Assembly (NCBI GenBank): GCA_026014685.1
Contig: JAOZHW010000007.1
Coordinates: 434,001 to 498,000, forward strand
DNA length: 64,000 nucleotides
Direction: 5' to 3'
Source of the DNA: Candidatus Bathyarchaeota archaeon
GTDB lineage: Archaea; Thermoproteota; Bathyarchaeia; Bathyarchaeales; Bathycorpusculaceae
Below, in pieces: positions 1-64,000 of the stretch (the stretch's first letter is position 1; each line of letters opens with the position of its first letter). Made by a program: the position numbers and the translations under genes. Below the pieces are notes generated by a model, which saw only the letters and a program-made list of their open reading frames with translations, had not been told where the DNA came from and did not search any database.

Positions 1-866
1 ATGTCGCCGTCTCTCGAACGTAAATAGACGAACACTGTTGACGCCGCCACAAACACTCCAGTAGATATTGGAGAAGCCAGACTGGGCAGTCTGATAGGAT
101 GGATAATTGCGATAATGCCTATGGTTAAAAGTGAATCAGCAAGTACGTTTCCCAAAATGTTACCGATACCAATGGAACCTTCCGTTTCCGAGGCGCGAAT
201 TGCAAAAGCCATCTCGGGCAAACAAGTGCCAATAGCGACAACAAGCCCAATCAAAAACAAGGGCAACCCCAGTACCTGACTTAACTCTTGTGCTGAATCA
301 GTTACAAGTGAACTGCCTATGAATAAAACAGTAATCCCAATAATTAACATGAATATAGTTATGCCTAATCGGACTACTCTTTTTGATAATCGCATACGTT
401 CGGCAACTTCTCTGTCGCCGTGACCACTTTTAAGCAGCCAAATAACGTAGACCACAAAAGCAACTACCAGTATTCCTCCGTCGATGCTTGATATTTCTCC
501 ATCAAAAAGCAGAAATACAGGAAGGAGTACAGCGATAAAAGAGATCCGCAAATTCTTAAGCATATCTCTTGTCATCTTTTGCTCTCCTGCAATCAATACC
601 ACAACCCCAATGACTAATGTCAAGTCAGCAACGTTAGCTCCAAAAATTAACCCTAAACCGAAAGTTGATGACCCTCCAAGAGCCGACAAGATACCGATAG
701 ACAACTCAGGCAAGACCGCAAGGGTGCCCGCTATGACTACGCCCACAACAAATGCTGATAGCCGAAAGAACTTGGATAAACCTAAAAGCCGCTTAATTGC
801 TTCATCAGCACCATAAACAACTATGGCAATTCCAGCAAGAAGGATAAGAAGCGTTTCCCAAGGCAT
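1..866 (-). CDS. Sodium/calcium exchanger family membrane protein (C-terminal end cut by window edge)
   Basis: I translated this directly from the minus strand: the frame is open from an ATG at 866 to the left edge (288 codons visible, no stop), so the C-terminus lies outside. It is a polytopic membrane protein of the CaCA (NCX-like) family, which exchanges Ca2+ for Na+ or H+ across the cytoplasmic membrane. The two inverted family repeats are visible. The first contains LPELSIGILSALGG followed by FGANVADLTLVIG; the second contains CLPEMAFAIRASETEG followed by GNILGNVLADSLLTIG. The conserved acidic LPE residues of both repeats, which form the cation site in this family, are present. A TATA-like box at 891-902 lies about 25-36 bases upstream of the ATG, suggesting a leaderless transcript. 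Ion specificity cannot be read from the sequence. Confidence 0.9.
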   Translation of the reverse strand, partial: MPWETLLILLAGIAIVVYGADEAIKRLLGLSKFFRLSAFVVGVVIAGTLAVLPELSIGILSALGGSSTFGLGLIFGANVADLTLVIGVVVLIAGEQKMTRDMLKNLRISFIAVLLPVFLLFDGEISSIDGGILVVAFVVYVIWLLKSGHGDREVAERMRLSKRVVRLGITIFMLIIGITVLFIGSSLVTDSAQELSQVLGLPLFLIGLVVAIGTCLPEMAFAIRASETEGSIGIGNILGNVLADSLLTIGIIAIIHPIRLPSLASPISTGVFVAASTVFVYLRSRDGD

Positions 867-890
867 TTTTATCAAAACTTGGAATGCAGT

Positions 891-902
891 AATTTATTTA
901 AA
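891..902 (-). promoter_or_regulatory. TATA box for the exchanger gene
   Basis: On the minus strand this reads as an A/T-only element (core TTTAAATAAAT) 25-36 bases before the ATG at 866, the usual archaeal TATA distance from a leaderless start. Assigned by eye. Confidence 0.5.
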
Positions 903-1171
903 CAGTTTGCAGATTAGAGATTAGATAATGTGAAAAATGACGCATAATTTCATTATTGTGTGTATATAGCCAATTATCGTCGAGTTTTATGTATTGGAAA
1001 AAAAGGGGTGGCTATAGCTGTTTTGGTATTAATTTTATTGCTTGCTTAACAGTGTACTAGATAGAAAAGCATTGGTAAATTCTATAAAAGTAAAATTTTT
1101 TATCCACCTTTTACCGCTTAAATCTTTCCATCGATCCTCACCATCAAGGGCAAAAAAAATAAACAATAAAG
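903..1171. other. AT-rich intergenic stretch without a visible gene
   Basis: The 305 bases between the exchanger start and the next gene hold the exchanger TATA box at the left end. I find no other open frame with coding character, no tRNA fold and no clear repeat. It probably carries the divergent promoters of the two flanking genes. Confidence 0.5.
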
Positions 1172-1483
1172 TTGTTTAATTACAGGGTGTCTAAATTAAG
1201 TATACCAAAACTTGAAATTATCTCTAAGAACATTGAAGTTTGGATTAAAGAAAACTTCATCAAAGCCGTAGCTCAACCTTCAACTAAAAGTGACTTTAAG
1301 TTCGGGAAAATCGATAGAATCACCAGAGTATGGAAAAACGATGATTACTGGATAGTTGATGCTTTTATAGAGTATTCCTTTACAAACCAGAAAATCAAAA
1401 CATTCACTTTTCAGGTAGACAGTGAGGGTCAAGTTGTTGGGTTTAATTTTAATGAACCAACAAACAGCAAAGTATCGCTTTAA
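1172..1483 (+). CDS. Conserved-looking hypothetical protein, 103 aa
   Basis: A short soluble protein with no signal peptide or membrane segment. It starts from a TTG with no convincing ribosome-binding site, so the start is uncertain. The C-terminal half has the alternating pattern of a beta-sheet domain (RVWKNDDYWIVDAFIEYSF, then IKTFTFQVDSEGQVVGF), which looks like a folded domain and not a chance frame. I do not recognise the family. The gene is AT-rich and stands alone between the exchanger and the HTH-gene island. Confidence 0.6.
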   Translation: MFNYRVSKLSIPKLEIISKNIEVWIKENFIKAVAQPSTKSDFKFGKIDRITRVWKNDDYWIVDAFIEYSFTNQKIKTFTFQVDSEGQVVGFNFNEPTNSKVSL

Positions 1484-1743
1484 AAAAACCTCATAATCTT
1501 GACTTACTTTTTTTTAAAAAAAAATAACTATTAACCTACTTTTTTTACTGAATTCTCTGCTTTAGTACAATACGGGGCTTAGTGGTTAATGCCTTGTGCG
1601 CTCTAAAATTAAAAACCCAAAAAGCTGTTATTGCTCGTTTTTTAGTTTCACTAATAGTTTAATTTATTTTCTTAATGATTATACCCGACTTCACATGATG
1701 CCCGGTGTTAGCTCAAAGGACCATTTTATTTGTCCTTCTATAT

Positions 1744-1926
1744 TTAGGATTTTAGTTTATTCATAAATTCTAAGTCAGATCTAGCATCCTCAATCTTTCT
1801 CAGTGCATTCTTTCTTGAACGGGTAACGTTGGGCGTTTCCATATTTAGCCTGTGAGCAATTCTGTAATCAGACATGCCTTTGGACTTCAAACGCAAAATT
1901 GCTTTTTCTCGCTCTGTCAACACCAT
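1744..1926 (-). CDS. Small Tfx/LuxR-type helix-turn-helix protein, 60 aa
   Basis: Almost the whole protein is one helix-turn-helix unit: LTEREKAILRLKSKGMSDYRIA, a turn, then a recognition helix around NVTRSRKNALRKIEDAR. This matches the pattern of archaeal Tfx-type and LuxR C-terminal DNA-binding domains (the L-T-E-R-E opening and the G-x-S/T-x-x-x-I-A step). It probably binds DNA as a small regulator. It starts 3 bases after the stop of the 185-aa winged-helix gene, so the two are co-transcribed. It is the last gene of a minus-strand run that starts behind tRNA-Arg. Confidence 0.75.
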   Translation of the reverse strand: MVLTEREKAILRLKSKGMSDYRIAHRLNMETPNVTRSRKNALRKIEDARSDLEFMNKLKS

Positions 1927-1929
1927 AAG

Positions 1930-2487
1930 CTATGTCTCCTCATCAGAAGCACTGTGTATGCTTACGCCTTCGGGTTGCAAGTCTTTTTCTGATGCTTTGT
2001 AGGCGTCTACTCCTAAGCTTGTCATAGCCCAGCGCCAACCGCGCCGCTCAACAATCTTTGAATCCAATTCTTTAGCCAGTCGCTTATTCATGCGAATAAT
2101 CCGTCGAGTCACTTGATGTCGGGCAATCTTGAATTCAGCCAATTTGGCAGCTATGTCTTTAGGCAGTATCCCGGGAGCGCCCGCTTCAAACAGCACTTGG
2201 AGAATAGCTTTGTCTACCTCGTCGCAGCAGGCAGCCTCTTCGATAAGCGACTTCTCAAAGTGCAAGGAGTCCTTTAGGCCAGCAAAGATAACCCTAAGCA
2301 GCAGCTTTATTTCGGCTACGTCGCGGTCGAGTTTCTTGTCCTTGGCGAGTAGGTACTTGAGTTTTCCAACCTTGTCGGCTTGGCTACGCTTCGCTTTTGG
2401 CGCTTTTTGGGTTGAAATTGGCGTGTTTTGAACAGGTCTGTCGTTTGTTTCCATGTCAAAGTGCGCACTCCATGTTTTTCGCTCCAT
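1930..2487 (-). CDS. Winged-helix protein with coiled-coil N-terminus, 185 aa
   Basis: Three parts are visible: a basic, poorly ordered N-terminus (1-45), a charged helical stretch (46-90), and a winged-helix domain (about 90-165) with a recognition-helix-like segment IARHQVTRRIIRMNKRLAKE and a wing containing RRGWRWAMTSLG. The tail is acidic. No enzymatic motif is present. It is probably a DNA-binding protein of an integrated element, since it sits in a run of DNA-binding genes behind tRNA-Arg. Family not recognised. The ATG at 2487 is used; an alternative is M12 (MET-NDR). Confidence 0.7.
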   Translation of the reverse strand: MERKTWSAHFDMETNDRPVQNTPISTQKAPKAKRSQADKVGKLKYLLAKDKKLDRDVAEIKLLLRVIFAGLKDSLHFEKSLIEEAACCDEVDKAILQVLFEAGAPGILPKDIAAKLAEFKIARHQVTRRIIRMNKRLAKELDSKIVERRGWRWAMTSLGVDAYKASEKDLQPEGVSIHSASDEET

Positions 2488-2636
2488 GAATCCATGTGAC
2501 TTTTAGTACTCGGCAATCTACACCAAGCAACCGTAGAAAAGCAACTTCCGAAAAGCATGGACTTTTCCCATACCATCGATACAGCGCAGAAAGTGCTTTT
2601 GAACAGGTTTCCACAGCCAAAAACGCCCAACTCAGC

Positions 2637-3587
2637 CTAAGAGACATAACGGTTACCTCCATCAGCAGAAGCCTTAGCCACGCCTTGACTGCCTTCAGAA
2701 TCAGCAAGCTTGCAGAGGACCTCGGCAATTTTAGCTATGTCATAGCCCATCTTGTCAAGTTTGGTTAGGCTGCCTGCGATTTTCTCCAAATCATACAGGA
2801 CATTGCCCATTTGCCCCTCCAGCTTTTTGACACGCTCTGGCATCAGCAAATACTCGACTGCAGCGTCACGGCCAAGATGATCCAGCTCTCCCTCGTCTTC
2901 GCCTGGGCTATCATCTATCAGCCGTTTTGGCGTGCTTACTTCAAAGTAGCGGTTTAACAGGTTAGCTACTGGGTCGTCTATGCCTAGTTCATGGCGTCTG
3001 TTAATTTCTCCTTGGCCAAGTACGCAACCATATTTTGCCATTAAGCCTTGAGCTACTCTATCAGCTGAATTCTTAGCTAAAGTCACCAGTTCCCCGGGAC
3101 TACGCCCATACAACGTTTCAACATGAACAATCCAAGACGTCGTCGTATGCCTAACTTTGACGCCTTGCTCTAAACCCAAAAGTGCGGTCCAATTCTGCAT
3201 CTCAATCCGCTTAAAATCGCCCATCGGATAAACCCCCTCTCGCAAAATAGGGAACTTGAAAAAGCACCGATGCAACCGAAAGACGCCGCTACTGAAGAGG
3301 ACGCCTTCACAGGATATGAGAAAATTTTGACCCCGCTCAGTTAACTCATAATCGATGATGTTACTGCGCTTTAAGCGGCGGATTAAACCAGCCTTTTCCA
3401 GCTTCTTAACATAGTAAGCAACATGCTGACGCTTCCATCCACGGACACGCCCTATCTTGGCAGGGTACATTTTGACCTCTATGCCCTTTAGAATCGGCAG
3501 GACACGGGAGCGGACAGTATTGAAGTCAAATTTGACTTTTGACTTTGAAAGAGAAAAATTTTGACTTCTATCCTCGGCGCCAACCAA
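2637..3587 (-). CDS. Winged-helix DNA-binding protein with C-terminal coiled coil, 316 aa
   Basis: The N-terminal 90 residues form a winged helix (core KIGRVRGWKRQHVAYYVKKL, then KAGLIRRLKRSNIIDYELTERG), of the kind that separates strands or binds operators. The middle (about 90-230) is a mixed alpha/beta domain I do not recognise, with a conserved-looking GEINRRHELGIDDPVANLLNRY segment. The last 70 residues carry heptad-like repeats around LEGQMGNVLYDLEKIAGSL, so it probably oligomerises. The TTG start at 3587 lies 7 bases from the stop of the 136-aa gene upstream, so the two are probably one transcript. A replication or maintenance role on a mobile element is possible but unproven. Confidence 0.7.
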   Translation of the reverse strand: MVGAEDRSQNFSLSKSKVKFDFNTVRSRVLPILKGIEVKMYPAKIGRVRGWKRQHVAYYVKKLEKAGLIRRLKRSNIIDYELTERGQNFLISCEGVLFSSGVFRLHRCFFKFPILREGVYPMGDFKRIEMQNWTALLGLEQGVKVRHTTTSWIVHVETLYGRSPGELVTLAKNSADRVAQGLMAKYGCVLGQGEINRRHELGIDDPVANLLNRYFEVSTPKRLIDDSPGEDEGELDHLGRDAAVEYLLMPERVKKLEGQMGNVLYDLEKIAGSLTKLDKMGYDIAKIAEVLCKLADSEGSQGVAKASADGGNRYVS

Positions 3588-3594
3588 AACGTTT

Positions 3595-4005
3595 TCACCT
3601 CAGCTTCGGAACCACATTTTCCCTAATTCGCTGCCTAAGAGCCTCTATACCCTCATCGAGCTGTGCCAAACTCAGCAGACGTTTATCATAGAAATCGGCT
3701 AAAGCTGCTCTTAGGGAATCGCGGTTTTCAACAGTGTCTTTTATGCGAAAGAAAGCAGAGATGCCAGAAATGCCATTGACAAGGACTGGCGACGCCATGA
3801 TTTCGAACTCATCGTTTTTAGGAGTCCCGGGCGCAAAATAGCAGTGCTCCAAATACTGCCCGAAGCCGCCGTTGTAGCCAAAAACAATCCAGCGCTCATC
3901 GGTCAGCCAGTCAACAGCGTTTACCCTGCTAAGAACCAGATCCAACAAAACCCTCCTTATGCTGGATACCCTGCCCTCTCGCTTTGAATGCTGAGCAGGC
4001 TTCAC
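3595..4005 (-). CDS. Hypothetical protein, 136 aa
   Basis: Soluble protein without signal or membrane segment. It has a beta-rich middle (DERWIVFGYNGGFGQYLEHCYF) and a helical C-terminal third ending in EALRQRIRENVVPKLR. I do not recognise the family. It is followed 7 bases later by the 316-aa winged-helix gene and overlaps, in another frame, the 3' part of a start-less zinc-finger reading frame (3929-4187). Its place between that broken frame and the DNA-binding genes suggests it belongs to the same accessory block behind tRNA-Arg. Confidence 0.65.
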   Translation of the reverse strand: MKPAQHSKREGRVSSIRRVLLDLVLSRVNAVDWLTDERWIVFGYNGGFGQYLEHCYFAPGTPKNDEFEIMASPVLVNGISGISAFFRIKDTVENRDSLRAALADFYDKRLLSLAQLDEGIEALRQRIRENVVPKLR

Positions 4006-4187
4006 TTGATGCTATACGATTAACTGATTTCTTGCCCTTCATGGTGGGCTCGTTGCAGCGTCCGCACCAAGAAACGCAGTCCATACAGTAGAAAACTTGA
4101 TTACTTGAAAACTCAGAATGCGCCCAGTCTGGACTTAACCTGTCTGGAGTAAGTTGTCTAGAAAAGAAAAAAGGGGAAGAAGAACAG
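3929..4187 (-). pseudogene. Start-less zinc-finger reading frame behind tRNA-Arg
   Basis: On the minus strand a frame is open from the 3' end of tRNA-Arg to a TAG at 3929-3931. Its middle reads like coding sequence: TPDRLSPDWAHSEF, then YCMDCVSWCGRC, a C-x2-C...C-x2-C zinc-binding pattern, then NEPTMKGKKSVNRIASSE. There is no ATG, GTG or TTG upstream of the first cysteine pair; the only ATG lies inside that pair and would destroy the site. I read it as a gene whose 5' end was lost at the tRNA boundary, or one that uses an unusual start. Its 3' part overlaps the 136-aa gene in another frame by about 75 bases. Confidence 0.4.
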
Positions 4188-4206
4188 GATGAATTCGAGT
4201 CAAATA

Positions 4207-4285
4207 TGGCGGGCCCGCTGGGATTTGAACCCAGGACCTCCGGCTCCGCAGGCCGGTGTCATAATCCGTACTAGACGACAGGCCC
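4207..4285 (-). tRNA. tRNA-Arg (GCG anticodon), CCA encoded
   Basis: The minus strand folds into a complete cloverleaf. The acceptor stem GGGCCTG/CGGGCCC has one G-T pair. The D arm is closed by GTC/GAC. The anticodon stem CCGGC/GCCGG closes a 7-base loop CTGCGGA, giving anticodon GCG (reads CGC/CGU). The T arm is CTGGG/CCCAG with loop TTCAAAT. The discriminator is G73, usual for archaeal tRNA-Arg, and the terminal CCA is present in the DNA. No intron is seen. A T-rich tract follows the 3' end. Its 3' side borders the block of DNA-binding genes at 1744-4005. Confidence 0.95.
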
Positions 4286-4369
4286 AACTGTCTGTACCCT
4301 ACCAAAAAGCAGGGCAGTGTACTAAATACTTTGCTTAAACTTAAAAATAGTGGTCACAAACAACCAAGC

Positions 4370-5992
4370 CTAAACCGTTTGCTTGGGGAATTTGACGTGG
4401 AATTTGGTGCCTTCGCCGACTTTGCTCTCAAAGCCGATGGTGCCGCCCTGCGCCTCCACCAGTCGCTTTACCACCGCTAACCCAAACCCCTGCCCCTTCG
4501 ACTTCGTCGTCATTAAAGGCTGAAACACTAGGGGTTTAACTTCATCGGGGATGCCGACGCCTGTGTCTGCGACGGTTATGGTGATTGCGCCGTTTTGCTG
4601 GGTGGCTTTTATGGTTAGTCTGCCGCCGTTTGGCATAGCTTGTATGGCGTTGGTGGTGAGGTTTACTAGGATGCGTTTGAGAAAGGTGGGGTCGGCTTTG
4701 AGTTTGGGCAGTTGGCTGTCGCATACCGCCTGGGTTTCCACGTTAACTGGAACATGGACAGTTGCAACCATCTGCGGAATCGCGGTGCATAAATCCACCT
4801 CTGCCCATTCAGGCGTTAAGGGTCGCGCGAAATCCTGCAGGTCTGCGATGATTTTGTTCATGTAGTCGATTTGCTCTTGGATGCTGATTAGACTCTCTTG
4901 TACGTCTCTTTTGCATTGACTGTCAGGGGAGTTGTCGACTTCTTGCTTCATTAAATAGAGTTCGCCTGCTATAGCCTGCAGGGGATTGCGGATGTCGTGT
5001 CCAATCATGCCAGCAGTCTGACCGATAGCTGCTAAGCGTTCGGCGTTCTTTAACTGGCGGGTTCTTTCCTCTACTAGGCGTTCAAGGTTTTTTGTGTACT
5101 CAGAAAGCTTCTGTTCTGACTGTTTGCGTTCCGTAATGTCTTGCTCAACACCCATAACTCGTATGGGTATATTGTTTGCTCCGACTTCTCGGACTCTGCG
5201 CTCGGTGTGGATTACGCGGATTGTGCCGTCTTTGCGGACGATGCGGTAATCAAAACTGTCCTCTGCACTTATACCCCGACGACTTGCCATGTTTTGCTCC
5301 ATCGCTTTTCGGTCGTCAGGATGAACTAAACTCAAATATTCCTGCCTATTTGGACCAAACTCTCTGGGAGGTAAGCCGAATATGCGGAACAGTTCATCTG
5401 ACCAAAGTGCTTTATCCTCCTCGACAAGGTATTCCCAGCTGCCTACGTGGGCGATTCTCTGCGCCATCCTTAGACGTTCCTCACTTTCCATGAGCGCCTT
5501 TTGGGTTTTGACGCGTTCAGTTACGTCGTCGAATATGGCTACTGCTCCGTTTACTTTGCCGTTTTTGCTGTAGAGGGGTTTTGCGCTGACGTTAACGATG
5601 AAGCGTCTGCCGTCGGTGCGTTCGATGATTAGTGGTTGGTCTCGGAATGATTCCTCTTTGAAGAGGGCTCGGTAAGTGTAGAGTTCATGTGTGGGGCAAG
5701 GTTTCCCATTCATGCCATAAATCTTCAATTCCTGTGGGTGCTTTTCGATGGCGATGCCGCAGGGGTTTAAGCCGTGGATTTCTGTTGCTCGTCTGTTGGC
5801 ATAAACTACTCTGCCGTCTGGTTTATCAAACACCACAACCGCTGAGGGAATGTTCTCTAAAATTTGCTCTAGGCGCTCTTTGGTCATGGAGATGTTGCGG
5901 GGTGGAATGGCTGCATCTGAGGAGTCGACTTCTTCATGTCTAAAACGGGGTTTTTTGAGTTTTATGGTGGCAGAAGGAGATAACTCAACCAT
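4370..5992 (-). CDS. PAS-PAS sensor histidine kinase
   Basis: Cytoplasmic sensor kinase of 540 aa without membrane segments. Two PAS/PAC modules (about 36-160 and 168-290) are followed by a short coiled coil, then an H-box with phospho-acceptor His near 332 (MIGHDIRNPLQAI). The HATPase domain has an N-box (NLTTNAIQAMPNGG), G1 (DTGVGIPDE) and G2 (GQGFGLAVVKRL). All catalytic boxes look intact, so it should autophosphorylate in response to a ligand or redox state sensed by the PAS modules. No receiver domain is fused and no response regulator lies nearby, so the partner is elsewhere. It stands alone between tRNA-Arg and lysS. Confidence 0.93.
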   Translation of the reverse strand: MVELSPSATIKLKKPRFRHEEVDSSDAAIPPRNISMTKERLEQILENIPSAVVVFDKPDGRVVYANRRATEIHGLNPCGIAIEKHPQELKIYGMNGKPCPTHELYTYRALFKEESFRDQPLIIERTDGRRFIVNVSAKPLYSKNGKVNGAVAIFDDVTERVKTQKALMESEERLRMAQRIAHVGSWEYLVEEDKALWSDELFRIFGLPPREFGPNRQEYLSLVHPDDRKAMEQNMASRRGISAEDSFDYRIVRKDGTIRVIHTERRVREVGANNIPIRVMGVEQDITERKQSEQKLSEYTKNLERLVEERTRQLKNAERLAAIGQTAGMIGHDIRNPLQAIAGELYLMKQEVDNSPDSQCKRDVQESLISIQEQIDYMNKIIADLQDFARPLTPEWAEVDLCTAIPQMVATVHVPVNVETQAVCDSQLPKLKADPTFLKRILVNLTTNAIQAMPNGGRLTIKATQQNGAITITVADTGVGIPDEVKPLVFQPLMTTKSKGQGFGLAVVKRLVEAQGGTIGFESKVGEGTKFHVKFPKQTV

Positions 5993-6091
5993 AGATGCCT
6001 CCGGAAAAAGAAATCTCCATATAGTAATAGGGCAACAGAAAAGTTAAGGCTTTTGTCAAGCCAAAAAGGCAGTTAAAAAGAAAGGGAAGCT

Positions 6092-7705
6092 TTAGCCTTT
6101 GCTGAGCACACGCTCAAGGGCGGCAATCACGTTCTGTTTACCCATTGCCAATACGTAAGGTCCCAAACGTGGACCCTGCGGAGCACCCATCAAAACCGAG
6201 TAGAGCACTTTGAAGAAGGCTCCGGGTTTTAAGCCGTTGTCTTTGGCTGAGTTGAAGATGGCGTTTTGGATGGCGTCGGGGTCGTTTTCGGTTTGCAGTT
6301 TCAGAATCAACTCGGAGATGGCTTTGCGTTCTGTAACGGAGAGTTCCACGTTGCTTTCTTTGATTTCGTCGAAGTCGCGTGTCCAGTTCTGGGCGTATTC
6401 GATGCGTTTCTGCAGGTCTGCGTCGATTTTTTGGCCTTTCTGGAGGTAGCCGTAACTTTGAAGTTTTTCCTCGAGGTATGTGTTTAGGCATTCTTTGGGT
6501 GCCATCTTGACGAGGAACGCCATGAGGTTGTAGGGTACATGTATGCTTGGTTTAGCGGGTGGTTTCATGACGTAGCAGTACTGGTAGAGTCCTTTGAGTC
6601 GGATGGCTTCCTTTTCTCCGACCTGTTTCTTGCCAAAGTAGACATCTTCTAAACTGTCCAGTTCATTCATGTAAGAGGGGATATCGGAGACATCGAGGCT
6701 GCGTGTGCCCACGAACCGTTTAAGCATAAGCAGCAACAGCGATTGAGGTGAACCATAGTTGAACCAGACTTGTGGCGTGAATACGTTGCCTGCTGATTTG
6801 CTGATTTTTTTGCCGCCTTTGTCGAGGAACATCTCGTATTTGGCGTGGTTGGGCGGTTCAAACTTTAGGACTTCACGGCATATGCGGTCGTTAATGCGTA
6901 CCGAGTCGGCTATGTCTTTGCCATACGCTTCAAAACGGATGTCGAGCGCTTTCCAACGGGCGGCGAATTCGCTTTTCCAAGTCAGTTTGCCTTGGCCGCT
7001 TTTGATGTCTACTTCGCCCTCGTGACCACAACCCGCGATGAGTTTGCCTCTGATTTCGAGTCCTTCGCATTTGTAGGTGACTTTGTCGGTTTTGGGATCG
7101 AACTTGTATGCTCGGGTGGTGTAGAGGTGGCCGCATTTTTCGCAGACCGCAAAGAAGGGCAGGACTTCGTTGTAGGTTTCTTGTCCGACTTCTTCTTTGA
7201 TGATTTCGCCGACTTGCTTGGCGTTGGCGAGGAGGGTGCGGATTTCGTTTAGGAGAAGGCCTTTTTTGTAAACCTCGTTAGCGCTGTAGTACTTGTATTC
7301 GATGCCGCACTTATCAAGCGCCTCAAGCAACAGCGAACTCATGTGTTTGCCGTAGCTTTCATGGCAGCCGAATGGATCGGGAATGGTGGAGACGGAATAG
7401 CCGAGGTATTTCTCTAAGCTCTGAGCCATATCGGCGGGTAAGCCTGCGGGAACTTTGCGTAAGCCGTCTTTGTCGTCGCAGAAGGCAACCAACTCCGAAT
7501 TACACCCCAAATTCTTGAGTGCCAAAGTGACGGCGTAGCTGCGGCTGGCGTCTCCTAAGCTACCGATATGCGGAAAACCTGAGGCGCCTAATCCCATTTC
7601 TGTGCGCACAAGGTTCATGTCACGCTTAAGCGATTGCTCGCGTTCGATGACTTTCTTTGCCATCATGTCGTACCATGTGCCGTGGCCAACGATTTCTTCA
7701 CTCAT
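6092..7705 (-). CDS. lysS: Lysyl-tRNA synthetase, class I
   Basis: Charges tRNA-Lys with lysine in the cytoplasm. It is the class I form typical of many archaea, not the class II form. The HIGH-type signature appears as GFPHIGSLGD near the N-terminus and the KMSKS-type signature as KKISKSAGN. Between them are zinc-type cysteines (FAVCEKCGHLY and later a C..CGH pair). I place the start at the ATG at 7705 (MSEEIVGHGTWY), which fits the family; an in-frame upstream codon at 7783 would add 26 unconserved residues. The length of 537 aa is usual. The divergent intergenic region upstream holds one copy of a 43-bp repeat (7879-7921). Confidence 0.95.
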   Translation of the reverse strand: MSEEIVGHGTWYDMMAKKVIEREQSLKRDMNLVRTEMGLGASGFPHIGSLGDASRSYAVTLALKNLGCNSELVAFCDDKDGLRKVPAGLPADMAQSLEKYLGYSVSTIPDPFGCHESYGKHMSSLLLEALDKCGIEYKYYSANEVYKKGLLLNEIRTLLANAKQVGEIIKEEVGQETYNEVLPFFAVCEKCGHLYTTRAYKFDPKTDKVTYKCEGLEIRGKLIAGCGHEGEVDIKSGQGKLTWKSEFAARWKALDIRFEAYGKDIADSVRINDRICREVLKFEPPNHAKYEMFLDKGGKKISKSAGNVFTPQVWFNYGSPQSLLLLMLKRFVGTRSLDVSDIPSYMNELDSLEDVYFGKKQVGEKEAIRLKGLYQYCYVMKPPAKPSIHVPYNLMAFLVKMAPKECLNTYLEEKLQSYGYLQKGQKIDADLQKRIEYAQNWTRDFDEIKESNVELSVTERKAISELILKLQTENDPDAIQNAIFNSAKDNGLKPGAFFKVLYSVLMGAPQGPRLGPYVLAMGKQNVIAALERVLSKG

Positions 7706-7878
7706 AACTTTGCCTTCAGCCAAATAGCATGACGAGGGTATAGAAAAATGTTTAGAGCCAAAAGCGCCTGTAGCGACTTCCAAAATAAGTTCATGTTTGA
7801 GAAATCATTATTGACGGGGTAGCTGCAATTTTTCTTTGATCGCCCTAAAAGTCACAGAGCAAATCATGTAACATCAAA

Positions 7879-7921
7879 CCACGCGACGTCTCAGCGTCTA
7901 CCTCCCCTCCCTTATTTAAAG
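7879..7921. repeat. 43-bp dispersed repeat, copy A
   Basis: Begins CCACGCGAC, contains TCTCAGCG, and ends with ACCTCCCCTCCCTTAT followed by a TATA-like TTAAAG. It matches 38 of 43 positions of copy B at 13463-13505 in the same orientation. The differences cluster in one base and one triplet flanking TCTCAGCG, where each copy can form a short hairpin in its own register. It lies between divergent lysS and a small zinc-protein gene. Function unknown. Confidence 0.7.
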
Positions 7922-8029
7922 GCGGATAGCTGTTTTTGCTTTTATGAAAACTAAATCACTGCGCATATATCGGTTGATGTTAACAAAGCTTATAATCAAA
8001 AATTGCCGCAAAAGAAATTGGCGACAGTT

Positions 8030-8263
8030 ATGCCTGAGCGGAAACCTTTAAAGAAAACAGCGCCCAAACCAAAAACCACCAACAAAACGGCAAAAAAGCA
8101 AAAGGTTTACCGCACAGGTGAAAAATGCCCCGAATCAGGACTCTACGCCCACTTCTGCACGGGCAAGGGCGAAAAATCTACCATTCCCTTGTCAAAGACT
8201 GAGACGTTTCCACCCTGCCGTGCGTGTGGTTCAGTGAAGTGGACGCTGGTAATGGCTGCATAA
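8030..8263 (+). CDS. Small YjzC-like zinc-site protein, 77 aa
   Basis: A lysine-rich, disordered N-terminus (about 1-26) precedes a compact C-terminal domain, VYRTGEKCPESGLYAHF followed by PCRACGSVKWTLV. The YRTGE..P.SG.Y opening resembles bacterial YjzC-type small proteins. The four cysteines (one in EKCP, one in HFC, two in PCRACG) suggest a metal site. I choose the ATG at 8030 over a TTG at 8003. The TATA-like end of the 43-bp repeat lies about 110 bases upstream. Biochemical role unknown. Confidence 0.7.
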   Translation: MPERKPLKKTAPKPKTTNKTAKKQKVYRTGEKCPESGLYAHFCTGKGEKSTIPLSKTETFPPCRACGSVKWTLVMAA

Positions 8264-8294
8264 CCCGCTGAGTTTCAGCCACATTTGGCTTCTT

Positions 8295-9332
8295 TTAGCC
8301 TAATTGGACAGTTACTTGTTTGGTGTTTGTGTTTTGGCCGTTGCCGTCTTTAAGCACTACAGAAACTGTTGAACCTACATCTGTTTCATCAAAGATTGTA
8401 TCTTTTTGATAGTAGATTATCATCCATTGGCCGTGGTCAACGGTGTGTGTGGTTGGTCCAACTTCAAGAGTGTGCCCTTGGATGGTGTTTTTACCAGTGT
8501 AGTAGGGTAAATTAGAAGTAAACGGTGTCGTGTCATAGTAAATCCACCAATCCCCATTCACCTGTACACCATCAACGTATAGGGCGTTCCAAGAGAGAGA
8601 CACCGCGGAACCGCTTGGGTTCGTAAGAACAATCGCCACCTGATCGCCATCAAACTCACGGTAATACGCCGAAACATACACCAGTTGAAGCGGGCTTGCT
8701 TCAGAACCACCGGACCCAGAGGAGCCTGACACATTTGCAATTCCTCCTGCTCCCTGCACGTTGGTTTCTTTGTAATACATCGCCTGAGACGTAAAGATGG
8801 TTATAGAAACGGTTAAGCCGACGTCGCTTACGGTGATGCTGTCAGGGTTTAACATGTAAATTATCAGAGTTTTACCTGACTGCAGAGTAAGATCAGTTGT
8901 TGCTTGCTTGAATACCCGTTCCACGCCGCCGATGGAGATCACACCGCCATCCACCAAAGTTGAATTGTAAAGTAAATCCCCAGAAATAGAGTCGGAAACG
9001 ACTGCATAGAACACTTTAGACCATTCACATTCTTGACCGCGAACGGTTAACTTATCGATTACAACGTCTCTTCCGCCCGTGTTGATTGCTATGATTGCTG
9101 CTTGGGTGGTTCCAGTGTTGAAGTCATGCCAAATGTGTTGTTTAGTTAAAGCTAAGCTTTCTTCTTGGGCACGGGTGCTGGTGACGTTTATGGCAAAGTA
9201 GCTAACCACGCCTGCTAAGAGGACGGCTGTTACGAGGATAATCAGAGAGGTGACTACTGTGCTTAGTGCAAATTTGCTTTTTGCTATTCGGCGGAGTTGC
9301 TGTTTTATGGGGTGGGGGGTCACACGTTCCAA
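8295..9332 (-). CDS. Type IV pilin/archaellin-like secreted protein
   Basis: 345 aa. The N-terminus is a class III-type signal: a positively charged leader (KQQLRRIAKSK), then one hydrophobic helix beginning FALSTVVTSLIILVTAVLLAG, as in archaeal type IV pilin-like proteins. The rest is beta-rich and exported, with Ser/Gly linkers (VSGSSGSGGSE) separating two similar domains of about 110 residues. Each domain opens with a statement of missing or added data typical of adhesins: NTGGRDVVIDKLTVRG in the first and NPSGSAVSLSWNALYVDG in the second, which suggests an internal duplication. It probably forms or decorates a surface filament. No pilus ATPase or prepilin peptidase gene is nearby. Confidence 0.8.
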   Translation of the reverse strand: MERVTPHPIKQQLRRIAKSKFALSTVVTSLIILVTAVLLAGVVSYFAINVTSTRAQEESLALTKQHIWHDFNTGTTQAAIIAINTGGRDVVIDKLTVRGQECEWSKVFYAVVSDSISGDLLYNSTLVDGGVISIGGVERVFKQATTDLTLQSGKTLIIYMLNPDSITVSDVGLTVSITIFTSQAMYYKETNVQGAGGIANVSGSSGSGGSEASPLQLVYVSAYYREFDGDQVAIVLTNPSGSAVSLSWNALYVDGVQVNGDWWIYYDTTPFTSNLPYYTGKNTIQGHTLEVGPTTHTVDHGQWMIIYYQKDTIFDETDVGSTVSVVLKDGNGQNTNTKQVTVQLG

Positions 9333-9487
9333 TCCATGTGCTTCAAGGGTTGGGGGTATTTAATAGGTTGTGTATTGGGAATCGACATCCAGTATTCAGG
9401 TTCTGAACTTGAACTTGTTTTTGATATGCAACTATTTCTATTTCCATACACAATTTGGCAATCTTTTTATCTGCCCCACAAAACATA

Positions 9488-10222
9488 ATGCTCATGCCAC
9501 CCAGCTCTGACCCCAACTTCAAGGTTGATTTTGTTGTGCCTTCCCGCGACGAAGCCAACCCAACACTGCTAAAGCAGATCAGAGCCATGAAGGGTGCAGG
9601 ACAAATCATAAACACCCATGAAAAACCCCTCAGCGTGGCACGAAAACACGGCGTTTTATCAGCGTCAACGGAGTGGGTTGCCATGATCGACGACGACATG
9701 TTGCTGCCGCCAGATTGGCTCCAAAAAGTCTCCGCTCACATCAGACCCGATGTCGGAGCCATCGGAACAGTCGCAGTCCACAAAAACCCCCACGCCGCCG
9801 CATACGAACGTGTCGTCGGAACCGTCTACAACCTCAGCAAGTTGGACACTAACCCGCACATAAACAACATCCTTATCCGTCGCGTCCTCATGAAGGACTA
9901 TAATCCGCCTAAAGTTTTCTTTGGAGAAGATCAATACTTCAAAAGCTACGTGTTAAAGACGGGTTACAAGTGGAAGGTGCTGCCGTTTTTGGGTGCAACC
10001 CATTTGGGGACCTCAAAAAATTATGTAACCGTCGGCATCTCGTATAGGCGGTATGGGCACTTTGGCTTCTACAAGCTGGCACGACGGATGGCGGCAAGGT
10101 TTATTTTTACGCCGTACGCGGCGCTGTCACGGTTAAGTTTGGTCACGTTTTGGTATCTAACCAAGCTTAACGTCGAGTTCTTGGCGGGGTTCGCTAAGGA
10201 ATTAGTTACAGAAAAACTCTAA
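9488..10222 (+). CDS. Family 2 glycosyltransferase
   Basis: GT-A fold transferase that moves a sugar from a nucleotide donor to a lipid or glycan. The opening VDFVVPSRDEANPTLL resembles the nucleotide-binding strand. IDDDMLLPPDWL holds the DxD metal site, and GEDQYF is in the position of the catalytic acidic motif. The C-terminal 60 residues are basic and hydrophobic, suggesting membrane association. I prefer the ATG at 9488 or the next one at 9494; a TTG at 9455 is also in frame. It is a single gene, divergent from the pilin-like gene, so a role in glycosylating surface proteins is plausible but not shown. Confidence 0.85.
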   Translation: MLMPPSSDPNFKVDFVVPSRDEANPTLLKQIRAMKGAGQIINTHEKPLSVARKHGVLSASTEWVAMIDDDMLLPPDWLQKVSAHIRPDVGAIGTVAVHKNPHAAAYERVVGTVYNLSKLDTNPHINNILIRRVLMKDYNPPKVFFGEDQYFKSYVLKTGYKWKVLPFLGATHLGTSKNYVTVGISYRRYGHFGFYKLARRMAARFIFTPYAALSRLSLVTFWYLTKLNVEFLAGFAKELVTEKL

Positions 10223-10304
10223 CCCTCCTTTTAGGTGCAGAGGAAGCAAAAGGGCGTACACTAAATTTTTTGAACTGTTAAAAGGGGAATAAGAAAGTGG
10301 GTTA

Positions 10305-10466
10305 TTACTTTACGATTTCTCGTTTCTTCCAGCGCAGGTTTTTACCCTTGCATTTTCTGCATTTGAGCGCTGTTTCCGCGTTGCGTGCGCCGCAGTCTCT
10401 GCAGATTTTCATGTATAGGCGATGCTTCTGCGCGATGGTTTTCTTGACTGGGTCTAATATCGGCAT
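10305..10466 (-). CDS. rpl40e: Ribosomal protein L40e
   Basis: A 53-aa gene found by reading the minus strand. It starts MPILDPVKKTIAQKHRLYMK and continues with a four-cysteine zinc site, ICRDCGARN and then LKCRKCKGKNLRWKK, which is the archaeal L40e pattern at the usual length. The protein is a zinc-ribbon component of the large ribosomal subunit. A purine-rich GGAAGGA lies about 10 bases before the ATG, and a TATA-like GGTATATC on the minus strand lies around 10512-10521. It sits between a glycosyltransferase and an Lrp-type regulator gene on the same strand. Confidence 0.93.
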   Translation of the reverse strand: MPILDPVKKTIAQKHRLYMKICRDCGARNAETALKCRKCKGKNLRWKKREIVK

Positions 10467-10558
10467 TTATGTGTTCCTTCCGTTTAGGGTTACATTTTGA
10501 TGCCTAAGTCTCTGATATACCTTTTGTCTACTACACCCTTATTCATGCGCGAAGAGGG

Positions 10559-11026
10559 CTACTTGATTACTTCTATGGTAACATAACTACGGGTGTCTTC
10601 TATACCGTCGATGCTGTAGAGCTTTTTGAGAAACTCGTCAAGGTTCTCCCGTTCCACCATAATCAAAGCATCCACCTCACCTGCAATACGAAAAGCCCGC
10701 GAAACCGCCAACTCACGAATTTGCTCATACACATGAACCCGCTTCATGGGGGCAACTTTGAGCAGAATAAACGCAGGGGTTGTGGAGATACCCAGTGCAG
10801 ATAGACCTTTTTCGGTGACGTCTATGAAGCCTCGACCTGTGCGGATGTAGCCGCGGTTTTTAAGTTTCCGCAGATGAACGTTGAGGGCTTGGCGGCTTAC
10901 ACCCAGTTGGGTTGAAAGCTCGTCTTGTTTGACTCTGAGTGTGTAGGTGTTAGTGGATTTTCCTTTTTCGAAGAGGGTTTTTAGGAGTTGGATTGATCGT
11001 TTAGTTAATGGCTCCAATTTGCTCAC
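10559..11026 (-). CDS. Lrp/AsnC-type transcription regulator
   Basis: 155 aa with an N-terminal winged helix (about 1-75; recognition segment VSRQALNVHLRKLKNRGYI) and a C-terminal RAM-type domain (about 80-150; AFILLKVAPMKRVHVYEQI, then GEVDALIMVERENLDEFL). RAM domains bind amino acids or related effectors and set the oligomeric state. The helix-turn-helix resembles the Crp/MarR type more than the classical Lrp type. The start is GTG at 11026. An inverted repeat ACTATTG...CAATAGT (11025-11064) overlaps its start and promoter, suggesting autoregulation. It is divergent from alba. Confidence 0.85.
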   Translation of the reverse strand: MSKLEPLTKRSIQLLKTLFEKGKSTNTYTLRVKQDELSTQLGVSRQALNVHLRKLKNRGYIRTGRGFIDVTEKGLSALGISTTPAFILLKVAPMKRVHVYEQIRELAVSRAFRIAGEVDALIMVERENLDEFLKKLYSIDGIEDTRSYVTIEVIK

Positions 11027-11064
11027 TATTGGTAAGTTTTGGTAAGATAAACCTTTACAATAGT
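11025..11064. promoter_or_regulatory. Inverted repeat at the Lrp-type regulator promoter
   Basis: Arms ACTATTG (11025-11031) and CAATAGT (11058-11064) are perfect inverted copies separated by 26 bases. The minus-strand TATA-like AAAGGTTTATC lies between them and one arm covers the start codon. It also contains a tandem GGTAAG(T/A). Candidate autoregulatory operator. Confidence 0.45.
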
Positions 11065-11258
11065 TGTGGTTGCTTAAGAATTTGATGGCTTAAAACCATA
11101 ACAAAAAAGCATCTAAGCATCAGTTAGCGATAAAAAAGTAGAAGGTTTTAACAGCGATTGATTTGCCGCCAGAAAACTTCAGCCATACCACAATGTATTT
11201 ATGTGGAAAAAAATGTAAATGAAGCCACTTAAAAGTAAACTAGGAGTGAAGCGAAACC

Positions 11259-11549
11259 GTGACAGAAGCCCCCAACGCGGTCCTCATCGGCAAGAAGCCA
11301 ATCATGAACTACGTCCTTGCGGTCATCACCTTCTTCCACGGCGGAGCCAAAGACGTCAGCATAAAAGCACGCGGCAAAAGCATCTGCAGAGCCATCGACG
11401 TCGCCGAAGTAGTCCGACACAGATTCCTCCCCGACGCCAAAATCAAAGCCATCAAAATCGGAACAGACCAGTTTCTTCCCATAGACGCAGAGGAAGGCAC
11501 ACAGGGCGGCACAAACGTCAGCACCATCGAAATCGTGTTGACACGTTAG
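11259..11549 (+). CDS. alba: Alba chromatin and RNA-binding protein
   Basis: 96 aa, the usual Alba length. The N-terminal [20 protein letters not shown] holds the conserved lysine pair whose acetylation state modulates DNA affinity in studied homologues. The arginine-rich loop follows [20 protein letters not shown]. The protein coats DNA and also binds RNA as a dimer. The start is GTG at 11259, preceded by AGGAGTGA at a good distance, which decides the start. A TATA-like tract lies at about 11197. The Zn/KH protein gene and aspS follow on the same strand and may share read-through transcription. Confidence 0.95.
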
Positions 11550-11603
11550 GTCACAGGTTAAACTTACGCGGATCTCCTTCTTTGCAGGAAAACCGACTCG
11601 CAA

Positions 11604-12113
11604 ATGAAAACAGAACTATGCAGTTTCTGCCTCAAAAGCGGCATACTATGCCAGAAGTGTTCAGCTAAAGTTAAAGCTGGCGAAATCAGTGACTTAGACC
11701 TCAAAATCGCCCGCTTACTGCTTAACTTAGAAGAAAAGTATCCCACCCTGCAAAACGTCTGCTTCTATAGGGCAGTGGACGTTGACAAAACCTTAGCCAT
11801 CCTCGTTGGGCACGGTGATGTCCCCAAGATTTTGGGTTACGGCGGCAAAATCGTCAAAGCCATCGGCGACGAAACCAACAGAAACGTGCGTGTACTCGAG
11901 TACGGTGTTGATGACCGCAAATTCCTCGAAGACCTCTTTGTTCCCTTCAGCATCTTAACCATCAACACGATTTGGCTTCCAGACGGAACCACTGAAACCC
12001 GAGTAATCCTACGCAGAAAACGTGGCGCGCAATTGCCCATGGACCTAAAAGCCCTCAAGGAAATCGCGACTAAAGTACGCAAGATGTCTTTGCGTGTTGA
12101 AATTGCAGACTAA
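11604..12113 (+). CDS. Zinc-finger plus KH-domain RNA-binding protein
   Basis: 169 aa. A four-cysteine zinc site opens the protein (CSFCLKSGILCQKC, about residues 6-19). It is followed by a helical linker and a KH-like fold (about 55-100) with the GxxG-type loop GYGGKIVKAIGDETN. The C-terminal part is basic and beta-rich. This architecture is found in archaeal NusA-like or translation-linked proteins next to aspS, and it ends 17 bases before the AspRS start. It probably binds structured RNA in transcription or translation; the exact target is unknown. Confidence 0.8.
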   Translation: MKTELCSFCLKSGILCQKCSAKVKAGEISDLDLKIARLLLNLEEKYPTLQNVCFYRAVDVDKTLAILVGHGDVPKILGYGGKIVKAIGDETNRNVRVLEYGVDDRKFLEDLFVPFSILTINTIWLPDGTTETRVILRRKRGAQLPMDLKALKEIATKVRKMSLRVEIAD

Positions 12114-12130
12114 AAAGGTTGGCAAGCAGT

Positions 12131-13450
12131 ATGAACTTGGACTCTATCGGCGACTGGGTTAGAACTCATTATTCATCTCAAGTAACCCCTGACTTAGACG
12201 GCAAAGAAATCACCCTGTTTGGTTGGGTTCAAGAAGTGCGCGACCTTGGCGGATTGCGCTTTCTCATACTGCAAGACCGTGAAGGCACAGTCCAAATTAC
12301 CATACCTAAAAAAAGGGTCGCTCCAGAAGTTTTAGCAAAATCCGATGTGCTACAGAAACGTTTCAGCTTCGCAGTTAAGGGCACAGTTAAAAAAACCAAC
12401 ATGACCAAACGCGGCGTCGAAGTTGTCCCAACAAGCATCAAGGTTTTTAGCACCGCAACTGAGCAGTTACCCATAGACATCACGGGCAAAACCCCTGCCA
12501 ACATCGAAGTCCGCCTAGATGCACGGCCTCTTGATCTCACTTTGGAATCTAGTTTAGCTATCTTTAAAATTCAGCATGTAGCGTTGGAGGCTATCCGCAG
12601 CTTCCTCTTTGAGAAAGGCTTCATGGAGGCACATAGCCCACGCATCATTGCTTCGGCAACGGAGGGTGGAGCGGAACTTTTCTGCATCGACTACTTTGGG
12701 CAGAAGGCTTACCTTGCGCAGAGTCCCCAACTCTACAAAGAAGAGTTGACGCTTAGTTTTGAAAAGGTTTTCGAAGTCGGGCCCTTCTTCCGTGCAGAAG
12801 AATCCCATACCAGACGCCATCTTAGCGAATTCACCTCGGTCGACATCGAGTTGGCTTTTGCTGACGCTGACGACGTTATGGAGTTGCTTGAACAAGTTAT
12901 CCATCACACTTTCAGTGTAGTTAAAGAGAAGTGCCAAGCGGAACTCGCTGTTTTGGGTCACACCCTAGAAGTTCCAGCTTTACCGTTTAAGCGGTTAACT
13001 TACACGCAGGTGCTAGCTGACCTCAAAGCGCAGGGTGTCGAGGTTCCATGGGGTGAAGACATATCCACAGAAGCCTTCCGCGTCTTGGGCAAAAGCTACC
13101 CCGGATTCTACTTCATAACTGACTGGCCAACACATGCCAAAGCCTTCTACATTAAACCCCGCGACGACAACCCAGAAGTCAGCGAGGGCTTCGACTTGAT
13201 GTTTGGCTACATAGAGTTAACTTCAGGCGGTACACGTATCTGCGACAAAAACCAGCTTATAGCGCGCCTAAAAGAGAAAGGCCTCAACCCTGAATCGTTT
13301 AAGATGCACTTGCAAGCTTTTGATTACGGTATGCCTCCGCATGCGGGTTGGGCTATTGGTTTAGAGCGGCTCACGATGATTTTGACGGGCATAAAGAACA
13401 TCCGCGAAGTTACCCTGTACCCAAGAGACCGCGTAAGACTAACCCCGTAA
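12131..13450 (+). CDS. aspS: Aspartyl-tRNA synthetase, archaeal class IIb
   Basis: Charges tRNA with aspartate. The N-terminal OB-fold anticodon-binding domain (about 15-100) contains FGWVQEVRDLGGLRFLILQD. The class II core shows motif 2 (FRAEESHTRRHLSEF) and motif 3 (GWAIGLERLTMIL). The length of 439 aa and the missing bacterial insertion domain mark the archaeal type. Whether it also mischarges tRNA-Asn cannot be decided from this window. The ATG at 12131 is preferred over the TTG at 12119 because the conserved part begins MNLDSIGDWVRTHY. Copy B of the 43-bp repeat starts 13 bases after its stop. Confidence 0.95.
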   Translation: MNLDSIGDWVRTHYSSQVTPDLDGKEITLFGWVQEVRDLGGLRFLILQDREGTVQITIPKKRVAPEVLAKSDVLQKRFSFAVKGTVKKTNMTKRGVEVVPTSIKVFSTATEQLPIDITGKTPANIEVRLDARPLDLTLESSLAIFKIQHVALEAIRSFLFEKGFMEAHSPRIIASATEGGAELFCIDYFGQKAYLAQSPQLYKEELTLSFEKVFEVGPFFRAEESHTRRHLSEFTSVDIELAFADADDVMELLEQVIHHTFSVVKEKCQAELAVLGHTLEVPALPFKRLTYTQVLADLKAQGVEVPWGEDISTEAFRVLGKSYPGFYFITDWPTHAKAFYIKPRDDNPEVSEGFDLMFGYIELTSGGTRICDKNQLIARLKEKGLNPESFKMHLQAFDYGMPPHAGWAIGLERLTMILTGIKNIREVTLYPRDRVRLTP

Positions 13451-13462
13451 ACAACAAAGAAG

Positions 13463-13505
13463 CCACGCGACCTCTCAGCGGTGACCTCCCCTCCCTTATA
13501 TAAAG
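13463..13505. repeat. 43-bp dispersed repeat, copy B
   Basis: Second copy of the element at 7879-7921 (38 of 43 identical, same orientation), lying between the convergent 3' ends of aspS and the asparagine-synthase-like gene. It ends in TTATATAAAG, a good archaeal TATA box on either strand, although no coding start follows. This position argues against a simple gene promoter and for a small RNA, a transcription-end element or a dispersed repeat. Confidence 0.7.
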
Positions 13506-13519
13506 CAGCCAATTCGCAA

Positions 13520-14965
13520 CTACGCTTTAGTCTTCAAGAACAGTTCCCCAACGTACTCGTTAACTGTCTTGCCGTGTTTTTTAGCTATCCTCTTGACCGC
13601 GTCGTTTATCCCCGTCGAGTACTGCACCGCCTTCTTAGGCTTAGCTGCAATTACCGCTGGAACACCGAGGTTCTCAGCGACTTTGCGCAGCACCAACTTG
13701 CGTGGCGTGTCGGGTTTGTTCTCGATTTTGCATTCCACAGGCAAAGCCATGGCGAACTCGGCGACCTCAAACGAGGCAAAGGGGCACCGCAACTCCACGT
13801 CGTGGAACCCTGTGATTTTGAGGTCCCGCTCCAAATTACTCTCATGAATGCCGACGACGTCGCTGAACATGGTGCGTCGGACTTTTTCAACTCCGTCTTT
13901 GCAGTGCTCGGTGACGTAGCGTTGGTAGCCGCCGAACAACTCGTCTGCGCCCTGCCCCGCCAATAGCGCTTTGTGTTTTGCTTCTGCTGCTTGCTGTGCT
14001 GCCCAGTAGAAGGGGACACCGATGGCGGCTTTGATGGGGTCAGCTTCCTCGATTAACTCAACCACTTTGGGCAATGCAGCTTCCACGTCGGAGTCTTTGT
14101 AGAGGTGAATTTGCATGGGCAAATCCAATGCTTCTGAGGCTTCGAGGGCTTCCTCGGTTTCAGGCTGATTCTCCAAACTCACATGCAACAACTCAACCTT
14201 GACGCCTTGCTTGCTCGCCAAGTAGGCAACGACGCTGCTGTCTAAGCCACCTGAAAATGCAACTGCAACTTCCTTTAAGCCCTGTACGCGGCGCTTAACC
14301 GACTCCACAAGGAGCTTTTGAAGTTCCTTTGCTGCTTGGTCGAGCGTTATCTCCTTGGGTGCTGTGTACTTGAGGGTTTTTATGGGTTTGAATTTGAAGC
14401 CGTTTTTGTCTGCGAACCCCAAAGTTCCCGGCGGAAACGACGCGGGGTTCTCGATTCCGAGTCGCCAGAGCGCTTTACGGTTGGTGGCGTAGGCGGCGAT
14501 GTCTTGGTTTTCGCCATAATAGAGGGGTTGCACGCCTATGGGATCTCTGCCTGCGGCTACCCAGCCCTCTTTGAGCATCCAAAACGCGTAGTCGCCGTCT
14601 ACCTGTTCAATGAGGGGTTGGAGGCTGGTTTCGCAGTGCTGCCGCTCTTTAGCTAGCTGACTGGTTAGAGCGGCTTTGGGCACGGGCGCGTATACTCTGC
14701 CTTCAAATGCAACAGTTGCTTCTTCTAATTGCAGGAAGTCGTAGCTGCTTGAGGCGATGGGTCTTGTGCTGATGCAGCCAAGCACGGTGGATGTGTCAAG
14801 CCCCTGCCTGTTAACTATGCCTAAGGGTTTTTCAAAGAAGCCTTTCTTGGGCGTAACCACCGCAAAATGCGAAACCTGCCCCACATCAAAAGATTGCAGC
14901 ACATCTAGCATCCGCGTAACTGCGTTGTCGCCATGCTTATCTAACACTGCAACAGTAACTTTCAA
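13520..14965 (-). CDS. Asparagine-synthase homologue lacking the N-terminal cysteine
   Basis: 481 aa with an N-terminal glutaminase-fold domain (about 1-200) and a C-terminal ATP-pyrophosphatase synthetase domain. The PP-loop is intact (VAFSGGLDSSVVAYL), and the later LAGQGADELFGGY matches the AsnB family. The protein begins M-K-V-T. The catalytic Cys expected at position 2 after methionine removal is missing, so it cannot release ammonia from glutamine by the standard Ntn route. It may use free ammonia or another amine donor. Its place opposite aspS fits aspartate/asparagine metabolism. It could equally be an amidotransferase for another carboxylate. Confidence 0.85.
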   Translation of the reverse strand: MKVTVAVLDKHGDNAVTRMLDVLQSFDVGQVSHFAVVTPKKGFFEKPLGIVNRQGLDTSTVLGCISTRPIASSSYDFLQLEEATVAFEGRVYAPVPKAALTSQLAKERQHCETSLQPLIEQVDGDYAFWMLKEGWVAAGRDPIGVQPLYYGENQDIAAYATNRKALWRLGIENPASFPPGTLGFADKNGFKFKPIKTLKYTAPKEITLDQAAKELQKLLVESVKRRVQGLKEVAVAFSGGLDSSVVAYLASKQGVKVELLHVSLENQPETEEALEASEALDLPMQIHLYKDSDVEAALPKVVELIEEADPIKAAIGVPFYWAAQQAAEAKHKALLAGQGADELFGGYQRYVTEHCKDGVEKVRRTMFSDVVGIHESNLERDLKITGFHDVELRCPFASFEVAEFAMALPVECKIENKPDTPRKLVLRKVAENLGVPAVIAAKPKKAVQYSTGINDAVKRIAKKHGKTVNEYVGELFLKTKA

Positions 14966-15057
14966 TCAATCACCCAAACATTGCTAGTGAATCGGTAAAC
15001 AATAACCTTCCTTCGAAGCAAAACAACTATGGACTCAAGTTTAAAAAGGAACTTAAA

Positions 15058-15645
15058 TCAACTTAACTCCAGTTGCTTTTTTGCTGCGCCATGCCGCAGA
15101 AATGCCCTTGCGATAAACGGCACAATGACCCCTGCAAGAATCCTCGACAGGAAGGCAAGCGCGACACCTGAAAGGGTTATTCCCAGAATGGGGGAATACA
15201 GGCTTGAATAAATCACAATCAACGAGCCCATCACTCCCGCTGTAACTCCCGCCATTATGAGCCGCCGAACATTCAGGGAGCGTTTTCCTAAAGCGCCCGC
15301 GATGTAGCCGATTAACATGGCGCTTACCAAGTTGCCCAAGAGACTCATGTCGGCTGAGCCCTGTGACGCGTAGAGTTGGTCTGCGTAAAATAACGCGTAG
15401 AGGCTGCCTAAAAGAAAACCTGATGCGCCGCCAGCCCACTGATTCCAAATTAGCCCGATGAGCATGGGAACGCCTACGACAACTATGGCTTCTAGTAATG
15501 CGTATTTTAGTCCGATAATTGCAACAGAGGATTGGGTTGAAACTACAACGATTAATAATGCAACGATGGTGGGAATGGTTACTCCGAAAATTATGTCGGC
15601 TGTTTTTCCCTCTCTTAGGCGATGAGACAACAGTGTTCCCTTCAA
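15058..15645 (-). CDS. Multi-pass membrane protein of unknown function, 195 aa
   Basis: Five to six hydrophobic segments cover most of the protein (starting near 20 with IIFGVTIPTIVALLIVVV and ending near 180). The N-terminus is basic and the C-terminus (ARAFLRHGAAKKQLELS) is probably cytoplasmic. Small residues are common in the helices. The size and composition resemble ECF-transporter S components or related vitamin-transport subunits, but I see no diagnostic motif and no ATPase or T component nearby. It is not in an operon: purB diverges upstream. Confidence 0.7.
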   Translation of the reverse strand: MKGTLLSHRLREGKTADIIFGVTIPTIVALLIVVVSTQSSVAIIGLKYALLEAIVVVGVPMLIGLIWNQWAGGASGFLLGSLYALFYADQLYASQGSADMSLLGNLVSAMLIGYIAGALGKRSLNVRRLIMAGVTAGVMGSLIVIYSSLYSPILGITLSGVALAFLSRILAGVIVPFIARAFLRHGAAKKQLELS

Positions 15646-15800
15646 ACCTTATTGAAAGCTGATTTGTATTTTAGATTTTGGGTGCTCACCTATAACTCTA
15701 TTTAGGCCCTTGACGAGTTTACGAAACAGAAACTGACCATTCAATCGCACAAAACATTAATCTTCAATCGTCAATACCTTGTGCTTGAGGAAACTCTAAC

Positions 15801-17138
15801 TTGCCAATCTTACCTATAGACACAGGCCGCTACGGAACGCCTGAGATGCTTAAAATCTTCGACGAAGAAACCCGTGTGCAGAAACTTTTAGATGTGGAAG
15901 CTGCCCTTGCGTTGGCGCATGCTGAAGTGGGCAACATACCCAAAAAGGACGCCGCGAAAATTGCCGATATGGCATCCACCAAATACGTTAAAGTTGAACG
16001 CGTAAAGGCGATTGAGAAGGAAATCAAGCATGACATCGCCTCGTTGGTGCGGGCGCTCTCTGAGCAATGTGGCTCAAGCGGCGCATACGTGCACCTCGGC
16101 GCAACCAGCTACGACATCGTAGACACAGCCAACGCCCTGCAACTAAAAGACGCCATCGCCGTCCTCGAAAAACGCCTCACCGAATTCAAAACTATCCTCC
16201 AAAAACAAGCCGCCACACACAAAGCCACAGTCATGATTGGCAGAACCCACGGCCAACACGCCCTCCCCATCACTTTAGGCTTTAAATTCGCTGTTTGGGG
16301 TTACGAAGTCAACCGCCACCTTCAACGCCTCGACGAATGCAAAAAACGCGCGTTAGCAGGCAAAGTTAGCGGCGCAGTCGGCACCCAAGCGGGACTCGGC
16401 GAGCACGCAGTCGAAATTCAAGCGCTGGTTATGAAGCGGCTGGGCTTGTCGGCAGCGGAGATTTCCACCCAAATCGTGCAGCGGGACCGCTACGCCGAAG
16501 TCATCTCAATCTACGCCATGATCGCCAGTTCATTGGAGAATTTCGCCACCGAAATCCGCGAGCTCCAGCGCCCCGAAATCGCAGAGGTTTTCGAATCCTT
16601 CGAAGCCAAAAAGCAGGTTGGCAGTAGCACCATGCCTCACAAGCAGAACCCTGAGACCTGTGAGCGGGTTTGTGGTTTAGCAAGAATTGTCCGCAGTTTG
16701 GCTATGCCTGCGTTGGAGGATATGGTGACTTGGCATGAACGCGACCTCACCCAGTCCTCTGCGGAACGGTTCATTTTGCCCGAATCCTCCATCTTACTCG
16801 ACTACATCTTGAACTTGATGTGTAACATCGTTGCCAACCTCCGAGTGGACAGCCAACGAATGCTTGCGAATATGTCCGCGACAGAGGGTCGTGCGATGTC
16901 GGAGTCCGTCATGATGGCGCTGGTCAAAAAAGGCGTCAACCGACAGGAAGCCCACGAACTCCTCCGCCAACTCACCATCAAAAGCGCCGTAGAAAAGAAG
17001 CCCTTCAAGCAAACGCTTCTCGAAGATAAACTCGTCAGCAAAACGCTTTCGGAGAAGGAGATTGAGGCGGCGCTTGACCCCAAAAACTACCTCGGAACCG
17101 CAATCAAACAGGCAGAGCAGTTCGCAAAGGGCGCCTAG
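15801..17138 (+). CDS. purB: Adenylosuccinate lyase
   Basis: Cleaves succinylaminoimidazole-carboxamide ribotide and adenylosuccinate, releasing fumarate, in purine synthesis. The family signature SSTMPHKQNPE is intact near residue 276 and supplies the mobile catalytic loop. Other conserved parts are MIGRTHGQHALPITLGF (with the catalytic-region His) and HLGATSYDIVDTANAL. The length of 445 aa is usual. The start is TTG at 15801, matching the family start MPILPIDTGRYGTPEM. The last 4 bases overlap the helicase stop on the other strand. No other purine genes are adjacent. Confidence 0.96.
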   Translation: MPILPIDTGRYGTPEMLKIFDEETRVQKLLDVEAALALAHAEVGNIPKKDAAKIADMASTKYVKVERVKAIEKEIKHDIASLVRALSEQCGSSGAYVHLGATSYDIVDTANALQLKDAIAVLEKRLTEFKTILQKQAATHKATVMIGRTHGQHALPITLGFKFAVWGYEVNRHLQRLDECKKRALAGKVSGAVGTQAGLGEHAVEIQALVMKRLGLSAAEISTQIVQRDRYAEVISIYAMIASSLENFATEIRELQRPEIAEVFESFEAKKQVGSSTMPHKQNPETCERVCGLARIVRSLAMPALEDMVTWHERDLTQSSAERFILPESSILLDYILNLMCNIVANLRVDSQRMLANMSATEGRAMSESVMMALVKKGVNRQEAHELLRQLTIKSAVEKKPFKQTLLEDKLVSKTLSEKEIEAALDPKNYLGTAIKQAEQFAKGA

Positions 17139-19423
17139 AAGTCAAAGAGTCCTTTCTGCTGGGATTCCTCAGGCGCTTTACTGGCTTTGCTGAGGCTCTC
17201 CCACTCATCCTTTTTCACGTAGCCGCCAACTTGCTCTTTAATCTTCTTTGCCAAACGGGGACCCACGGAGGGCAGGGCGGTTAGTTCTTCGATGGAGGCG
17301 TGTTTTAGGTCTTCGACGGTGTGGTAGCCTGCGTTAAAGATGATTCTGCCGCGAACTCTGCCAACGCCTTCTAACGCGACGATGGGCATGAGTTCCCGCT
17401 TTATACCCTTCGAAACCCGCTCAACTAGTTCACGAGCCAACGCGGTTACTTCCTTGTTTTTAGCCACCACAGGCGACAACTCCTCGGTGGCGTGCAGCAG
17501 CCACTTCGCGTTCTCAATCGTGCGGTACAAATCGCCGGGCTGCACGTTGAACCGCTCCAAGATTTTCTCTTCAGGCAACTCCTCTATCCAGTTGTTGAGC
17601 ACCATGGCGGTTTTAACTTCGCCGAGGAAGTCTGCGTAGCCTACGTGGTCGCTCCACTGGTCAGGGATTTCCACAAAAAGCTCTTGCTTGTGGTCTTCGG
17701 TGATTACAGCGAGTTTATCCATTTCGCGTTGGTAGGGACGCATGATGGGCCCCATGTCGGGGGTGTGGGCGATGAGTTGGAGCAAACTGAATTCTGTTAG
17801 CAGCGGAGGTTTGGTTTGGAGTGCGTCGCGGATGATGACGCCGCTTAGGGGGTCGATGTAGAGTTCACTTATACGTTTCCCAAAACTGGTTGCGCGGATG
17901 TCATCGCCTCCCACTACGTATATCATTTGTTCGTCGTGGAGAAAGCGCAAGATTTTGTTTATGACGCTCTGGATGGCTTTGACGTCGTATTGGTAGGCGT
18001 AGAAGGTTTTGCCGAAAAAGTTGTAGATGCCCTGCTCGGTGTGTGCATAGTCCGAGGCGATTGTGGCTAATACGTGGGTGCGGATGATTTTCTCCACCGC
18101 CAGCCGTGACCAGATGCGTTCAGGCTTAGCCAACACGTAGCTTTCCATGAGGTAGTCGGCTTCGTCAGCAGTCTTCGCAATCAATACGGATTCGCCGAAC
18201 TTGTCATACTTCGGTCTCCCCGCCCGTCCAGCCATCTGCTTGTAGTCTAAGACGCTGATGGGGTAGTTGCCTAAGCCTGCTTCGAAGCGACGGTAATCTT
18301 GAATGATGACGGTACGTGCGGGGAGGTTGACGCCCCAAGCCAACGTCGGCGTCGCAGTCAAAACCTTAATTTTACGCTCTTTAAACGCATCCTCGATGAT
18401 TTTACGATGCGACCCCGACAAACCCGCATGATGATAAGCCACCCCACAGCGGACCAATTCTGCAAGTTCGTCACTCATCTGCGTATGCTCGCCTGCATCG
18501 AGAATTTTCTTTGCCTCCTTCTCCAATGCACCTTTGGTTTGCTGCTCAAGGCTCTTCTTAACCAACTTAGAGCCGCTTTTGGGAACAAGCACTTTGTCCA
18601 TGTGGCTGGCAACGGTCTTCGCTGCAGAAACCGCGTTCTTGCGGGTGGAGGCAAAAATCAACGCTTGCCCACCGTTGCGCAGGGTGTTTAGGACCATGTT
18701 GATGAAGGTTAGGCGGGTTTCCTGCTCGATTTTTCGGGATTCGCCGTCGCGGTACTGGATTTCGTCTTGCAGGATGACGCCTTCTTTTAGGTTGATGGGG
18801 CGCCATGTAGTGACGATGTGCCGTGCATTTAGCCACCCCGCGATTTCATCCACGTTGTTAATAGTTGCGCTTAACGCGAGGATTTGGATGCGGGGGTTAC
18901 ACTGCATCAACCTTGCCAGCACAATTTCCAAAGTTGGACCGCGGTCGGCTTCGTTTAGCAGGTGCACTTCGTCGGCGATGACGGCGCTTATGCTGTCCAT
19001 CCACTTCGCTCGGTGTCGAAGCAGCGAATCCGCCTTCTCGTTAGTGGTCACGATTATGTCGTATCGGGCTAGCCAGTTGTCGGCGGTGTCGAAGTCGCCT
19101 GTGCTGATTCCAACAGCCACCTTGCCCCCGTCAGGCTTGGTTATGCTTGTGTATTTTTGGAATTCCTCAAACTTCTCACTAGCCAAAGCCCGCAGAGGAG
19201 AGAGGTAGATGACTTTGCCGCCGTTCTCCAAAACATGCTTTAGTGCGCAGAGTTCCGCAATCAACGTCTTGCCTGAGGCAGTGGGGCTGGCAAGCACTAT
19301 GTTGCAGCCGTCGAGCACTCCTGCCCGTATGCAATCCTCCTGCGGTGGAAACAACTCACAAATGCCCAGCCCGTGGAGGATTTCTTTAACTGAATCTGCG
19401 ATGGGTAACTCTGCAATCTTCAA
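17135..19423 (-). CDS. hel308: Hel308-like superfamily 2 DNA helicase
   Basis: 762 aa. The RecA-like domains carry motif I (ASPTASGKT), motif II (DEVH), the Ski2-type motif IV region (FASTRKNAVSAA) and motif VI (QMAGRAGRPKYDKFG). They are followed by a winged helix, a ratchet-type helical domain, and a C-terminal helix-hairpin-helix (ALPSVGPRLAKKIKEQ). Hel308 enzymes unwind forked DNA 3' to 5' at stalled replication forks. The protein ends in QKGLFDF, which has the Q-x-x-L-x-x-F spacing of a PCNA-interacting peptide at the extreme C-terminus. The gene ends 4 bases inside the convergent purB. Confidence 0.92.
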   Translation of the reverse strand: MKIAELPIADSVKEILHGLGICELFPPQEDCIRAGVLDGCNIVLASPTASGKTLIAELCALKHVLENGGKVIYLSPLRALASEKFEEFQKYTSITKPDGGKVAVGISTGDFDTADNWLARYDIIVTTNEKADSLLRHRAKWMDSISAVIADEVHLLNEADRGPTLEIVLARLMQCNPRIQILALSATINNVDEIAGWLNARHIVTTWRPINLKEGVILQDEIQYRDGESRKIEQETRLTFINMVLNTLRNGGQALIFASTRKNAVSAAKTVASHMDKVLVPKSGSKLVKKSLEQQTKGALEKEAKKILDAGEHTQMSDELAELVRCGVAYHHAGLSGSHRKIIEDAFKERKIKVLTATPTLAWGVNLPARTVIIQDYRRFEAGLGNYPISVLDYKQMAGRAGRPKYDKFGESVLIAKTADEADYLMESYVLAKPERIWSRLAVEKIIRTHVLATIASDYAHTEQGIYNFFGKTFYAYQYDVKAIQSVINKILRFLHDEQMIYVVGGDDIRATSFGKRISELYIDPLSGVIIRDALQTKPPLLTEFSLLQLIAHTPDMGPIMRPYQREMDKLAVITEDHKQELFVEIPDQWSDHVGYADFLGEVKTAMVLNNWIEELPEEKILERFNVQPGDLYRTIENAKWLLHATEELSPVVAKNKEVTALARELVERVSKGIKRELMPIVALEGVGRVRGRIIFNAGYHTVEDLKHASIEELTALPSVGPRLAKKIKEQVGGYVKKDEWESLSKASKAPEESQQKGLFDF

Positions 19424-19625
19424 CAGGATTCGCCGACAAATATTGATGGTTGCTACTATGATTTGTCTGGGTTATTAGAAGTTTAGGTTTGCATCTCAAT
19501 TTCTTTGGCGCTAAAGAGTGCGTCAGTGAAAGATTATAGACTTGCTTTGCCGCAGCAGATAAGCATCAAAAAGAAAATAAAAAGGGGAACTGAGGTGTCG
19601 TCTGGTTTTTCTTTTTTCTTGGTTG

Positions 19626-20816
19626 TCATGGGTAGAGGTAGACTCCGCTAAGGGTTGTTCCGTAGTATTTCTGAATCATCTCTGCGTGTATTGCGGCTGG
19701 GTTTATGTCTTTGAATAGGTCAGGGTGGAACCACTTTGCAAAGTAGAGCAAACCAATCACATCCCGCTCCACCAAAAGCGTACTCTTGATGACGTAGAGC
19801 TGGTTGTTTTGGACGGCTTTGACTCCACTCATGCCTGTTCGGCTTGCTATAGTACTGTGCAGGTTCTGGAACGCTTGAAGGGTTTCCCCAGAAGTGTAGT
19901 CAAGCATGCGGATGGCTATGTCAGGGTTCTGTTCTATGATAAACTCGGCGGTTAACTGTGGATTAGCAACAGTAGCGTTTTCAGCGAGATTTATTCCGCC
20001 TGCAGCTTCAATCAGCCTAGTGTATGAACCGCCTGGACCTGTGCTGAACCATTGCATGTACCATTCAAAGTAAACCAGAGGCTTCTGGCTCCGTGGCAGA
20101 TTTGCTACACGCTGCTCAACCAGATCCCAATAATGCTGCTCATAACTGATGAGTTCTTCAGCCCTTGCCTGTGCATTGAGAATCAAACCCAGATTCCTCA
20201 TGTACTGGTTGCGGCGGATTCCTGTGGTTGAGTCTTCGATGACGGCTATGCCTGCGTCTTCGAACAGTTTTCGATGGGCATCAGTTAATCTTTGGCTGGC
20301 AAGAATCAAGTCTGGCTTCAACTCTAGTATAACTTCGATGTTGGGGGATGTGTCTCTGTCACCCACCACGGGCAAATTTAGAATCGCCGATGGCAGAACC
20401 GCTTTAACATCTGTGGTCAACATGCCTGCGATGCCCACGATTTTACCTCCTCCGCCTAACGCGTAAACAGTTTCGACCGAAGTGAGGCACACTATACGAT
20501 TAACTGGAAGTTGAACAGTAACGTTTGCACCGTTTGCATCTACAACGGTCACTGAACCTGTAGGCTCCATTAGGGGAACTGGTTGTGTCGATACAGAACC
20601 CCCTGTTGAAGACGACTGAGTAGTTGAGTTGGGTGTTGGAGTGGAGGTTGGAGTAACGGAAGCTGTGGTGGAGGGTTGAGGTGCGGTGGATGAACTTGGG
20701 GTGGGTGTGGGGGAAGTTGGTTGGGTTTGATTAAGTAGCGTAAATGCGCCTGTGGTGGCGGCGACTATGGCTATTGCGGCGATAGCTACTGCTATGAGGA
20801 TGAAGGCTTTCTTCAT
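19626..20816 (-). CDS. ABC-transporter substrate-binding protein, Fe-siderophore/cobalamin class
   Basis: 396 aa from the ATG at 20816, which is preceded by a strong AAAGGAGACC ribosome-binding site; an in-frame GTG/TTG-type extension upstream lacks support. A membrane-anchor or signal segment (MKKAFILIAVAIAAIAIV) is followed by an 80-residue Ser/Thr/Pro-rich linker, probably glycosylated. The BtuF/FepB-type domain comes next, with RIVCLTSVETVYALGGGGKIVG, LPVVGDRDTSPNIEVILELKPDLI and a long connecting helix. It would capture a metal chelate outside the cell. No permease or ATPase gene is adjacent, so it is an orphan component here. Confidence 0.88.
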   Translation of the reverse strand: MKKAFILIAVAIAAIAIVAATTGAFTLLNQTQPTSPTPTPSSSTAPQPSTTASVTPTSTPTPNSTTQSSSTGGSVSTQPVPLMEPTGSVTVVDANGANVTVQLPVNRIVCLTSVETVYALGGGGKIVGIAGMLTTDVKAVLPSAILNLPVVGDRDTSPNIEVILELKPDLILASQRLTDAHRKLFEDAGIAVIEDSTTGIRRNQYMRNLGLILNAQARAEELISYEQHYWDLVEQRVANLPRSQKPLVYFEWYMQWFSTGPGGSYTRLIEAAGGINLAENATVANPQLTAEFIIEQNPDIAIRMLDYTSGETLQAFQNLHSTIASRTGMSGVKAVQNNQLYVIKSTLLVERDVIGLLYFAKWFHPDLFKDINPAAIHAEMIQKYYGTTLSGVYLYP

Positions 20817-21176
20817 CCGGAGGTCTCCTTTTGTTGCTTTTTTTGGAGCATATGGTTTGGTTCGGCTTTGGTTGGTAGAAGGTGGAGGGGTGAAGTGTTG
20901 TTTTTGTTTTGCATTCTTTTTACCCACTAAACACTTGGATGGATAATCCAACCCACACAATAGATATAAACACTAGTTTAACCCAAGTTAAGCACAAGTT
21001 GATAAACTAATTTGAAACACCCAAAACCACCAAAAAACCAAAACAACCCCACAACAACCCTTAACCTTAAAATAATCAGCACAAACCACAACCACTATAC
21101 CCAAAACACTTTTGCGGCTAGCTTTTTTTACTGGAACATGCATTAGCACTGTGACGAGTTATCTATCCCAAACTTT

Positions 21177-22415
21177 ATGGTAGGATACTGTATGGTTGAA
21201 AACGTAAAAGAACTTCTCAAACTCCACGAAGGCATAACCCACGAAGTATACCTCGACAACGAAAACAGCACCACCGTCCCCCCAGAAGTCCTCGACGCTA
21301 TGCTCCCCTACTACAACAAAAAAGCCTACGGCAACCCCACCTTAACCCATAAACCAGGCTGGGAAGCCTTCGAAACCATCATGGGCTGCTTCGGAAAAAT
21401 CAGCCGCTACCTCGGCGCCAAAAACCTCGAAGAAATCACCTTCACCCCAAGCGAAACCGAAGCCAACAACCTCGCCATAGTCGCATCCTGTTTTGCACAG
21501 AAAGACAAAGGCAAAAAAATCGTCATAAGCGAAATCGAACCCATCAACGTCTTGCAAGTAGCCGAGATGATGAGCAAATTCGGGTTTTCAACCACCAAAA
21601 TCCCCGTCAACAACGAAGGCTTTGTCAACCTTGAAAAACTCAAAGAAGCCATCGACAACCAAACCGTCCTAGTCAGCATCGCAGCAGTAAACAACGAAGT
21701 AGGCACCATCCAACCCCTAAAAGAAGCAGTCGACATAGTCAAAGCCAAAAACCCAAACGCACTCTTCCACACTGACGCCTCAGACGCATACGGCAGAATC
21801 CCCCTAAACGTCCAGCAACTCGGCGTAGACATGGCAACCGTGAGCAGCTTCAAAATCCAAGGCCCCCGCGGAGTCGGAGCATTCTACCTCAAAGAAGGCA
21901 TCAACTTGGAGCGCATCTTGGAAGGCCCCATCGGAACCCAGAAACTTTGGCCAGGCGTCGAAAACACCCCCCTAATAGTTGGCTTCACAAAAGCTTCTGA
22001 ACTTGCATTTACAGACTTCGAGGGCAACGTGGCGAAACTGCGCGCTCTGCGTGACAAACTCGTAGACGGCATATTCGCTGAGCTAACCGACTTACGTTTC
22101 AACGGTCCCAGAGGCGACAAACGCAGCCCAGACAACGCCAACATAAGCATCCTGCGCTGCGAAGGCGAAGCCTTAACCATCGAACTCAGCCTCAAAGGCG
22201 TCTACGTCTCAAGCGGAAGCGCATGCAGCCGCAGACTACTCCAACCCAGCCACGTCTTAATCGCCATCGGACGCATCTTTGAGGAAGCGCACGGCAGCAT
22301 TCTCATGAAAGTTACCCGCACCCATACAGAAGACGATATATCTTACGTTCTAGACGTTCTACCATCAGCAGTGAATCGTATAAGAGGGATAGTTGGCTCA
22401 ACAGGAGTACACTAA
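21177..22415 (+). CDS. Cysteine desulfurase, IscS/NifS-like
   Basis: PLP enzyme that takes sulfur from cysteine for iron-sulfur assembly. The catalytic cysteine loop is intact (SSGSACSRRLLQPSHVL). The PLP lysine appears in SSFKIQGPRGVGAF, where the usual His before Lys is Phe. The cofactor region reads HTDASDAYGRIPLNV instead of the common HTDAVQA. The length of 412 aa is usual. Either ATG at 21177 or at 21192 can be the start. It is the first gene of a four-gene cluster: iscU begins 2 bases after its stop. The altered residues suggest a divergent subfamily, possibly with its own acceptor. Confidence 0.9.
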   Translation: MVGYCMVENVKELLKLHEGITHEVYLDNENSTTVPPEVLDAMLPYYNKKAYGNPTLTHKPGWEAFETIMGCFGKISRYLGAKNLEEITFTPSETEANNLAIVASCFAQKDKGKKIVISEIEPINVLQVAEMMSKFGFSTTKIPVNNEGFVNLEKLKEAIDNQTVLVSIAAVNNEVGTIQPLKEAVDIVKAKNPNALFHTDASDAYGRIPLNVQQLGVDMATVSSFKIQGPRGVGAFYLKEGINLERILEGPIGTQKLWPGVENTPLIVGFTKASELAFTDFEGNVAKLRALRDKLVDGIFAELTDLRFNGPRGDKRSPDNANISILRCEGEALTIELSLKGVYVSSGSACSRRLLQPSHVLIAIGRIFEEAHGSILMKVTRTHTEDDISYVLDVLPSAVNRIRGIVGSTGVH

Positions 22416-22417
22416 AC

Positions 22418-22930
22418 ATGTCACGTATACCTTTACCGTATAACCCCAAAGTCATGGACCTCTTCCGCAACCCCAAAAACTTGGGCAAAATGGAAGACGC
22501 AACCGTCGTCGCAGTCGCAGGCAACCCTGCATGCGGAGACATGATCACCTTCTACCTAAAAATCAACGACCGACAAGTCATCGAAAAAGCAACGTTTGAA
22601 AGCTACGGCTGCGCAGCCAACATCGCCACCAGCAGCATAGTCACCGAAATGATCAAAGACCTAACACTCGAAAAAGCCTGGACAGACATAACCTGGAAAA
22701 AAGTCACCGAAGAAATCGGCGGCTTACCCAGCGTCAAATTCCACTGCGGCGTTTTAGCGGTCGGCGCACTCAAACGCGCCATCCGCCTCTACTTCGACCA
22801 AAAAAACATCGCCTACCCAAGCTGGCTCTCAAAAGAACACACTTTTGAGGAGAAGCAGGCGCTTGAAGAAGAGGAACTGGCAAAGACACTCTCTAAGAGG
22901 ATGAAACCTGAGGCAGAAAAGCAACAGTGA
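22418..22930 (+). CDS. iscU: Iron-sulfur scaffold protein IscU
   Basis: Scaffold on which 2Fe-2S or 4Fe-4S clusters are built. The three ligand cysteines are present: NPACGD (about residue 38), YGCAANIATSS (about 66) and KFHCGVLAVGALKRA (about 109), with the conserved Asp after the first. The acidic/charged C-terminal tail (about 140-170) exceeds the usual 125-150 residues. Overlaps and short spacing on both sides put it in one transcript with two desulfurases. The scaffold accepts sulfur from one or both of them. Confidence 0.94.
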   Translation: MSRIPLPYNPKVMDLFRNPKNLGKMEDATVVAVAGNPACGDMITFYLKINDRQVIEKATFESYGCAANIATSSIVTEMIKDLTLEKAWTDITWKKVTEEIGGLPSVKFHCGVLAVGALKRAIRLYFDQKNIAYPSWLSKEHTFEEKQALEEEELAKTLSKRMKPEAEKQQ

Positions 22931-24150
22931 ACACCCAAGCAGTCAGACAAGACTTCCCCATTCTAAACCGCCAAATCAACGGCAACCCCCTAATCTACTT
23001 TGACAACGCCGCCACTACCCAGAAACCCCGCCAAGTCATAGACGCCATAGTCGAATACTACACCCGCCACAACGGCAACGTCCACCGAGGCGTCCACACC
23101 CTCTCAACCGAAGCCACAGAACTCTACGAAACCGCCCGCGAAGACACCGCGAAGTTCATCAACGCAAAATCCCCCAGCGAAATCGTTTTCGTACGCGGCA
23201 CAACCGAAGCCATCAACCTAGTCGCGTACTCTTTGGGTTGCAGCAACCTTGGGCGGGGCGACGAAGTACTGGTCTCGCTTATGGAGCACCACAGCAACAT
23301 CGTACCATGGGAAATCCTCTCCAAATGCAAAGGCTTCAAATTAAACTACGCTAAAGTCCACGACGACGGCACCTTAGACTACAAGGACTTCGAAAGCAAA
23401 ATCACATCCAAAACCCGAATCGCCTGCCTAAGCCACGTCTCCAACGTCACAGGCGTCATAAACGACGTCAAACGCATCGCCAAAGTCGCCCACGAAAACG
23501 GCGCCTTAATGCTGGTTGACGGCGCCCAATCCGTGCCCCACATGAAAGTTGACGTGCAAGACATGGATATGGATTTTTTGGCGTTCTCGGGGCACAAGAT
23601 GCTGGCTCCAACAGGCATCGGTGTCCTCTACGGAAAAAAAGCCGTTCTCCAAAAACTGTCCCCGTTCCAAGGCGGAGGCGAAATGATAAAAGAAGTCTCC
23701 TACAGCCAAGAACGCTGTACTGTAACTTGGAATGAGTTGCCCTACAAGTTTGAGGCAGGCACCCCAAACATCGCGGGTGCTGTGGGTTTAGGAGCAGCTG
23801 TTAGGTACCTCTCGGAATTAGGCATGGACAACGTGTTTGCCCACGAAAAAGAGTTAACCGAATACGCCTACAAACGCCTCAGAGACTGCAGCAACATCAC
23901 CCTCTACGGCCCAAGCGATCTGTCCAGAAAATGCGGCATCGTCCCCTTCGGCCTCAAAGGCTTCTCATCTCACGAGGCAGCCGCGCTGTTTAACGAGTAC
24001 GGAATCGCCATCCGCAGCGGCTACCACTGCGCCCAACCGTTGCATCAACTTTTCAAGCTGGAGTCCTCTGCTCGGGCAAGCTTCTACATCTACAACACGC
24101 CCGCTGAAGTGGACCGCTTCGTAGAGATTTTGCGGGGGCTTGAGGGGTAA
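22927..24150 (+). CDS. sufS: Cysteine desulfurase SufS
   Basis: 407 aa, PLP-dependent, SufS/CsdA type. The PLP lysine is in FLAFSGHKMLAPTGIGVLYG, the active cysteine in RSGYHCAQPLHQLF, and the cofactor Asp/Gln in LVDGAQSVPHMKVDV. All key residues are standard. The start GTG at 22927 overlaps the iscU stop by 4 bases, so translation is probably coupled. Having a standard SufS in the same operon as a divergent IscS-like enzyme suggests division of labour between sulfur acceptors. No SufBCD genes are in the window. Confidence 0.95.
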   Translation: MNTQAVRQDFPILNRQINGNPLIYFDNAATTQKPRQVIDAIVEYYTRHNGNVHRGVHTLSTEATELYETAREDTAKFINAKSPSEIVFVRGTTEAINLVAYSLGCSNLGRGDEVLVSLMEHHSNIVPWEILSKCKGFKLNYAKVHDDGTLDYKDFESKITSKTRIACLSHVSNVTGVINDVKRIAKVAHENGALMLVDGAQSVPHMKVDVQDMDMDFLAFSGHKMLAPTGIGVLYGKKAVLQKLSPFQGGGEMIKEVSYSQERCTVTWNELPYKFEAGTPNIAGAVGLGAAVRYLSELGMDNVFAHEKELTEYAYKRLRDCSNITLYGPSDLSRKCGIVPFGLKGFSSHEAAALFNEYGIAIRSGYHCAQPLHQLFKLESSARASFYIYNTPAEVDRFVEILRGLEG

Positions 24151-24151
24151 T

Positions 24152-24421
24152 ATGTCAACTGTCGCTGACTATGTGTCTCGTATCGAGGGCACTTGCGGCG
24201 CAGAAAGCGATCTGATTGTTAACTTCAAGTATGAAAAAAAAGACGAAGCCATAGCCAACATACTTAAGAAAGCCACGCTTAAAAACAACCTTGCAGGCAT
24301 CATCTTCGAGTTAACTTACGAAAACCGCTCTTTTCGTCTCTACACAAGCGGCAAAGCCATCTTTCGAGGGTTCCTAAGTAAACCCGAACTCATGGACTTC
24401 CTAGCTAAACTTTTACTCTGA
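24152..24421 (+). CDS. Small protein resembling one half-repeat of TATA-binding protein, 89 aa
   Basis: Starts one base after the sufS stop. After a short N-terminus with a Cys (GTCGAESD), it shows the order of elements of a single TBP repeat: a strand (DLIVNFKYEKK), a helix (DEAIANILKKA), then AGIIFELTYENRSFRLYTSGKAIFRGFLSK and a final helix. In archaeal TBP the matching part reads like PGL(V/I)-x-R-L, then a strand, then S-S-G-K-x-V-x-T-G-A-K-S. The YTSGKAIFRGF segment is the best match. True TBP has two such repeats; this has one. Its operon position suggests a link to iron-sulfur assembly. The similarity is by eye and may reflect fold only. Confidence 0.6.
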   Translation: MSTVADYVSRIEGTCGAESDLIVNFKYEKKDEAIANILKKATLKNNLAGIIFELTYENRSFRLYTSGKAIFRGFLSKPELMDFLAKLLL

Positions 24422-24487
24422 TCTGTTTTTACACAAGCATTTTTAGCCAACATAAAGAGTAATCATAAACCACAGGTAAAGTTTAAC

Positions 24488-25642
24488 TTGCGAAAAGTCG
24501 GTGTCTTGAGGGGACCAAACCTAAACCCATATGAAGGGCAATATTTTGAGAAACTACCTCAATTTGGCTATCAACCCATAGGCATAACGACACGCGACAA
24601 AGTAAAACAACTCTCAGACATCAGCTTCCCATTGAGGGCGGGTCACAATCTTCGGTCACTTACAAAGGGCAAACTAAAACCCTTGTTCTCCCTAGTCGGC
24701 AAAGCAACAAAGTACAATTTTGAATCCTGGAACCTCCGAGTAGTCGGCTTAAACAAAATAGCCAAAGACCTCGACATCATCCACTCAGCAGACATATGGT
24801 ACCCCTTCACGTACCAAGCAGTAAAAACAGGCAAACCAACCGTGGCAACACAGTGGGAAAACCTCCCCTTTAACGTCAAGGGAAAACCTTACCTAAAAAT
24901 CCAAGAATACAACCGCAAACACGTAACCCACTTCATAGCCATAACAGAAAAAGCCAAAGAAGCCCTAACCATAGAAGGCGTCAACCCAGACAAAATTTCG
25001 GTGATCCCCGCAGGTCTAGACTGCCAAAGATTCAAACCAACAACCAAAGCAGCACCCGGCAGGTTTAATGTTTCAGAGGATAAAACCAAAATCCTCTTTG
25101 TGGGACGCCTGACCCCCGAAAAAGGCATATTCGACTTACTCCACGCGTTCTCAATAGTACTAAAAAATCATGCAAATGTTGAGTTGCTAATCGCGGGAAC
25201 TGGAACAATAAAAATGCAAACAGAAATCCACAACCTATCTGAAAAACTGAAAATACAAGGCCACCTCCGATTCCTCGGCAGCGTCAAGTATTCAGAAATG
25301 CCTCAGGTCCACAACTTAGCTGACATCTTCTGTTTGCCAAGTGTCGAAACAGATTTCTGGGCGGAACAATTCGGCTACTCAATAGTTGAAGCCATGGCAA
25401 CCGAAAAACCCGTAATCTCCACCTTTACAGGCTCCATCCCCGAAATCGTCAAGAACCGCGTTACAGGCATATTGGTTGAACAAAAAAACCCCCCAGCACT
25501 TGCTTCGGCTTTAGATGAGCTTTTGCTTGACAAAAAAGAGCGGGAACGCATGGGACGCAATGGACGCGTCTGGGTTTTGGAGGCTTTTGAAGCAAACAAG
25601 GTTGCCAAGCAACTGGCAACAGTCTACGAGCGCATTGTTTAG
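24488..25642 (+). CDS. GT4-family glycosyltransferase
   Basis: 384 aa, GT-B fold. The C-terminal nucleotide-sugar domain begins with ILFVGRLTPEKGIFDLLHA and holds the retaining-transferase E-x7-E motif in EQFGYSIVEAMATEKPVI. The acceptor domain includes HSADIWYPFTYQAVKTGKPT. It probably adds a hexose in surface-glycan assembly. The start is TTG at 24488; no better start is in frame nearby. It opens a locus of glycan genes reaching to about 35050, and its stop overlaps the convergent GT2 gene by 4 bases. Confidence 0.9.
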   Translation: MRKVGVLRGPNLNPYEGQYFEKLPQFGYQPIGITTRDKVKQLSDISFPLRAGHNLRSLTKGKLKPLFSLVGKATKYNFESWNLRVVGLNKIAKDLDIIHSADIWYPFTYQAVKTGKPTVATQWENLPFNVKGKPYLKIQEYNRKHVTHFIAITEKAKEALTIEGVNPDKISVIPAGLDCQRFKPTTKAAPGRFNVSEDKTKILFVGRLTPEKGIFDLLHAFSIVLKNHANVELLIAGTGTIKMQTEIHNLSEKLKIQGHLRFLGSVKYSEMPQVHNLADIFCLPSVETDFWAEQFGYSIVEAMATEKPVISTFTGSIPEIVKNRVTGILVEQKNPPALASALDELLLDKKERERMGRNGRVWVLEAFEANKVAKQLATVYERIV

Positions 25643-26628
25643 TTGGAGAGTTGCAGTTTTCTTTTGTACTGGAACCTCTGCTGACGTTTAGCCAAGATGC
25701 CTCTGAGGTCGCGTATGCTGGGGCTCCATGTGCCAACAAGAAACGCAAGTCTCTTCGAAGCGTCAGAACGCAAGACAAGGGGGAAGCCTCCTTTTCTGTT
25801 ACGGCCAATAAAGCAAGCTATGACTGATGGAAACTCGAACCTAACAAGACGCTTCAGGATGTCTTTGGTTTGGTAGTTGAGTAAGAAAAATCGGATGGCG
25901 CTTTTCCTGAAAATGAACGCTTTTTTGGAACCCATCTTCGCGGTGTCAACGCCGCAATGGTGAATCAGCGTTGGCTTGGGAGTGTAGATTATCTTGTAGC
26001 CTCGGAGTCTTGCACGGACACACCAATCGCTGTCCTCACAGTAAATAGGAGAATACCCCTCATCTAATAACCCGATTTCTCTAATGACCTTCGCCTTAAT
26101 CAGCAACACTGCACCAGTAACATAATCCACAAATTCAACCCTATCAAACTGCCCCCCGTCAACCTCGCGTTCACCACGATGGGAAGCCCCTCGAAGCGTT
26201 ATAACGCCACCGGCATGCTGAATTCGCCCATCCCCAAAAAGAAGCTTGCAGCCAGCAACGCCGATCTGGGGGTCAGATTCCAATACGGTTGTGAGTTTTT
26301 CGAGCCATTGGCTGTCAGTGATTTCTATGTCATTGTTCAACAGTAAAACCTGTTCGGCGCCGTTTGCAAGGGCAACTCGGATACCCTGATTGTTCGCTGC
26401 TGAGAACCCTTTGTTGGAGTTGTTTTTTATTAGTTGGATTTGTGGGAAGTCTTTTTGCAGCATCTCGACTGAGCCGTCGGTGCTTCCGTTATCCACTAGG
26501 ATGACTCTGCAATTGTCGCTTTTGGTGTTGGCAAAGAAGGTTAACAAGCATTTATGCAGGATGGCTTTGCCATTCCAGTTGATGATGACCACGTAGGTAA
26601 GCGGATAAACCAACAGGTGACTCCTCAA
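25639..26628 (-). CDS. GT2-family glycosyltransferase, rhamnosyltransferase-like
   Basis: 329 aa. The nucleotide-binding start is YVVIINWNGKAILHKCL with VILVDNGSTDGSVEML, then SNKGFSAANNQG and LLLNNDIEI (the DxD-like site), typical of WbbL-type rhamnosyl- and related transferases. The later YCEDSDWCVRARLRGY holds the conserved catalytic-base region. The C-terminal 70 residues are basic and may bind the membrane. It works on an external glycan, in a locus with FkbM and an epimerase. Confidence 0.9.
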   Translation of the reverse strand: MRSHLLVYPLTYVVIINWNGKAILHKCLLTFFANTKSDNCRVILVDNGSTDGSVEMLQKDFPQIQLIKNNSNKGFSAANNQGIRVALANGAEQVLLLNNDIEITDSQWLEKLTTVLESDPQIGVAGCKLLFGDGRIQHAGGVITLRGASHRGEREVDGGQFDRVEFVDYVTGAVLLIKAKVIREIGLLDEGYSPIYCEDSDWCVRARLRGYKIIYTPKPTLIHHCGVDTAKMGSKKAFIFRKSAIRFFLLNYQTKDILKRLVRFEFPSVIACFIGRNRKGGFPLVLRSDASKRLAFLVGTWSPSIRDLRGILAKRQQRFQYKRKLQLSN

Positions 26629-26804
26629 CAGTTGAGTATAGCTTTTGTCTATTTATAAAAAACCTTTGAGTCAAAAATCAACCAGTACCATCTCCAAAGA
26701 GCTGAATTGAAACATGGATTTCGAATATAGATTCAGTCTTCTGAAGATTAATAATTAAAAATCATCAACCTTGGTATTGCCCCCCAAAATGGAAAGGAAT
26801 GTAA

Positions 26805-27746
26805 TTGGTTACTTTAACTGGACTAATAAAAACATTAACTGTCACCTCTAAACCACTTGATTGTTTACCCTACCCTGACAGGAAAAAAATTCAATTCAGA
26901 AGAGGTCCTACACTGGAACTTACATTTCCACAGTTTAGGAATGCCCGAGATAATATTAGTTTACTGAAAAGATATGGAATCAGACAAGTGACTTATGATC
27001 TATTCGAGGCGGATTTCGGCGACTTCAAGATGACAGCAAATCTAAAAATAGTATGCAGAATGTGCCAGCTTGCAGATTTCTTTGAAAAGAATAATTATCA
27101 GATTACTAAGGTCGATGAAGATATTTTCCGAATAAAAAAGGGTAAACTCGAACTAGAAGGCACCTTTAGAATGTTGGAGATATTCAAAGAGTTGAATTCA
27201 GGTGCGTACGAAGCAGACTTTAATGATAGGGTTGTCCTTGATATTGGTGGTTTTCAGGGCGAATCAGCCGTCTACTTTGGCATGGTAGGAGCAAAAAAAG
27301 TTATCGTTTATGAACCCGTCCATGAATATTGCCGATTAATCGAAAAGAACGCTAGCTCTAACCATGTTAACGCTGAAATTCATTGCTCTGGAATTGGTAA
27401 TGAAAACACTATCACGGCGCTTAGCATTTTCGACCCAGTTTATGAAGGTAGCGATCAACCTAGAAAAGAAATTGTCAAAATCACGAACATCACAGACATA
27501 ATAAATCAGAGCAAAGCCGATATTGCAAAAATCGACTGCGAAGGAGCCGAAATATGTCTTACCACAGTTCCAAGTGAGGTCCTGAGAAAAATCCCCCAGT
27601 ACATTATTGAGCTGCATGGCCTGCAAGTTCGAAAAGCGGTTACTTCGAAATTTCTAGAAGCAGGATTTAAAATTACAAAGTCAAAAGGGGGCTCTATTTC
27701 AACAGTTCATTTTCAACAAGGTATAGACAAAGAAAATAAGTTATAG
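26805..27746 (+). CDS. FkbM-family SAM-dependent methyltransferase
   Basis: 313 aa. The SAM-binding motif is VVLDIGGFQGESAVYFGMVGA followed by the acidic strand end VYEPVHEY. The FkbM hallmark IAKIDCEGAEI is intact, and the C-terminus has YIIELHG. These enzymes O-methylate sugars or polyketides, here probably a surface glycan. The N-terminal 120 residues are an extension I do not recognise. The start is TTG at 26805. Base composition is more AT-rich than the genes upstream of 24400, as in several members of this locus, which may indicate exchange of glycan genes. Confidence 0.88.
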   Translation: MVTLTGLIKTLTVTSKPLDCLPYPDRKKIQFRRGPTLELTFPQFRNARDNISLLKRYGIRQVTYDLFEADFGDFKMTANLKIVCRMCQLADFFEKNNYQITKVDEDIFRIKKGKLELEGTFRMLEIFKELNSGAYEADFNDRVVLDIGGFQGESAVYFGMVGAKKVIVYEPVHEYCRLIEKNASSNHVNAEIHCSGIGNENTITALSIFDPVYEGSDQPRKEIVKITNITDIINQSKADIAKIDCEGAEICLTTVPSEVLRKIPQYIIELHGLQVRKAVTSKFLEAGFKITKSKGGSISTVHFQQGIDKENKL

Positions 27747-27752
27747 GCACCG

Positions 27753-28775
27753 CTAAACCAGTTTTTCTCTCCAAACTTGCGGCGCTTTCTTTGTTATCTC
27801 AAGCGGCAACCTATAGGTTGGTTCTTGAGGACCGACCTCTTTTGCCCACTTAACCATGATTTCAATGCCCTTTTTCAAGTTCGTCGTTGTCTTGTAGTTG
27901 AGTAGCTTTTGTGATTTCTCACTAGTACAATACGCGTATTTCACTTCGCCGGGTCTTGCATCCTGATAAATAGGCTTAAGCTTGCTGTTCATGGCTTTTA
28001 AGACAACTTGGCAAGCGTCGTTTATTGAGGTAACCTCGTCGCTGCCAACATTAATTGTCTCGCCGTTAGCTTTACTTTCTAAGCCTGCATTAGCGATGGC
28101 AGGTGCCACGTCGCCGATGTAAGAGAAAGCCCGTTCTTGTTTACCGTCACCGAAAATGTAGGGTTCTTTGTTCTTCATAATTCGGTTTATCCAAATTCCC
28201 AATACGTTTCTGAAGGGGTCAGCGATGTTTTGTCTTGGGCCATAAACGTTGTGGGGCCGTATAATTACAAAATCAAAATCATACGTGTGAGCAAATATTT
28301 TGAGCATGTTTTCACAGTAAGCTTTGCCGCATCCATATGGGTCTTCGGGCATAGGCAACATTTCTTCACTGAAAGGTGGTTGCTGGCTCCCATAGACTGC
28401 CATTGAAGAGGTGAAAACGAATTTTTGGACGTTGTTGTTGACCGCAGCAACTAAGAGGTTATTCATAGGTGTTAAGTTTATGTCGTTGATTTCGATGGGT
28501 GAAAATATTGATTGCCCTTCTGCTGCGTAGGCAGCTAAATGGAAAACTATGTCGAATTTTTCTTCACTAAAAATTGTGTCGACTTTTTGGCGGTCACGAA
28601 GGTCTGCTTTGATGAATTTACTTTTCTTGTTAACGTTTGATTCGTAGCCTCCGCTTAGATCGTCAACCGTTACGACTTTGTGACCTCTTTCAATAAGTTC
28701 ATCAACGAGCCATGAGCCGATAAAGCCTGCTCCGCCTGTGACAAGGACTTTTTTGGATTTCACCAAACTTATCAA
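27753..28775 (-). CDS. NAD-dependent nucleotide-sugar epimerase/dehydratase
   Basis: 340 aa of the extended short-chain dehydrogenase family, near UDP-glucose 4-epimerase. The NAD site is VLVTGGAGFIGSWLVDEL. The catalytic pair is in PYGCGKAYCEN (Tyr and Lys in Y-x3-K), with the preceding Ser in TSSMAVYG. The NPHNVYGP-type segment (RPHNVYGPRQ) and a C-terminal substrate domain are present. It prepares a UDP- or dTDP-sugar for the transferases around it. The exact sugar cannot be told. The ATG/GTG at 28775 precedes a standard N-terminus. Confidence 0.92.
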   Translation of the reverse strand: MISLVKSKKVLVTGGAGFIGSWLVDELIERGHKVVTVDDLSGGYESNVNKKSKFIKADLRDRQKVDTIFSEEKFDIVFHLAAYAAEGQSIFSPIEINDINLTPMNNLLVAAVNNNVQKFVFTSSMAVYGSQQPPFSEEMLPMPEDPYGCGKAYCENMLKIFAHTYDFDFVIIRPHNVYGPRQNIADPFRNVLGIWINRIMKNKEPYIFGDGKQERAFSYIGDVAPAIANAGLESKANGETINVGSDEVTSINDACQVVLKAMNSKLKPIYQDARPGEVKYAYCTSEKSQKLLNYKTTTNLKKGIEIMVKWAKEVGPQEPTYRLPLEITKKAPQVWREKLV

Positions 28776-28836
28776 CCTTTAATTTCTTTTACGTGAACAG
28801 GCTAATAATATTACCTCTTACCCTTTTTTCAGTATG

Positions 28837-30348
28837 TTATTGGCGGCTTCTTAGGCGTCTTTTAACCTTAGCCTTATTTCTGCTTATCCAGCTGAAAACA
28901 GGAATAAGCGGGCCCTTTAGCCACTGTGGCAGAGCATCTTTGAGGTCACGATGCAACCCCAAACGTATAGCAACTCTACCTTTCGAAGTTAATGGCACAT
29001 AGTAACGCGCAATGGGAAACTTTTTGAAGCCGTTGTTTTCCTTGAAAGTATCCAATGAGGGGTGGTTTCCGATTCTGCCATACATAAGCCACCTGTTGCC
29101 ATTGGCCGCACAAACTTCTACTGCTTTGGCTAGAAGAGCATTGTTTAGGGCTTTGTCCCAGTGTTTCTGTAACGAGAGGATCTGGGAGATGATGGCGATT
29201 TGGTCACCGTAGACAATCTGGATAAAACCAACTAATTCGTCGTCAATGTAGGCTCCAATGAAAGTGGCTTTTTTTGCCATAGCCATATTGTCGCCTACGG
29301 ATTTGAGTGATTCTCCATAGTGCGGGAAGGCTCGACCCTGCCTAATCGGTGTTTCATTGTAGATCTTCCAGATGCCCTCAACCAACTTGTCGTCGAGATC
29401 GACCACTTTGACTTTTACACCGCTCTTTTCGGCTCGCCGAACCATATTGCGGGTTTTCTTACCCACCGAACTGAACCAGTCATCAAAGGTTGTTATCTCT
29501 AACAAACCCACATTGTCTTCCGTTCGCAACCAATTACTCTGCGGATTCGTTATTGGGCAACACCAGGCGCGTTCTAGAAAAGTGTAGATATCCACCCTGC
29601 GTTCTTCAAGTTTTTCGATGAAAGCTTGAGTTGGAGAGGCATTTTTTTCGTATTCTTGGTTATCTTTAGCTATCTTTACAAAGAACTTCTTTCTAACTTG
29701 GACAGAGTCAAATTCATCATCCACTTCAAGCAAAAATTTTAGTGCTTCGTAGTAGCGGCCTCTGTGGTTTTTTTTGCCAGTAACGAATAGCCATTCTGGA
29801 TGAATAGATATCACTGTACCTTCCTTTAACCACGTTTTAATTTCCTCTTTTACGGTATCCAGTCCAACCTCAAATATTCTAGTATCTAAGCTGGTAGTTT
29901 TGTATTCATGAAAAGACTGCAACGGGAAACCATTGGGCACTGAAGATTGCTTTTGCCCAAGTTTACGTTTCCAAAGTAGTTGCGCAAACCTGTTGGAGGT
30001 ACCATGATATGTGTAGAAGTTCACGGTTCTTCCAGTTCCCTTCTCTAGACTCGTTAGTTCTTTTTCTGCGTCGTTAGCTATATGTAATCCGATTTCATGT
30101 CTATCCGGCTGTAGCAGTTCCAAAAGTTTTTTATCGGGAATCGTATACGGCGTAAAGAACCAGTAAGCTTTCACCTTTTTGGGCGATTCGTTTACCATTT
30201 TGGCGATGACACGGGCATTTCTAAGATAATCTTTTCCCTTTCTGTTTTTGATGCCTAATGCCACATAGAAAAAACTTTTCTTCCTCGACGAGGGATAAGG
30301 GTAATCAACATCTATTCTGAGTTTTATCGTTGCTTGAATTTCAGTCAC
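28837..30348 (-). CDS. Fusion of polysaccharide-deacetylase-like domain and GNAT/FemAB-like acyltransferase
   Basis: 503 aa. The N-terminal half (about 1-245) has the outline of the NodB deacetylase fold: LRIDVDYPYP at the first strand, HEIGLHIAND at the metal-histidine motif, a YTYHGTS segment, and GTVISIHPEWL near the end. The classical second metal His motif is not fully matched. The C-terminal half (about 260-480) resembles FemAB/GNAT-type transferases, with FIGAYIDDELVGFIQIVYGD and a final GRIGNHPSLDTFKENNGF. A plausible role is removing one acyl group and adding another on a surface sugar. It is placed between the epimerase and two transferases. Confidence 0.75.
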   Translation of the reverse strand: MTEIQATIKLRIDVDYPYPSSRKKSFFYVALGIKNRKGKDYLRNARVIAKMVNESPKKVKAYWFFTPYTIPDKKLLELLQPDRHEIGLHIANDAEKELTSLEKGTGRTVNFYTYHGTSNRFAQLLWKRKLGQKQSSVPNGFPLQSFHEYKTTSLDTRIFEVGLDTVKEEIKTWLKEGTVISIHPEWLFVTGKKNHRGRYYEALKFLLEVDDEFDSVQVRKKFFVKIAKDNQEYEKNASPTQAFIEKLEERRVDIYTFLERAWCCPITNPQSNWLRTEDNVGLLEITTFDDWFSSVGKKTRNMVRRAEKSGVKVKVVDLDDKLVEGIWKIYNETPIRQGRAFPHYGESLKSVGDNMAMAKKATFIGAYIDDELVGFIQIVYGDQIAIISQILSLQKHWDKALNNALLAKAVEVCAANGNRWLMYGRIGNHPSLDTFKENNGFKKFPIARYYVPLTSKGRVAIRLGLHRDLKDALPQWLKGPLIPVFSWISRNKAKVKRRLRSRQ

Positions 30349-30432
30349 TTAAGAAGACTCCACTTGTTTAGCCGTGGCATTAACGTGGCATTGTTATCTT
30401 GCTTCTTTTATGAAAACTTATCTGTAAAGCTA

Positions 30433-31365
30433 TCATAGCTTACTGATTTGATCGAACAATTCCTCACGCACGTAGTACTGCTTGATTTTTGGGTTATCGA
30501 TGAATTCTTGAATAATCGGCGGATGTTCCTTTCTTTCTACGAAACCGTATGGTTCAGGATAGTGATACCTAAGCTTATACTGTATGTCCATCAAAAACTC
30601 TGAAGCCAGTTTCCAAAACTCAGAATCATCTGTCTTGGTCTTCAACGTTTCGTATGCCTCTTGGAATTTAGGCATGGTAAAGTATTCTGCGTGTCGTTTG
30701 GCTTTTTTTAGGAACATCTCTGGAAAAAGCGCCCAATACCTGTAGATATGTTTAGGTAAATAGATCGCCCTAGAGAGGTGATCATGACAATTATTACCAT
30801 ATACAAGTTCTATGCCTTTGTCTAAATAGTTGGAAAGCCGTTTTGGGTTTAAAAAGGCTTTAATTTTTTTCTTCCTCAGGTACCTTTTATCTAAACCCAA
30901 CCTCCATGCATCTTCGATGGCAATTACTTCAGGCAGATTTTTCGAAAAGCGAAATCGGTACTCTTCATTTAGTTTGCGAGTGTTCAACAATTGTACGAAG
31001 GGAAAACTAAATGTATTAACGTCCGGGTAAATGCTTGGCAGAACTTTGATATAGTTGGCTGTTTGTTCATGGATTATTTCGTTGGCTTGAATCGAAAAGA
31101 TGTACTCATGTTGGCATCTGCCTCGTACTTCGTTGGTAACGTCAGCCAGTACAGTCATGTCTTTTTTGTCAGGCCACCGATAACGATAAACCTTAACTTT
31201 TGAGTTTGCTTTGGCGATTTTTTCCAAGATTTCAAAGGTCCCGTCTGTTGAGTATCCATCTGAAACCAAAAATTCGTCACATGCGGGCAAAGCAGAAGCT
31301 ATTGCTTCAACAAAGGGATAACCTTGCTCCAGCACGTTTTTAACTATCATGAACCCTGAAATCAT
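30433..31365 (-). CDS. GT2-like glycosyltransferase
   Basis: 310 aa. The opening is ISGFMIVKNVLEQGYPFVEAI followed by DEFLVSDGYSTDGTFEIL, the GT-A nucleotide-binding pattern of family 2. IFSIQANEIIHE takes the place of the metal-binding DxD strand, where the acidic motif is weak, so the donor site may be divergent. The C-terminal part is basic, with HDHLSRAIYLPKHIYRYW. It probably adds a sugar in the same surface-glycan pathway. Confidence 0.8.
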   Translation of the reverse strand: MISGFMIVKNVLEQGYPFVEAIASALPACDEFLVSDGYSTDGTFEILEKIAKANSKVKVYRYRWPDKKDMTVLADVTNEVRGRCQHEYIFSIQANEIIHEQTANYIKVLPSIYPDVNTFSFPFVQLLNTRKLNEEYRFRFSKNLPEVIAIEDAWRLGLDKRYLRKKKIKAFLNPKRLSNYLDKGIELVYGNNCHDHLSRAIYLPKHIYRYWALFPEMFLKKAKRHAEYFTMPKFQEAYETLKTKTDDSEFWKLASEFLMDIQYKLRYHYPEPYGFVERKEHPPIIQEFIDNPKIKQYYVREELFDQISKL

Positions 31366-31424
31366 AAAATCACATTTGCTGAACTTGTTTAAAAATTCTT
31401 GTAACTTACAAAAATTGTGTCCTC

Positions 31425-32279
31425 TTAGGATTTAACGTATTTCCTGAGTTTCCTCTTAAAAGATTTGTATAAACTCTCAATGAGGGTTGGTCGACGATAT
31501 CGCTCAGGTTGCCACTTTTCAAAGCTAACCTCGGATATTTTGAATTTTTCCTCGTCAAAAAGGACATATTGTCCGCTCTTTATTCGTGGAGAGTTTTTGA
31601 ACAATTCCAAGTTTGAAGCAGTGATGTCATCTTTGTGGTCCCGATCTCGACGAGGTTTAAGCGGTATACAAACCGAACAAAGCGGGCAGAAAGTTGAAAT
31701 CTGTTTTTGGAACGCGGAAATCGGTTTATTCCACCAGCCTTTTTCTATGGGTAAACCGAGGTTGTACCCCAGAATCATGTCAAAGGCGCCCATAACTTCA
31801 CAGCGGTAACACCCTTTTGGGGTAATGCTTGGGCTCCATTGGTCGGCAAGCCAGCATGCGCTTATAAATTTGTTCCGTGTTGCCTCATCCTTGATTAAAT
31901 CTTTACTGGCGCATAGAATTGGTTGGTGAACAACTGTTTCTGAATGGGGATTGTAGTAGATAACACCGTAGTTTTCTCTTATGAACGCTTCTTTTCCGAA
32001 GAAATTCGATGTCCATATCCCTCTTTGTTCTTTTTTTGGGATTTTTGACGCGAAATATTCTGTGAATTCTTTAATCTGTGGATGAAGAGTTGTGTTGCCG
32101 CCAATTATACCGATAACTTTGGGCCAATCCTCAAGTGAGTCCACCGCTTTCTTGAAGGTTTCCAAGTCCATATCCCATTTCGGAGCGTGTGAAATCAGAT
32201 GGGTGCAGTTTGCACAGTTTTTTTCACATCGGTTGGTGATGTCTATCTGGATGCACCAGGTTTCTTTGGCATCTTTCAT
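31425..32279 (-). CDS. Radical SAM protein of the glycan locus
   Basis: 284 aa. The 4Fe-4S/SAM motif is C-x3-C-x2-C in DITNRCEKNCANCTHL. The usual GGEP segment reads IIGGNTTLHPQ, seen in a subgroup of these enzymes. Further cysteines downstream (KGCYRCE; FCPLCSVC) could hold a second cluster. It probably performs radical chemistry such as dehydration or C-C change on a sugar or a carrier. It sits within minus-strand glycosyltransferases at 30433-33505. The substrate is unknown. Confidence 0.85.
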   Translation of the reverse strand: MKDAKETWCIQIDITNRCEKNCANCTHLISHAPKWDMDLETFKKAVDSLEDWPKVIGIIGGNTTLHPQIKEFTEYFASKIPKKEQRGIWTSNFFGKEAFIRENYGVIYYNPHSETVVHQPILCASKDLIKDEATRNKFISACWLADQWSPSITPKGCYRCEVMGAFDMILGYNLGLPIEKGWWNKPISAFQKQISTFCPLCSVCIPLKPRRDRDHKDDITASNLELFKNSPRIKSGQYVLFDEEKFKISEVSFEKWQPERYRRPTLIESLYKSFKRKLRKYVKS

Positions 32280-32368
32280 CGAAGCACACTCCTATTTTGC
32301 TCGTGTTGTTTTTACATCTTAGTTTGCTGGGAGCTTAATTTTACATGGTTGTGCCTATATATAACGGT

Positions 32369-33505
32369 TCAATGCAAACTCTTATCAATAGAATTCTGGA
32401 GTTCAGACCAAACCTTGTTTTGAAAAGCCTCAGGCGTCAATATCCCAATTTTGCTCCATAATTCTCTACGTTTAAGCTCCCACGTGTTCTCAGCATCCAT
32501 AAACCGCAGAATTTTCTCTTTCAAGTCCTCGACCGTTTGCCAACGGTACCGGGCTGGGATGAATTCCCTCATACCGCCGCTGTCATGCACCACTGTCACG
32601 CAGCCACTTGCCAACCCCTCCACTGGCGCGATGCCGAAGTGTTCTCCCTCCATGAGGTGCACATAGATACGGCTGTCCTGAAGCAACTCCAGCAGGTCTG
32701 GAGTGGGCAGGTTGGTTTTTAGGTTGTAATTGGGGGGGAGGCTTTGTTTGAATCGTTCAAACCATTGTTTTTCTGCTTCGATTAGGCCGCCGACGCTTAC
32801 GAACTCAAATTGTGGCAAATCCGTGGCGAGTTGTTTTAGGATTTCATGCCGCTTGGCAGGGATGAAGCGGGCCACGTACACGACGCGTCTTTTGCGTTGG
32901 GCGAGGGGTTTGTCGCACCAGAACTTTTCGAGGTTCACAGGCGGGTAGACTACTATGGGGTCTTTGGCGCCATGCGTCTTCCAGAGGGCTGTGAGGGCGT
33001 CTTTTGTGTAGTTGCTGTTGCAGAAAACCAAATCCAACTTGCTTATGCCTTGTTCCACCCAATGCTTAAACAGCCACAAATACAGCTTCCGTTTCAGTGT
33101 GCCCCTTGCGTAGTCGTAGTGGATTTCGGGGAAATGCACGTAGGCGATGTTTTTTTTGGCTTTGTTTAGGAAAACGGGTTCAAAAGGCGAGCTGGATTGG
33201 GTGGAGAAGAGGTAGTCGTAGCTTAGTTGTTTTCGGTATTTTTTGAGGAGTTTGGCGAAGTTGCGGTGTCGCTTGTAGATGGTGAACGGTGGTTTCTCGT
33301 CGGTTCGGTGTCCCAGTGAGTGGATAGCGACTTGTTTGGGAAAGGTTTCGCCGACGATGTCGCGGTACTTGGCTGCGTCGAAGTCAAAGGTTAACAGCTC
33401 CACGTCCTGCCCGTGGTTGAGGAGGGTTTTGATTACGTTGTGGCAGACGCGTTCTCCGCCGCCGTATATGTCGAGGTATGGGTGAACGACTAGGAACTTG
33501 GCCAA
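32369..33505 (-). CDS. GT4-family glycosyltransferase, ALG2/ALG11-like
   Basis: 378 aa, GT-B fold. The start FLVVHPYLDIYGGGERVCHNV has the GGGERV turn common in mannosyltransferases of the ALG2/ALG11 kind. VVYVARFIPAKRHEIL begins the donor domain, and EHFGIAPVEGLASGCVTVV has the E-x7-E motif. It probably extends a lipid-linked oligosaccharide for N-glycosylation. It is divergent from the B12-type radical SAM gene. Confidence 0.9.
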   Translation of the reverse strand: MAKFLVVHPYLDIYGGGERVCHNVIKTLLNHGQDVELLTFDFDAAKYRDIVGETFPKQVAIHSLGHRTDEKPPFTIYKRHRNFAKLLKKYRKQLSYDYLFSTQSSSPFEPVFLNKAKKNIAYVHFPEIHYDYARGTLKRKLYLWLFKHWVEQGISKLDLVFCNSNYTKDALTALWKTHGAKDPIVVYPPVNLEKFWCDKPLAQRKRRVVYVARFIPAKRHEILKQLATDLPQFEFVSVGGLIEAEKQWFERFKQSLPPNYNLKTNLPTPDLLELLQDSRIYVHLMEGEHFGIAPVEGLASGCVTVVHDSGGMREFIPARYRWQTVEDLKEKILRFMDAENTWELKRRELWSKIGILTPEAFQNKVWSELQNSIDKSLH

Positions 33506-33644
33506 GCGTTTCAGTCTCTTTTGAGTTGGGTTGTCTCTTCTTTTTCTTTTGGCAACTAAAGAAGTTTGCTAGACGATGGGTGTAGGCGTTTTTTAGCAAG
33601 ATATATACGCGGGGTTGGAAAGTGTGTTGTAGGATGGCGCTTCG

Positions 33645-35048
33645 GTGAAACAAGAAAAAATGACCTCCCAAAGGAAGCTTAAAGTTGTTTTCGCTGACCC
33701 CCCGTTTGGAAAAGAAGCTAAAGGGGAAGCCGTAACTGAATCTCCGAATTTGGGCATTCTCTACATCATCGGCTACGCCCGAGAGCGCCTATCAAACGTT
33801 GAATTTACCTATCTTGAGCCGTTTCTCTCCCTCGAGGAGCACTTAGAGAAAGTTAAGCAAATCAAACCTGACGTTTACGCCATCTCTTTCACCACTCCGA
33901 GAAGAGACCTCTCCTTTGAAACCATCGCCAAGGTGAAGGCGCTGGGTTTGGACATGGTTATGGCTGCTGGCGGTGCGCACCCAACCATCGACCCCGAGGA
34001 CGTCTTAAAAAACACCGCCATCGACGTCTGCATCGTGGGCGAAGGCGAAGAAACAACAACCGAGTTGCTCCAAAGAATCCAAGCCAACCAACCCATAATC
34101 GACGTTTTGGGCACTGTTAACCGCCAAAAAAACAACGGTCTACGCCCCCTGCTGACCGACATAGACTTTTTCCCTGCTTGGGATCTGATCGACTTCGAGA
34201 ACTATGATGTCGCGGTAAGCAGAAAGAAACGTATGGCCTACCTTTTGCCCATCCGCGGCTGCCCCAACTACTGCACCTACTGCAGCAACCCCGTCTGGAA
34301 ACTCGAAAAGCCTTGGATTCGTATGCGGTCGCCGAAGAACATCGCCCAAGAAGTCCAGTACCTCTACGGCAGGGGCATACGGGAAATCTACATCCGCAGT
34401 GACACCTTCAACGTAGACATAAAGTGGGCGCTTGAGGTTCTATGCGAAATCGAGAAACTAAAGCTGAAGGGATTGATTTTCCAGTGTAACCTGCGCGCTG
34501 ACAAACTTAACGATGAACTGGCCAAGAAGCTGCATGACGTGCATGTTTGGCTGGCGCATATCGGGTTGGAGTCTGCTAACGACCGCGTGTTGCGGGGTAT
34601 CGGCAAAAACGCCACTCAAGCCGACAACATCCGCACCCTCGAATTGCTCAAGAAGCACGGGGTTAAAGTTTATGGGTTCTTGATGCTCTACAACGCTTGG
34701 GAAACCAACGGCAAACTCGAATACGAAACGCCTGAGGAAGTCCAAAACACACTCGACTTCGCCAAAAACTGCCTCAAAGACAACCTCATCGAATACATCT
34801 CTTGGTCCATAACCAACCCCATCATCGGCTCTAAACTCTACCACATAGCCAAAAAACACGGCATAGCAGCCTACAACGTCAAAATCGGGAACTGCATGCG
34901 GCTACCAGGCATCAGCGAGGAGCAGATGGTGGAGCATGTGAAGCAGGGTATGATACTGCAACTCTTAAACGGCATTCAAAAAGGCATGATAGCTGGAAAG
35001 GGTGCGAAGAGGGCTGCACAGAAAGCTGTGAAAATACTTAACATGTAA
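33645..35048 (+). CDS. B12-binding-domain radical SAM protein
   Basis: 467 aa. The N-terminal cobalamin-binding-like domain (about 10-160) includes VVFADPPFG, YAISFTTPRRDLSFETIAK, MAAGGAHPTIDPEDVL and IDVCIVGEGEET. The DxHxxG base-off motif is not seen, as in many BchE-type members. The radical SAM core has RGCPNYCTYCSNPVW (C-x3-C-x2-C). Such enzymes methylate unactivated carbons or rearrange rings. GTG at 33645 or ATG at 33660 can start it. It may modify a lipid or glycan carrier, given the genes beside it. Confidence 0.9.
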   Translation: MKQEKMTSQRKLKVVFADPPFGKEAKGEAVTESPNLGILYIIGYARERLSNVEFTYLEPFLSLEEHLEKVKQIKPDVYAISFTTPRRDLSFETIAKVKALGLDMVMAAGGAHPTIDPEDVLKNTAIDVCIVGEGEETTTELLQRIQANQPIIDVLGTVNRQKNNGLRPLLTDIDFFPAWDLIDFENYDVAVSRKKRMAYLLPIRGCPNYCTYCSNPVWKLEKPWIRMRSPKNIAQEVQYLYGRGIREIYIRSDTFNVDIKWALEVLCEIEKLKLKGLIFQCNLRADKLNDELAKKLHDVHVWLAHIGLESANDRVLRGIGKNATQADNIRTLELLKKHGVKVYGFLMLYNAWETNGKLEYETPEEVQNTLDFAKNCLKDNLIEYISWSITNPIIGSKLYHIAKKHGIAAYNVKIGNCMRLPGISEEQMVEHVKQGMILQLLNGIQKGMIAGKGAKRAAQKAVKILNM

Positions 35049-35109
35049 CTGGTCCCATTAAATGTTAAATTATGTTGTTTAGGGGCGGCTTCAGGTTAAG
35101 TTTATTTTG

Positions 35110-35123
35110 CCCAATTAATTGGG
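35110..35123. promoter_or_regulatory. 14-bp perfect palindrome before the toxin-antitoxin pair
   Basis: CCCAATTAATTGGG is a perfect inverted repeat 15 bases before the likely GTG start of the antitoxin and just after a T-rich TATA-like element. AbrB-type antitoxins commonly bind such sites to repress their own operon. Direct sequence observation; operator role inferred. Confidence 0.55.
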
Positions 35124-35137
35124 TAAAATGGTGCCCT

Positions 35138-35380
35138 GTGACCGAGACCACCTACTACGAAAACAAAATTTACTTACCTAAAGAAATAAAGAAAAAACTA
35201 GGTATAGTAGAGGGAGACGTGTTGCATATCGAAATCGTTGAAAAAGGTACAGTAAAACTAAGTGTAGTACGCAGATGCGGTGCAGCCAAGAGGGCACTGG
35301 AAAAACTTGACAACCCTCCAGATATGGGGACAATTAAGGGAACCTTGTCAAGGGAAGAAATCTATGAAGATATTACTTGA
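35138..35380 (+). CDS. vapB: AbrB/VapB-type antitoxin
   Basis: 80 aa from the GTG at 35138. A swapped-hairpin AbrB DNA-binding domain is visible: YYENKIYLPKEIKKKLGIVEGD, then VLHIEIVEKGTVKLSVV. The C-terminal region (ALEKLDNPPDMGTIKG) would wrap the toxin. The frame is open upstream, but that part (hydrophobic, not conserved-looking) overlaps the palindrome and is probably not translated. The vapC start lies inside its last codons. Confidence 0.85.
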   Translation: MTETTYYENKIYLPKEIKKKLGIVEGDVLHIEIVEKGTVKLSVVRRCGAAKRALEKLDNPPDMGTIKGTLSREEIYEDIT

Positions 35381-35804
35381 CACAAACATCCTGGTGCATG
35401 CATATAACAAGTCTTCACCTCATCAACAAGAAGCCGCCAACATTCTAAAGAAAGCCCTGAAGGGAGAAACAAAAGCCTGCTTAACGCCTCAAATCCTCTA
35501 TGAGTTATTTATGGTAGTCACTAACCCAAAAAGAGTTGAGAAGCCCCTGCCAATTGCTGAAGCAGCCGATTTATGTATCGACCTTTGGGAAAGCAACAAT
35601 ATCGACAAATTAAACCATTCAGAAGTTGCACTGTTGGAAGTCTTCAAGCTTGTAAAGAAGCTTAAACTTGACAGAGCTAAGATTTTTGATTGTGTGCTGG
35701 CTGTGATTGCTAAAGAAAACAACGTAAAGACAATCTTCACAGAAAACATCGATTACTTCAAGCGGTATTCATTCTTAAAAACGCATAACCCGTTTGAAAG
35801 ATAA
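35364..35804 (+). CDS. vapC: PIN-domain toxin VapC
   Basis: 146 aa. PIN-domain ribonuclease with the acidic site residues spread along the chain: LLDTNILVHAY (first Asp), TPQILYELFMVV (Glu), KIFDCVLAVIAKEN (Asp), and TIFTENIDYF near the end. These residues hold Mg/Mn for RNA cleavage in the family. The ATG at 35364 overlaps the antitoxin gene by 17 bases, the usual coupled arrangement. A stable hairpin-like sequence follows at 35824. Confidence 0.9.
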   Translation: MKILLDTNILVHAYNKSSPHQQEAANILKKALKGETKACLTPQILYELFMVVTNPKRVEKPLPIAEAADLCIDLWESNNIDKLNHSEVALLEVFKLVKKLKLDRAKIFDCVLAVIAKENNVKTIFTENIDYFKRYSFLKTHNPFER

Positions 35805-35823
35805 ATTTGCGGTCGCCATAGCC

Positions 35824-35837
35824 CCCCATATTTGGGG
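35824..35837 (+). terminator. Short hairpin after vapC
   Basis: CCCCA and TGGGG form a 5-bp stem around TATT, 20 bases after the vapC stop. No U-tract follows, so a terminator role is only a suggestion; it may be a processing or protein-binding hairpin. Confidence 0.3.
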
Positions 35838-36031
35838 ATTTGGAGCAGCGTTTTTGCAGTGAAGCAGGCAGAGCAACAATTCACCACAGGCCTCTATCAA
35901 GTTGAAGCCAATCAGCCGAGTTTCGTGTTTGCTGCACCCTATTTTGGAGGTTTCGGGACAAATTTATTAACCAAAACTGCAGTGATATGCTAATATAACC
36001 CAGTTGTGTATGCATTGAGCGAGGAAGAGGT

Positions 36032-36787
36032 ATGTTTAAGCTTAAAGTGTCTGACGCTAAACTCCTAAGAGACATGGCAACCGCCATTTCAATTCTAGTT
36101 GACGAAGCCACATTCAAAATTGAAGCCGACGGCTTAAAACTACGAGCCATGGATCCATCACGCGTTGCCATGATAGACTTCGAATGGCCAAAAAGCGTCT
36201 TCCAAGAATACGAGGCAACTGAACCCACAAAAATCTGCCTCAACATAAGCGAACTCCTCAAACTACTAAAACGAGCAGGCAAAGACGAATCCGTCGAACT
36301 CAGCCTCGACGACAAAACAGGCAAACTGCTCGTCACCATAATGGGCAAGTACGCCAGAAAATTCACCATGAGCATGCTTGAACCCAGCGAAGAAGAAGTT
36401 CCAACACCAAAAATCAGCTTCAACGTCAAAGCAAAAACCACAACCACAGGCTTAAGCCAAGCCATCGAAGACGCACAACTCGTAAGCGACCACGTCAAAA
36501 TCGAAGCAGAACCAGAAAAAATGACACTCAGCGCAACAGGCGACATCATGGGAGCAACCATAACCATCCAAAAAGGCACCGACGCACTCCTAGACCTCGA
36601 AGTCAAAGAGAACGCCAAAGCCACCTTCAGCCTCAGCTACCTAAGCGAAATCATCAAAGCCGCATCAGCAAGCAGCGAAATAGCTACCCTAGAATTCTCT
36701 ACAGACATGCCCATAAAAATCGACTTCCAACAGGCAAAAGAGGGAAAACTGACCTTCTTCTTAGCGCCCAGAATCGAAACCGAATAG
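36032..36787 (+). CDS. pcn: Proliferating cell nuclear antigen (sliding clamp)
   Basis: 251 aa, one subunit of the trimeric ring that holds polymerase, ligase and FEN1 on DNA. The N-terminus is MFKLKVSDAKLLRDMATAIS. Typical PCNA pieces are LKLRAMDPSRVAMIDFEWP, the central interdomain region around MSMLEPSEEEVPTPKISFNVKA, and the C-terminal TFFLAPRIETE. The ATG at 36032 follows GAGGAAGAGG, a purine-rich start signal. priL begins 13 bases after the stop, so clamp and primase subunit are co-transcribed. It may bind the QKGLFDF tail of the Hel308-like helicase at 17135. Confidence 0.96.
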   Translation: MFKLKVSDAKLLRDMATAISILVDEATFKIEADGLKLRAMDPSRVAMIDFEWPKSVFQEYEATEPTKICLNISELLKLLKRAGKDESVELSLDDKTGKLLVTIMGKYARKFTMSMLEPSEEEVPTPKISFNVKAKTTTTGLSQAIEDAQLVSDHVKIEAEPEKMTLSATGDIMGATITIQKGTDALLDLEVKENAKATFSLSYLSEIIKAASASSEIATLEFSTDMPIKIDFQQAKEGKLTFFLAPRIETE

Positions 36788-36800
36788 GCGCAAAGACAAA

Positions 36801-37823
36801 ATGGAATTGGCCGTAATTTCCATCGAGGATTACGCCAAATACCCCTTTCTTAAACAAGCATCATCACAAATCAAGGAACTAGACTTAACCATCCAAAACC
36901 TCGTCGAAGACCGCTTCGTTCTGGAACGCGCCCAAAAACGCGTGGAATGCGCCATCCTCGACCTAACCACAGGCCAGATGGATGTGGATAGGCGCAAAGA
37001 AATCTCGTCTTTTGCCGCTTCTCTGATTTTAGTCATCGCCACCAAAAAACCGTGGATAAAAAAACGGTACGCTTTAGCAGTAGCAAAAACCGCCTACAGC
37101 CAACTGTTAAACGAAAAAAACCCAAAACCCAAAATTGCAGCGATAGCTAAAGACTTCGACTGGGACATCTCCGACGGCAGTGAAGCCTACAAAGATTTCC
37201 GCATCGGTTTCACCTTCTACTTAAAAAACGCCGCCCACATGCACGGCAACGAATGGAAACTCGTCAACCAAATCATCGACAAAGGCAAAGTCTACCTAAA
37301 TAAAGACAAAGTAGCACGCTTACTCCAAGAAGAAATCAAAAACCGCATAGAAAAACGCCTCGACATAGCTGAACTCAAAAACCTCCCCGAAGACATAAAC
37401 ATAATCGCCTACAAACTCAACGCGTTAGCCCAAGACATCATGGGGCAAGAAACAGAAGAGATGCCCAAAGTGGTGGTTCAAGCAGCTTTCCCACCCTGCA
37501 TAAACGCGCTCTACGCCGAAGCCGCAGCCGCCCACCATCTCAGCCACATCGGACGCTTCACCCTCACCTCTTTCCTACTCAACATAGGTATGACACCTGA
37601 AGCAGTAAACGAAATGTACAAAACCTTCTCCGACTACAACGAACGCTTAACCCGCTACCAAATTGAACACATCGCAGGTGAACGTGGCTCAGCAACCCAG
37701 TACAAGCCGCCGCAGTGCTCAGTTCTACAGACGCATGGGGTATGCAAAAACCGTGACGAATTGTGCCGTCGCATCTATCACCCGTTGGGATATTATTTAA
37801 AAAAGCAGAAAATACAAAAATAA
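36801..37823 (+). CDS. priL: DNA primase large subunit PriL
   Basis: 340 aa. Partner of the catalytic PriS subunit in making replication primers. Four cysteines that bind the 4Fe-4S cluster are visible: FPPCINALY (about 233), PPQCSVL (about 306), HGVC (about 315) and ELCRRIYHPLGYY (about 322). They match the archaeo-eukaryotic PriL pattern. The N-terminal half is helical and contacts PriS. It directly follows pcn. PriS is not in the window. Confidence 0.94.
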   Translation: MELAVISIEDYAKYPFLKQASSQIKELDLTIQNLVEDRFVLERAQKRVECAILDLTTGQMDVDRRKEISSFAASLILVIATKKPWIKKRYALAVAKTAYSQLLNEKNPKPKIAAIAKDFDWDISDGSEAYKDFRIGFTFYLKNAAHMHGNEWKLVNQIIDKGKVYLNKDKVARLLQEEIKNRIEKRLDIAELKNLPEDINIIAYKLNALAQDIMGQETEEMPKVVVQAAFPPCINALYAEAAAAHHLSHIGRFTLTSFLLNIGMTPEAVNEMYKTFSDYNERLTRYQIEHIAGERGSATQYKPPQCSVLQTHGVCKNRDELCRRIYHPLGYYLKKQKIQK

Positions 37824-37871
37824 GTTGATAGCTCGCTTAAAGTTTATTAATTCATACATACTGCTATTGCA

Positions 37872-38624
37872 TTGGCACCCTTTATGGACTGCACAATAAT
37901 GGGAACAGCACCAAACTCGGAAATCGGTGTCATTCTGCCAACGTACGGCGAAGCCGACAACATATCCAGATTAATAGACGACATAGAAAACCTGCACCTA
38001 AACACATCCATCCTCGTCATAGACGACTCCAGCCCCGACGGAACCGCCCGAATCGTCTTAGAAAAACAAAAACAGCACCCAAACGTGGTTCTTTGCAGCC
38101 GACCAAAAAAATCAGGCTTAGGCACCGCCATAACCGACGGCTTTAGATATTACCTCTCAGCAACCTATCCGCCAAAATACGTTTTCACCATGGACGCCGA
38201 CTACTCCCACAACCCCCAAGACATCCCCAAACTTCTGGCGACCATGCGGGATTGCAACTGCGCCATCGTCATAGGTAGCCGCTACCGTGAAGGCGGAGAA
38301 ATCCAAGGTTGGCCAGTTTCAAGAAAAATCATCAGCAAAACAGCCAACGCCATCGCCCGCACAGCACTAGGCTTGGATCTTCATGACTGTACAAGCGGCT
38401 TCCGCTGCTACTCCACCGAATTTCTAAAATCCGCCATCAACCACCTTCACAGCCACACCTATGAGATTCAAATAGAAACCGTGCGGCAAGCAGCACTCGG
38501 CCACTTTGAGGTCAAGGAGACACCTGTTTTGTTCGTTAACCGCAAGCAGGGTAAGTCCAAGTTGACTTGTACGGAAATCCAAAGTTTCCTCTCCTACACT
38601 CTGAAGGCTGTTTGGCGTTCTTAG
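37872..38624 (+). CDS. Dolichol-phosphate mannosyltransferase-like GT2
   Basis: 250 aa, the length of soluble DPM1-type enzymes without C-terminal membrane helices. GVILPTYGEADNISRLIDDI, IDDSSPDGTARIV, the metal site in FTMDADYSHNPQDIP, and IGSRYREGGEIQGWPVSRK are close to the DPM1 pattern. It transfers mannose or glucose from a nucleotide to polyprenyl phosphate, making the donor for GT-C enzymes. The membrane protein encoded next (38688) looks like such an acceptor-side partner. Confidence 0.92.
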   Translation: MAPFMDCTIMGTAPNSEIGVILPTYGEADNISRLIDDIENLHLNTSILVIDDSSPDGTARIVLEKQKQHPNVVLCSRPKKSGLGTAITDGFRYYLSATYPPKYVFTMDADYSHNPQDIPKLLATMRDCNCAIVIGSRYREGGEIQGWPVSRKIISKTANAIARTALGLDLHDCTSGFRCYSTEFLKSAINHLHSHTYEIQIETVRQAALGHFEVKETPVLFVNRKQGKSKLTCTEIQSFLSYTLKAVWRS

Positions 38625-38687
38625 GTGTGGTTAAAAATTTAAAAAGCCCCCAAGGCGTCTTTAGGGTTTTAGAGATGACAAGTTAAC

Positions 38688-40358
38688 TTGAAAAGGGGCA
38701 GCACCAAGGCTTTTGCGGTTGCAGTTTTTCTTTTAGCGGTTAGCGTCGCATTGGGGGTTGTCAGCATCTATCCAGTGACAACAGGCGCAAACCATTCAGT
38801 AGTCATAATCGACGACAGCTTTCACCTGAGTCCAAACGAAGTGCGCCGACAAGGCATCGGTTCATTTCACGGCGACGAAAACCTCACCCTAAAAGTCATC
38901 AGTAACGATGTCTTCGTTAAGAACTTCTCGGTTGTGGCTTACGACGGTTACCGCTTCAACATCTCCACCACGCAGAATGTCACGTACGCTTTTAACGCTG
39001 GAGCAGACTACTATGAAGCAGTCTTCACCACAAACGAAACCAACAGTGGAACCGTCCGATTCCAAGTCTCAGTCTATGAACCCGAAGTTACGCATCCGCT
39101 GGCTTGGATGGACACACCCGCAAAAATCATGTTCCTCGCCAGTTTAGTTGCAGTTACGGTTGTAATCCTAAAAATGGGCATCCTCAATCGGATTGCACTG
39201 GGGCAAGGCAAAAACGGTTTGGAGACCATCAGCCAAACCAACCGCCACCGCTTAATAGCACTTCTGGCGCTTTCTTTGGTGTTGTGGTTTCTGGTTTTAG
39301 CTTTCAACCCGAACCCGCTGGGCACCTTTGAAAACTGGTACACCGACCACGCACGCCACCCATACGTTGCAAGCCTATTCCTAAAGGACGGTTTAGCCAT
39401 ATTCAGCCAACCTCTGGACACTTTGGCAAGCCAAGATAATTCGCGGTTTATGTTTGTAACTTGGCCTGAGATGCCTCATCTTTACCCAGTTGGCAGTGTG
39501 GCTTTGTTTCTGCCTTTTGGCGTGTTGTTGCAGGCGGGGGTGGATGCAGTTTTGGTGTATAAGCTGGAGATAGCGGTTTTCTTGGTTTTCGCCCACCTCT
39601 GCCTGTACCTGTTTTTGGAGGTGTTCTTAAAGAAAGATATGCATCTGTTTTGGAAGTTGGTTGGACTATACATCGCTTATGTGTCACTTGTGGTTTACGC
39701 AGCCAACGGGATGTTTGATTCGGTAGCGTTTGTTTTTGGGCTCGGAGCAGTTTTTATGTTTCTAACTGGCCGCTATGACCGTTTTGTGTTGTTAACTGCG
39801 GTTTCGGTGTTGTTTAAGTATCAAGCAGGCATCTTTCTGTTGCCCTTCATCGCTGTCGGAGTTCTGGAACTGCTGAAAACCAACCGCTTAACAGGAGTCG
39901 TTAGGAATAAACCTGTAGTTTTAGGCGTGATACTCGCCGCAGCAAGCTGTTTCACAGCTTATCTGAGTGCACCTTACCTGCTGGCTACTCGTCCGGAGCT
40001 TGTTTTAAACGGCATCAACGCCTTTATGCCACATGCCCAAATCGGTTGGTCGATGCAGTCAACTGCGGTACTGCTGACACTTGGCGCCACCATCGCTTAC
40101 TCAGTATATATGCTTAACAAAAACAGGTTCCTTTCGTTTAGCGCTCTTTTTCTGCTGTTGCCTAGCTTCACTTTGCCTTACTTCCAGAACTGGTATTTAC
40201 CTTTCCTGTTCGTTTACGTGCTGGTGCCTCAGCGCAGAGAAGAGTCTGAGGTCACGTTGGTTTGGTTGGTGTTTATGATTTTTGTGTTGTCATTTGGCGG
40301 GGTGGCGTTTAATCCGCTGCAGATTTGGGGGCATTTCCAGAAGATGGTTGGATTATGA
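38688..40358 (+). CDS. Polytopic GT-C-like membrane glycosyltransferase
   Basis: 556 aa. A first membrane segment (SVALGVVSIYP region) is followed by an external beta-rich domain of about 110 residues (FHLSPNEVRRQGIGSF to FQVSVYEPE), then nine or more membrane segments. The loop after the third helix has FENWYTDHARHPYVASLF, where an acidic residue in a first external loop is typical of GT-C catalysts. It would use the polyprenyl-phosphate sugar made by the preceding enzyme. The external domain is unusual. The start is TTG at 38688. Confidence 0.75.
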   Translation: MKRGSTKAFAVAVFLLAVSVALGVVSIYPVTTGANHSVVIIDDSFHLSPNEVRRQGIGSFHGDENLTLKVISNDVFVKNFSVVAYDGYRFNISTTQNVTYAFNAGADYYEAVFTTNETNSGTVRFQVSVYEPEVTHPLAWMDTPAKIMFLASLVAVTVVILKMGILNRIALGQGKNGLETISQTNRHRLIALLALSLVLWFLVLAFNPNPLGTFENWYTDHARHPYVASLFLKDGLAIFSQPLDTLASQDNSRFMFVTWPEMPHLYPVGSVALFLPFGVLLQAGVDAVLVYKLEIAVFLVFAHLCLYLFLEVFLKKDMHLFWKLVGLYIAYVSLVVYAANGMFDSVAFVFGLGAVFMFLTGRYDRFVLLTAVSVLFKYQAGIFLLPFIAVGVLELLKTNRLTGVVRNKPVVLGVILAAASCFTAYLSAPYLLATRPELVLNGINAFMPHAQIGWSMQSTAVLLTLGATIAYSVYMLNKNRFLSFSALFLLLPSFTLPYFQNWYLPFLFVYVLVPQRREESEVTLVWLVFMIFVLSFGGVAFNPLQIWGHFQKMVGL

Positions 40359-40409
40359 GCGCTGTTTACTGAAAACTCTTTTAGCCAGAACCGCAATCTT
40401 ATGGCTTGG

Positions 40410-40534
40410 GCCGGGGTGGCGGAGTGGTTATCGCGCCAGCCTCGAGATCATATCAAAGGGCGCCAGATTACTTACTGGCGGGATAGCTGGTGGGCTTCGT
40501 GCTCGCAGGGGTTCGAATCCCTTCCCCGGCGCCA
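40410..40534 (+). tRNA. tRNA-Ser (CGA anticodon) with intron, CCA encoded
   Basis: The acceptor stem is GCCGGGG/CCCCGGC, with a D arm closed by GCG/CGC. The anticodon stem CCAGC (40436-40440) pairs with GCTGG (40486-40490). The loop CTCGAGA gives anticodon CGA (40443-40445), provided a 38-base intron at 40447-40484 is removed after position 37, the commonest archaeal site. The intron itself folds into CGCCAG/CTGGCG with an 8-base loop. A long variable arm (GGGC/GCTC) and discriminator G73 fit tRNA-Ser. I could not draw a fully canonical bulge-helix-bulge at the junctions by eye. CCA is encoded. Its 3' end begins an accessory island. Confidence 0.87.
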
Positions 40535-40540
40535 ACAACA
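40508..40540 (+). repeat. Attachment-site-like repeat, tRNA copy
   Basis: The last 27 bases of tRNA-Ser plus 6 bases beyond (starting GGGGTTCGAATCC, ending CCAACAACA) recur at 44472-44503 in the same orientation, with 29 of 33 positions alike, one deletion and three substitutions. tRNA 3' ends are classic attB sites for archaeal integrases. Confidence 0.6.
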
Positions 40541-40684
40541 TACCTTTGGACAAACACCCGGCTAGCCGCTATTTGGGCTTTCGAAAGATTTCGCCCTTCT
40601 CGTAATCGCAAACGTATTGGAAACCTGGATACAAATGGGTTAAGTTTCCATATCCACATCGATTTAGCGTTGCTCTATAGACTA

Positions 40685-41416
40685 TTATTTTTTCAGGGCA
40701 ATTTGCCGCAGGGTTTCTTGCATTTCAGGCTTTTGATATTTTTGTTCATTTTCTAGATAGTCAACCACGGTTTCATATTCTATTTTGTCCATTTTTTCCT
40801 CTAGCCAATGAACACCTTCAGATTTGAGTCGTATCAAGGACCAAAGGTTCATGCCATTCTCTTTGGCGGCCTCGGTTGCCCCTTGTTCCCTATCAATCAG
40901 TACAACGACATCATCACACGTTATTTCTACGCCTTTGTCCTTTGCTGCTTGAAGGATCTGCGCTTTTGCGATAAGCTTAGTGTTAAATTTTGTTGCTAAG
41001 TCATCGATTATAGCAACCTTATCTCCGTTCTGGAAGTCACCCTCGACTAAAGCATGGTGCCCATGGCTGCTGAGCTTAGTTTTCAAATCGGGCAATTTTT
41101 TATAAAAATCTGCGACATCCTCAACACTCTCTATGTGCCTGCCATAGCACGATGGAAGACCTGTTGAAATAGTAATAGCTGAAGCTAGGGGAATTCCAGC
41201 CATGTATAAACCAACAGTTCTTGTAACTGCAGGTGTTTTTGTACTAATAAGTCCTCCGAGGGCTCCGCCTATATCACAGAGTATTTGTTTGCTTGTCTTC
41301 TTACTTCCCATCGGTCTAAGATTAATGTAAATGGGACTCCAAATTTTTGCTCTCAGAATGTATCCTTTAGGGTTGCCTCTATACCAAGTCTCAATCATAC
41401 CTTGGTCATAAAGCAT
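40685..41416 (-). CDS. Orotate-phosphoribosyltransferase-like protein with altered PRPP loop
   Basis: 243 aa with the OPRT outline: YILRAKIWSPIYINLRPM near the start, GLYMAGIPLASAI in the middle, and VLIDREQGATEAAKENGMNL near the end. The PRPP-binding loop reads VAIIDDLATKFNTK: the acidic pair DD is kept but the usual T-G-x-S/T turn is replaced by K-F-N-T. The frame continues a few codons upstream of the ATG with OPRT-like residues (KAIIQ), so the true start may be a rare codon. A normal pyrE lies at 58553, so this copy is unlikely to serve pyrimidine synthesis. It is the last gene of the island run. Confidence 0.75.
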   Translation of the reverse strand: MLYDQGMIETWYRGNPKGYILRAKIWSPIYINLRPMGSKKTSKQILCDIGGALGGLISTKTPAVTRTVGLYMAGIPLASAITISTGLPSCYGRHIESVEDVADFYKKLPDLKTKLSSHGHHALVEGDFQNGDKVAIIDDLATKFNTKLIAKAQILQAAKDKGVEITCDDVVVLIDREQGATEAAKENGMNLWSLIRLKSEGVHWLEEKMDKIEYETVVDYLENEQKYQKPEMQETLRQIALKK

Positions 41417-41460
41417 TTGGATTATTGCTTTGCCTGTTTCCTCTCTGTTAAAGGTCGTAA

Positions 41461-42384
41461 CTAGTTAACTCTCCTCTGCATGACGCTGAATTCACCATAA
41501 GTAGGAATCTTGAATTCTTTTATCTTTCGGAAACCCACATTAGCATAAAATGCTTCTCTTTCCTTAAATGCATCAAGGCAAATCGATGAAACCCCATTGA
41601 ATTTACAATAATCTATGAAAAATAGCAAGAGTTGCTTTCCAATACCTTTGCCCTGAACTTCCTTATCTACTGCAAGAGTTTCTACCTTGACTGTTTTAGG
41701 GTTCAAGTGAATGAAATGAAGTACTGCAAGAAGTTTGTCTCCATCCTCAACAACAAATACTTTGCCTTTCTTGCTAATTTTCAAGAAGTAAAGGTATTCT
41801 CCAATTTCAGATTTATCTATTCGTGGGTCCCCGCACTTTGGCCAGCGTTTTTTGCAGTCATTATAGTTTAATTCACGCAAAAAATCGCCAGGCGGCATTA
41901 AAACCGGTGGGTAAGCCCACTCTATATCAGGTGGATATCCCTCAAGTAATAGGAAGTAATTGTCCTCTTCATGAATGATTGTTGAAAAGAAATGGGGAAA
42001 ACAAATCGCTGTGTTTCTAGCTGCTATGCTCATTGTTTTCACATCGGTTGCTCCTGCAGCCAGGGCAGCATTAGCGACAATCCGGAGAGTTTTTCCCGTA
42101 TCAACCCGTACGTAAGTAATTAGGACTTTTTTGTCCTTAATCTTATCCCCAGGAAAATTTGTTACTTCTAAAGCGTCACCTTTTCTTACGACGTCGCATG
42201 TATAGGTCTCAATCGCTTCATCTTCTAATATCTCAGGTAATCGACCGATAATCTCAACGCCAGATATTCCGACTCCAATGAGAACTGGAAGGTTCTTACC
42301 ATAATATTGGCGTAGCTCAAAAGCAAGCGACTTTAATAGGCGACTGAAGATATCCTCTGTTAAATATACATCCAACGTCTGCAC
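41461..42384 (-). CDS. Phosphoribosyltransferase-GNAT acetyltransferase fusion
   Basis: 307 aa. The N-terminal domain (about 1-150) is a type I PRTase fold: LPVLIGVGISGVEIIGRLPE and the PRPP loop VLITYVRVDTGKTLRIV. Here the D-T-G-x-T turn is kept but the preceding acidic pair is replaced by Thr-Tyr. The C-terminal domain (about 185-300) is a GNAT acetyltransferase with VETLAVDKEVQGKGIGKQLL (acetyl-CoA loop Q-x2-G-x-G) and LDAFKEREAFYANVGFRKI. I know of no standard enzyme with this pairing. Start is at 42384, 14 bases after the zinc-ribbon gene stop on the same strand. Confidence 0.75.
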   Translation of the reverse strand: MQTLDVYLTEDIFSRLLKSLAFELRQYYGKNLPVLIGVGISGVEIIGRLPEILEDEAIETYTCDVVRKGDALEVTNFPGDKIKDKKVLITYVRVDTGKTLRIVANAALAAGATDVKTMSIAARNTAICFPHFFSTIIHEEDNYFLLLEGYPPDIEWAYPPVLMPPGDFLRELNYNDCKKRWPKCGDPRIDKSEIGEYLYFLKISKKGKVFVVEDGDKLLAVLHFIHLNPKTVKVETLAVDKEVQGKGIGKQLLLFFIDYCKFNGVSSICLDAFKEREAFYANVGFRKIKEFKIPTYGEFSVMQRRVN

Positions 42385-42398
42385 TGCTACTGTATATT

Positions 42399-42641
42399 TT
42401 ATGCTAACTTCTCTGGGGGCATCGCTCTAACTGGATGTAGCTCTATTTCATTGCCAAGTGCATCGCTAAAGCAGCGACGACAAAGAATTCCATTGTTTGT
42501 CTCGTATTTGCCAGTAATAGCTTCATGTATATGAACTCCGCAATGTGCACATGTTATAGCTGGTTTTTCGCAAAGTTGAAGTCGTAATGAACTAATTCTT
42601 TTTCTTGTAGCTTCATTCACCCCAGATTCACCTCTAATCAA
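42399..42641 (-). CDS. Zinc-ribbon protein, 80 aa
   Basis: Two C-x2-C pairs, AITCAHCGVHI and GILCRRCFSDAL, are spaced 20 residues apart, with one further Cys upstream (LQLCEKP). Basic residues precede the first pair. This is the shape of a small metal-binding adaptor or DksA-like ribbon. Family not recognised. Short spacing to the PRTase-GNAT gene suggests one transcript. Confidence 0.7.
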   Translation of the reverse strand: MIRGESGVNEATRKRISSLRLQLCEKPAITCAHCGVHIHEAITGKYETNNGILCRRCFSDALGNEIELHPVRAMPPEKLA

Positions 42642-42672
42642 CTACAACATTCCCTCCTTTTAACATAAAAAC

Positions 42673-42858
42673 CTAACGTTTTTGCCCACTCCTTTTATCA
42701 AGCCAAATAACGAAATTGGCTTTGTTTTCTTTTACAAACTCCAATACTAGCGACACTGTAGTTTTAGCGCTCGGCACTTTTCCGTCTAAGAGAGGCATTT
42801 CTTTCCTAAGCTGTTCTACAAGACTCTTGTCGTCTTCATCGATATTAATTGTGGGCAA
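42673..42858 (-). CDS. Small charged protein of the island, 61 aa
   Basis: I place the start at a TTG at 42858. GAGGAAAGTG stands 8 bases upstream and a TATA-like CTTTATATTC (42891-42900) stands a further 30 bases upstream. The longer open frame to 43047 would add a low-complexity hydrophobic stretch encoded by an extreme AT tract and is unlikely. The protein (TINIDEDDKSLVEQLRKEMP ... VSLVLEFVKENKANFVIWL) looks helical and soluble, of the size of an antitoxin, adaptor or regulator. Family not recognised. Confidence 0.6.
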   Translation of the reverse strand: MPTINIDEDDKSLVEQLRKEMPLLDGKVPSAKTTVSLVLEFVKENKANFVIWLDKRSGQKR

Positions 42859-42900
42859 TGTTAATACACTTTCCTCTATCGCTGAATTAAGAATATAAAG

Positions 42901-42990
42901 TTTTGTGTTATTAATATATATATGTAATAATATATTAAAAACATAATATAATAAAATTATATTATAACAAAATAACAAAATCTTTCTTGA
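42901..42990. other. Extreme AT-rich tract
   Basis: About 90 bases made almost only of A and T with repeated TAATATAT/ATAATATAT words and very few G or C, between the MBL gene and the small-protein gene. It probably contains the promoter region of the small protein. The composition is unlike the surrounding 40-50% GC sequence. It could be a melting or bending region of a former mobile element. Confidence 0.5.
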
Positions 42991-43075
42991 ATCCGATTTT
43001 TGTGGAAAACACGTAGGGGTTGTTGGACAATCTACGTATTCTCGCAATCTTCAGTCGCTTTCAAATTGATTTATT

Positions 43076-44329
43076 TCAGGGATATAATAAACTTCTAGTC
43101 AATATTTCGATAGCCTCATTAGTGCATCTAAAAGTATTCCCATTGTTAGTTATCTCCGAGCAAACGCCCTTATCAGGATGCCCATACTTATTGTTAGTAC
43201 CCGCTGAAATAACCCAGCAACATTGGTTGGTAGTAGTCTTCAAAACATCTTGATTCCAATTCTTTAATGAACCATGATGTGGGACAAGCGCCATATCGAG
43301 CCGTGAAAGCTTACTTCCAAAATGAACTTTCATCTGGGGCCAAGCAAGATTCAGATTAATATCGCCCGTGAGCAGATAGTCAACCGCTGACGGATGAAGA
43401 ATTGTCAGTTTATCTGCGGATTGGATTGTCATAAAAGAGAGATATCGGCATGGAAAAGAGCCAGCAAAACTTGCTTGGAGTGGTTTTCCTCGAAGCGGAC
43501 CGTGATATAAAACAAGCGAAGTATCGTTAAAATCGCCACCAAGCTTGCTATAGCAGTGTCGTAAAGCACCCAGTTTCTTCCTATCATGAATGATTTCTTC
43601 TAAGCTGTCCTTGCCGTTAACGCTTCGTACACAGCTTTCAAAGCGAGTTTTAAAGGCATCTTCCACCTTGCGGTTGAAGAATCTAAAAATCCAAAAGCCA
43701 GCCAACAGCAGACTTGAATCATGCCTTTTTGCAGATAGCCTTCTATCGGCAATCATTCGGGAGACTACCGAGCTCTCGGTAGTTTGGACTTTATGAATCA
43801 AGTCTTCATCATCCGGTAGTTTGTCTACGTTTATCTTGTCATCCGTTTCGTTATTAAAACGGTAATCCTGAAACACATAGTCGTCCTCAGGAGGTCTAGG
43901 CTCGTTTTGCCCAAAGAGAATTATCCTTTTCACACCTTTTCTTGCCAAGAAATAAATGGGATCTGCCCAAAAATCACGCAACCATTCGGGTGGATTGCTG
44001 GATTCTAAGGCGACCATAAGTCGATCTGTTGGTTCTAAATAGGGAAGCATAACGGTGTCAATGGTTGTTTGACATCCAATTGAATCATATAATAAAGAAT
44101 AAAGTCCATTTATATGATCTGAGTGTAAATGTGAAATGACCAGTAAACCAATATGATCACCTTGCAAGTCATTCCTTTTGTAATTTTCAACTACCGATTC
44201 AATCTGGTTTTTATTGTCTGATCCGCAGTCGTAAATAAAGTTAAAGTTGTTTATTTTGCCGCTATAAAAAAGACCTTGTCCAACATTGTGAAAGGTGAAC
44301 CTAGCGCTTACTGGAATGTTTGATCGCAT
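43076..44329 (-). CDS. ComEC-like metallo-beta-lactamase-fold hydrolase, stand-alone
   Basis: 417 aa, soluble. The MBL metal motif is intact, VISHLHSDHINGL (H-x-H-x-D-H). Further ligand candidates are VDYLLTGDIN (Asp) and LVPHHGSLKNW (His), with the ComEC/Rec2-type ending WVISAGTNNKYGHPD. The opening FHNVGQGLFYSG with NFIYDCGSD is also of this class. ComEC itself is a DNA-uptake channel, but this protein has no membrane segments, so it is probably a soluble nuclease or phosphodiesterase. The ATG at 44329 has a TATA box 22-31 bases upstream. It is the first gene of the island run. Confidence 0.85.
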   Translation of the reverse strand: MRSNIPVSARFTFHNVGQGLFYSGKINNFNFIYDCGSDNKNQIESVVENYKRNDLQGDHIGLLVISHLHSDHINGLYSLLYDSIGCQTTIDTVMLPYLEPTDRLMVALESSNPPEWLRDFWADPIYFLARKGVKRIILFGQNEPRPPEDDYVFQDYRFNNETDDKINVDKLPDDEDLIHKVQTTESSVVSRMIADRRLSAKRHDSSLLLAGFWIFRFFNRKVEDAFKTRFESCVRSVNGKDSLEEIIHDRKKLGALRHCYSKLGGDFNDTSLVLYHGPLRGKPLQASFAGSFPCRYLSFMTIQSADKLTILHPSAVDYLLTGDINLNLAWPQMKVHFGSKLSRLDMALVPHHGSLKNWNQDVLKTTTNQCCWVISAGTNNKYGHPDKGVCSEITNNGNTFRCTNEAIEILTRSLLYP

Positions 44330-44350
44330 AACAGTCCGTATGGTGCATTA

Positions 44351-44360
44351 TTATATAAAA
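44351..44360 (-). promoter_or_regulatory. TATA box of the MBL gene
   Basis: TTTTATATAA on the minus strand, 22-31 bases before the ATG at 44329, so transcription would start at or next to the start codon (leaderless). A second AT element lies just upstream (44361-44370). Confidence 0.55.
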
Positions 44361-44471
44361 GATATAAGTTAATCTGCGACATAGCAGTGGCTGATAACCC
44401 CCATTGGTTCGTAAAAAGGAGGAGCTTTTGCGGAGAAAACGATTTTTATTGGCGATATCGCCTTTTTCTCT

Positions 44472-44503
44472 GGGGTTCGAATCCTTCCCAGGCCCCAACA
44501 TCA
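44472..44503 (+). repeat. Attachment-site-like repeat, distal copy of tRNA-Ser 3' end
   Basis: GGGGTTCGAATCC-TTCCC, then GGC and CCAACA, matches the end of tRNA-Ser (40508-40540) in the same orientation. No other tRNA parts (D arm, anticodon arm) precede it, so it is a 3'-end fragment and not a decayed whole tRNA. It closes the segment of island genes. Confidence 0.6.
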
Positions 44504-44506
44504 ATT

Positions 44507-46567
44507 TTAAGTTGAAGTTTTCGTATTGTCGCTTTTCGATGATCTCTTTTTAGCAGCAACCGCGGCTATACCTAACACCACAGGCAACATAACAGCCACT
44601 GTTATGCTTGGTGGGAATTCTGGAATGATATTAGAGCCAGCAGAGTTTGATGACGAAGAGGATGTGCCTGATGTTTGGGGGGTTGGGGTTGGCGAAGGAG
44701 ACGGAGACGGCGAGTTCGATTCTTGAGTGTTAACGGTGTACACTTCGATTATGTTCACTGCATCTATCGAGCGGGTGTCCTGAATTGCAAATATGTACCG
44801 TGTCGCGTTTGAGTTGACCCAACCAACCTTTGTGCTTCTACCTGCATCCGGCAAAATGTCGTAAATTTTTGCGCCACTAGCATCGAGGACTGCGCCGTTA
44901 GCGAGGAAAATTAATTTGCCGTCACCTGAAAAGCGGAGATCTGTGAAATCTTCATAGCAACGCCACAACACGTTACCGTTGAGGTCAAACATAGTCAGTA
45001 AGCCGCCGCCAACCAAGATTTTTGTGCCATCGGGTGAAAAGCGGCAGGTAGAAAAACCGTTGTGCAAATCTGTAGTAAACCTTACGGTGCCGTCTGATGT
45101 GTTGATTAAGGAGAAGTATCCTGCTTTTGTTGCTACCGCTAAATAGGCTTCGTTAGGGGACAGGTCAAAACCGTTAACATACGGCCAGCAGCCTATCCAT
45201 TGCCGCCACACCAGCGAGCCGTCAACGACCCTGAATTTGTAGAGGCAGCCGCCGCTTGAGGGAATGTAAACGTACTGGTTATCTTTAGTGAATAGGACTT
45301 CTCTTACTTCTGAACCGATCCATACAGACCATTTGATAGAGCCATCTTCTCGGTTAAGCAGGTAAGCGTATGGGCCGTGGACGGGTACAAGGAGGTAGTT
45401 TCCGTCGTGTGAGAATTTTACGGCGCGAGTATAATGTTCGCCTTCGGTGGAGTTGGGGAAGTTTTGTGTTGTAATTTTCTTTTCCCATATGGTTGTGCCG
45501 TCTGTTCCGTTCAGTAAACGTATGTAATTAACGAATCCTGGGGGTCCTGTTTGGAAGCCTTCAAGTTTTGTTCCAAAGGCCACGTATTTGCCGTCGTCAG
45601 TGATGTCTGCCGTCCATGATTCCCAGCCCATGTCATGAGTCCAAATAATGTTGCCTGTAGCAGTATTAAGCAGGTAAAGTTTTGATTGGGTCTTGATGGA
45701 TTCATCTTCCCAGTTTTCCATCCCATTGACTAGTAAAAGTTTACTTTCGTCAGCTGTAGCGGTGCATCTCCAAAAACCTATGGTCCCCGAGTATTGTTTA
45801 GTTAAGGTTGAAGTTACTGTTTGGGAGACTTGGTTGCGGGTAAGAGTTACAACGTATGATTGTTGTATGTGGTTGCCGTCGATTTCAAGGGTTTTTGCGT
45901 AATATCCTTCTTTTTGGGCAGTTAAGAAGTAAACGGGGCTTTCACAGAGTCTGATTGCGAATTGACCATTTGCCCCTGACATAATAGGTTGTTTTGTGCC
46001 GAATGAGCCTACTTCTATTGAAACGTTAGCTAAAGGGTTACCGTTCTCATCTACGGTTGTGCCTTGAATTAAGGTGCCGCCTTGTGAGGGAGAAGCGTTA
46101 ACTACTTTTATCTGGATGGTTTGGTTTATCTGGAAAGTGTTGTTGGGGCTATCCCAGTTGTGGTTATTGTCAAAAAACTGGAAACAAAAGGTGCGGTTAA
46201 TTGTCTGCTCAACATTGGGGTCGTAACCTAACTGTCCACTTTGGAAAACTATTTTGAACCACATGGATTCTCCAGGAGCCAAGAGCACGTCGCCTTGAGG
46301 CGCCTGAACTGCAGGGTTATGGGGGGTTTCGACGCAGTATTGATCGAAGTGTGTAAGCAGAACATTGTTTCCGATGTTTGTGGCTTTAAATTTAAAAATA
46401 AACCAGCTTTCTGCTGGGTCAATAAAGCTGTATTGGGTTTGGGTGAAATCAAGAGATAAGTCGTCTTTTAGACAAGAAGAGGAAGAGGCATTGGCAAATG
46501 CGAGGTTTGTAAGCGTTAAAATAGCGCATATTTGGAGAGCTATCAGTAGAGTGGCGAGTTTCTTCAT
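44507..46567 (-). CDS. Secreted beta-propeller protein with carboxypeptidase-regulatory-like domain and PEF-type C-terminus
   Basis: 686 aa. A signal peptide (MKKLATLLIALQICAILTL) is followed by an Ig-like domain (about 40-150) and a carboxypeptidase-regulatory-like domain (GTTVDENGNPLANVSIEVG, about 165-240). Next is a beta-propeller with repeats such as LYLLNTATGNIIWTHDMGW, YLLNREDGSIKWSVWIG and YKFRVVDGSLVWRQW (about 255-600), then a Ser/Pro/Thr linker. It ends IIPEFPPSITVAVMLPVVLG plus a basic tail, like archaeal PEF-type sorting signals. It is probably surface-anchored and glycosylated. It may belong with the two large paralogues nearby but is not one of them. Confidence 0.85.
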   Translation of the reverse strand: MKKLATLLIALQICAILTLTNLAFANASSSSCLKDDLSLDFTQTQYSFIDPAESWFIFKFKATNIGNNVLLTHFDQYCVETPHNPAVQAPQGDVLLAPGESMWFKIVFQSGQLGYDPNVEQTINRTFCFQFFDNNHNWDSPNNTFQINQTIQIKVVNASPSQGGTLIQGTTVDENGNPLANVSIEVGSFGTKQPIMSGANGQFAIRLCESPVYFLTAQKEGYYAKTLEIDGNHIQQSYVVTLTRNQVSQTVTSTLTKQYSGTIGFWRCTATADESKLLLVNGMENWEDESIKTQSKLYLLNTATGNIIWTHDMGWESWTADITDDGKYVAFGTKLEGFQTGPPGFVNYIRLLNGTDGTTIWEKKITTQNFPNSTEGEHYTRAVKFSHDGNYLLVPVHGPYAYLLNREDGSIKWSVWIGSEVREVLFTKDNQYVYIPSSGGCLYKFRVVDGSLVWRQWIGCWPYVNGFDLSPNEAYLAVATKAGYFSLINTSDGTVRFTTDLHNGFSTCRFSPDGTKILVGGGLLTMFDLNGNVLWRCYEDFTDLRFSGDGKLIFLANGAVLDASGAKIYDILPDAGRSTKVGWVNSNATRYIFAIQDTRSIDAVNIIEVYTVNTQESNSPSPSPSPTPTPQTSGTSSSSSNSAGSNIIPEFPPSITVAVMLPVVLGIAAVAAKKRSSKSDNTKTST

Positions 46568-46722
46568 TTTGGCACCATGGACTTTTTTGTTTTAGAAAAA
46601 TTTAATTTTAAGTTTATGAATTCCAAATTTTTATTCTGGAGCAATGACGAGGTAGCACTACAAAAAACAAAAGGTTCAAGGTAAAATAAAAAAAGGAAAA
46701 AGAGGAAGTGTTTGTTTGGTTT

Positions 46723-49302
46723 TTATGGCCGTTTCTTCATCATCGATACTACTACAAGCACAAGCACGATGATTACTAAGATGAATAGGCCTGCGATTGC
46801 GGGGATGAAGTACATGTCAGCTACTGATTCTGGCGGTGCTGTTGGCGCTGCGGTCGCTGCGGGTTCATCTTCGACGAAGAAAGCGTTTTGTGCACTTGAA
46901 CCATAGTATGCTTCGGACCCAAGGAAAGTCACGTACACTATGTACTTGCCAGGTATATCGGGTTTCCAGTTAAAGCTGTATGCGCCGCTAGCGTCGGTTG
47001 TTGTGGTTCCGATGGTTCGGTAGTTTCCGTTAGCGTCCAGCACACTAATCGTCAAAGGTACTCCAGTAACGTCAGATGGGAACGCGAATTGCTTGTACAC
47101 ATAGAGCATCCATTGGCTTTGACTTGCATCAGAGACTGCAGGAACACCGTTGGGGAACCGCATCTGTAATGCAGCCGACTTTGTTCCAGGTGAAACATCT
47201 GTTACGGTACCTTTGATAACTACGTTTTTGCCGAATTCAACTGAGACATCTGGCGCAGTAGCAGTCACTTGCGAGGGGCCTTTGCCGATGGCGTATATGC
47301 GTTGGTCGTAGGTATCCATGGTTGCGATGATGCTGTCACCGATGACGCTGTTGCCACCCCAACGAGTCGCACGGAACATGCCGTTTACGCGCCAGATTTC
47401 TGAGCCGTCCGTCGCGTTAATACATACGTAGGGTGCGCCTCTTGGAAGCGGGTTTTCTGCCGAGTGTTCGGTTGTGCTCATGTAGACTTTGCCGTCTGTG
47501 ATGAGGGTTATCCAGCCCCACCAGTTGTTGCCAGTGACGGGTTCACCATAAGCATCGGTGAGGTTGTAGGTCCACGCAGTTCTGCCGTTTGCGAGGTCAT
47601 AGGCGTAGAGGATGCCGCCGAGACCGACTGAGTAGAGTTTGCCGTAAGCAAAGTACCAGGTGTGTTCTGCGTTACCCCAACCGTAGAGGTCTCCGTAGTG
47701 TTCAGATTCTGTCGCCCAGAGGTATTTACCTGTTGTAACGCTGAAGCCGTAGTGGGTTCTTAATTCTTTGCTCCATACTGCTATGACTCCGTCGCCGTAT
47801 GTATCGTCTTTGACGTAGTTTGTTGCGCCTGTGTAGTGTAGGGTGTTGAAGCCTTCTAGCCACTCGGAGGGTGCGGACCATGTTTGGTCGAATAGTTTTG
47901 TAGTTGATGTGGAGGTTGATGTTAAGCCGTCAAGGTTGAGTGCCCAGACGCGTACCATGGTTTGGTTGAAGAATAGTGAGACATATCTGTCACCGTTGTA
48001 GACCTTTGCGATTGGCGTGAAGAACGAAGTGCTTTGTTGTAAGCCTGCGGGGATGGAGACGTTCCAATTGTAGCATTTCGGGTTTGAGGCATCAAAAGTT
48101 CGCATCATGACGTTGCTTGCCCAGCTGCCAAGCTCAGGTGAATTTGAGCCCAATACGTTTTGTAGGCCGCAATTTGTTGAGTTCCAAAGCATCAATCGGT
48201 TCTTTACAAGATCAATTTGGTAGATCAGAATCTCGCCGCTAGGACCATAGACTTGTGTTCCAGAGGGTACATTGTTGAAAGTGAAGCAATAGGCGAAGTC
48301 AAAGGGATCGTATGCAGTCCAAGTGGTGTGTGGAATGAAGAATTCATCATAAGTGGTTGAGGTTGTCCAGAGGTAGTTGTATACGCCGTCTACGTTGTAG
48401 CTGTTCCAGTAGAATACTTGACCGAATGCTAGGTATTCGTTGTCTTTTTGCCAGAGGGTTTCTCCAGTGTGCAAATCAACTGCTTTTATGTTATTGGCTC
48501 CTAGTGAGCCGTAGAAGCCTGGTGCGGGTCCTGTGTTGTAGTAGAGGACGCCGTTTATTATGACGGTGTTTGTGAATTTGCCTTCATATGCGTCGCCTGA
48601 AGCCATGCCTGCGGGAACTGGATCGTCACCTAAAAGGCCGCCTGCGATGCCACCTGAAGTTAATTGTTGAGTCCAGAGTACGTGGGGGGTGTTTGGTCCT
48701 TGATTGAAGAGGGCTAAAGAGTTGTCGGGGCGTGCTACCCAGTTGCCTGAAATCATACCCCAAATTCTCAACTGATCGTCTATTGGACGTGTCCAATATT
48801 CTGATGGCAGAGGTTGGTCTGGGTATGTTGGTTGGGGTTCCTCTGTTACGGTTAGAGTGGTAGATGCACTACTTGCCTTTAGGATGGTTCCTTTGAGTAT
48901 AGTGTATCCTCTTTCTGCATCCACTGTAGTTACAGGCATTTCTTGTCTTGGGAATATACTTGTTATCTTGTAGGTGCCTACTTGGTCTGGAGTGTACTGT
49001 GTAAAAGTCGAACCTGTGGAGTCTGTCTTAAAGGGACCCAAGGTTGTGTTTGTGCCGTCTGGTTTTGTGATGACTAGTGTGAGTCCGACGAATCCGTCTT
49101 GGGCTGAGCCCACTGCTTGTGTGATGCCTGTTTTGAGAAGGGTGGTTTGGCCAACGCCTACTTTGTCAGGGATTGCGTCAACGATTGAATATGTTTTCAG
49201 TTCAGTTACGGGTATTGGTGGATATTGCGCGGTTACTGCTGCAAATGTTCCTAACGCTAGGATTGCGAGTAGCAATATTGTAAAAATTTTTGTGGTTTTC
49301 AT
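46723..49302 (-). CDS. Large surface beta-propeller protein, paralogue 1
   Basis: About 859 aa from the ATG at 49302, preceded by AAGGAGAAAA, a strong ribosome-binding site that decides the start over 49350. A signal peptide (MKTTKIFTILLLAILALG) is followed by an Ig-like domain (TPDQVGTYKITSIFP), the signature PLPSEYWTRPIDDQ, and PQQ-type propeller repeats (DLHTGETLWQK, DLANGRTAWTYNLTD, NATDGSEIWRVNG). A second Ig-like domain (GAYSFNWKPDIPGKYIVYV) precedes a final membrane helix ending MMKKRP. It is closely related along its length to the protein at 59452. It is probably an abundant cell-surface protein. A TrmB-family gene is divergent from it. Confidence 0.87.
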   Translation of the reverse strand: MKTTKIFTILLLAILALGTFAAVTAQYPPIPVTELKTYSIVDAIPDKVGVGQTTLLKTGITQAVGSAQDGFVGLTLVITKPDGTNTTLGPFKTDSTGSTFTQYTPDQVGTYKITSIFPRQEMPVTTVDAERGYTILKGTILKASSASTTLTVTEEPQPTYPDQPLPSEYWTRPIDDQLRIWGMISGNWVARPDNSLALFNQGPNTPHVLWTQQLTSGGIAGGLLGDDPVPAGMASGDAYEGKFTNTVIINGVLYYNTGPAPGFYGSLGANNIKAVDLHTGETLWQKDNEYLAFGQVFYWNSYNVDGVYNYLWTTSTTYDEFFIPHTTWTAYDPFDFAYCFTFNNVPSGTQVYGPSGEILIYQIDLVKNRLMLWNSTNCGLQNVLGSNSPELGSWASNVMMRTFDASNPKCYNWNVSIPAGLQQSTSFFTPIAKVYNGDRYVSLFFNQTMVRVWALNLDGLTSTSTSTTKLFDQTWSAPSEWLEGFNTLHYTGATNYVKDDTYGDGVIAVWSKELRTHYGFSVTTGKYLWATESEHYGDLYGWGNAEHTWYFAYGKLYSVGLGGILYAYDLANGRTAWTYNLTDAYGEPVTGNNWWGWITLITDGKVYMSTTEHSAENPLPRGAPYVCINATDGSEIWRVNGMFRATRWGGNSVIGDSIIATMDTYDQRIYAIGKGPSQVTATAPDVSVEFGKNVVIKGTVTDVSPGTKSAALQMRFPNGVPAVSDASQSQWMLYVYKQFAFPSDVTGVPLTISVLDANGNYRTIGTTTTDASGAYSFNWKPDIPGKYIVYVTFLGSEAYYGSSAQNAFFVEDEPAATAAPTAPPESVADMYFIPAIAGLFILVIIVLVLVVVSMMKKRP

Positions 49303-49358
49303 TCTTTTTTTTCTCCTTAAGGTACTAGAAGGGATAGTTATGAAATGCAATTAAACGC

Positions 49359-49383
49359 TTGCTAGTATCACAACCACTAGCAA
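49359..49383. promoter_or_regulatory. Inverted repeat between surface protein and TrmB regulator
   Basis: Arms TTGCTAGT (49359-49366) and ACTAGCAA (49376-49383) are perfect inverted copies with a 9-base spacer containing ATCAC. It lies in the 125-base divergent region, so one bound protein could control both genes. Candidate TrmB-family operator. Confidence 0.55.
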
Positions 49384-49427
49384 TTTAGCAAAAAGTAATA
49401 AGCAACTAATGTAAAAACAGAAGAAAC

Positions 49428-50207
49428 ATGCTAAAAGGGGCAGAGCTTTACATAGAAACATTAATGAAGCTAGGGCTAACACAAGTCCAAGCAACAGTCT
49501 ACCTAACTAACGCTCAACTGGGAAAAGCTGACGTAACAAGAATCTCAAAACTCTCAGACATCGCAAGGTCAGACGTTTACCGCGTTATACCCGCCCTCGA
49601 AAAAAAAGGTCTCTTAGAAAAAACCTTAGGCACCCCAATCATGTACAAAGCAGTGCCTTTGAAAGAAGGGTTTTCGACGCTTCTAGAACAGAAAACTGAA
49701 GAAAATGACTTGCTAAAAATTCAAACCAATGAACTGTTAAGGAAAATTCAAGACAACGAAATGGAACTTAAACCTGAAATTGAAGAATCCGAGTTCATAA
49801 TAACCTCAGAGCTTAACCTTTTTTCTAAGCATTTTGAAGCCCAGATTAAAGAAGGATCAGCCAAGGAAGAGTTCATAGCTACAGCACCAGTTTTCAAAAA
49901 GCTGTTAATCAATGAGTATGAAAATTTCAAAACTTTGTTGGAGCGGGGAGTTAAAATTTGGTTTTTAACGGAAAAGGGCATTAGTGACGACCCTAGTGTA
50001 CGTAGCAAAATTAAGGAACTGAAGAAAAACCGACTTTTCAAATTAAAATATGCAAGAGAGGTGCCTGTGTGTTTGGCGATAATAGACAATAAAGCGGTGA
50101 ATTGTCAACTATCAGCTGATTTGCTGCCGAACCTATGGTCTAATAATCCGCAGATGCTAAAGATTTTTTCAGGCTATTTTGAGTTGCAGTGGAGCAAAGC
50201 CAAATAG
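49428..50207 (+). CDS. TrmB-family transcription regulator
   Basis: 259 aa. N-terminal winged helix (about 8-75): LGLTQVQATVYLTNAQLGKA, then ISKLSDIARSDVYRVIPALEKKGLLEK, the TrmB pattern. A coiled-coil segment (about 85-115) is followed by a C-terminal effector-type domain (FIITSELNLFSKHFEAQIKE to the end) resembling the phospholipase D-like fold of this family. It probably senses a small molecule and controls the divergent surface-protein gene through the inverted repeat at 49359-49383. The ATG at 49428 follows AAACAGAAGAAAC. Confidence 0.88.
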   Translation: MLKGAELYIETLMKLGLTQVQATVYLTNAQLGKADVTRISKLSDIARSDVYRVIPALEKKGLLEKTLGTPIMYKAVPLKEGFSTLLEQKTEENDLLKIQTNELLRKIQDNEMELKPEIEESEFIITSELNLFSKHFEAQIKEGSAKEEFIATAPVFKKLLINEYENFKTLLERGVKIWFLTEKGISDDPSVRSKIKELKKNRLFKLKYAREVPVCLAIIDNKAVNCQLSADLLPNLWSNNPQMLKIFSGYFELQWSKAK

Positions 50208-50245
50208 AAAGTGCCTTTTTAGCTGCCGACAACCAATAGTATTCT

Positions 50246-50827
50246 GTGGTTGAGTTGATTCGAATTTATCTTGCTGGACCCGAAGTCTTCCTCACAAACG
50301 CTAAAGAAATAGGAGAACAAAAAAAGGCGCTTTGCCGAAAATACGGCTTTGAAGGCATTTTTCCCCTCGACAAAGAGATTGACGCCGCTGGAAAAAGCCC
50401 CAGAGAAGTGGGGCTATGCATAAGCAGAATCAACGAGGACTTGATCAGAAGTTGCGACGCGGTTATCGCTAACCTTACGCCGTTTAGGGGTCCAAGCGCC
50501 GACGTGGGCACAGTGTTTGAAGTTGGGTTTGCGCATGGGTTAGGCAAGAAGGTTTTGGCCTACACAAACTGTGCAGAGCCCTTTAAGGAGCGTACAGTAA
50601 AAGCCCTCAATGGCGAAGTTAGTCGCGAATTTGATGGGCGTCTGCGGGATGCGTTGGGCATGTTTATCGAAGAGAATGACTTAGTCGATAACCTGATGAT
50701 TGACGGTTGCATCCATGCTAATGCGGGGTTGTTGGTGGTTGAAGAGGCGCCATTGAATCAGAGGTTTACTTTTTTGGGTGGCTTTGAGAAGTGTTTGGTT
50801 GCTGCTCAAAAGTTGTTGAAAACCTGA
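50246..50827 (+). CDS. Nucleoside 2-deoxyribosyltransferase-like enzyme
   Basis: 193 aa. The family start IRIYLAGPEVFLTNAKEIGE is followed by GIFPLDKEID and DAVIANLTPFRGPSADVGT. The proposed nucleophile Glu lies in TVFEVGFAHGLGKKVLAYT. These enzymes move deoxyribose between bases or hydrolyse the glycosidic bond in nucleotide salvage and clean-up. The start is GTG at 50246. It follows the TrmB gene by 38 bases but functional linkage is not clear. Confidence 0.9.
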   Translation: MVELIRIYLAGPEVFLTNAKEIGEQKKALCRKYGFEGIFPLDKEIDAAGKSPREVGLCISRINEDLIRSCDAVIANLTPFRGPSADVGTVFEVGFAHGLGKKVLAYTNCAEPFKERTVKALNGEVSREFDGRLRDALGMFIEENDLVDNLMIDGCIHANAGLLVVEEAPLNQRFTFLGGFEKCLVAAQKLLKT

Positions 50828-50934
50828 TTTGTTAGTAGAAAAACCAACAGAAGGCGTATACAAAAGCATCAACCAAACACAGAAATAACCCTCAAAACCA
50901 GAAACTATGCGCTTAAACAAAAGGGGGCAGACGG

Positions 50935-51255
50935 TTACATGCCCATTATAGAAACATGGTCACCGTGCTCATGCTCGTTTTCTTCACTGATATGATGCGC
51001 AACATGCAACGCGAGCCCAGTAGATGCACCTGCAGCTAATCCAACAAGCATGTACGTTAACCAAGTGTAGCCAAATACCATACCGATAACGGCTAACACG
51101 TCAAAAACGATTGCGACGGCAAGATATCCAGCGCACCAAGTTTTCATGCTCATGCCGCGGGGTTTGTTTATGCCTATGCCGCCAAGATATCCAAACATCA
51201 CTAGAAAGCCGACTAATGCAAGAATAAGGTTAATTGTGTTTGCGTCTAAATCCAA
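50935..51255 (-). CDS. Small membrane protein with His-rich tail, 106 aa
   Basis: Three membrane segments (LILALVGFLVMFGYLGG; YLAVAIVFDVLAVIGMVFG; LTYMLVGLAAGASTGLAL) end in a cytoplasmic or external tail HVAHHISEENEHEHGDH. The tail has six His and several acidic residues, which suggests transition-metal binding. Family not recognised. It is divergent from the radical SAM gene at 51398, separated by 142 bases. Confidence 0.65.
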   Translation of the reverse strand: MDLDANTINLILALVGFLVMFGYLGGIGINKPRGMSMKTWCAGYLAVAIVFDVLAVIGMVFGYTWLTYMLVGLAAGASTGLALHVAHHISEENEHEHGDHVSIMGM

Positions 51256-51397
51256 ACGATTTCACCCTTCTCGAAAGGCTAAGTTCCCTTCGGCGCCTAA
51301 TTAGTCTATGGGTTAAAACAAGCTCTAAGATGCAACAAAGCTTAGTGGAGAATTGTTTGCTAGCCTTTTTTAGGGTCAACCCTCAACTGTATGCTAA

Positions 51398-53482
51398 GTG
51401 GATGCACCTTTGACCAATTACGATGTTAGACACTGCCATAAATGGGCTCAACTCCTCATTGAACGCAAACAGAAACTTGACCAAGCCGTTTGCTCCGTTG
51501 AGTCAGGAGACTTTGAAACCGCCAAGAAACTTTCCAACCAAATTTTCACCGGCACCCCAACGGGAAAGCAGGCTGACCCCGGCATGGCGGGTTCATTGCT
51601 CTATCACATGGCTATGGTTACCAAGATGGAGTCCGAAACCCAAGTTCTACTTAGCGAACTTAAAATCAGAGAACCAAACGTTTCTGCCCAACTGAAGAAG
51701 CTTTACAGCGACTTTTATGCAGACGCTAAAGAGTTCCTCCAGAGTTTTCTGCCCCTGAACTACGACGCAGACGTTATAGCTCAAACTAAGCATTTAAGCA
51801 GCGAAGAAAAAATCGCCCTCTTCACCAAACTCAAACAGGAACACAAAAAAATCGACGCTCAATTAGCCGACAAAGACCCCAAAGCAGCCAAAGCCTTAGT
51901 GAAGCTGTTTGATGATTGGGGGCAGAAAGTGGCTTTGATGCGGCTCACTCAAGAATACGAGACCATCAGAGGTCTTCTTGTGTTGAGTGAACTCACAAAA
52001 ACTTTGGGCTATGATGCGGTTGAGGCTGCGATGGTTCGGGTGAAAGAGGAGTTTGGCAAAAAAACCGTAAACATCGCCCTCGACGTCACATTAAAAGTGG
52101 GTATGCGCAGAGAAAAACTGCAATCCGTCATGCTCTCTGATCACTTCATCAACATGACCATGGATGGAGCAACCTTGGACGGCAACATGGAGTTCCTCAA
52201 CTGCCCCATCCACGGCGGACATCACTATGCCCAAGAAAAAATCGGCGTAGACCCCAAAGTCTCCACACTCTTCTGTAAGCACTTCTGCTTTGCCCACGCT
52301 AACGCCATGCTTGACACTGTTTTGCCGTTTCCCTTCACGCTTTGGCAGCCTAAACTCATGGCATCCGACGGCATCTGCCAATACTACCTCAAATTAGCCT
52401 ATTCACCAAAAGCACAAAAAGCTGAGCGGTTTGTGCCGCTGGTTATGTCTTGGAATGTTACCCGTGAATGCAACATGAAATGCAGCCACTGCTACATCAA
52501 CGCCACCGAAAAGAAACTCCAAAACGAGTTAACCACGCAGGAGGGCAAGGCGTTGATGGATCAAATCTACGAGGTCAGCAGGCCACTTTTGATTTTAAGC
52601 GGCGGCGAACCTCTCTTGCGGCCTGACATCTTTGAACTCATCGAGTACGGCTCCAAGAAGGGGTTGAAGATGGGTTTGGGCAGCACAGGCTACCTCATTG
52701 ATGATGCGGTGGCCAAAAAACTCAAGACAGCTGGCATCGCGACGGTTTCAATAAGTTTAGATTCACACATCCCGCAACAGCATGATGAATTCCGCGGCGT
52801 ATCGGGCGCTTGGGAAAAAGCTGTCAACGCCTGCAAAGCTCTGCGTAAAAACGATGTGCTTGTCCAAGTCAACACAACCCTCACTCACGAAAACTATGAC
52901 CAAATCGACGACATCATGACTCTCGCAGAATCGGTTGGTGTGGAAAACTTCCATCTGTTCTTTTTGGTTCCAACTGGGCGCGGCAAGAAACTCACCGACA
53001 TATCACCCCAAAAATACGAAGACATGATAACCACCACATTCGCCAAAGTGCACCGCCACCGTCTCAACGTACGACCTTCCTGTGCACCTCAGTTTATGCG
53101 CATCGCCAAGGGCATGGGCTTAGACATGAGGCAATGGATCCGTGGCTGCATCGCAGGGATGCATTATTGCCGCATCTACCCCAACGGAGACGTAACCCCC
53201 TGCCCCTATCTACCCATCAAACTTGGCAACGTACGGGAGCAAAGCTTCAAAGACATCTGGTTCAACTCCCCCGTGTTCAAGAACCTCCGCAACCCCAACT
53301 GCCTCAAAGGTAAATGTGGCGAATGTGAATACAAAATCATATGTGGCGGATGCCGAGCCCGCGCTTATGGTCTTTCAAGTGACTTCATTGATTACTGCGG
53401 TGACCTCCATGTTCCAGCGGCGCAGACCAAAGACTACTTAACTGAGGACCCATGGTGTGTTTATGAGCCGAAAAAACGGTAA
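51398..53482 (+). CDS. SPASM-type radical SAM protein with 340-residue N-terminal extension
   Basis: 694 aa. The helical N-terminal part (about 1-260) is followed by a Cys/His-rich insert with FLNCPIHGGHHYAQE, LFCKHFCFAHANAM and GICQYYL (about 265-330). The radical SAM core follows, with VTRECNMKCSHCYI (C-x3-C-x2-C) and LILSGGEPLLRPDIFEL. The C-terminal SPASM domain has cysteines in RGCIAGMHYCRIYP, VTPCPYL and KGKCGECEYKIICGGC. The core is close to the AhbD/NirJ group (haem side-chain decarboxylation) and peptide-modifying enzymes. The N-terminal extension has no analogue I know. The start is GTG at 51398 or TTG at 51410. Confidence 0.88.
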   Translation: MDAPLTNYDVRHCHKWAQLLIERKQKLDQAVCSVESGDFETAKKLSNQIFTGTPTGKQADPGMAGSLLYHMAMVTKMESETQVLLSELKIREPNVSAQLKKLYSDFYADAKEFLQSFLPLNYDADVIAQTKHLSSEEKIALFTKLKQEHKKIDAQLADKDPKAAKALVKLFDDWGQKVALMRLTQEYETIRGLLVLSELTKTLGYDAVEAAMVRVKEEFGKKTVNIALDVTLKVGMRREKLQSVMLSDHFINMTMDGATLDGNMEFLNCPIHGGHHYAQEKIGVDPKVSTLFCKHFCFAHANAMLDTVLPFPFTLWQPKLMASDGICQYYLKLAYSPKAQKAERFVPLVMSWNVTRECNMKCSHCYINATEKKLQNELTTQEGKALMDQIYEVSRPLLILSGGEPLLRPDIFELIEYGSKKGLKMGLGSTGYLIDDAVAKKLKTAGIATVSISLDSHIPQQHDEFRGVSGAWEKAVNACKALRKNDVLVQVNTTLTHENYDQIDDIMTLAESVGVENFHLFFLVPTGRGKKLTDISPQKYEDMITTTFAKVHRHRLNVRPSCAPQFMRIAKGMGLDMRQWIRGCIAGMHYCRIYPNGDVTPCPYLPIKLGNVREQSFKDIWFNSPVFKNLRNPNCLKGKCGECEYKIICGGCRARAYGLSSDFIDYCGDLHVPAAQTKDYLTEDPWCVYEPKKR

Positions 53483-53572
53483 ACCCATTTTTTTAATTCT
53501 TATTTTGAATTCATCAACCGTATAAGTCACCATCACCCATAAGTTAAGGTAAACCACCAACCCGTGAAGCAT

Positions 53573-53929
53573 ATGGGGGAGAAAAAACAGTTCACCTGTC
53601 AAAACCCTTCCTGTAAAACAACGTTTACTACTCCCCTAAAGACCCTAAATCTTCAAGAGAACCCATCTGAACCCTACTTTGCATGCCCCTTCTGTTTAAC
53701 CAAAGTCGAAGAGTTAGCGGTGGTTAAAAACAGAGAACCGCCAGCTAAAAACGAAGACGAAGAAGTTATTGCTCCAAAGCAAGAGTCTAAGAAGCATAGC
53801 CAAAAGAATGGGACATGTAGGTTCCATGTTGGCTACTTAAGTGAACGAACCAACAAAGAGCAGATACCCGACGACTGTTTGGTTTGCAAAGACATCGTGG
53901 ACTGCATGCTTAAAAAGATGCAAGAATAA
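53573..53929 (+). CDS. Zinc-ribbon protein with second Cys cluster, 118 aa
   Basis: An N-terminal ribbon, FTCQNPSCKTTF with ACPFCLTKVEEL, supplies four cysteines. An acidic/lysine linker (about 50-80) follows. The second Cys-bearing part reads GTCRFHVGYLSERTNKEQIP, DDCLVCKDIVDC. The C-terminal motif (CRFHVGYL...IPDDCLVC) looks conserved and may bind a second metal. Either GTG at 53564 or ATG at 53573 can start it; the ATG is preferred. It follows the radical SAM gene by about 90 bases. Function unknown. Confidence 0.7.
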   Translation: MGEKKQFTCQNPSCKTTFTTPLKTLNLQENPSEPYFACPFCLTKVEELAVVKNREPPAKNEDEEVIAPKQESKKHSQKNGTCRFHVGYLSERTNKEQIPDDCLVCKDIVDCMLKKMQE

Positions 53930-54016
53930 ACTGGCAGAGAAAAGGTGGCTATTATTTTTGGTTTTGCCTATTAGAAACTAGAGAAAAGAAACAGATGATT
54001 GAAAAAGAAATTTTGT

Positions 54017-54352
54017 TTATTTCTTTTTCTTTGATTTGTCTTCGGCGGCTGCGTCAGTTGCTGCAGGTTCTTCTTTCTTGTCTTCGATTTCAGTTGTGAT
54101 TTCTTCGATTGGTTTTGGCGGGGGTGTTGTTGCCATTGTCCAGCCGATCCATGCGCCGATGAAGAGAATTGCGACGAAGGCGACTAGAACTGGAACAGCG
54201 ATAAGCCAGTATCTGACGTCTAAAGCATTGCCGATGTTTAGCCATGGCTGGATAAGTTGTTCATAACCGAAGAGAGCAACCAAGTAAACAATAGCGACCA
54301 CTGAACAAACCAGGAGTATTGCTCCACCTATTGCTTGATCTTTGCTAACCAT
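54017..54352 (-). CDS. Small two-helix membrane protein with charged tail, 111 aa
   Basis: Two membrane segments (AILLVCSVVAIVYLVALFG; YWLIAVPVLVAFVAILFIGAWIG) are followed by a Pro-rich turn (TPPPKPIEE) and a highly charged tail rich in Glu, Ala and Lys ending KSKKKK. No enzyme motif. The tail may be disordered and cytoplasmic. Family not recognised. It is downstream of and on the same strand as the SAH hydrolase gene, though 80 bases apart. Confidence 0.65.
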   Translation of the reverse strand: MVSKDQAIGGAILLVCSVVAIVYLVALFGYEQLIQPWLNIGNALDVRYWLIAVPVLVAFVAILFIGAWIGWTMATTPPPKPIEEITTEIEDKKEEPAATDAAAEDKSKKKK

Positions 54353-54431
54353 TTAGTGATTCACCACTTTAGTAGCCAATGTATTCGGTTAATCAATTTA
54401 AAGTTTGTCATATAAATGAGAGGGCAATTGG

Positions 54432-55688
54432 TCAGGTTGTACCCATCTCCCATGTTGAAAGATACTTTTTCTGTTCCTCAGTCAACACGTCAATTTTGAT
54501 GCCCATACTTTGCAATTTAAGCTCAGCAATCTTTTCGTCGATTTCTTTTGGTACATTGTAAACTTTGGTGTCTAGTTTGCCAGATTTTGCAACGAACTCT
54601 GAACAAAGCGCTTGGTTGGCAAAGGACATATCCATAACTTCTGAGGGGTGACCTTCGGCTGCAGCCAAGTTGACTAGTCTGCCTTCTCCAAGCAGGTAGA
54701 GGTGTCGGCCGTCTTTGGTTGTGTACTCTTCCATGTTAGGGCGCATAGTGCGTTTTGATACACTGATTGATTCGAGGTCTGGGATGCTGATTTCCACGTT
54801 GAAGTGGCCGCTGTTGCACATGATTGCGCCGTCCTTCATTTTTTCCATATGCTCTTTGCGGATGACGTTTATGTCTCCTGTTGCGGTTGCAAAGATGTCG
54901 CCGATTGGCGCTGCTTCAGCCATGGTCATGACGCGGAGTCCGTTCATGACTGCTTCCAGTGCTCGGGTGGGTTGAACTTCTGTGACTATGACGTTGGCGC
55001 CTAAGCCTTGGGCGCGCATAGCGATGCCTCTGCTGCACCAGCCGTATCCGCCGACCACAAAGTTCTTGCCAGCCAGCAGAACCGCGGTTGCACGGAGGAT
55101 GCCGTCGATGGTGCTCTGGCCGGTGCCGTAGCGGTTGTCAAAGAGGTATTTGGTTAATGCCTCATTTACGGCTACGATTGGGTATTTGAGTGATCCATCT
55201 ATTTCCATGGCTTTTAGTCGGACGACGCCTGTTGTGGTTTCTTCGGTTCCGCCTTTGATGTTTGCTATGAGGTCTTGGCGTTTGCTGTGGATCATCCCGA
55301 CGACGTCTGCGCCGTCATCCATGGTGATGGTTGGTTTGTATTCGAGGACTTTTTCGATGCATTTGTAGTAGTCCTCAGTGTTTTGCCCTCTCCAAGCATA
55401 CACGTGTACCCCGCTGTCTGCGAGTGCTGCGGCTACGTCGTCTTGGGTTGAGAGCGGGTTTGAGCCGCATAACGCAACTTTGGCGCCTCCTGCGATTAGT
55501 ACTTTGATGAGTACTGCGGTTTCTTTGGTTACATGCAGGCAAGCGACGAGTGTTTGGCCTTCGAGGGGTTTTTCTTTTTCAAATCTCTGTTTTATGATGT
55601 TTAGGACGGGCATGTGTTTGGCTGCCCATTCAATCTGTAAGTGACCTTGAGGTGCTAGGCTTATGTCTTTTACTTGATAGTTTTCCAT
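54432..55688 (-). CDS. ahcY: S-adenosylhomocysteine hydrolase
   Basis: 418 aa. Hydrolyses SAH to adenosine and homocysteine, relieving inhibition of methyltransferases. Conserved parts are [13 protein letters not shown] (substrate Asp), [19 protein letters not shown] (substrate Lys/Asp/Asn region), [21 protein letters not shown] (NAD-binding glycine loop) and [11 protein letters not shown]. The short C-terminus without the eukaryotic Lys/Tyr cofactor lid is usual in archaea. The ATG at 55688 is preceded by AGAAGGAACC. Methyltransferases in the window that would supply SAH include FkbM. Confidence 0.96.
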
Positions 55689-55837
55689 GAAGGTTCCTTC
55701 TGTTAGGTGAATGTTTGGGGTCGTCCTTATTTAGAATTTACCTACATTTCATAAGGTGTAAGGTGTGGTGAGCGCTCTCTTCGGCTGGAAAAAGTTAAAG
55801 GGCACCATACCCCAAGCTAACCATGTGAGGTTGCCGC

Positions 55838-56443
55838 GTGAAAGAATCCTTCGCCGCCTATGTTGAAAGGGATTTGGAGCCGAGAAGTTTAGTGATAACT
55901 TGTGGGTTGCCTGCCAGCTACAAGACAGGAATCGCAGAAGACATCCTCAGCTTGAAGAGGTTTATTGTTCTTCGGAGTGATTTGATTCGGCGTGAGGTTC
56001 TAAAAAACGAGGATGTTTTTGATGAAAAAGTGGCTGGAAACATGAATAAGCGACTCTCAGTCTATGATGAGATGTTTAGGCGGGCAGATGAGTTAGCCTC
56101 TAAAACCGCGGGAGGTATAATTTTAGATGCGACTTTTGTTACGCAGGATTTGCGGGAACGTGCAGCGGAGATAGCGGCAAAACACGGTATGTCGCTTGTG
56201 ATTATGGAAACCAGTTGCCCCGACGAAGTCGCGCTAAACCGAATTAGCAGGCGAACTAAAGAAAAATATGAATCCAACGCCCTCACTCCAGAAGCTTATT
56301 TCTCGAATAAGGCAAGATTTGAACCGGTAAACGTTGAAGCCTTAAAGAAGAAGTACCCCAAACTAAAAATTGACCACTTAGTCATCGACACCTGCCGAGG
56401 CGGCCTGAAAAACCTCAACATTATCGCGGAAGAAAAGAGGTAA
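55838..56443 (+). CDS. P-loop kinase-like protein with atypical Walker A (COG0645-type)
   Basis: 201 aa. The N-terminal nucleotide-binding loop reads ITCGLPASYKTGIAED: G-x4-Y-K-T, where the usual Gly before Lys is Tyr. The downstream RSDLIRREVL, ILDATFVTQDLRERAAEIA and SCPDEVALNRISRR match AAA_33/COG0645 predicted kinases. In many bacteria this domain is fused to an aminoglycoside-phosphotransferase-like domain (COG2187), and such a protein is encoded at 57321. The start is GTG at 55838. The PHP gene begins 5 bases after its stop. Confidence 0.8.
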   Translation: MKESFAAYVERDLEPRSLVITCGLPASYKTGIAEDILSLKRFIVLRSDLIRREVLKNEDVFDEKVAGNMNKRLSVYDEMFRRADELASKTAGGIILDATFVTQDLRERAAEIAAKHGMSLVIMETSCPDEVALNRISRRTKEKYESNALTPEAYFSNKARFEPVNVEALKKKYPKLKIDHLVIDTCRGGLKNLNIIAEEKR

Positions 56444-56448
56444 GCCGC

Positions 56449-57324
56449 TTGAACATCGATTTGCATGTCCATTCAAACGCCTCTGATGGCAAACTGAGCG
56501 CCCAAGAAATCGTGGCTGAAGCCAAAGCGCGAAAAATAGGGTTCCTCTCGATTACTGACCACGACAACATAGACTGTCAGTATGTTGCAGTTGAAGAGGC
56601 AGAGAAAGCAGGCATCCAGTACATCACAGGCGTTGAGTTGAATGTGACTTTTTCGAATCCAAAGTACAAAGAAGGCAAACCGTTTTCGCTGGATTTTCTG
56701 GGCTACCAATTCAACCCCGACGACTGCGCCTTGAAAGACAAGCTTAAGTTGATGGCTAAGTACCGTGAAGAGCGGGCAGCCAAAATTCTCGACAACCTCA
56801 ACGCCGAGTTTCAAAAAGAAAACATTGCTCCGCTGACAAAGGAGGACTTGCGCAAGATTGAGGAAACCGTTGAGGGCAGCTTGGGCAGACCTCACATCGC
56901 CGACTACCTCGTCAAAAAAGGCATCGTGGCTAGCCGACTGGAAGCCTTCAACAAGTACCTCGTCAAATGCGACGTCCCAAAGTACCCGCTGCATCTAGAT
57001 GAGGCCTCAAAACTCGTCAGGAACGCAGGTGGAAAAATTGTTCTTGCCCACCCAAACGACTCTTGTGGAACTTCTCTGCTGCCCCTCACTAAAGTGCCCT
57101 CGGAGCAAACGCAGATAATCCAAGACACGATGCTGCCCTACATTGATGGTGTGGAATGCTGGCACCTAAGTCACACCGCCGAAACTACCAGCCACTACGT
57201 CGCCTTCGCCAAGGAGCATGGTTTACTGATGACTGGTGGTAGCGACTGCCATCAAAAACCCATTATAATGGGCACCGTTGAAGTTCCCAGTTGGGTTATG
57301 GAGCAATTCAAGCAGAATTTTTAG
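56449..57324 (+). CDS. PHP-domain metal-dependent phosphoesterase
   Basis: 291 aa of the YciV/RNase AM-type PHP family. Metal ligands are in IDLHVHSNASDGKLS (HxH), SITDHDN, GVELNV (Glu), LAHPNDS (His) and a final SDCHQKP (D-x-H). Members remove 3'-phosphates from nucleotides or trim RNA 5' ends. The start is TTG at 56449, 5 bases after the kinase-like gene; its stop overlaps the convergent COG2187-type gene by 4 bases. The insert at about 90-180 is helical. Confidence 0.9.
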   Translation: MNIDLHVHSNASDGKLSAQEIVAEAKARKIGFLSITDHDNIDCQYVAVEEAEKAGIQYITGVELNVTFSNPKYKEGKPFSLDFLGYQFNPDDCALKDKLKLMAKYREERAAKILDNLNAEFQKENIAPLTKEDLRKIEETVEGSLGRPHIADYLVKKGIVASRLEAFNKYLVKCDVPKYPLHLDEASKLVRNAGGKIVLAHPNDSCGTSLLPLTKVPSEQTQIIQDTMLPYIDGVECWHLSHTAETTSHYVAFAKEHGLLMTGGSDCHQKPIIMGTVEVPSWVMEQFKQNF

Positions 57325-58328
57325 AGATTGTTTGCGTACTTTGCGGCTAGCTGGAAATACGCCTGTGCCTCTTTGATGGCGGCTGCTTTTTCTTCTGCTT
57401 TGATGTTTGGGTCGTCCAGCCTGAAACTAACGACTTTGCCCCGCACGTAGGCGCGGTAGCATTTGTAAAAAGGTAACAGCACAGCTAGCTGGGTGTCTTT
57501 TGAGTAGCCGACGTATTGGGCTATGAAGTAGTCGGCTAGGTCGCTTCGGTTTTGGTAGTCGAGGTCCATGGCTAAGAAGGCTACGTCGGCGGCTACGTCG
57601 CTGTATCGGAAGCGGTCGTTGAATTCTATGGCGTCGAAGATGCAGATTTTGTCTGTTACAAAGATGTTGCCAGAGTGGAGGTCACCGTGACAGTCACGCA
57701 CTCGGCCTTCTGCCATGCGAGTTTCGAAGAGGCCTTTGTTTTTGGTTAGAAAACTGTTAATTTTGGTTTGCATTGCGGCGTAGTCGGCTTTGGTGACGGT
57801 TTGACCTTGGTATTTGGTGGTTTGGGCAAAGTTTTCGTCCCAGTTGAACTGGACGGCTTTGATGCCGCCGACTTCGGTTATTTCCGCGTTTGTCTGTGCT
57901 TTAGCGTGGAATTTGGCTACTATGGCGGCGATTTGGTCGATTGTTTTTTTGTCTATTTTGCCCTCTTGCAGAAGTTTAGTCATAATGCATTCTTGGGGTA
58001 GCCGCTTCATCTTTAAGGCGTACTCGACGGTTTCGCCTTCGCCCTTGATTTTTAAGGTGGCGGATTTGTTTATGGGAACAACTTCCAGGTAGATTTCTGG
58101 GCAAAGTCGCCTGTTTAGCTCCAGCTCTTTTTCGCAGTACATCCGCCTCTTATCCAAGGTTGAGAAGTCTAGGAAGCCGAAGTTTACGGGTTTTTTTATT
58201 TTGTAAACATAGTTTTGGGTTAAAAAGACAAATGAGATGTGGGTTTGGATGAGTTCGATTTTGCCTGTTGGTTCGGGGTAGGTGTTTGGGTTTAGCATGG
58301 CTTGGACGAGGGGGTTGTCTTGTTGCAT
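57321..58328 (-). CDS. Aminoglycoside-phosphotransferase-like kinase (COG2187-type)
   Basis: 335 aa. Protein-kinase-like fold: NYVYKIKKPVNFGFLDFST near the N-terminus gives the ATP-lysine region, CHGDLHSGNIFV is the catalytic loop (H-x-D-x4-N), and CIFDAIEFNDRFRYSD is the metal-binding Asp segment. The family is of unknown substrate and in bacteria is often fused to a C-terminal P-loop kinase domain. Here that domain is a separate gene at 55838 on the other strand. It is convergent with the PHP gene. Confidence 0.85.
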   Translation of the reverse strand: MQQDNPLVQAMLNPNTYPEPTGKIELIQTHISFVFLTQNYVYKIKKPVNFGFLDFSTLDKRRMYCEKELELNRRLCPEIYLEVVPINKSATLKIKGEGETVEYALKMKRLPQECIMTKLLQEGKIDKKTIDQIAAIVAKFHAKAQTNAEITEVGGIKAVQFNWDENFAQTTKYQGQTVTKADYAAMQTKINSFLTKNKGLFETRMAEGRVRDCHGDLHSGNIFVTDKICIFDAIEFNDRFRYSDVAADVAFLAMDLDYQNRSDLADYFIAQYVGYSKDTQLAVLLPFYKCYRAYVRGKVVSFRLDDPNIKAEEKAAAIKEAQAYFQLAAKYANNL

Positions 58329-58417
58329 CTTGATGCGCCTTTTGGGTATTGTTGTTTGTGGATGCCAATAAAGGTGAGGGTTAAGAAACTATTCAGGTTC
58401 CGAATAAAAACGGTGAA

Positions 58418-58425
58418 TTTATATG
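58418..58425 (+). promoter_or_regulatory. TATA box before a small reading frame
   Basis: TTTATATG with a G/A-rich upstream part, about 12-20 bases before the TTG at 58437. It would start transcription at about 58445. Weak evidence by eye. Confidence 0.35.
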
Positions 58426-58436
58426 GCTAAACTGCC

Positions 58437-58556
58437 TTGAAGAAGGGGTTGATTGCTTTGCGGACCGACGGACCAAAACGGATGAAAAAAGCCCTAGTCA
58501 GCACAGGTTGCTCAGCCAAGATTGCTGACCGCATCGTAGACTGGTACAACCCTTAA
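58437..58556 (+). CDS. Possible small protein, 39 aa
   Basis: A short frame from TTG at 58437 (or TTG at 58449/58458) ends at a TAA that overlaps pyrE by 4 bases. It encodes a basic peptide with LRTDGPKRMKKALVSTGCSAK and IADRIVDWYNP, resembling the end of a helical DNA- or RNA-binding domain. A TATA-like box precedes it. Convergent overlaps of this sort are common here, which supports it a little. Family not recognised. Confidence 0.45.
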   Translation: MKKGLIALRTDGPKRMKKALVSTGCSAKIADRIVDWYNP

Positions 58557-59170
58557 CTAAAACTTTTAACGTAATCCAGTACCGCGTCAGCCTGCACCTT
58601 CGTTATGCGTTGATTCTTGTAGAGGGAAGGCACAAGCTCGGTGATTTTCGCTAACGCATGCACATTGTAGCCGAGTTTTTCAAGCTTCTCCTTTCCGCCA
58701 TGCTCACGGTTCACAACCACCAGCATGTGCTTGACGGTTGCGCCGAGTTCTTGGAGCGGTTTTACTCCTTCCACTTTGGATAAGCCCTCGCTTACGACGT
58801 CGTCAAAGAACAGAATGTTATCACCTTTAGTTACGTCTGCACCTGCAGTACGACCAGTGACACCGTAGGCTTTGTCCTCTTTGCGTACGATAACACAGGG
58901 TAAGTTGAGTTTTATAGCGATGCTGGGAACAATCAGTGCGCCTTTGAGTTCAATGCTGGCTAACTTGTCGATAGGCTCTTCCGCGGCGATTTGCTTGATT
59001 TTGTCTGCTGCGGCTTGAGCAATGACCTCCAACTGCTGTGGGGCAGCTAGCACGCGAGCTAAGTCGATGTAGTAGGGGCTGGTTGCACCTGACTTGATTT
59101 TGAAGCTGCCAAACCGTAGGCATCCAGAGAGGTAGAGGGCGTTTGCGATTTTATCGGTGACCGAGGACAT
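58553..59170 (-). CDS. pyrE: Orotate phosphoribosyltransferase
   Basis: 205 aa. Converts orotate and PRPP to OMP in pyrimidine synthesis. Family parts: FGSFKIKSGATSPYYIDLARVL, LASIELKGALIVPSIAIKL, the PRPP-site lysine region VRKEDKAYGVTGRTAG, and the PRPP loop ILFFDDVVSEGLSKVEG. The acidic pair is intact and the turn reads S-E-G, as in archaeal PyrE. This normal copy makes a housekeeping role for the island OPRT-like protein at 40685 unlikely. Start ATG at 59170. Confidence 0.93.
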   Translation of the reverse strand: MSSVTDKIANALYLSGCLRFGSFKIKSGATSPYYIDLARVLAAPQQLEVIAQAAADKIKQIAAEEPIDKLASIELKGALIVPSIAIKLNLPCVIVRKEDKAYGVTGRTAGADVTKGDNILFFDDVVSEGLSKVEGVKPLQELGATVKHMLVVVNREHGGKEKLEKLGYNVHALAKITELVPSLYKNQRITKVQADAVLDYVKSFS

Positions 59171-59451
59171 AGGGTTTCCCCGTTGTGAATGGGGAGCATG
59201 GGATTTAACCCTTTAGCAGTCGAACAGGGAGGGAACTTTACCTTATTGTAAAAGTGAGGAGAGGTTTAATAAAATGTAGCGCAATTGAGACGGGGGTTGC
59301 TGAGGTTTCTGAATTGTTTTCTTAAGGAGAAAGAAAAATCCAAATCACGATTCGCAACATCATAAATTCAAGGCCAGGAAACCACTCAGCCCCATTATAT
59401 TATTTAACTCAAACTAAAAAAAGGAAAAGGGAAATTTTTCATGAATTGACC
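59171..59451. other. Intergenic stretch without a visible gene
   Basis: 281 bases between pyrE start and the end of a large surface-protein gene. It probably holds the pyrE promoter at the left. I see no open frame with coding character, no tRNA and no repeat, apart from A-rich tracts near 59400-59430 next to the surface-protein stop. Confidence 0.5.
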
Positions 59452-62109
59452 TTATGGTCGTTTTTTTAGCGCTAAAACTATGACTACACCGATGACAATT
59501 ATTACAATGAGGATAGCGATTGACATTGGCATGAAGTATAGATCAGCCATCGATGGTGGTTGGGTTGGTTGCGGTGTTGGAGTTGCAGGTGCGGGATCGA
59601 CTGCGAAAGAGGTCACTGCATTTGACGGCCAGTAAGATTCAGATCCGCTGAATGAAGCGTAGACTACGTATTGACCGGGGATATCTGGTTTCCAGTTAAA
59701 AGTGAAGAAACCGTCTGAAGTTGTTGTAGTGCCGATAATTCTGTAGTTACCGTTTCCGTCTACTACACTTAAGGTAACTGGCACACCCGTAACGTTAGTT
59801 GGCTTTGGTTTTTGTATATAAACGTATTGCATCCATTTGCTTTGACTTTCGTCAGAAACACACGCTACCCCATTAGGGAATCGTGCTGCTTGTTCGTTTT
59901 GTGTTGTGCCAGCAGATATATCGGTTACTGTTCCACGAATCACTACACTTGATCCTTCAGTGATGGCAGAAAGCGGTGCGTCTACAGTTGTCCTACTTGG
60001 ACCTTTGCCGATAGTATAGATTTGCATGTCGTAAACGTTTAGGTAATTAGCGTAACCGTCAGCGATGTATATGGGTTCAATTAGGTTTGCACCGTATGGT
60101 GTAAAAGTGTTCCAACCCGGAAGAGTCCAGATTTCGGCGCCAGTAGTTGCGTTAATACAGCGTATTAATGCGCCTTTGTATGGTGGTGAGTTTGGTGAGT
60201 GTTCAGATGTGTGTGCATAGATCTTCCCGTCTGCGATGCTGCTAATAAAAAGCGGATAGTGCCCGTAGACAGTATTTAAGCCACTATTCGTGTTGTTATA
60301 AGTCCAGAGTTCTGCGCCTGTCTTCATGTCGAATGCTACGATTTCTCCTCCATAGCCACCTACGTATAGATTGCCATACGCAGTGAATCCTCTTGGCAAG
60401 TTCGGACCACCGCTAGCACCTTGGTAATATTGGAAGCTATCCCAAGTGTGAGTTGTTGGACCCCATATTTTAGCGCCGGTGTCGAGGTTGTAGCCAGTCC
60501 ATTGGAAGGTTTCTTTTTCTGCAATACAAAAGACACGTGAAGTTGGATCAACAGGTGTTGGCCATGATGCAACACCGATTGTTATTGTTGTATTAGTTGT
60601 TGGAGCATCGTAGTTTTTCATCCATAACAACTTGCCTGCTGCGGCTCTAGATAAGTTTAGGTTTATTGCCCAAATTGTATAAGGTGCTGAGCTGTATGAT
60701 GCTGTACCTGATCCTGAACCCGGTGCACCACTTGAGGGGAGGGTACCGTTTCTACCTAGTAAGATATCACCCGGAAATACACGGATAACTGTCGCATCGG
60801 AAGTTAGCCATGGTTCGGTTACATTTAATGAATAGGCTGCTGATCCCTTTGAAGTAGAATTGAATACTGTGCCAACTGGTCTATAGTTGAACATAGTGCC
60901 CGTTGTTGCAGTTACTGCAGTTGAATTCCAGACTGTTAGCGTTTTAGAAGTAGCGCTTAAAGTGTAGATTAATATTTCACCGTTTGGTCCATAAGCTTGT
61001 GTGCCTGATGGTACATTTGTGATGTTGAATAGCCAATTGCCATCGAGTGGATCGGATGCCATCCAAGTAGTTCCTTGAACTGTCCATAAGTAACCGTTCG
61101 GAATTACGCCGTGCTGGTTAGGGTCTTCATAGTTTAAGAGTTGCCCGAAGTTTGGCATTGTTGCATTTTTCCAGAAAAGTTCTTCACCAGTTCTTAAGTC
61201 AACGCAAATATAACCGTTGTAGATTGCTGTTGTTCCGAATCCAGTTGCGCCGTTATTACTTTTTGGTAGTGGATAGTATATGCGTCCGTTCATTATTATT
61301 ACAGGGTTATATTTAGTTTCATAAGATAGCCCAGAGTAAAAAGTCGCGCCATCTACGCCTGTGTTTGTTCCGCCTACAACACCGCCATCCTGAATCGGTT
61401 TAGTCCACATTATGTGTGCACTATTTGGGCCCGTGCCATCCGGTTGATAGTTTGCTACAATACTAGGATACCCAAGCCAGTTAGATGCGATTGCGTACCA
61501 GTTTGAGTTTTGTCCTTCAATTGGTCGTGTCCAATATTCAGTAGGTAGTGGATAATCATTAATTTCACTAGATACGGGGTCTTGCTGTACAGTCAAAATT
61601 GTTGATGCAGAACTTGGAGCGTAGGAATCGTTAACAAATTCATTAGGAGTTCCCTGACCAGTGTACGGATTACGTGAAATAATTGCGTGACTATAGTCAT
61701 TAATATTTTGTCCAGGGAAATTGAAGGTTATTGTATAGTTGCCAACTTGTGTTGGAGTGAAGGTAGCATATTGAGATGAAGTCGTATCCCAGACAGTTTC
61801 CCTGGTTATTGTTTGGTTGGTTCCATCAGGTGCAGTTATAGTGACTTTATAATTATGGAATCGGTAGTCATTTGTCATCAAAGCGTTGTCATAGATTTTG
61901 TCAAGCCAGAATACAACAGTCACTTCTTGGCCTATGCCCACAGGGTTCGGTGAAACATGTACGTAAGCAAAAGTCGGTATAACCCAGGAGGGTGTATGTG
62001 CAGAAGTAGCAGGTAAAGCGATTGAAACAGCTAAAAGTGACAGCAACAGCATTGTTAGCATTGGAATTTTACTTTTTGACTTATTTGCGATATTTTTGAT
62101 TTTATGCAT
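59452..62109 (-). CDS. Large surface beta-propeller protein, paralogue 2
   Basis: 885 aa; the ATG at 62109 is preceded by AAAAGGAGAATAAA. A signal peptide (SKIPMLTMLLLSLLAVSIAL) is followed by an Ig-like domain (TPTQVGNYTITFNFPGQN), PLPTEYWTRPIEGQ, and PQQ-type propeller repeats (DLRTGEELFWKN; DMKTGAELWTYNN; NATTGAEIWTLPG). A second Ig-like domain (GFFTFNWKPDIPGQYVVYA) and a terminal membrane helix ending ALKKRP complete it. It shares most blocks with the protein at 46723, including the tail motif MADLYFMP before the helix. It is divergent from a double-unit Lrp regulator. Probably a major envelope protein; several Asn-X-Thr/Ser sites suit N-glycosylation. Confidence 0.88.
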   Translation of the reverse strand: MHKIKNIANKSKSKIPMLTMLLLSLLAVSIALPATSAHTPSWVIPTFAYVHVSPNPVGIGQEVTVVFWLDKIYDNALMTNDYRFHNYKVTITAPDGTNQTITRETVWDTTSSQYATFTPTQVGNYTITFNFPGQNINDYSHAIISRNPYTGQGTPNEFVNDSYAPSSASTILTVQQDPVSSEINDYPLPTEYWTRPIEGQNSNWYAIASNWLGYPSIVANYQPDGTGPNSAHIMWTKPIQDGGVVGGTNTGVDGATFYSGLSYETKYNPVIIMNGRIYYPLPKSNNGATGFGTTAIYNGYICVDLRTGEELFWKNATMPNFGQLLNYEDPNQHGVIPNGYLWTVQGTTWMASDPLDGNWLFNITNVPSGTQAYGPNGEILIYTLSATSKTLTVWNSTAVTATTGTMFNYRPVGTVFNSTSKGSAAYSLNVTEPWLTSDATVIRVFPGDILLGRNGTLPSSGAPGSGSGTASYSSAPYTIWAINLNLSRAAAGKLLWMKNYDAPTTNTTITIGVASWPTPVDPTSRVFCIAEKETFQWTGYNLDTGAKIWGPTTHTWDSFQYYQGASGGPNLPRGFTAYGNLYVGGYGGEIVAFDMKTGAELWTYNNTNSGLNTVYGHYPLFISSIADGKIYAHTSEHSPNSPPYKGALIRCINATTGAEIWTLPGWNTFTPYGANLIEPIYIADGYANYLNVYDMQIYTIGKGPSRTTVDAPLSAITEGSSVVIRGTVTDISAGTTQNEQAARFPNGVACVSDESQSKWMQYVYIQKPKPTNVTGVPVTLSVVDGNGNYRIIGTTTTSDGFFTFNWKPDIPGQYVVYASFSGSESYWPSNAVTSFAVDPAPATPTPQPTQPPSMADLYFMPMSIAILIVIIVIGVVIVLALKKRP

Positions 62110-62161
62110 TTTTTATTCTCCTTTTACAATATTCTGCTTTTTTTTATCTATTTAATATTTG

Positions 62162-62171
62162 CTATTAATAG
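62162..62171. promoter_or_regulatory. Palindrome 1 in the surface-protein/Lrp divergent region
   Basis: CTATTAATAG, a perfect palindrome within GCTATTAATAGG, about 55 bases upstream of the surface-protein start. It matches the second site at 62222-62234 except for one central base. Confidence 0.5.
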
Positions 62172-62221
62172 GCTTAAAAACACGCAAATATCAATTTATT
62201 TATAATAATTTTTTAATTTTT

Positions 62222-62234
62222 GCTATTTAATAGC
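62222..62234. promoter_or_regulatory. Palindrome 2 in the surface-protein/Lrp divergent region
   Basis: GCTATT-T-AATAGC, perfect arms around one base. Centre-to-centre distance to palindrome 1 is about 61 bases (close to six helical turns). Candidate Lrp-type operator pair; both are inside the 203-base divergent region. Confidence 0.55.
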
Positions 62235-62312
62235 CATCAAAAGTACAAAAAAACCAGAAAACTTTCAAAACCATCACGCTTTTAAACCCGTTTGAGTCAC
62301 TCCTCATGAATC

Positions 62313-63269
62313 ATGTCAAACGAAGAAACGATCGATGCTACTGATCTGAAAATAATAGAGCGCTTACAAGAAGACGCTAGAACGAGTCTTAATTTAATGG
62401 CGGAAGAGTGTAAACTATCCTCTAGCGCCATACTCACAAGAATTAAAAAACTTAAACAGAAAAAAGTCATAATCGGTAACAGGCTAATCGTTAGAAGTGA
62501 AGCGTTTGGTTACCCTTTTATGGCAACTGTAGGTGTCATAGCTGAAGCTCAAAAAATTGATCAAATCACACAAAAAATACGGAGCCAGCCAAACGTTATT
62601 GTTTGCACAAAAAGTATTGGCCGATATAATATGCTTTTTTTAATTCTAGCTCAAAACATGGCAGAGCTAGATAGCGCAACGCAAAAAATCAAAAACATAG
62701 ATGGCGTAAAAGCACTCTCGGTTAACCTTATTTTGGAGCGCTTTTCTAGTAGAATTGAAAACAAGCCTCTTAAAATAAAATCAAAAGAAGAATTGGATAA
62801 TCTTGATTTAGCGATTATTGGAGAGCTTATGAATGATTCAAGTCTTTCTTTTAACCGGATTTCCAAAAAAGTTCAAGCAAGTCATGAGACGATAAGAAAG
62901 AAATTTGAAAAACTTAAAGAAAAAGGAGTCATAATAGGCTGCATCACGATTATAGATTACTCAAAATTGGGATATCAAGGCACTGCTTTTATTTTTGTTA
63001 AACTAACTCAAGAAGGTCAAAAAAAATTCGTTATAGAAGAACTAATCAAAATGCGACAATTAGACTTAATCAATTCAGTAATAGGTACCTATGACCTAAT
63101 TGCCTTCGCGTCATTCAAAAATTTAAGAGAGTTTACTAAACTAATCGATGAAATGCAACGAATCCCGGGAATAGGGCAAATTGAGATGTCTTTGGCTAAC
63201 TTTACATACTTTGCATATAAGCCTATACCTAAAACACAAATTAAGTGTGATACAGTAGAGTTATCATAA
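62313..63269 (+). CDS. Double-unit Lrp/AsnC regulator
   Basis: 318 aa. Two complete Lrp units are fused in one chain. Helix-turn-helix 1 (LKIIERLQEDARTSLNLMAE ... SSSAILTRIKKLKQK) is followed by RAM 1 (FMATVGVIAEAQ ... GRYNMLFLILA). Helix-turn-helix 2 (LDLAIIGELMNDSSLSFNRIS ... SHETIRKKFEKLKEKG) is followed by RAM 2 (AFIFVKLTQEGQK ... GTYDLIAFASF). Classical Lrp has one unit of about 150 residues. A fused chain may form a pseudo-dimer on an asymmetric or spaced operator, such as the two palindromes upstream. The ATG at 62313 is clear. Confidence 0.9.
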   Translation: MSNEETIDATDLKIIERLQEDARTSLNLMAEECKLSSSAILTRIKKLKQKKVIIGNRLIVRSEAFGYPFMATVGVIAEAQKIDQITQKIRSQPNVIVCTKSIGRYNMLFLILAQNMAELDSATQKIKNIDGVKALSVNLILERFSSRIENKPLKIKSKEELDNLDLAIIGELMNDSSLSFNRISKKVQASHETIRKKFEKLKEKGVIIGCITIIDYSKLGYQGTAFIFVKLTQEGQKKFVIEELIKMRQLDLINSVIGTYDLIAFASFKNLREFTKLIDEMQRIPGIGQIEMSLANFTYFAYKPIPKTQIKCDTVELS

Positions 63270-63476
63270 GTTCAGGTCTTCGTTTTAAGCCCAAGCAGCT
63301 TTTTACGTATTGGAAAGAACTTTTTTATGAGAATTCCTTACGAAGTTAACTCTACTTATTGCAAACCAGAGGGGTCATATCAAACATCGCCATAATTTAC
63401 TAAGTTGCTCCAAATGGCCTTAAAGCAAGTCAATGTTAAAATTAGGAAACACTTGCAAAGACTTTGCTTGACTTGA

Positions 63477-64000
63477 TTAGACGACGAGGTCTGACATGTC
63501 GACGCTGCGCTCATAAATCTGCCGCAGAAAAGACACCGCAGCCAAAATCTGAGGCATCAAATCCACCGACGAATCCTTAGCTGCTTCCTCAATCTTGGAG
63601 CAGGCGTCCTCGATTTTGACTCTTTGGTTTCGAACGTTCTCAGCTAGCTCCATATCCTTGCTCTGGAAAGCTTTGAAGGCTTGATCGTTAGCCTCACAGC
63701 ATGCGCCCTGCAGTTCCAAGAGGAGTTTTCTTAGGTCAGCGGAAAGTTTGTTTCCATCCAACTCGAGTGTGCTGGACGCCATCTGGACGCAGGCGTCGCC
63801 GATGCCCTCTATGAAACCCGCAGCTAAACGGTAGTCCAAGCATTCAATCGGGGAAATTGCGAGCTTTTCGCTCAACCGAGGATTCTGCAGAATTGTGCGG
63901 AGGATTCTGACCAGTAAAAAGTAAAATTTGTTGTTTTCCACATCACGTTCAATGACGTTTTTAGCTAAGTCCATATCCAAGTTAACAAAAGACGTTGCAG
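63477..64000 (-). CDS. PhoU-like protein (N-terminus cut by window edge)
   Basis: The frame is open from the right edge; an ATG at 63980 exists, but the residues before it (TSFVNLD) read on naturally, so the N-terminal part (in archaea often an AbrB-type DNA-binding domain plus the first PhoU half) lies outside. The visible 167+ aa are all-helical with PhoU-type acidic helices: KNVIERDVENNKFYFLLVRI, ECLDYRLAAGFIEGIGDAC and DMELAENVRNQRVKIEDAC. The E/D-rich helix patterns bind metal clusters in PhoU. It probably controls phosphate uptake. Confidence 0.75.
   Translation of the reverse strand, partial: ATSFVNLDMDLAKNVIERDVENNKFYFLLVRILRTILQNPRLSEKLAISPIECLDYRLAAGFIEGIGDACVQMASSTLELDGNKLSADLRKLLLELQGACCEANDQAFKAFQSKDMELAENVRNQRVKIEDACSKIEEAAKDSSVDLMPQILAAVSFLRQIYERSVDMSDLVV

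Follow-up and report, generated by a model that had tools for sequence, protein, structure and literature searches.

A decayed integrase island with five cargo genes at the 3' end of a tRNA-Ser gene in a Candidatus Bathyarchaeota archaeon

Among the closest described counterparts of the locus reported here are the Islander tRNA-gene islands (PMC4383910), with which it has in common a regenerated tRNA gene, a displaced 3' fragment of that gene at the opposite end and an origin through a tyrosine integrase. Elements with an archaeal integrase of the classical type have their attachment site outside the integrase gene, which integration leaves unsplit; the pNOB8 subfamily carries the signature R...YxxR...Y (PMC8371274). 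Further points of comparison are the cryptic integrated elements of Thaumarchaeota (PMC6563490) and ShosTA and related toxin-antitoxin defence pairs, made up of DprA and a phosphoribosyltransferase (PRTase) (PMC9122126). The island described below is a decayed member of the tRNA-targeted genomic islands and a clear case of a familiar kind. It differs from the Islander examples in that its integrase has been cut to 18 codons and its distal fragment has diverged; it would therefore escape automatic mapping programs that depend on an integrase gene.

The window analysed is a stretch of 64,000 nucleotides from a Candidatus Bathyarchaeota archaeon (assembly GCA_026014685.1, contig JAOZHW010000007.1), whose 2.3-Mb genome (G000) comprises 23 contigs. 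It contains a tRNA-Ser(CGA) gene with a 38-nt intron at 40410-40534 on the plus strand, called by ARAGORN with introns allowed; the intron-free run called no tRNA at this position. This gene is the integration target, and its 3' end would have been regenerated by the element. A diverged copy of the 3' end, representing the distal attachment site, lies in the same orientation at 44472-44503. Its sequence, GGGGTTCGAAT-CCTTCCCAGGCCCCAACATCA, matches the tRNA 3' end plus 6 nt in 29 of 33 columns, with one gap and three substitutions. The alignment scores 44, compared with 29 for the best of 500 dinucleotide-preserving shuffles and 25 for the next-best site in the window, and the 13-mer GGGGTTCGAATCC has exact matches in the window only in the tRNA-Ser gene and in this copy. 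No further part of a tRNA is present at 44472. The tRNA call, the alignment and the shuffles thus bear out the initial annotation, which had described a tRNA-Ser ending at 40534 and a 29/33 same-orientation copy of its 3' end standing alone. A tRNA-targeted genomic island has just this arrangement, with the intact tRNA gene at one boundary and a copy of its 3' end, in the same orientation, at the other.

Between these two ends lie about 3.9 kb and five genes, all of them on the minus strand and thus opposite to tRNA-Ser, as had been proposed. The first, g1 (40685-41416), encodes an orotate phosphoribosyltransferase-like protein (PDB 2wns, E 8.9e-9); when aligned with PyrE proteins, it shows an altered PRPP loop, IIDDLATKFNT, in place of the DDL(I)TT(G) of its relatives. 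The product of g2 (41461-42384) combines a PRTase domain, with the loop VLITYVRVDTGKT, and a GNAT acetyltransferase domain, as judged from Pfam and PDB matches. The short gene g3 (42399-42641) encodes a small zinc-finger-like protein with two CxxC pairs (CAHC and CRRC) and weak Pfam matches below the cut-off. It is followed by g4 (42673-43047), a small protein with no Pfam match, whose true start is probably later than called, the first third being an AT-rich translated spacer. The largest gene, g5 (43076-44329), encodes a ComEC-type metallo-beta-lactamase (MBL)-fold protein, recognised through Pfam, MBL components in PADLOC and ComEC structures in PDB, and it has its metal-binding motifs (HLHSDH, TGD and HHGS). 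AlphaFold models of g1 and g5 built from single sequences have a mean pLDDT of 34, too low to be of use.

The base composition of the island also agrees with what had been noticed from the sequence. Its GC content is 0.395, compared with 0.464 in the remaining window, and is lower than in all 241 sampled stretches of the same length. The end of the window, at 59251-64000, is likewise AT-rich, with GC falling to 0.32 at 62001-63000.

The initial annotation had stated that no integrase was to be seen, and in this respect it was mistaken. The last 18 codons and the stop codon of a tyrosine recombinase gene (GFQYVCDYEKGEIFRKPK*) survive on the minus strand at 40569-40625, where they were identified by their DNA match to an intact gene in a related genome, G006; these final codons are all that the island retains of an integrase gene. 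The remnant is separated from the tRNA by a left arm (40535-40568), which is conserved at the same tRNA in G006 and in another relative, G013. Together, arm and integrase 3' end (window positions 40536-40627) are 96% identical over 93 bp to the DNA that directly follows tRNA-Ser in G006, and 17 of the 18 remnant residues are identical to those of the G006 integrase. At the opposite end, the 43 bp preceding the displaced copy (right arm, 44429-44471) can be aligned to the distal arms of the elements in G006 and G013. The two ends of the island thus come from a single element family. These conserved arms inside both ends had been overlooked along with the remnant. A DNA search of 61 genomes with the remnant and its arm returned G000, G006 and G013 only, always at tRNA-Ser; a more distant copy of the integrase-tail stretch occurs in G167.

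The relatives present a graded series of integrase decay. In G006, an intact gene for a 424-aa tyrosine recombinase (Pfam Phage_integrase, E 6e-18) is convergent with tRNA-Ser, and its stop codon lies 36 bp from the tRNA. In G167, the gene is at an intermediate stage, with N- and C-terminal pieces, a lost middle and in-frame stops, while 17 recognisable codons are left in G013 and 18 in G000. The G006 element extends over about 15 kb across two contigs that share an identical overlap of 147 bp, and its cargo includes a type I restriction-modification system and a ShosTA-like DprA/PRTase pair (L100 11033-12376 and 12947-19075; G006:C15). Beyond this element, at about L100 9026-9064, there is another tRNA-Ser 3' fragment, which has an arm and is more decayed. 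The G013 element carries a gene of 101 aa that is 84% identical to a gene of the G006 element, a YgjP-like piece and a NucS-like nuclease gene. The cargo of this element family differs between genomes, and the window island has no gene in common with the G006 or G013 elements besides the integrase tail.

At 22 of 30 loci with relatives of this integrase in other genomes, the same polarity is seen: the gene points with its 3' end to that of a tRNA gene within about 310 bp, the tRNA being one for Ser, Cys, Leu, Pro or Phe. This corresponds to the classical plan of archaeal integrases (PMC8371274) and not to the SSV-type (suicidal) one. In the window's own genome, too, a related integrase gene is found next to tRNA-Cys; its reading frame is split into two that overlap (L124; G000:C11:126092-127340), and this copy may be decaying as well.

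Set against the described archaeal types, the G006 element follows the classical (type II) plan (PMC8371274): its attachment site is external to the integrase gene, which integration has left whole and which points toward the 3' end of the tRNA. From the position of the remnant, we infer the same type for the window island. An SSV-type (suicidal) element was considered and rejected, as the island contains no N-terminal part of an integrase and the G006 gene is whole. The pNOB8 subfamily was rejected as well, since the G006 integrase has HTLRH (HxLRH) and not YxxR. With the cryptic elements of Thaumarchaeota (PMC6563490), the G006 element shares a tRNA target, a tyrosine integrase, and genes of replication type and for type I restriction-modification, whereas the window island has only the integrase tail and unrelated cargo.

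Further evidence comes from the same site in other genomes. Those compared belong to different species, most of them in many contigs; G032 represents another genus of the same family. In G032, tRNA-Ser (C18:59302-59430) is directly followed by an ortholog (70-76% identity) of the secreted propeller gene that flanks the window island as a chromosomal neighbour (44507-46567, minus strand). The stop codon of this ortholog lies about 90 bp from the end of tRNA-Ser, and none of the five genes is present, which places the absence of the island at the orthologous site at genus distance only. The gene upstream of the G032 site differs from that of the window. In G012, the gene directly after tRNA-Ser is homologous (58%) to the second propeller gene; G018 has a homologue of that same gene, with 83% identity, about 5 kb from its tRNA-Ser. 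It had been predicted that the GT-C gene, tRNA-Ser and the propeller gene would be adjacent where the island is missing; the tRNA-propeller part of this prediction holds in G032, while the GT-C part fails, with the GT-C orthologs located elsewhere in the relatives. G015 has, about 3 kb upstream of tRNA-Ser, a further tRNA-Ser-like sequence that is almost complete (positions 18-120, 88% identity; L097 13227-13252; G015:C2:651226-651323).

The suggested search for the g1-g5 set at other tRNA genes covered 18 further tRNA-Ser loci, and not one of the five was present at any of them. Relatives do not all keep the five genes, nor does the 44472 copy stem from an unrelated tRNA, the two outcomes that the initial annotation had named as speaking against its reading. 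Within 257 genomes of the class, g2 is full-length in G000 alone, g5 has partial matches only (roughly 30-40% identity), and g1 has many distant matches that resemble housekeeping orotate phosphoribosyltransferases. The best relative of g1 elsewhere is a pyrE-like gene of G211, in an ordinary-looking neighbourhood without relatives of g2-g5. In a search of a genome collection, only the GNAT domain of g2 found a match, in Pontibacter. No relatives of g1, g2 or g5 were found in viral contigs, and g2 had no match among plasmids. Plasmid MBL matches are distant (about 23-28% identity), and no annotated PRTase neighbours them at the two loci read.

Taken together, the window island is very probably a decayed tyrosine-recombinase element at the 3' end of tRNA-Ser(CGA), with 18 codons of its integrase left. 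This reading is directly supported by both attachment sites, the arms homologous to the G006 element, the integrase remnant and the island-free arrangement in G032; the last two also support the archaeal integrase-element layout first proposed. In the suggested course of events, a classical-type element, with its attachment site outside the integrase gene, would have inserted into the 3' end of tRNA-Ser(CGA), regenerating the tRNA at its left end and pushing the former 3' end to the right. Of the integrase gene, which points with its 3' end toward the tRNA, all but the last 18 codons would later have been lost, while the distal attachment copy drifted. The outcome would be a 3.9-kb island that carries five cargo genes and is fixed in place, having presumably lost the ability to excise. 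Judging from the arms at both ends, the cargo would have arrived together with the integrase element.

The cargo could also be a later replacement inside the old element, since only the integrase tail is shared with the G006 element. In such a two-step history, which appears rather unlikely, the element was gutted, and g1-g5 came in afterwards by homologous or illegitimate recombination between its two old ends. The lack of any cargo gene in common with the G006 or G013 elements and the change of cargo from genome to genome fit this course, but variable cargo is usual in such elements, and the surroundings of g1-g5 yielded neither a transposase nor a repeat. Such a history would leave the nature of the site unchanged.

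The initial annotation had left open whether the element was decayed or mobilised in trans. Decay is favoured because the truncated integrase gene borders on the tRNA at the very position that it occupies in intact relatives. It is improbable that the island lacked an integrase from the start and was put in place by the integrase of a helper acting in trans, the tail being left from a lost earlier or tandem element. What gives this alternative some substance is that, in two other genomes, this tRNA-Ser is host to tandem units which apparently lack an integrase. Copies of the tRNA-Ser 3' end that are exact over 21-27 nt occur three times in tandem in G005 (L095 9746-9786, 12361-12399 and 15999-16032; G005:C155) and once in G022 (L096 14714-14753; G022:C111). 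Each is preceded by a TTACYRGTAA palindrome and 3 nt, and second palindromes follow about 100 bp after the tRNA and after those copies not cut by a contig end. The genes carried by the units serve metabolism, transport and regulation; inspection by eye revealed no integrase-like ORF among them.

The same junction of palindrome and tRNA-Ser 3' copy was also found in another genus, in G166 (L233 9541-9580; G166:C26) and G167 (L234 5052-5091; G167:C53). The junction pattern has 6 matches in 91 genomes, compared with 1 for a reversed control pattern. In G167, the palindrome unit ends immediately next to the decayed integrase gene that belongs to the same element family as the window island, an arrangement that also speaks for action in trans. 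Against it stands the match of the two arms of the island to a single family of integrase-bearing elements, and the window also lacks the palindrome by which the integrase-less units are marked. The weakest alternative, a chance repeat enclosing ordinary resident genes, could appeal only to the data being from MAGs and the comparisons running across species, and it is refuted by the integrase tail adjoining the tRNA and the conserved arms, together with a 3' copy far above shuffles, the G032 arrangement without the island and genes not found in relatives.

For a decayed integrase element, a defence role of the cargo is plausible by analogy with its sister elements, which carry the type I restriction-modification and ShosTA-like genes of G006 and the NucS-like nuclease of G013. 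More specifically, the five genes might form a defence module: g5, the ComEC-type MBL protein, would be the effector nuclease, with the PRTase-like proteins as its sensors or partners, a proposal judged less likely than not. In PADLOC, g1 and g2 match no model and g5 matches single MBL components only, and the defence reading is weak for this reason; with partner genes absent, the island contains no complete PADLOC defence system. A kinship with ShosTA (PMC9122126) is suggested by the ShosTA-like pair in the G006 element and the PRTase-like proteins in the window, but g1 and g2 match no ShosT model, their local similarity is negligible and the island is without DprA.

Concerning the site itself, tRNA-Ser may be a docking site common to integrase-bearing elements and to a family of integrase-less, palindrome-marked tandem cassettes moved in trans by the helper integrase, with the window island as a stripped helper. 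This broader picture is doubtful at present, and it includes the hypothesis that integrase-less units move in trans. The related archaea compared here display stepwise integrase loss at one tRNA site, from a whole gene through an internally deleted one to an 18-codon stub. Such loss is a route by which foreign genes become fixed in the chromosome, and a seemingly integrase-free island can be recognised by the conserved integrase tail adjoining its tRNA.
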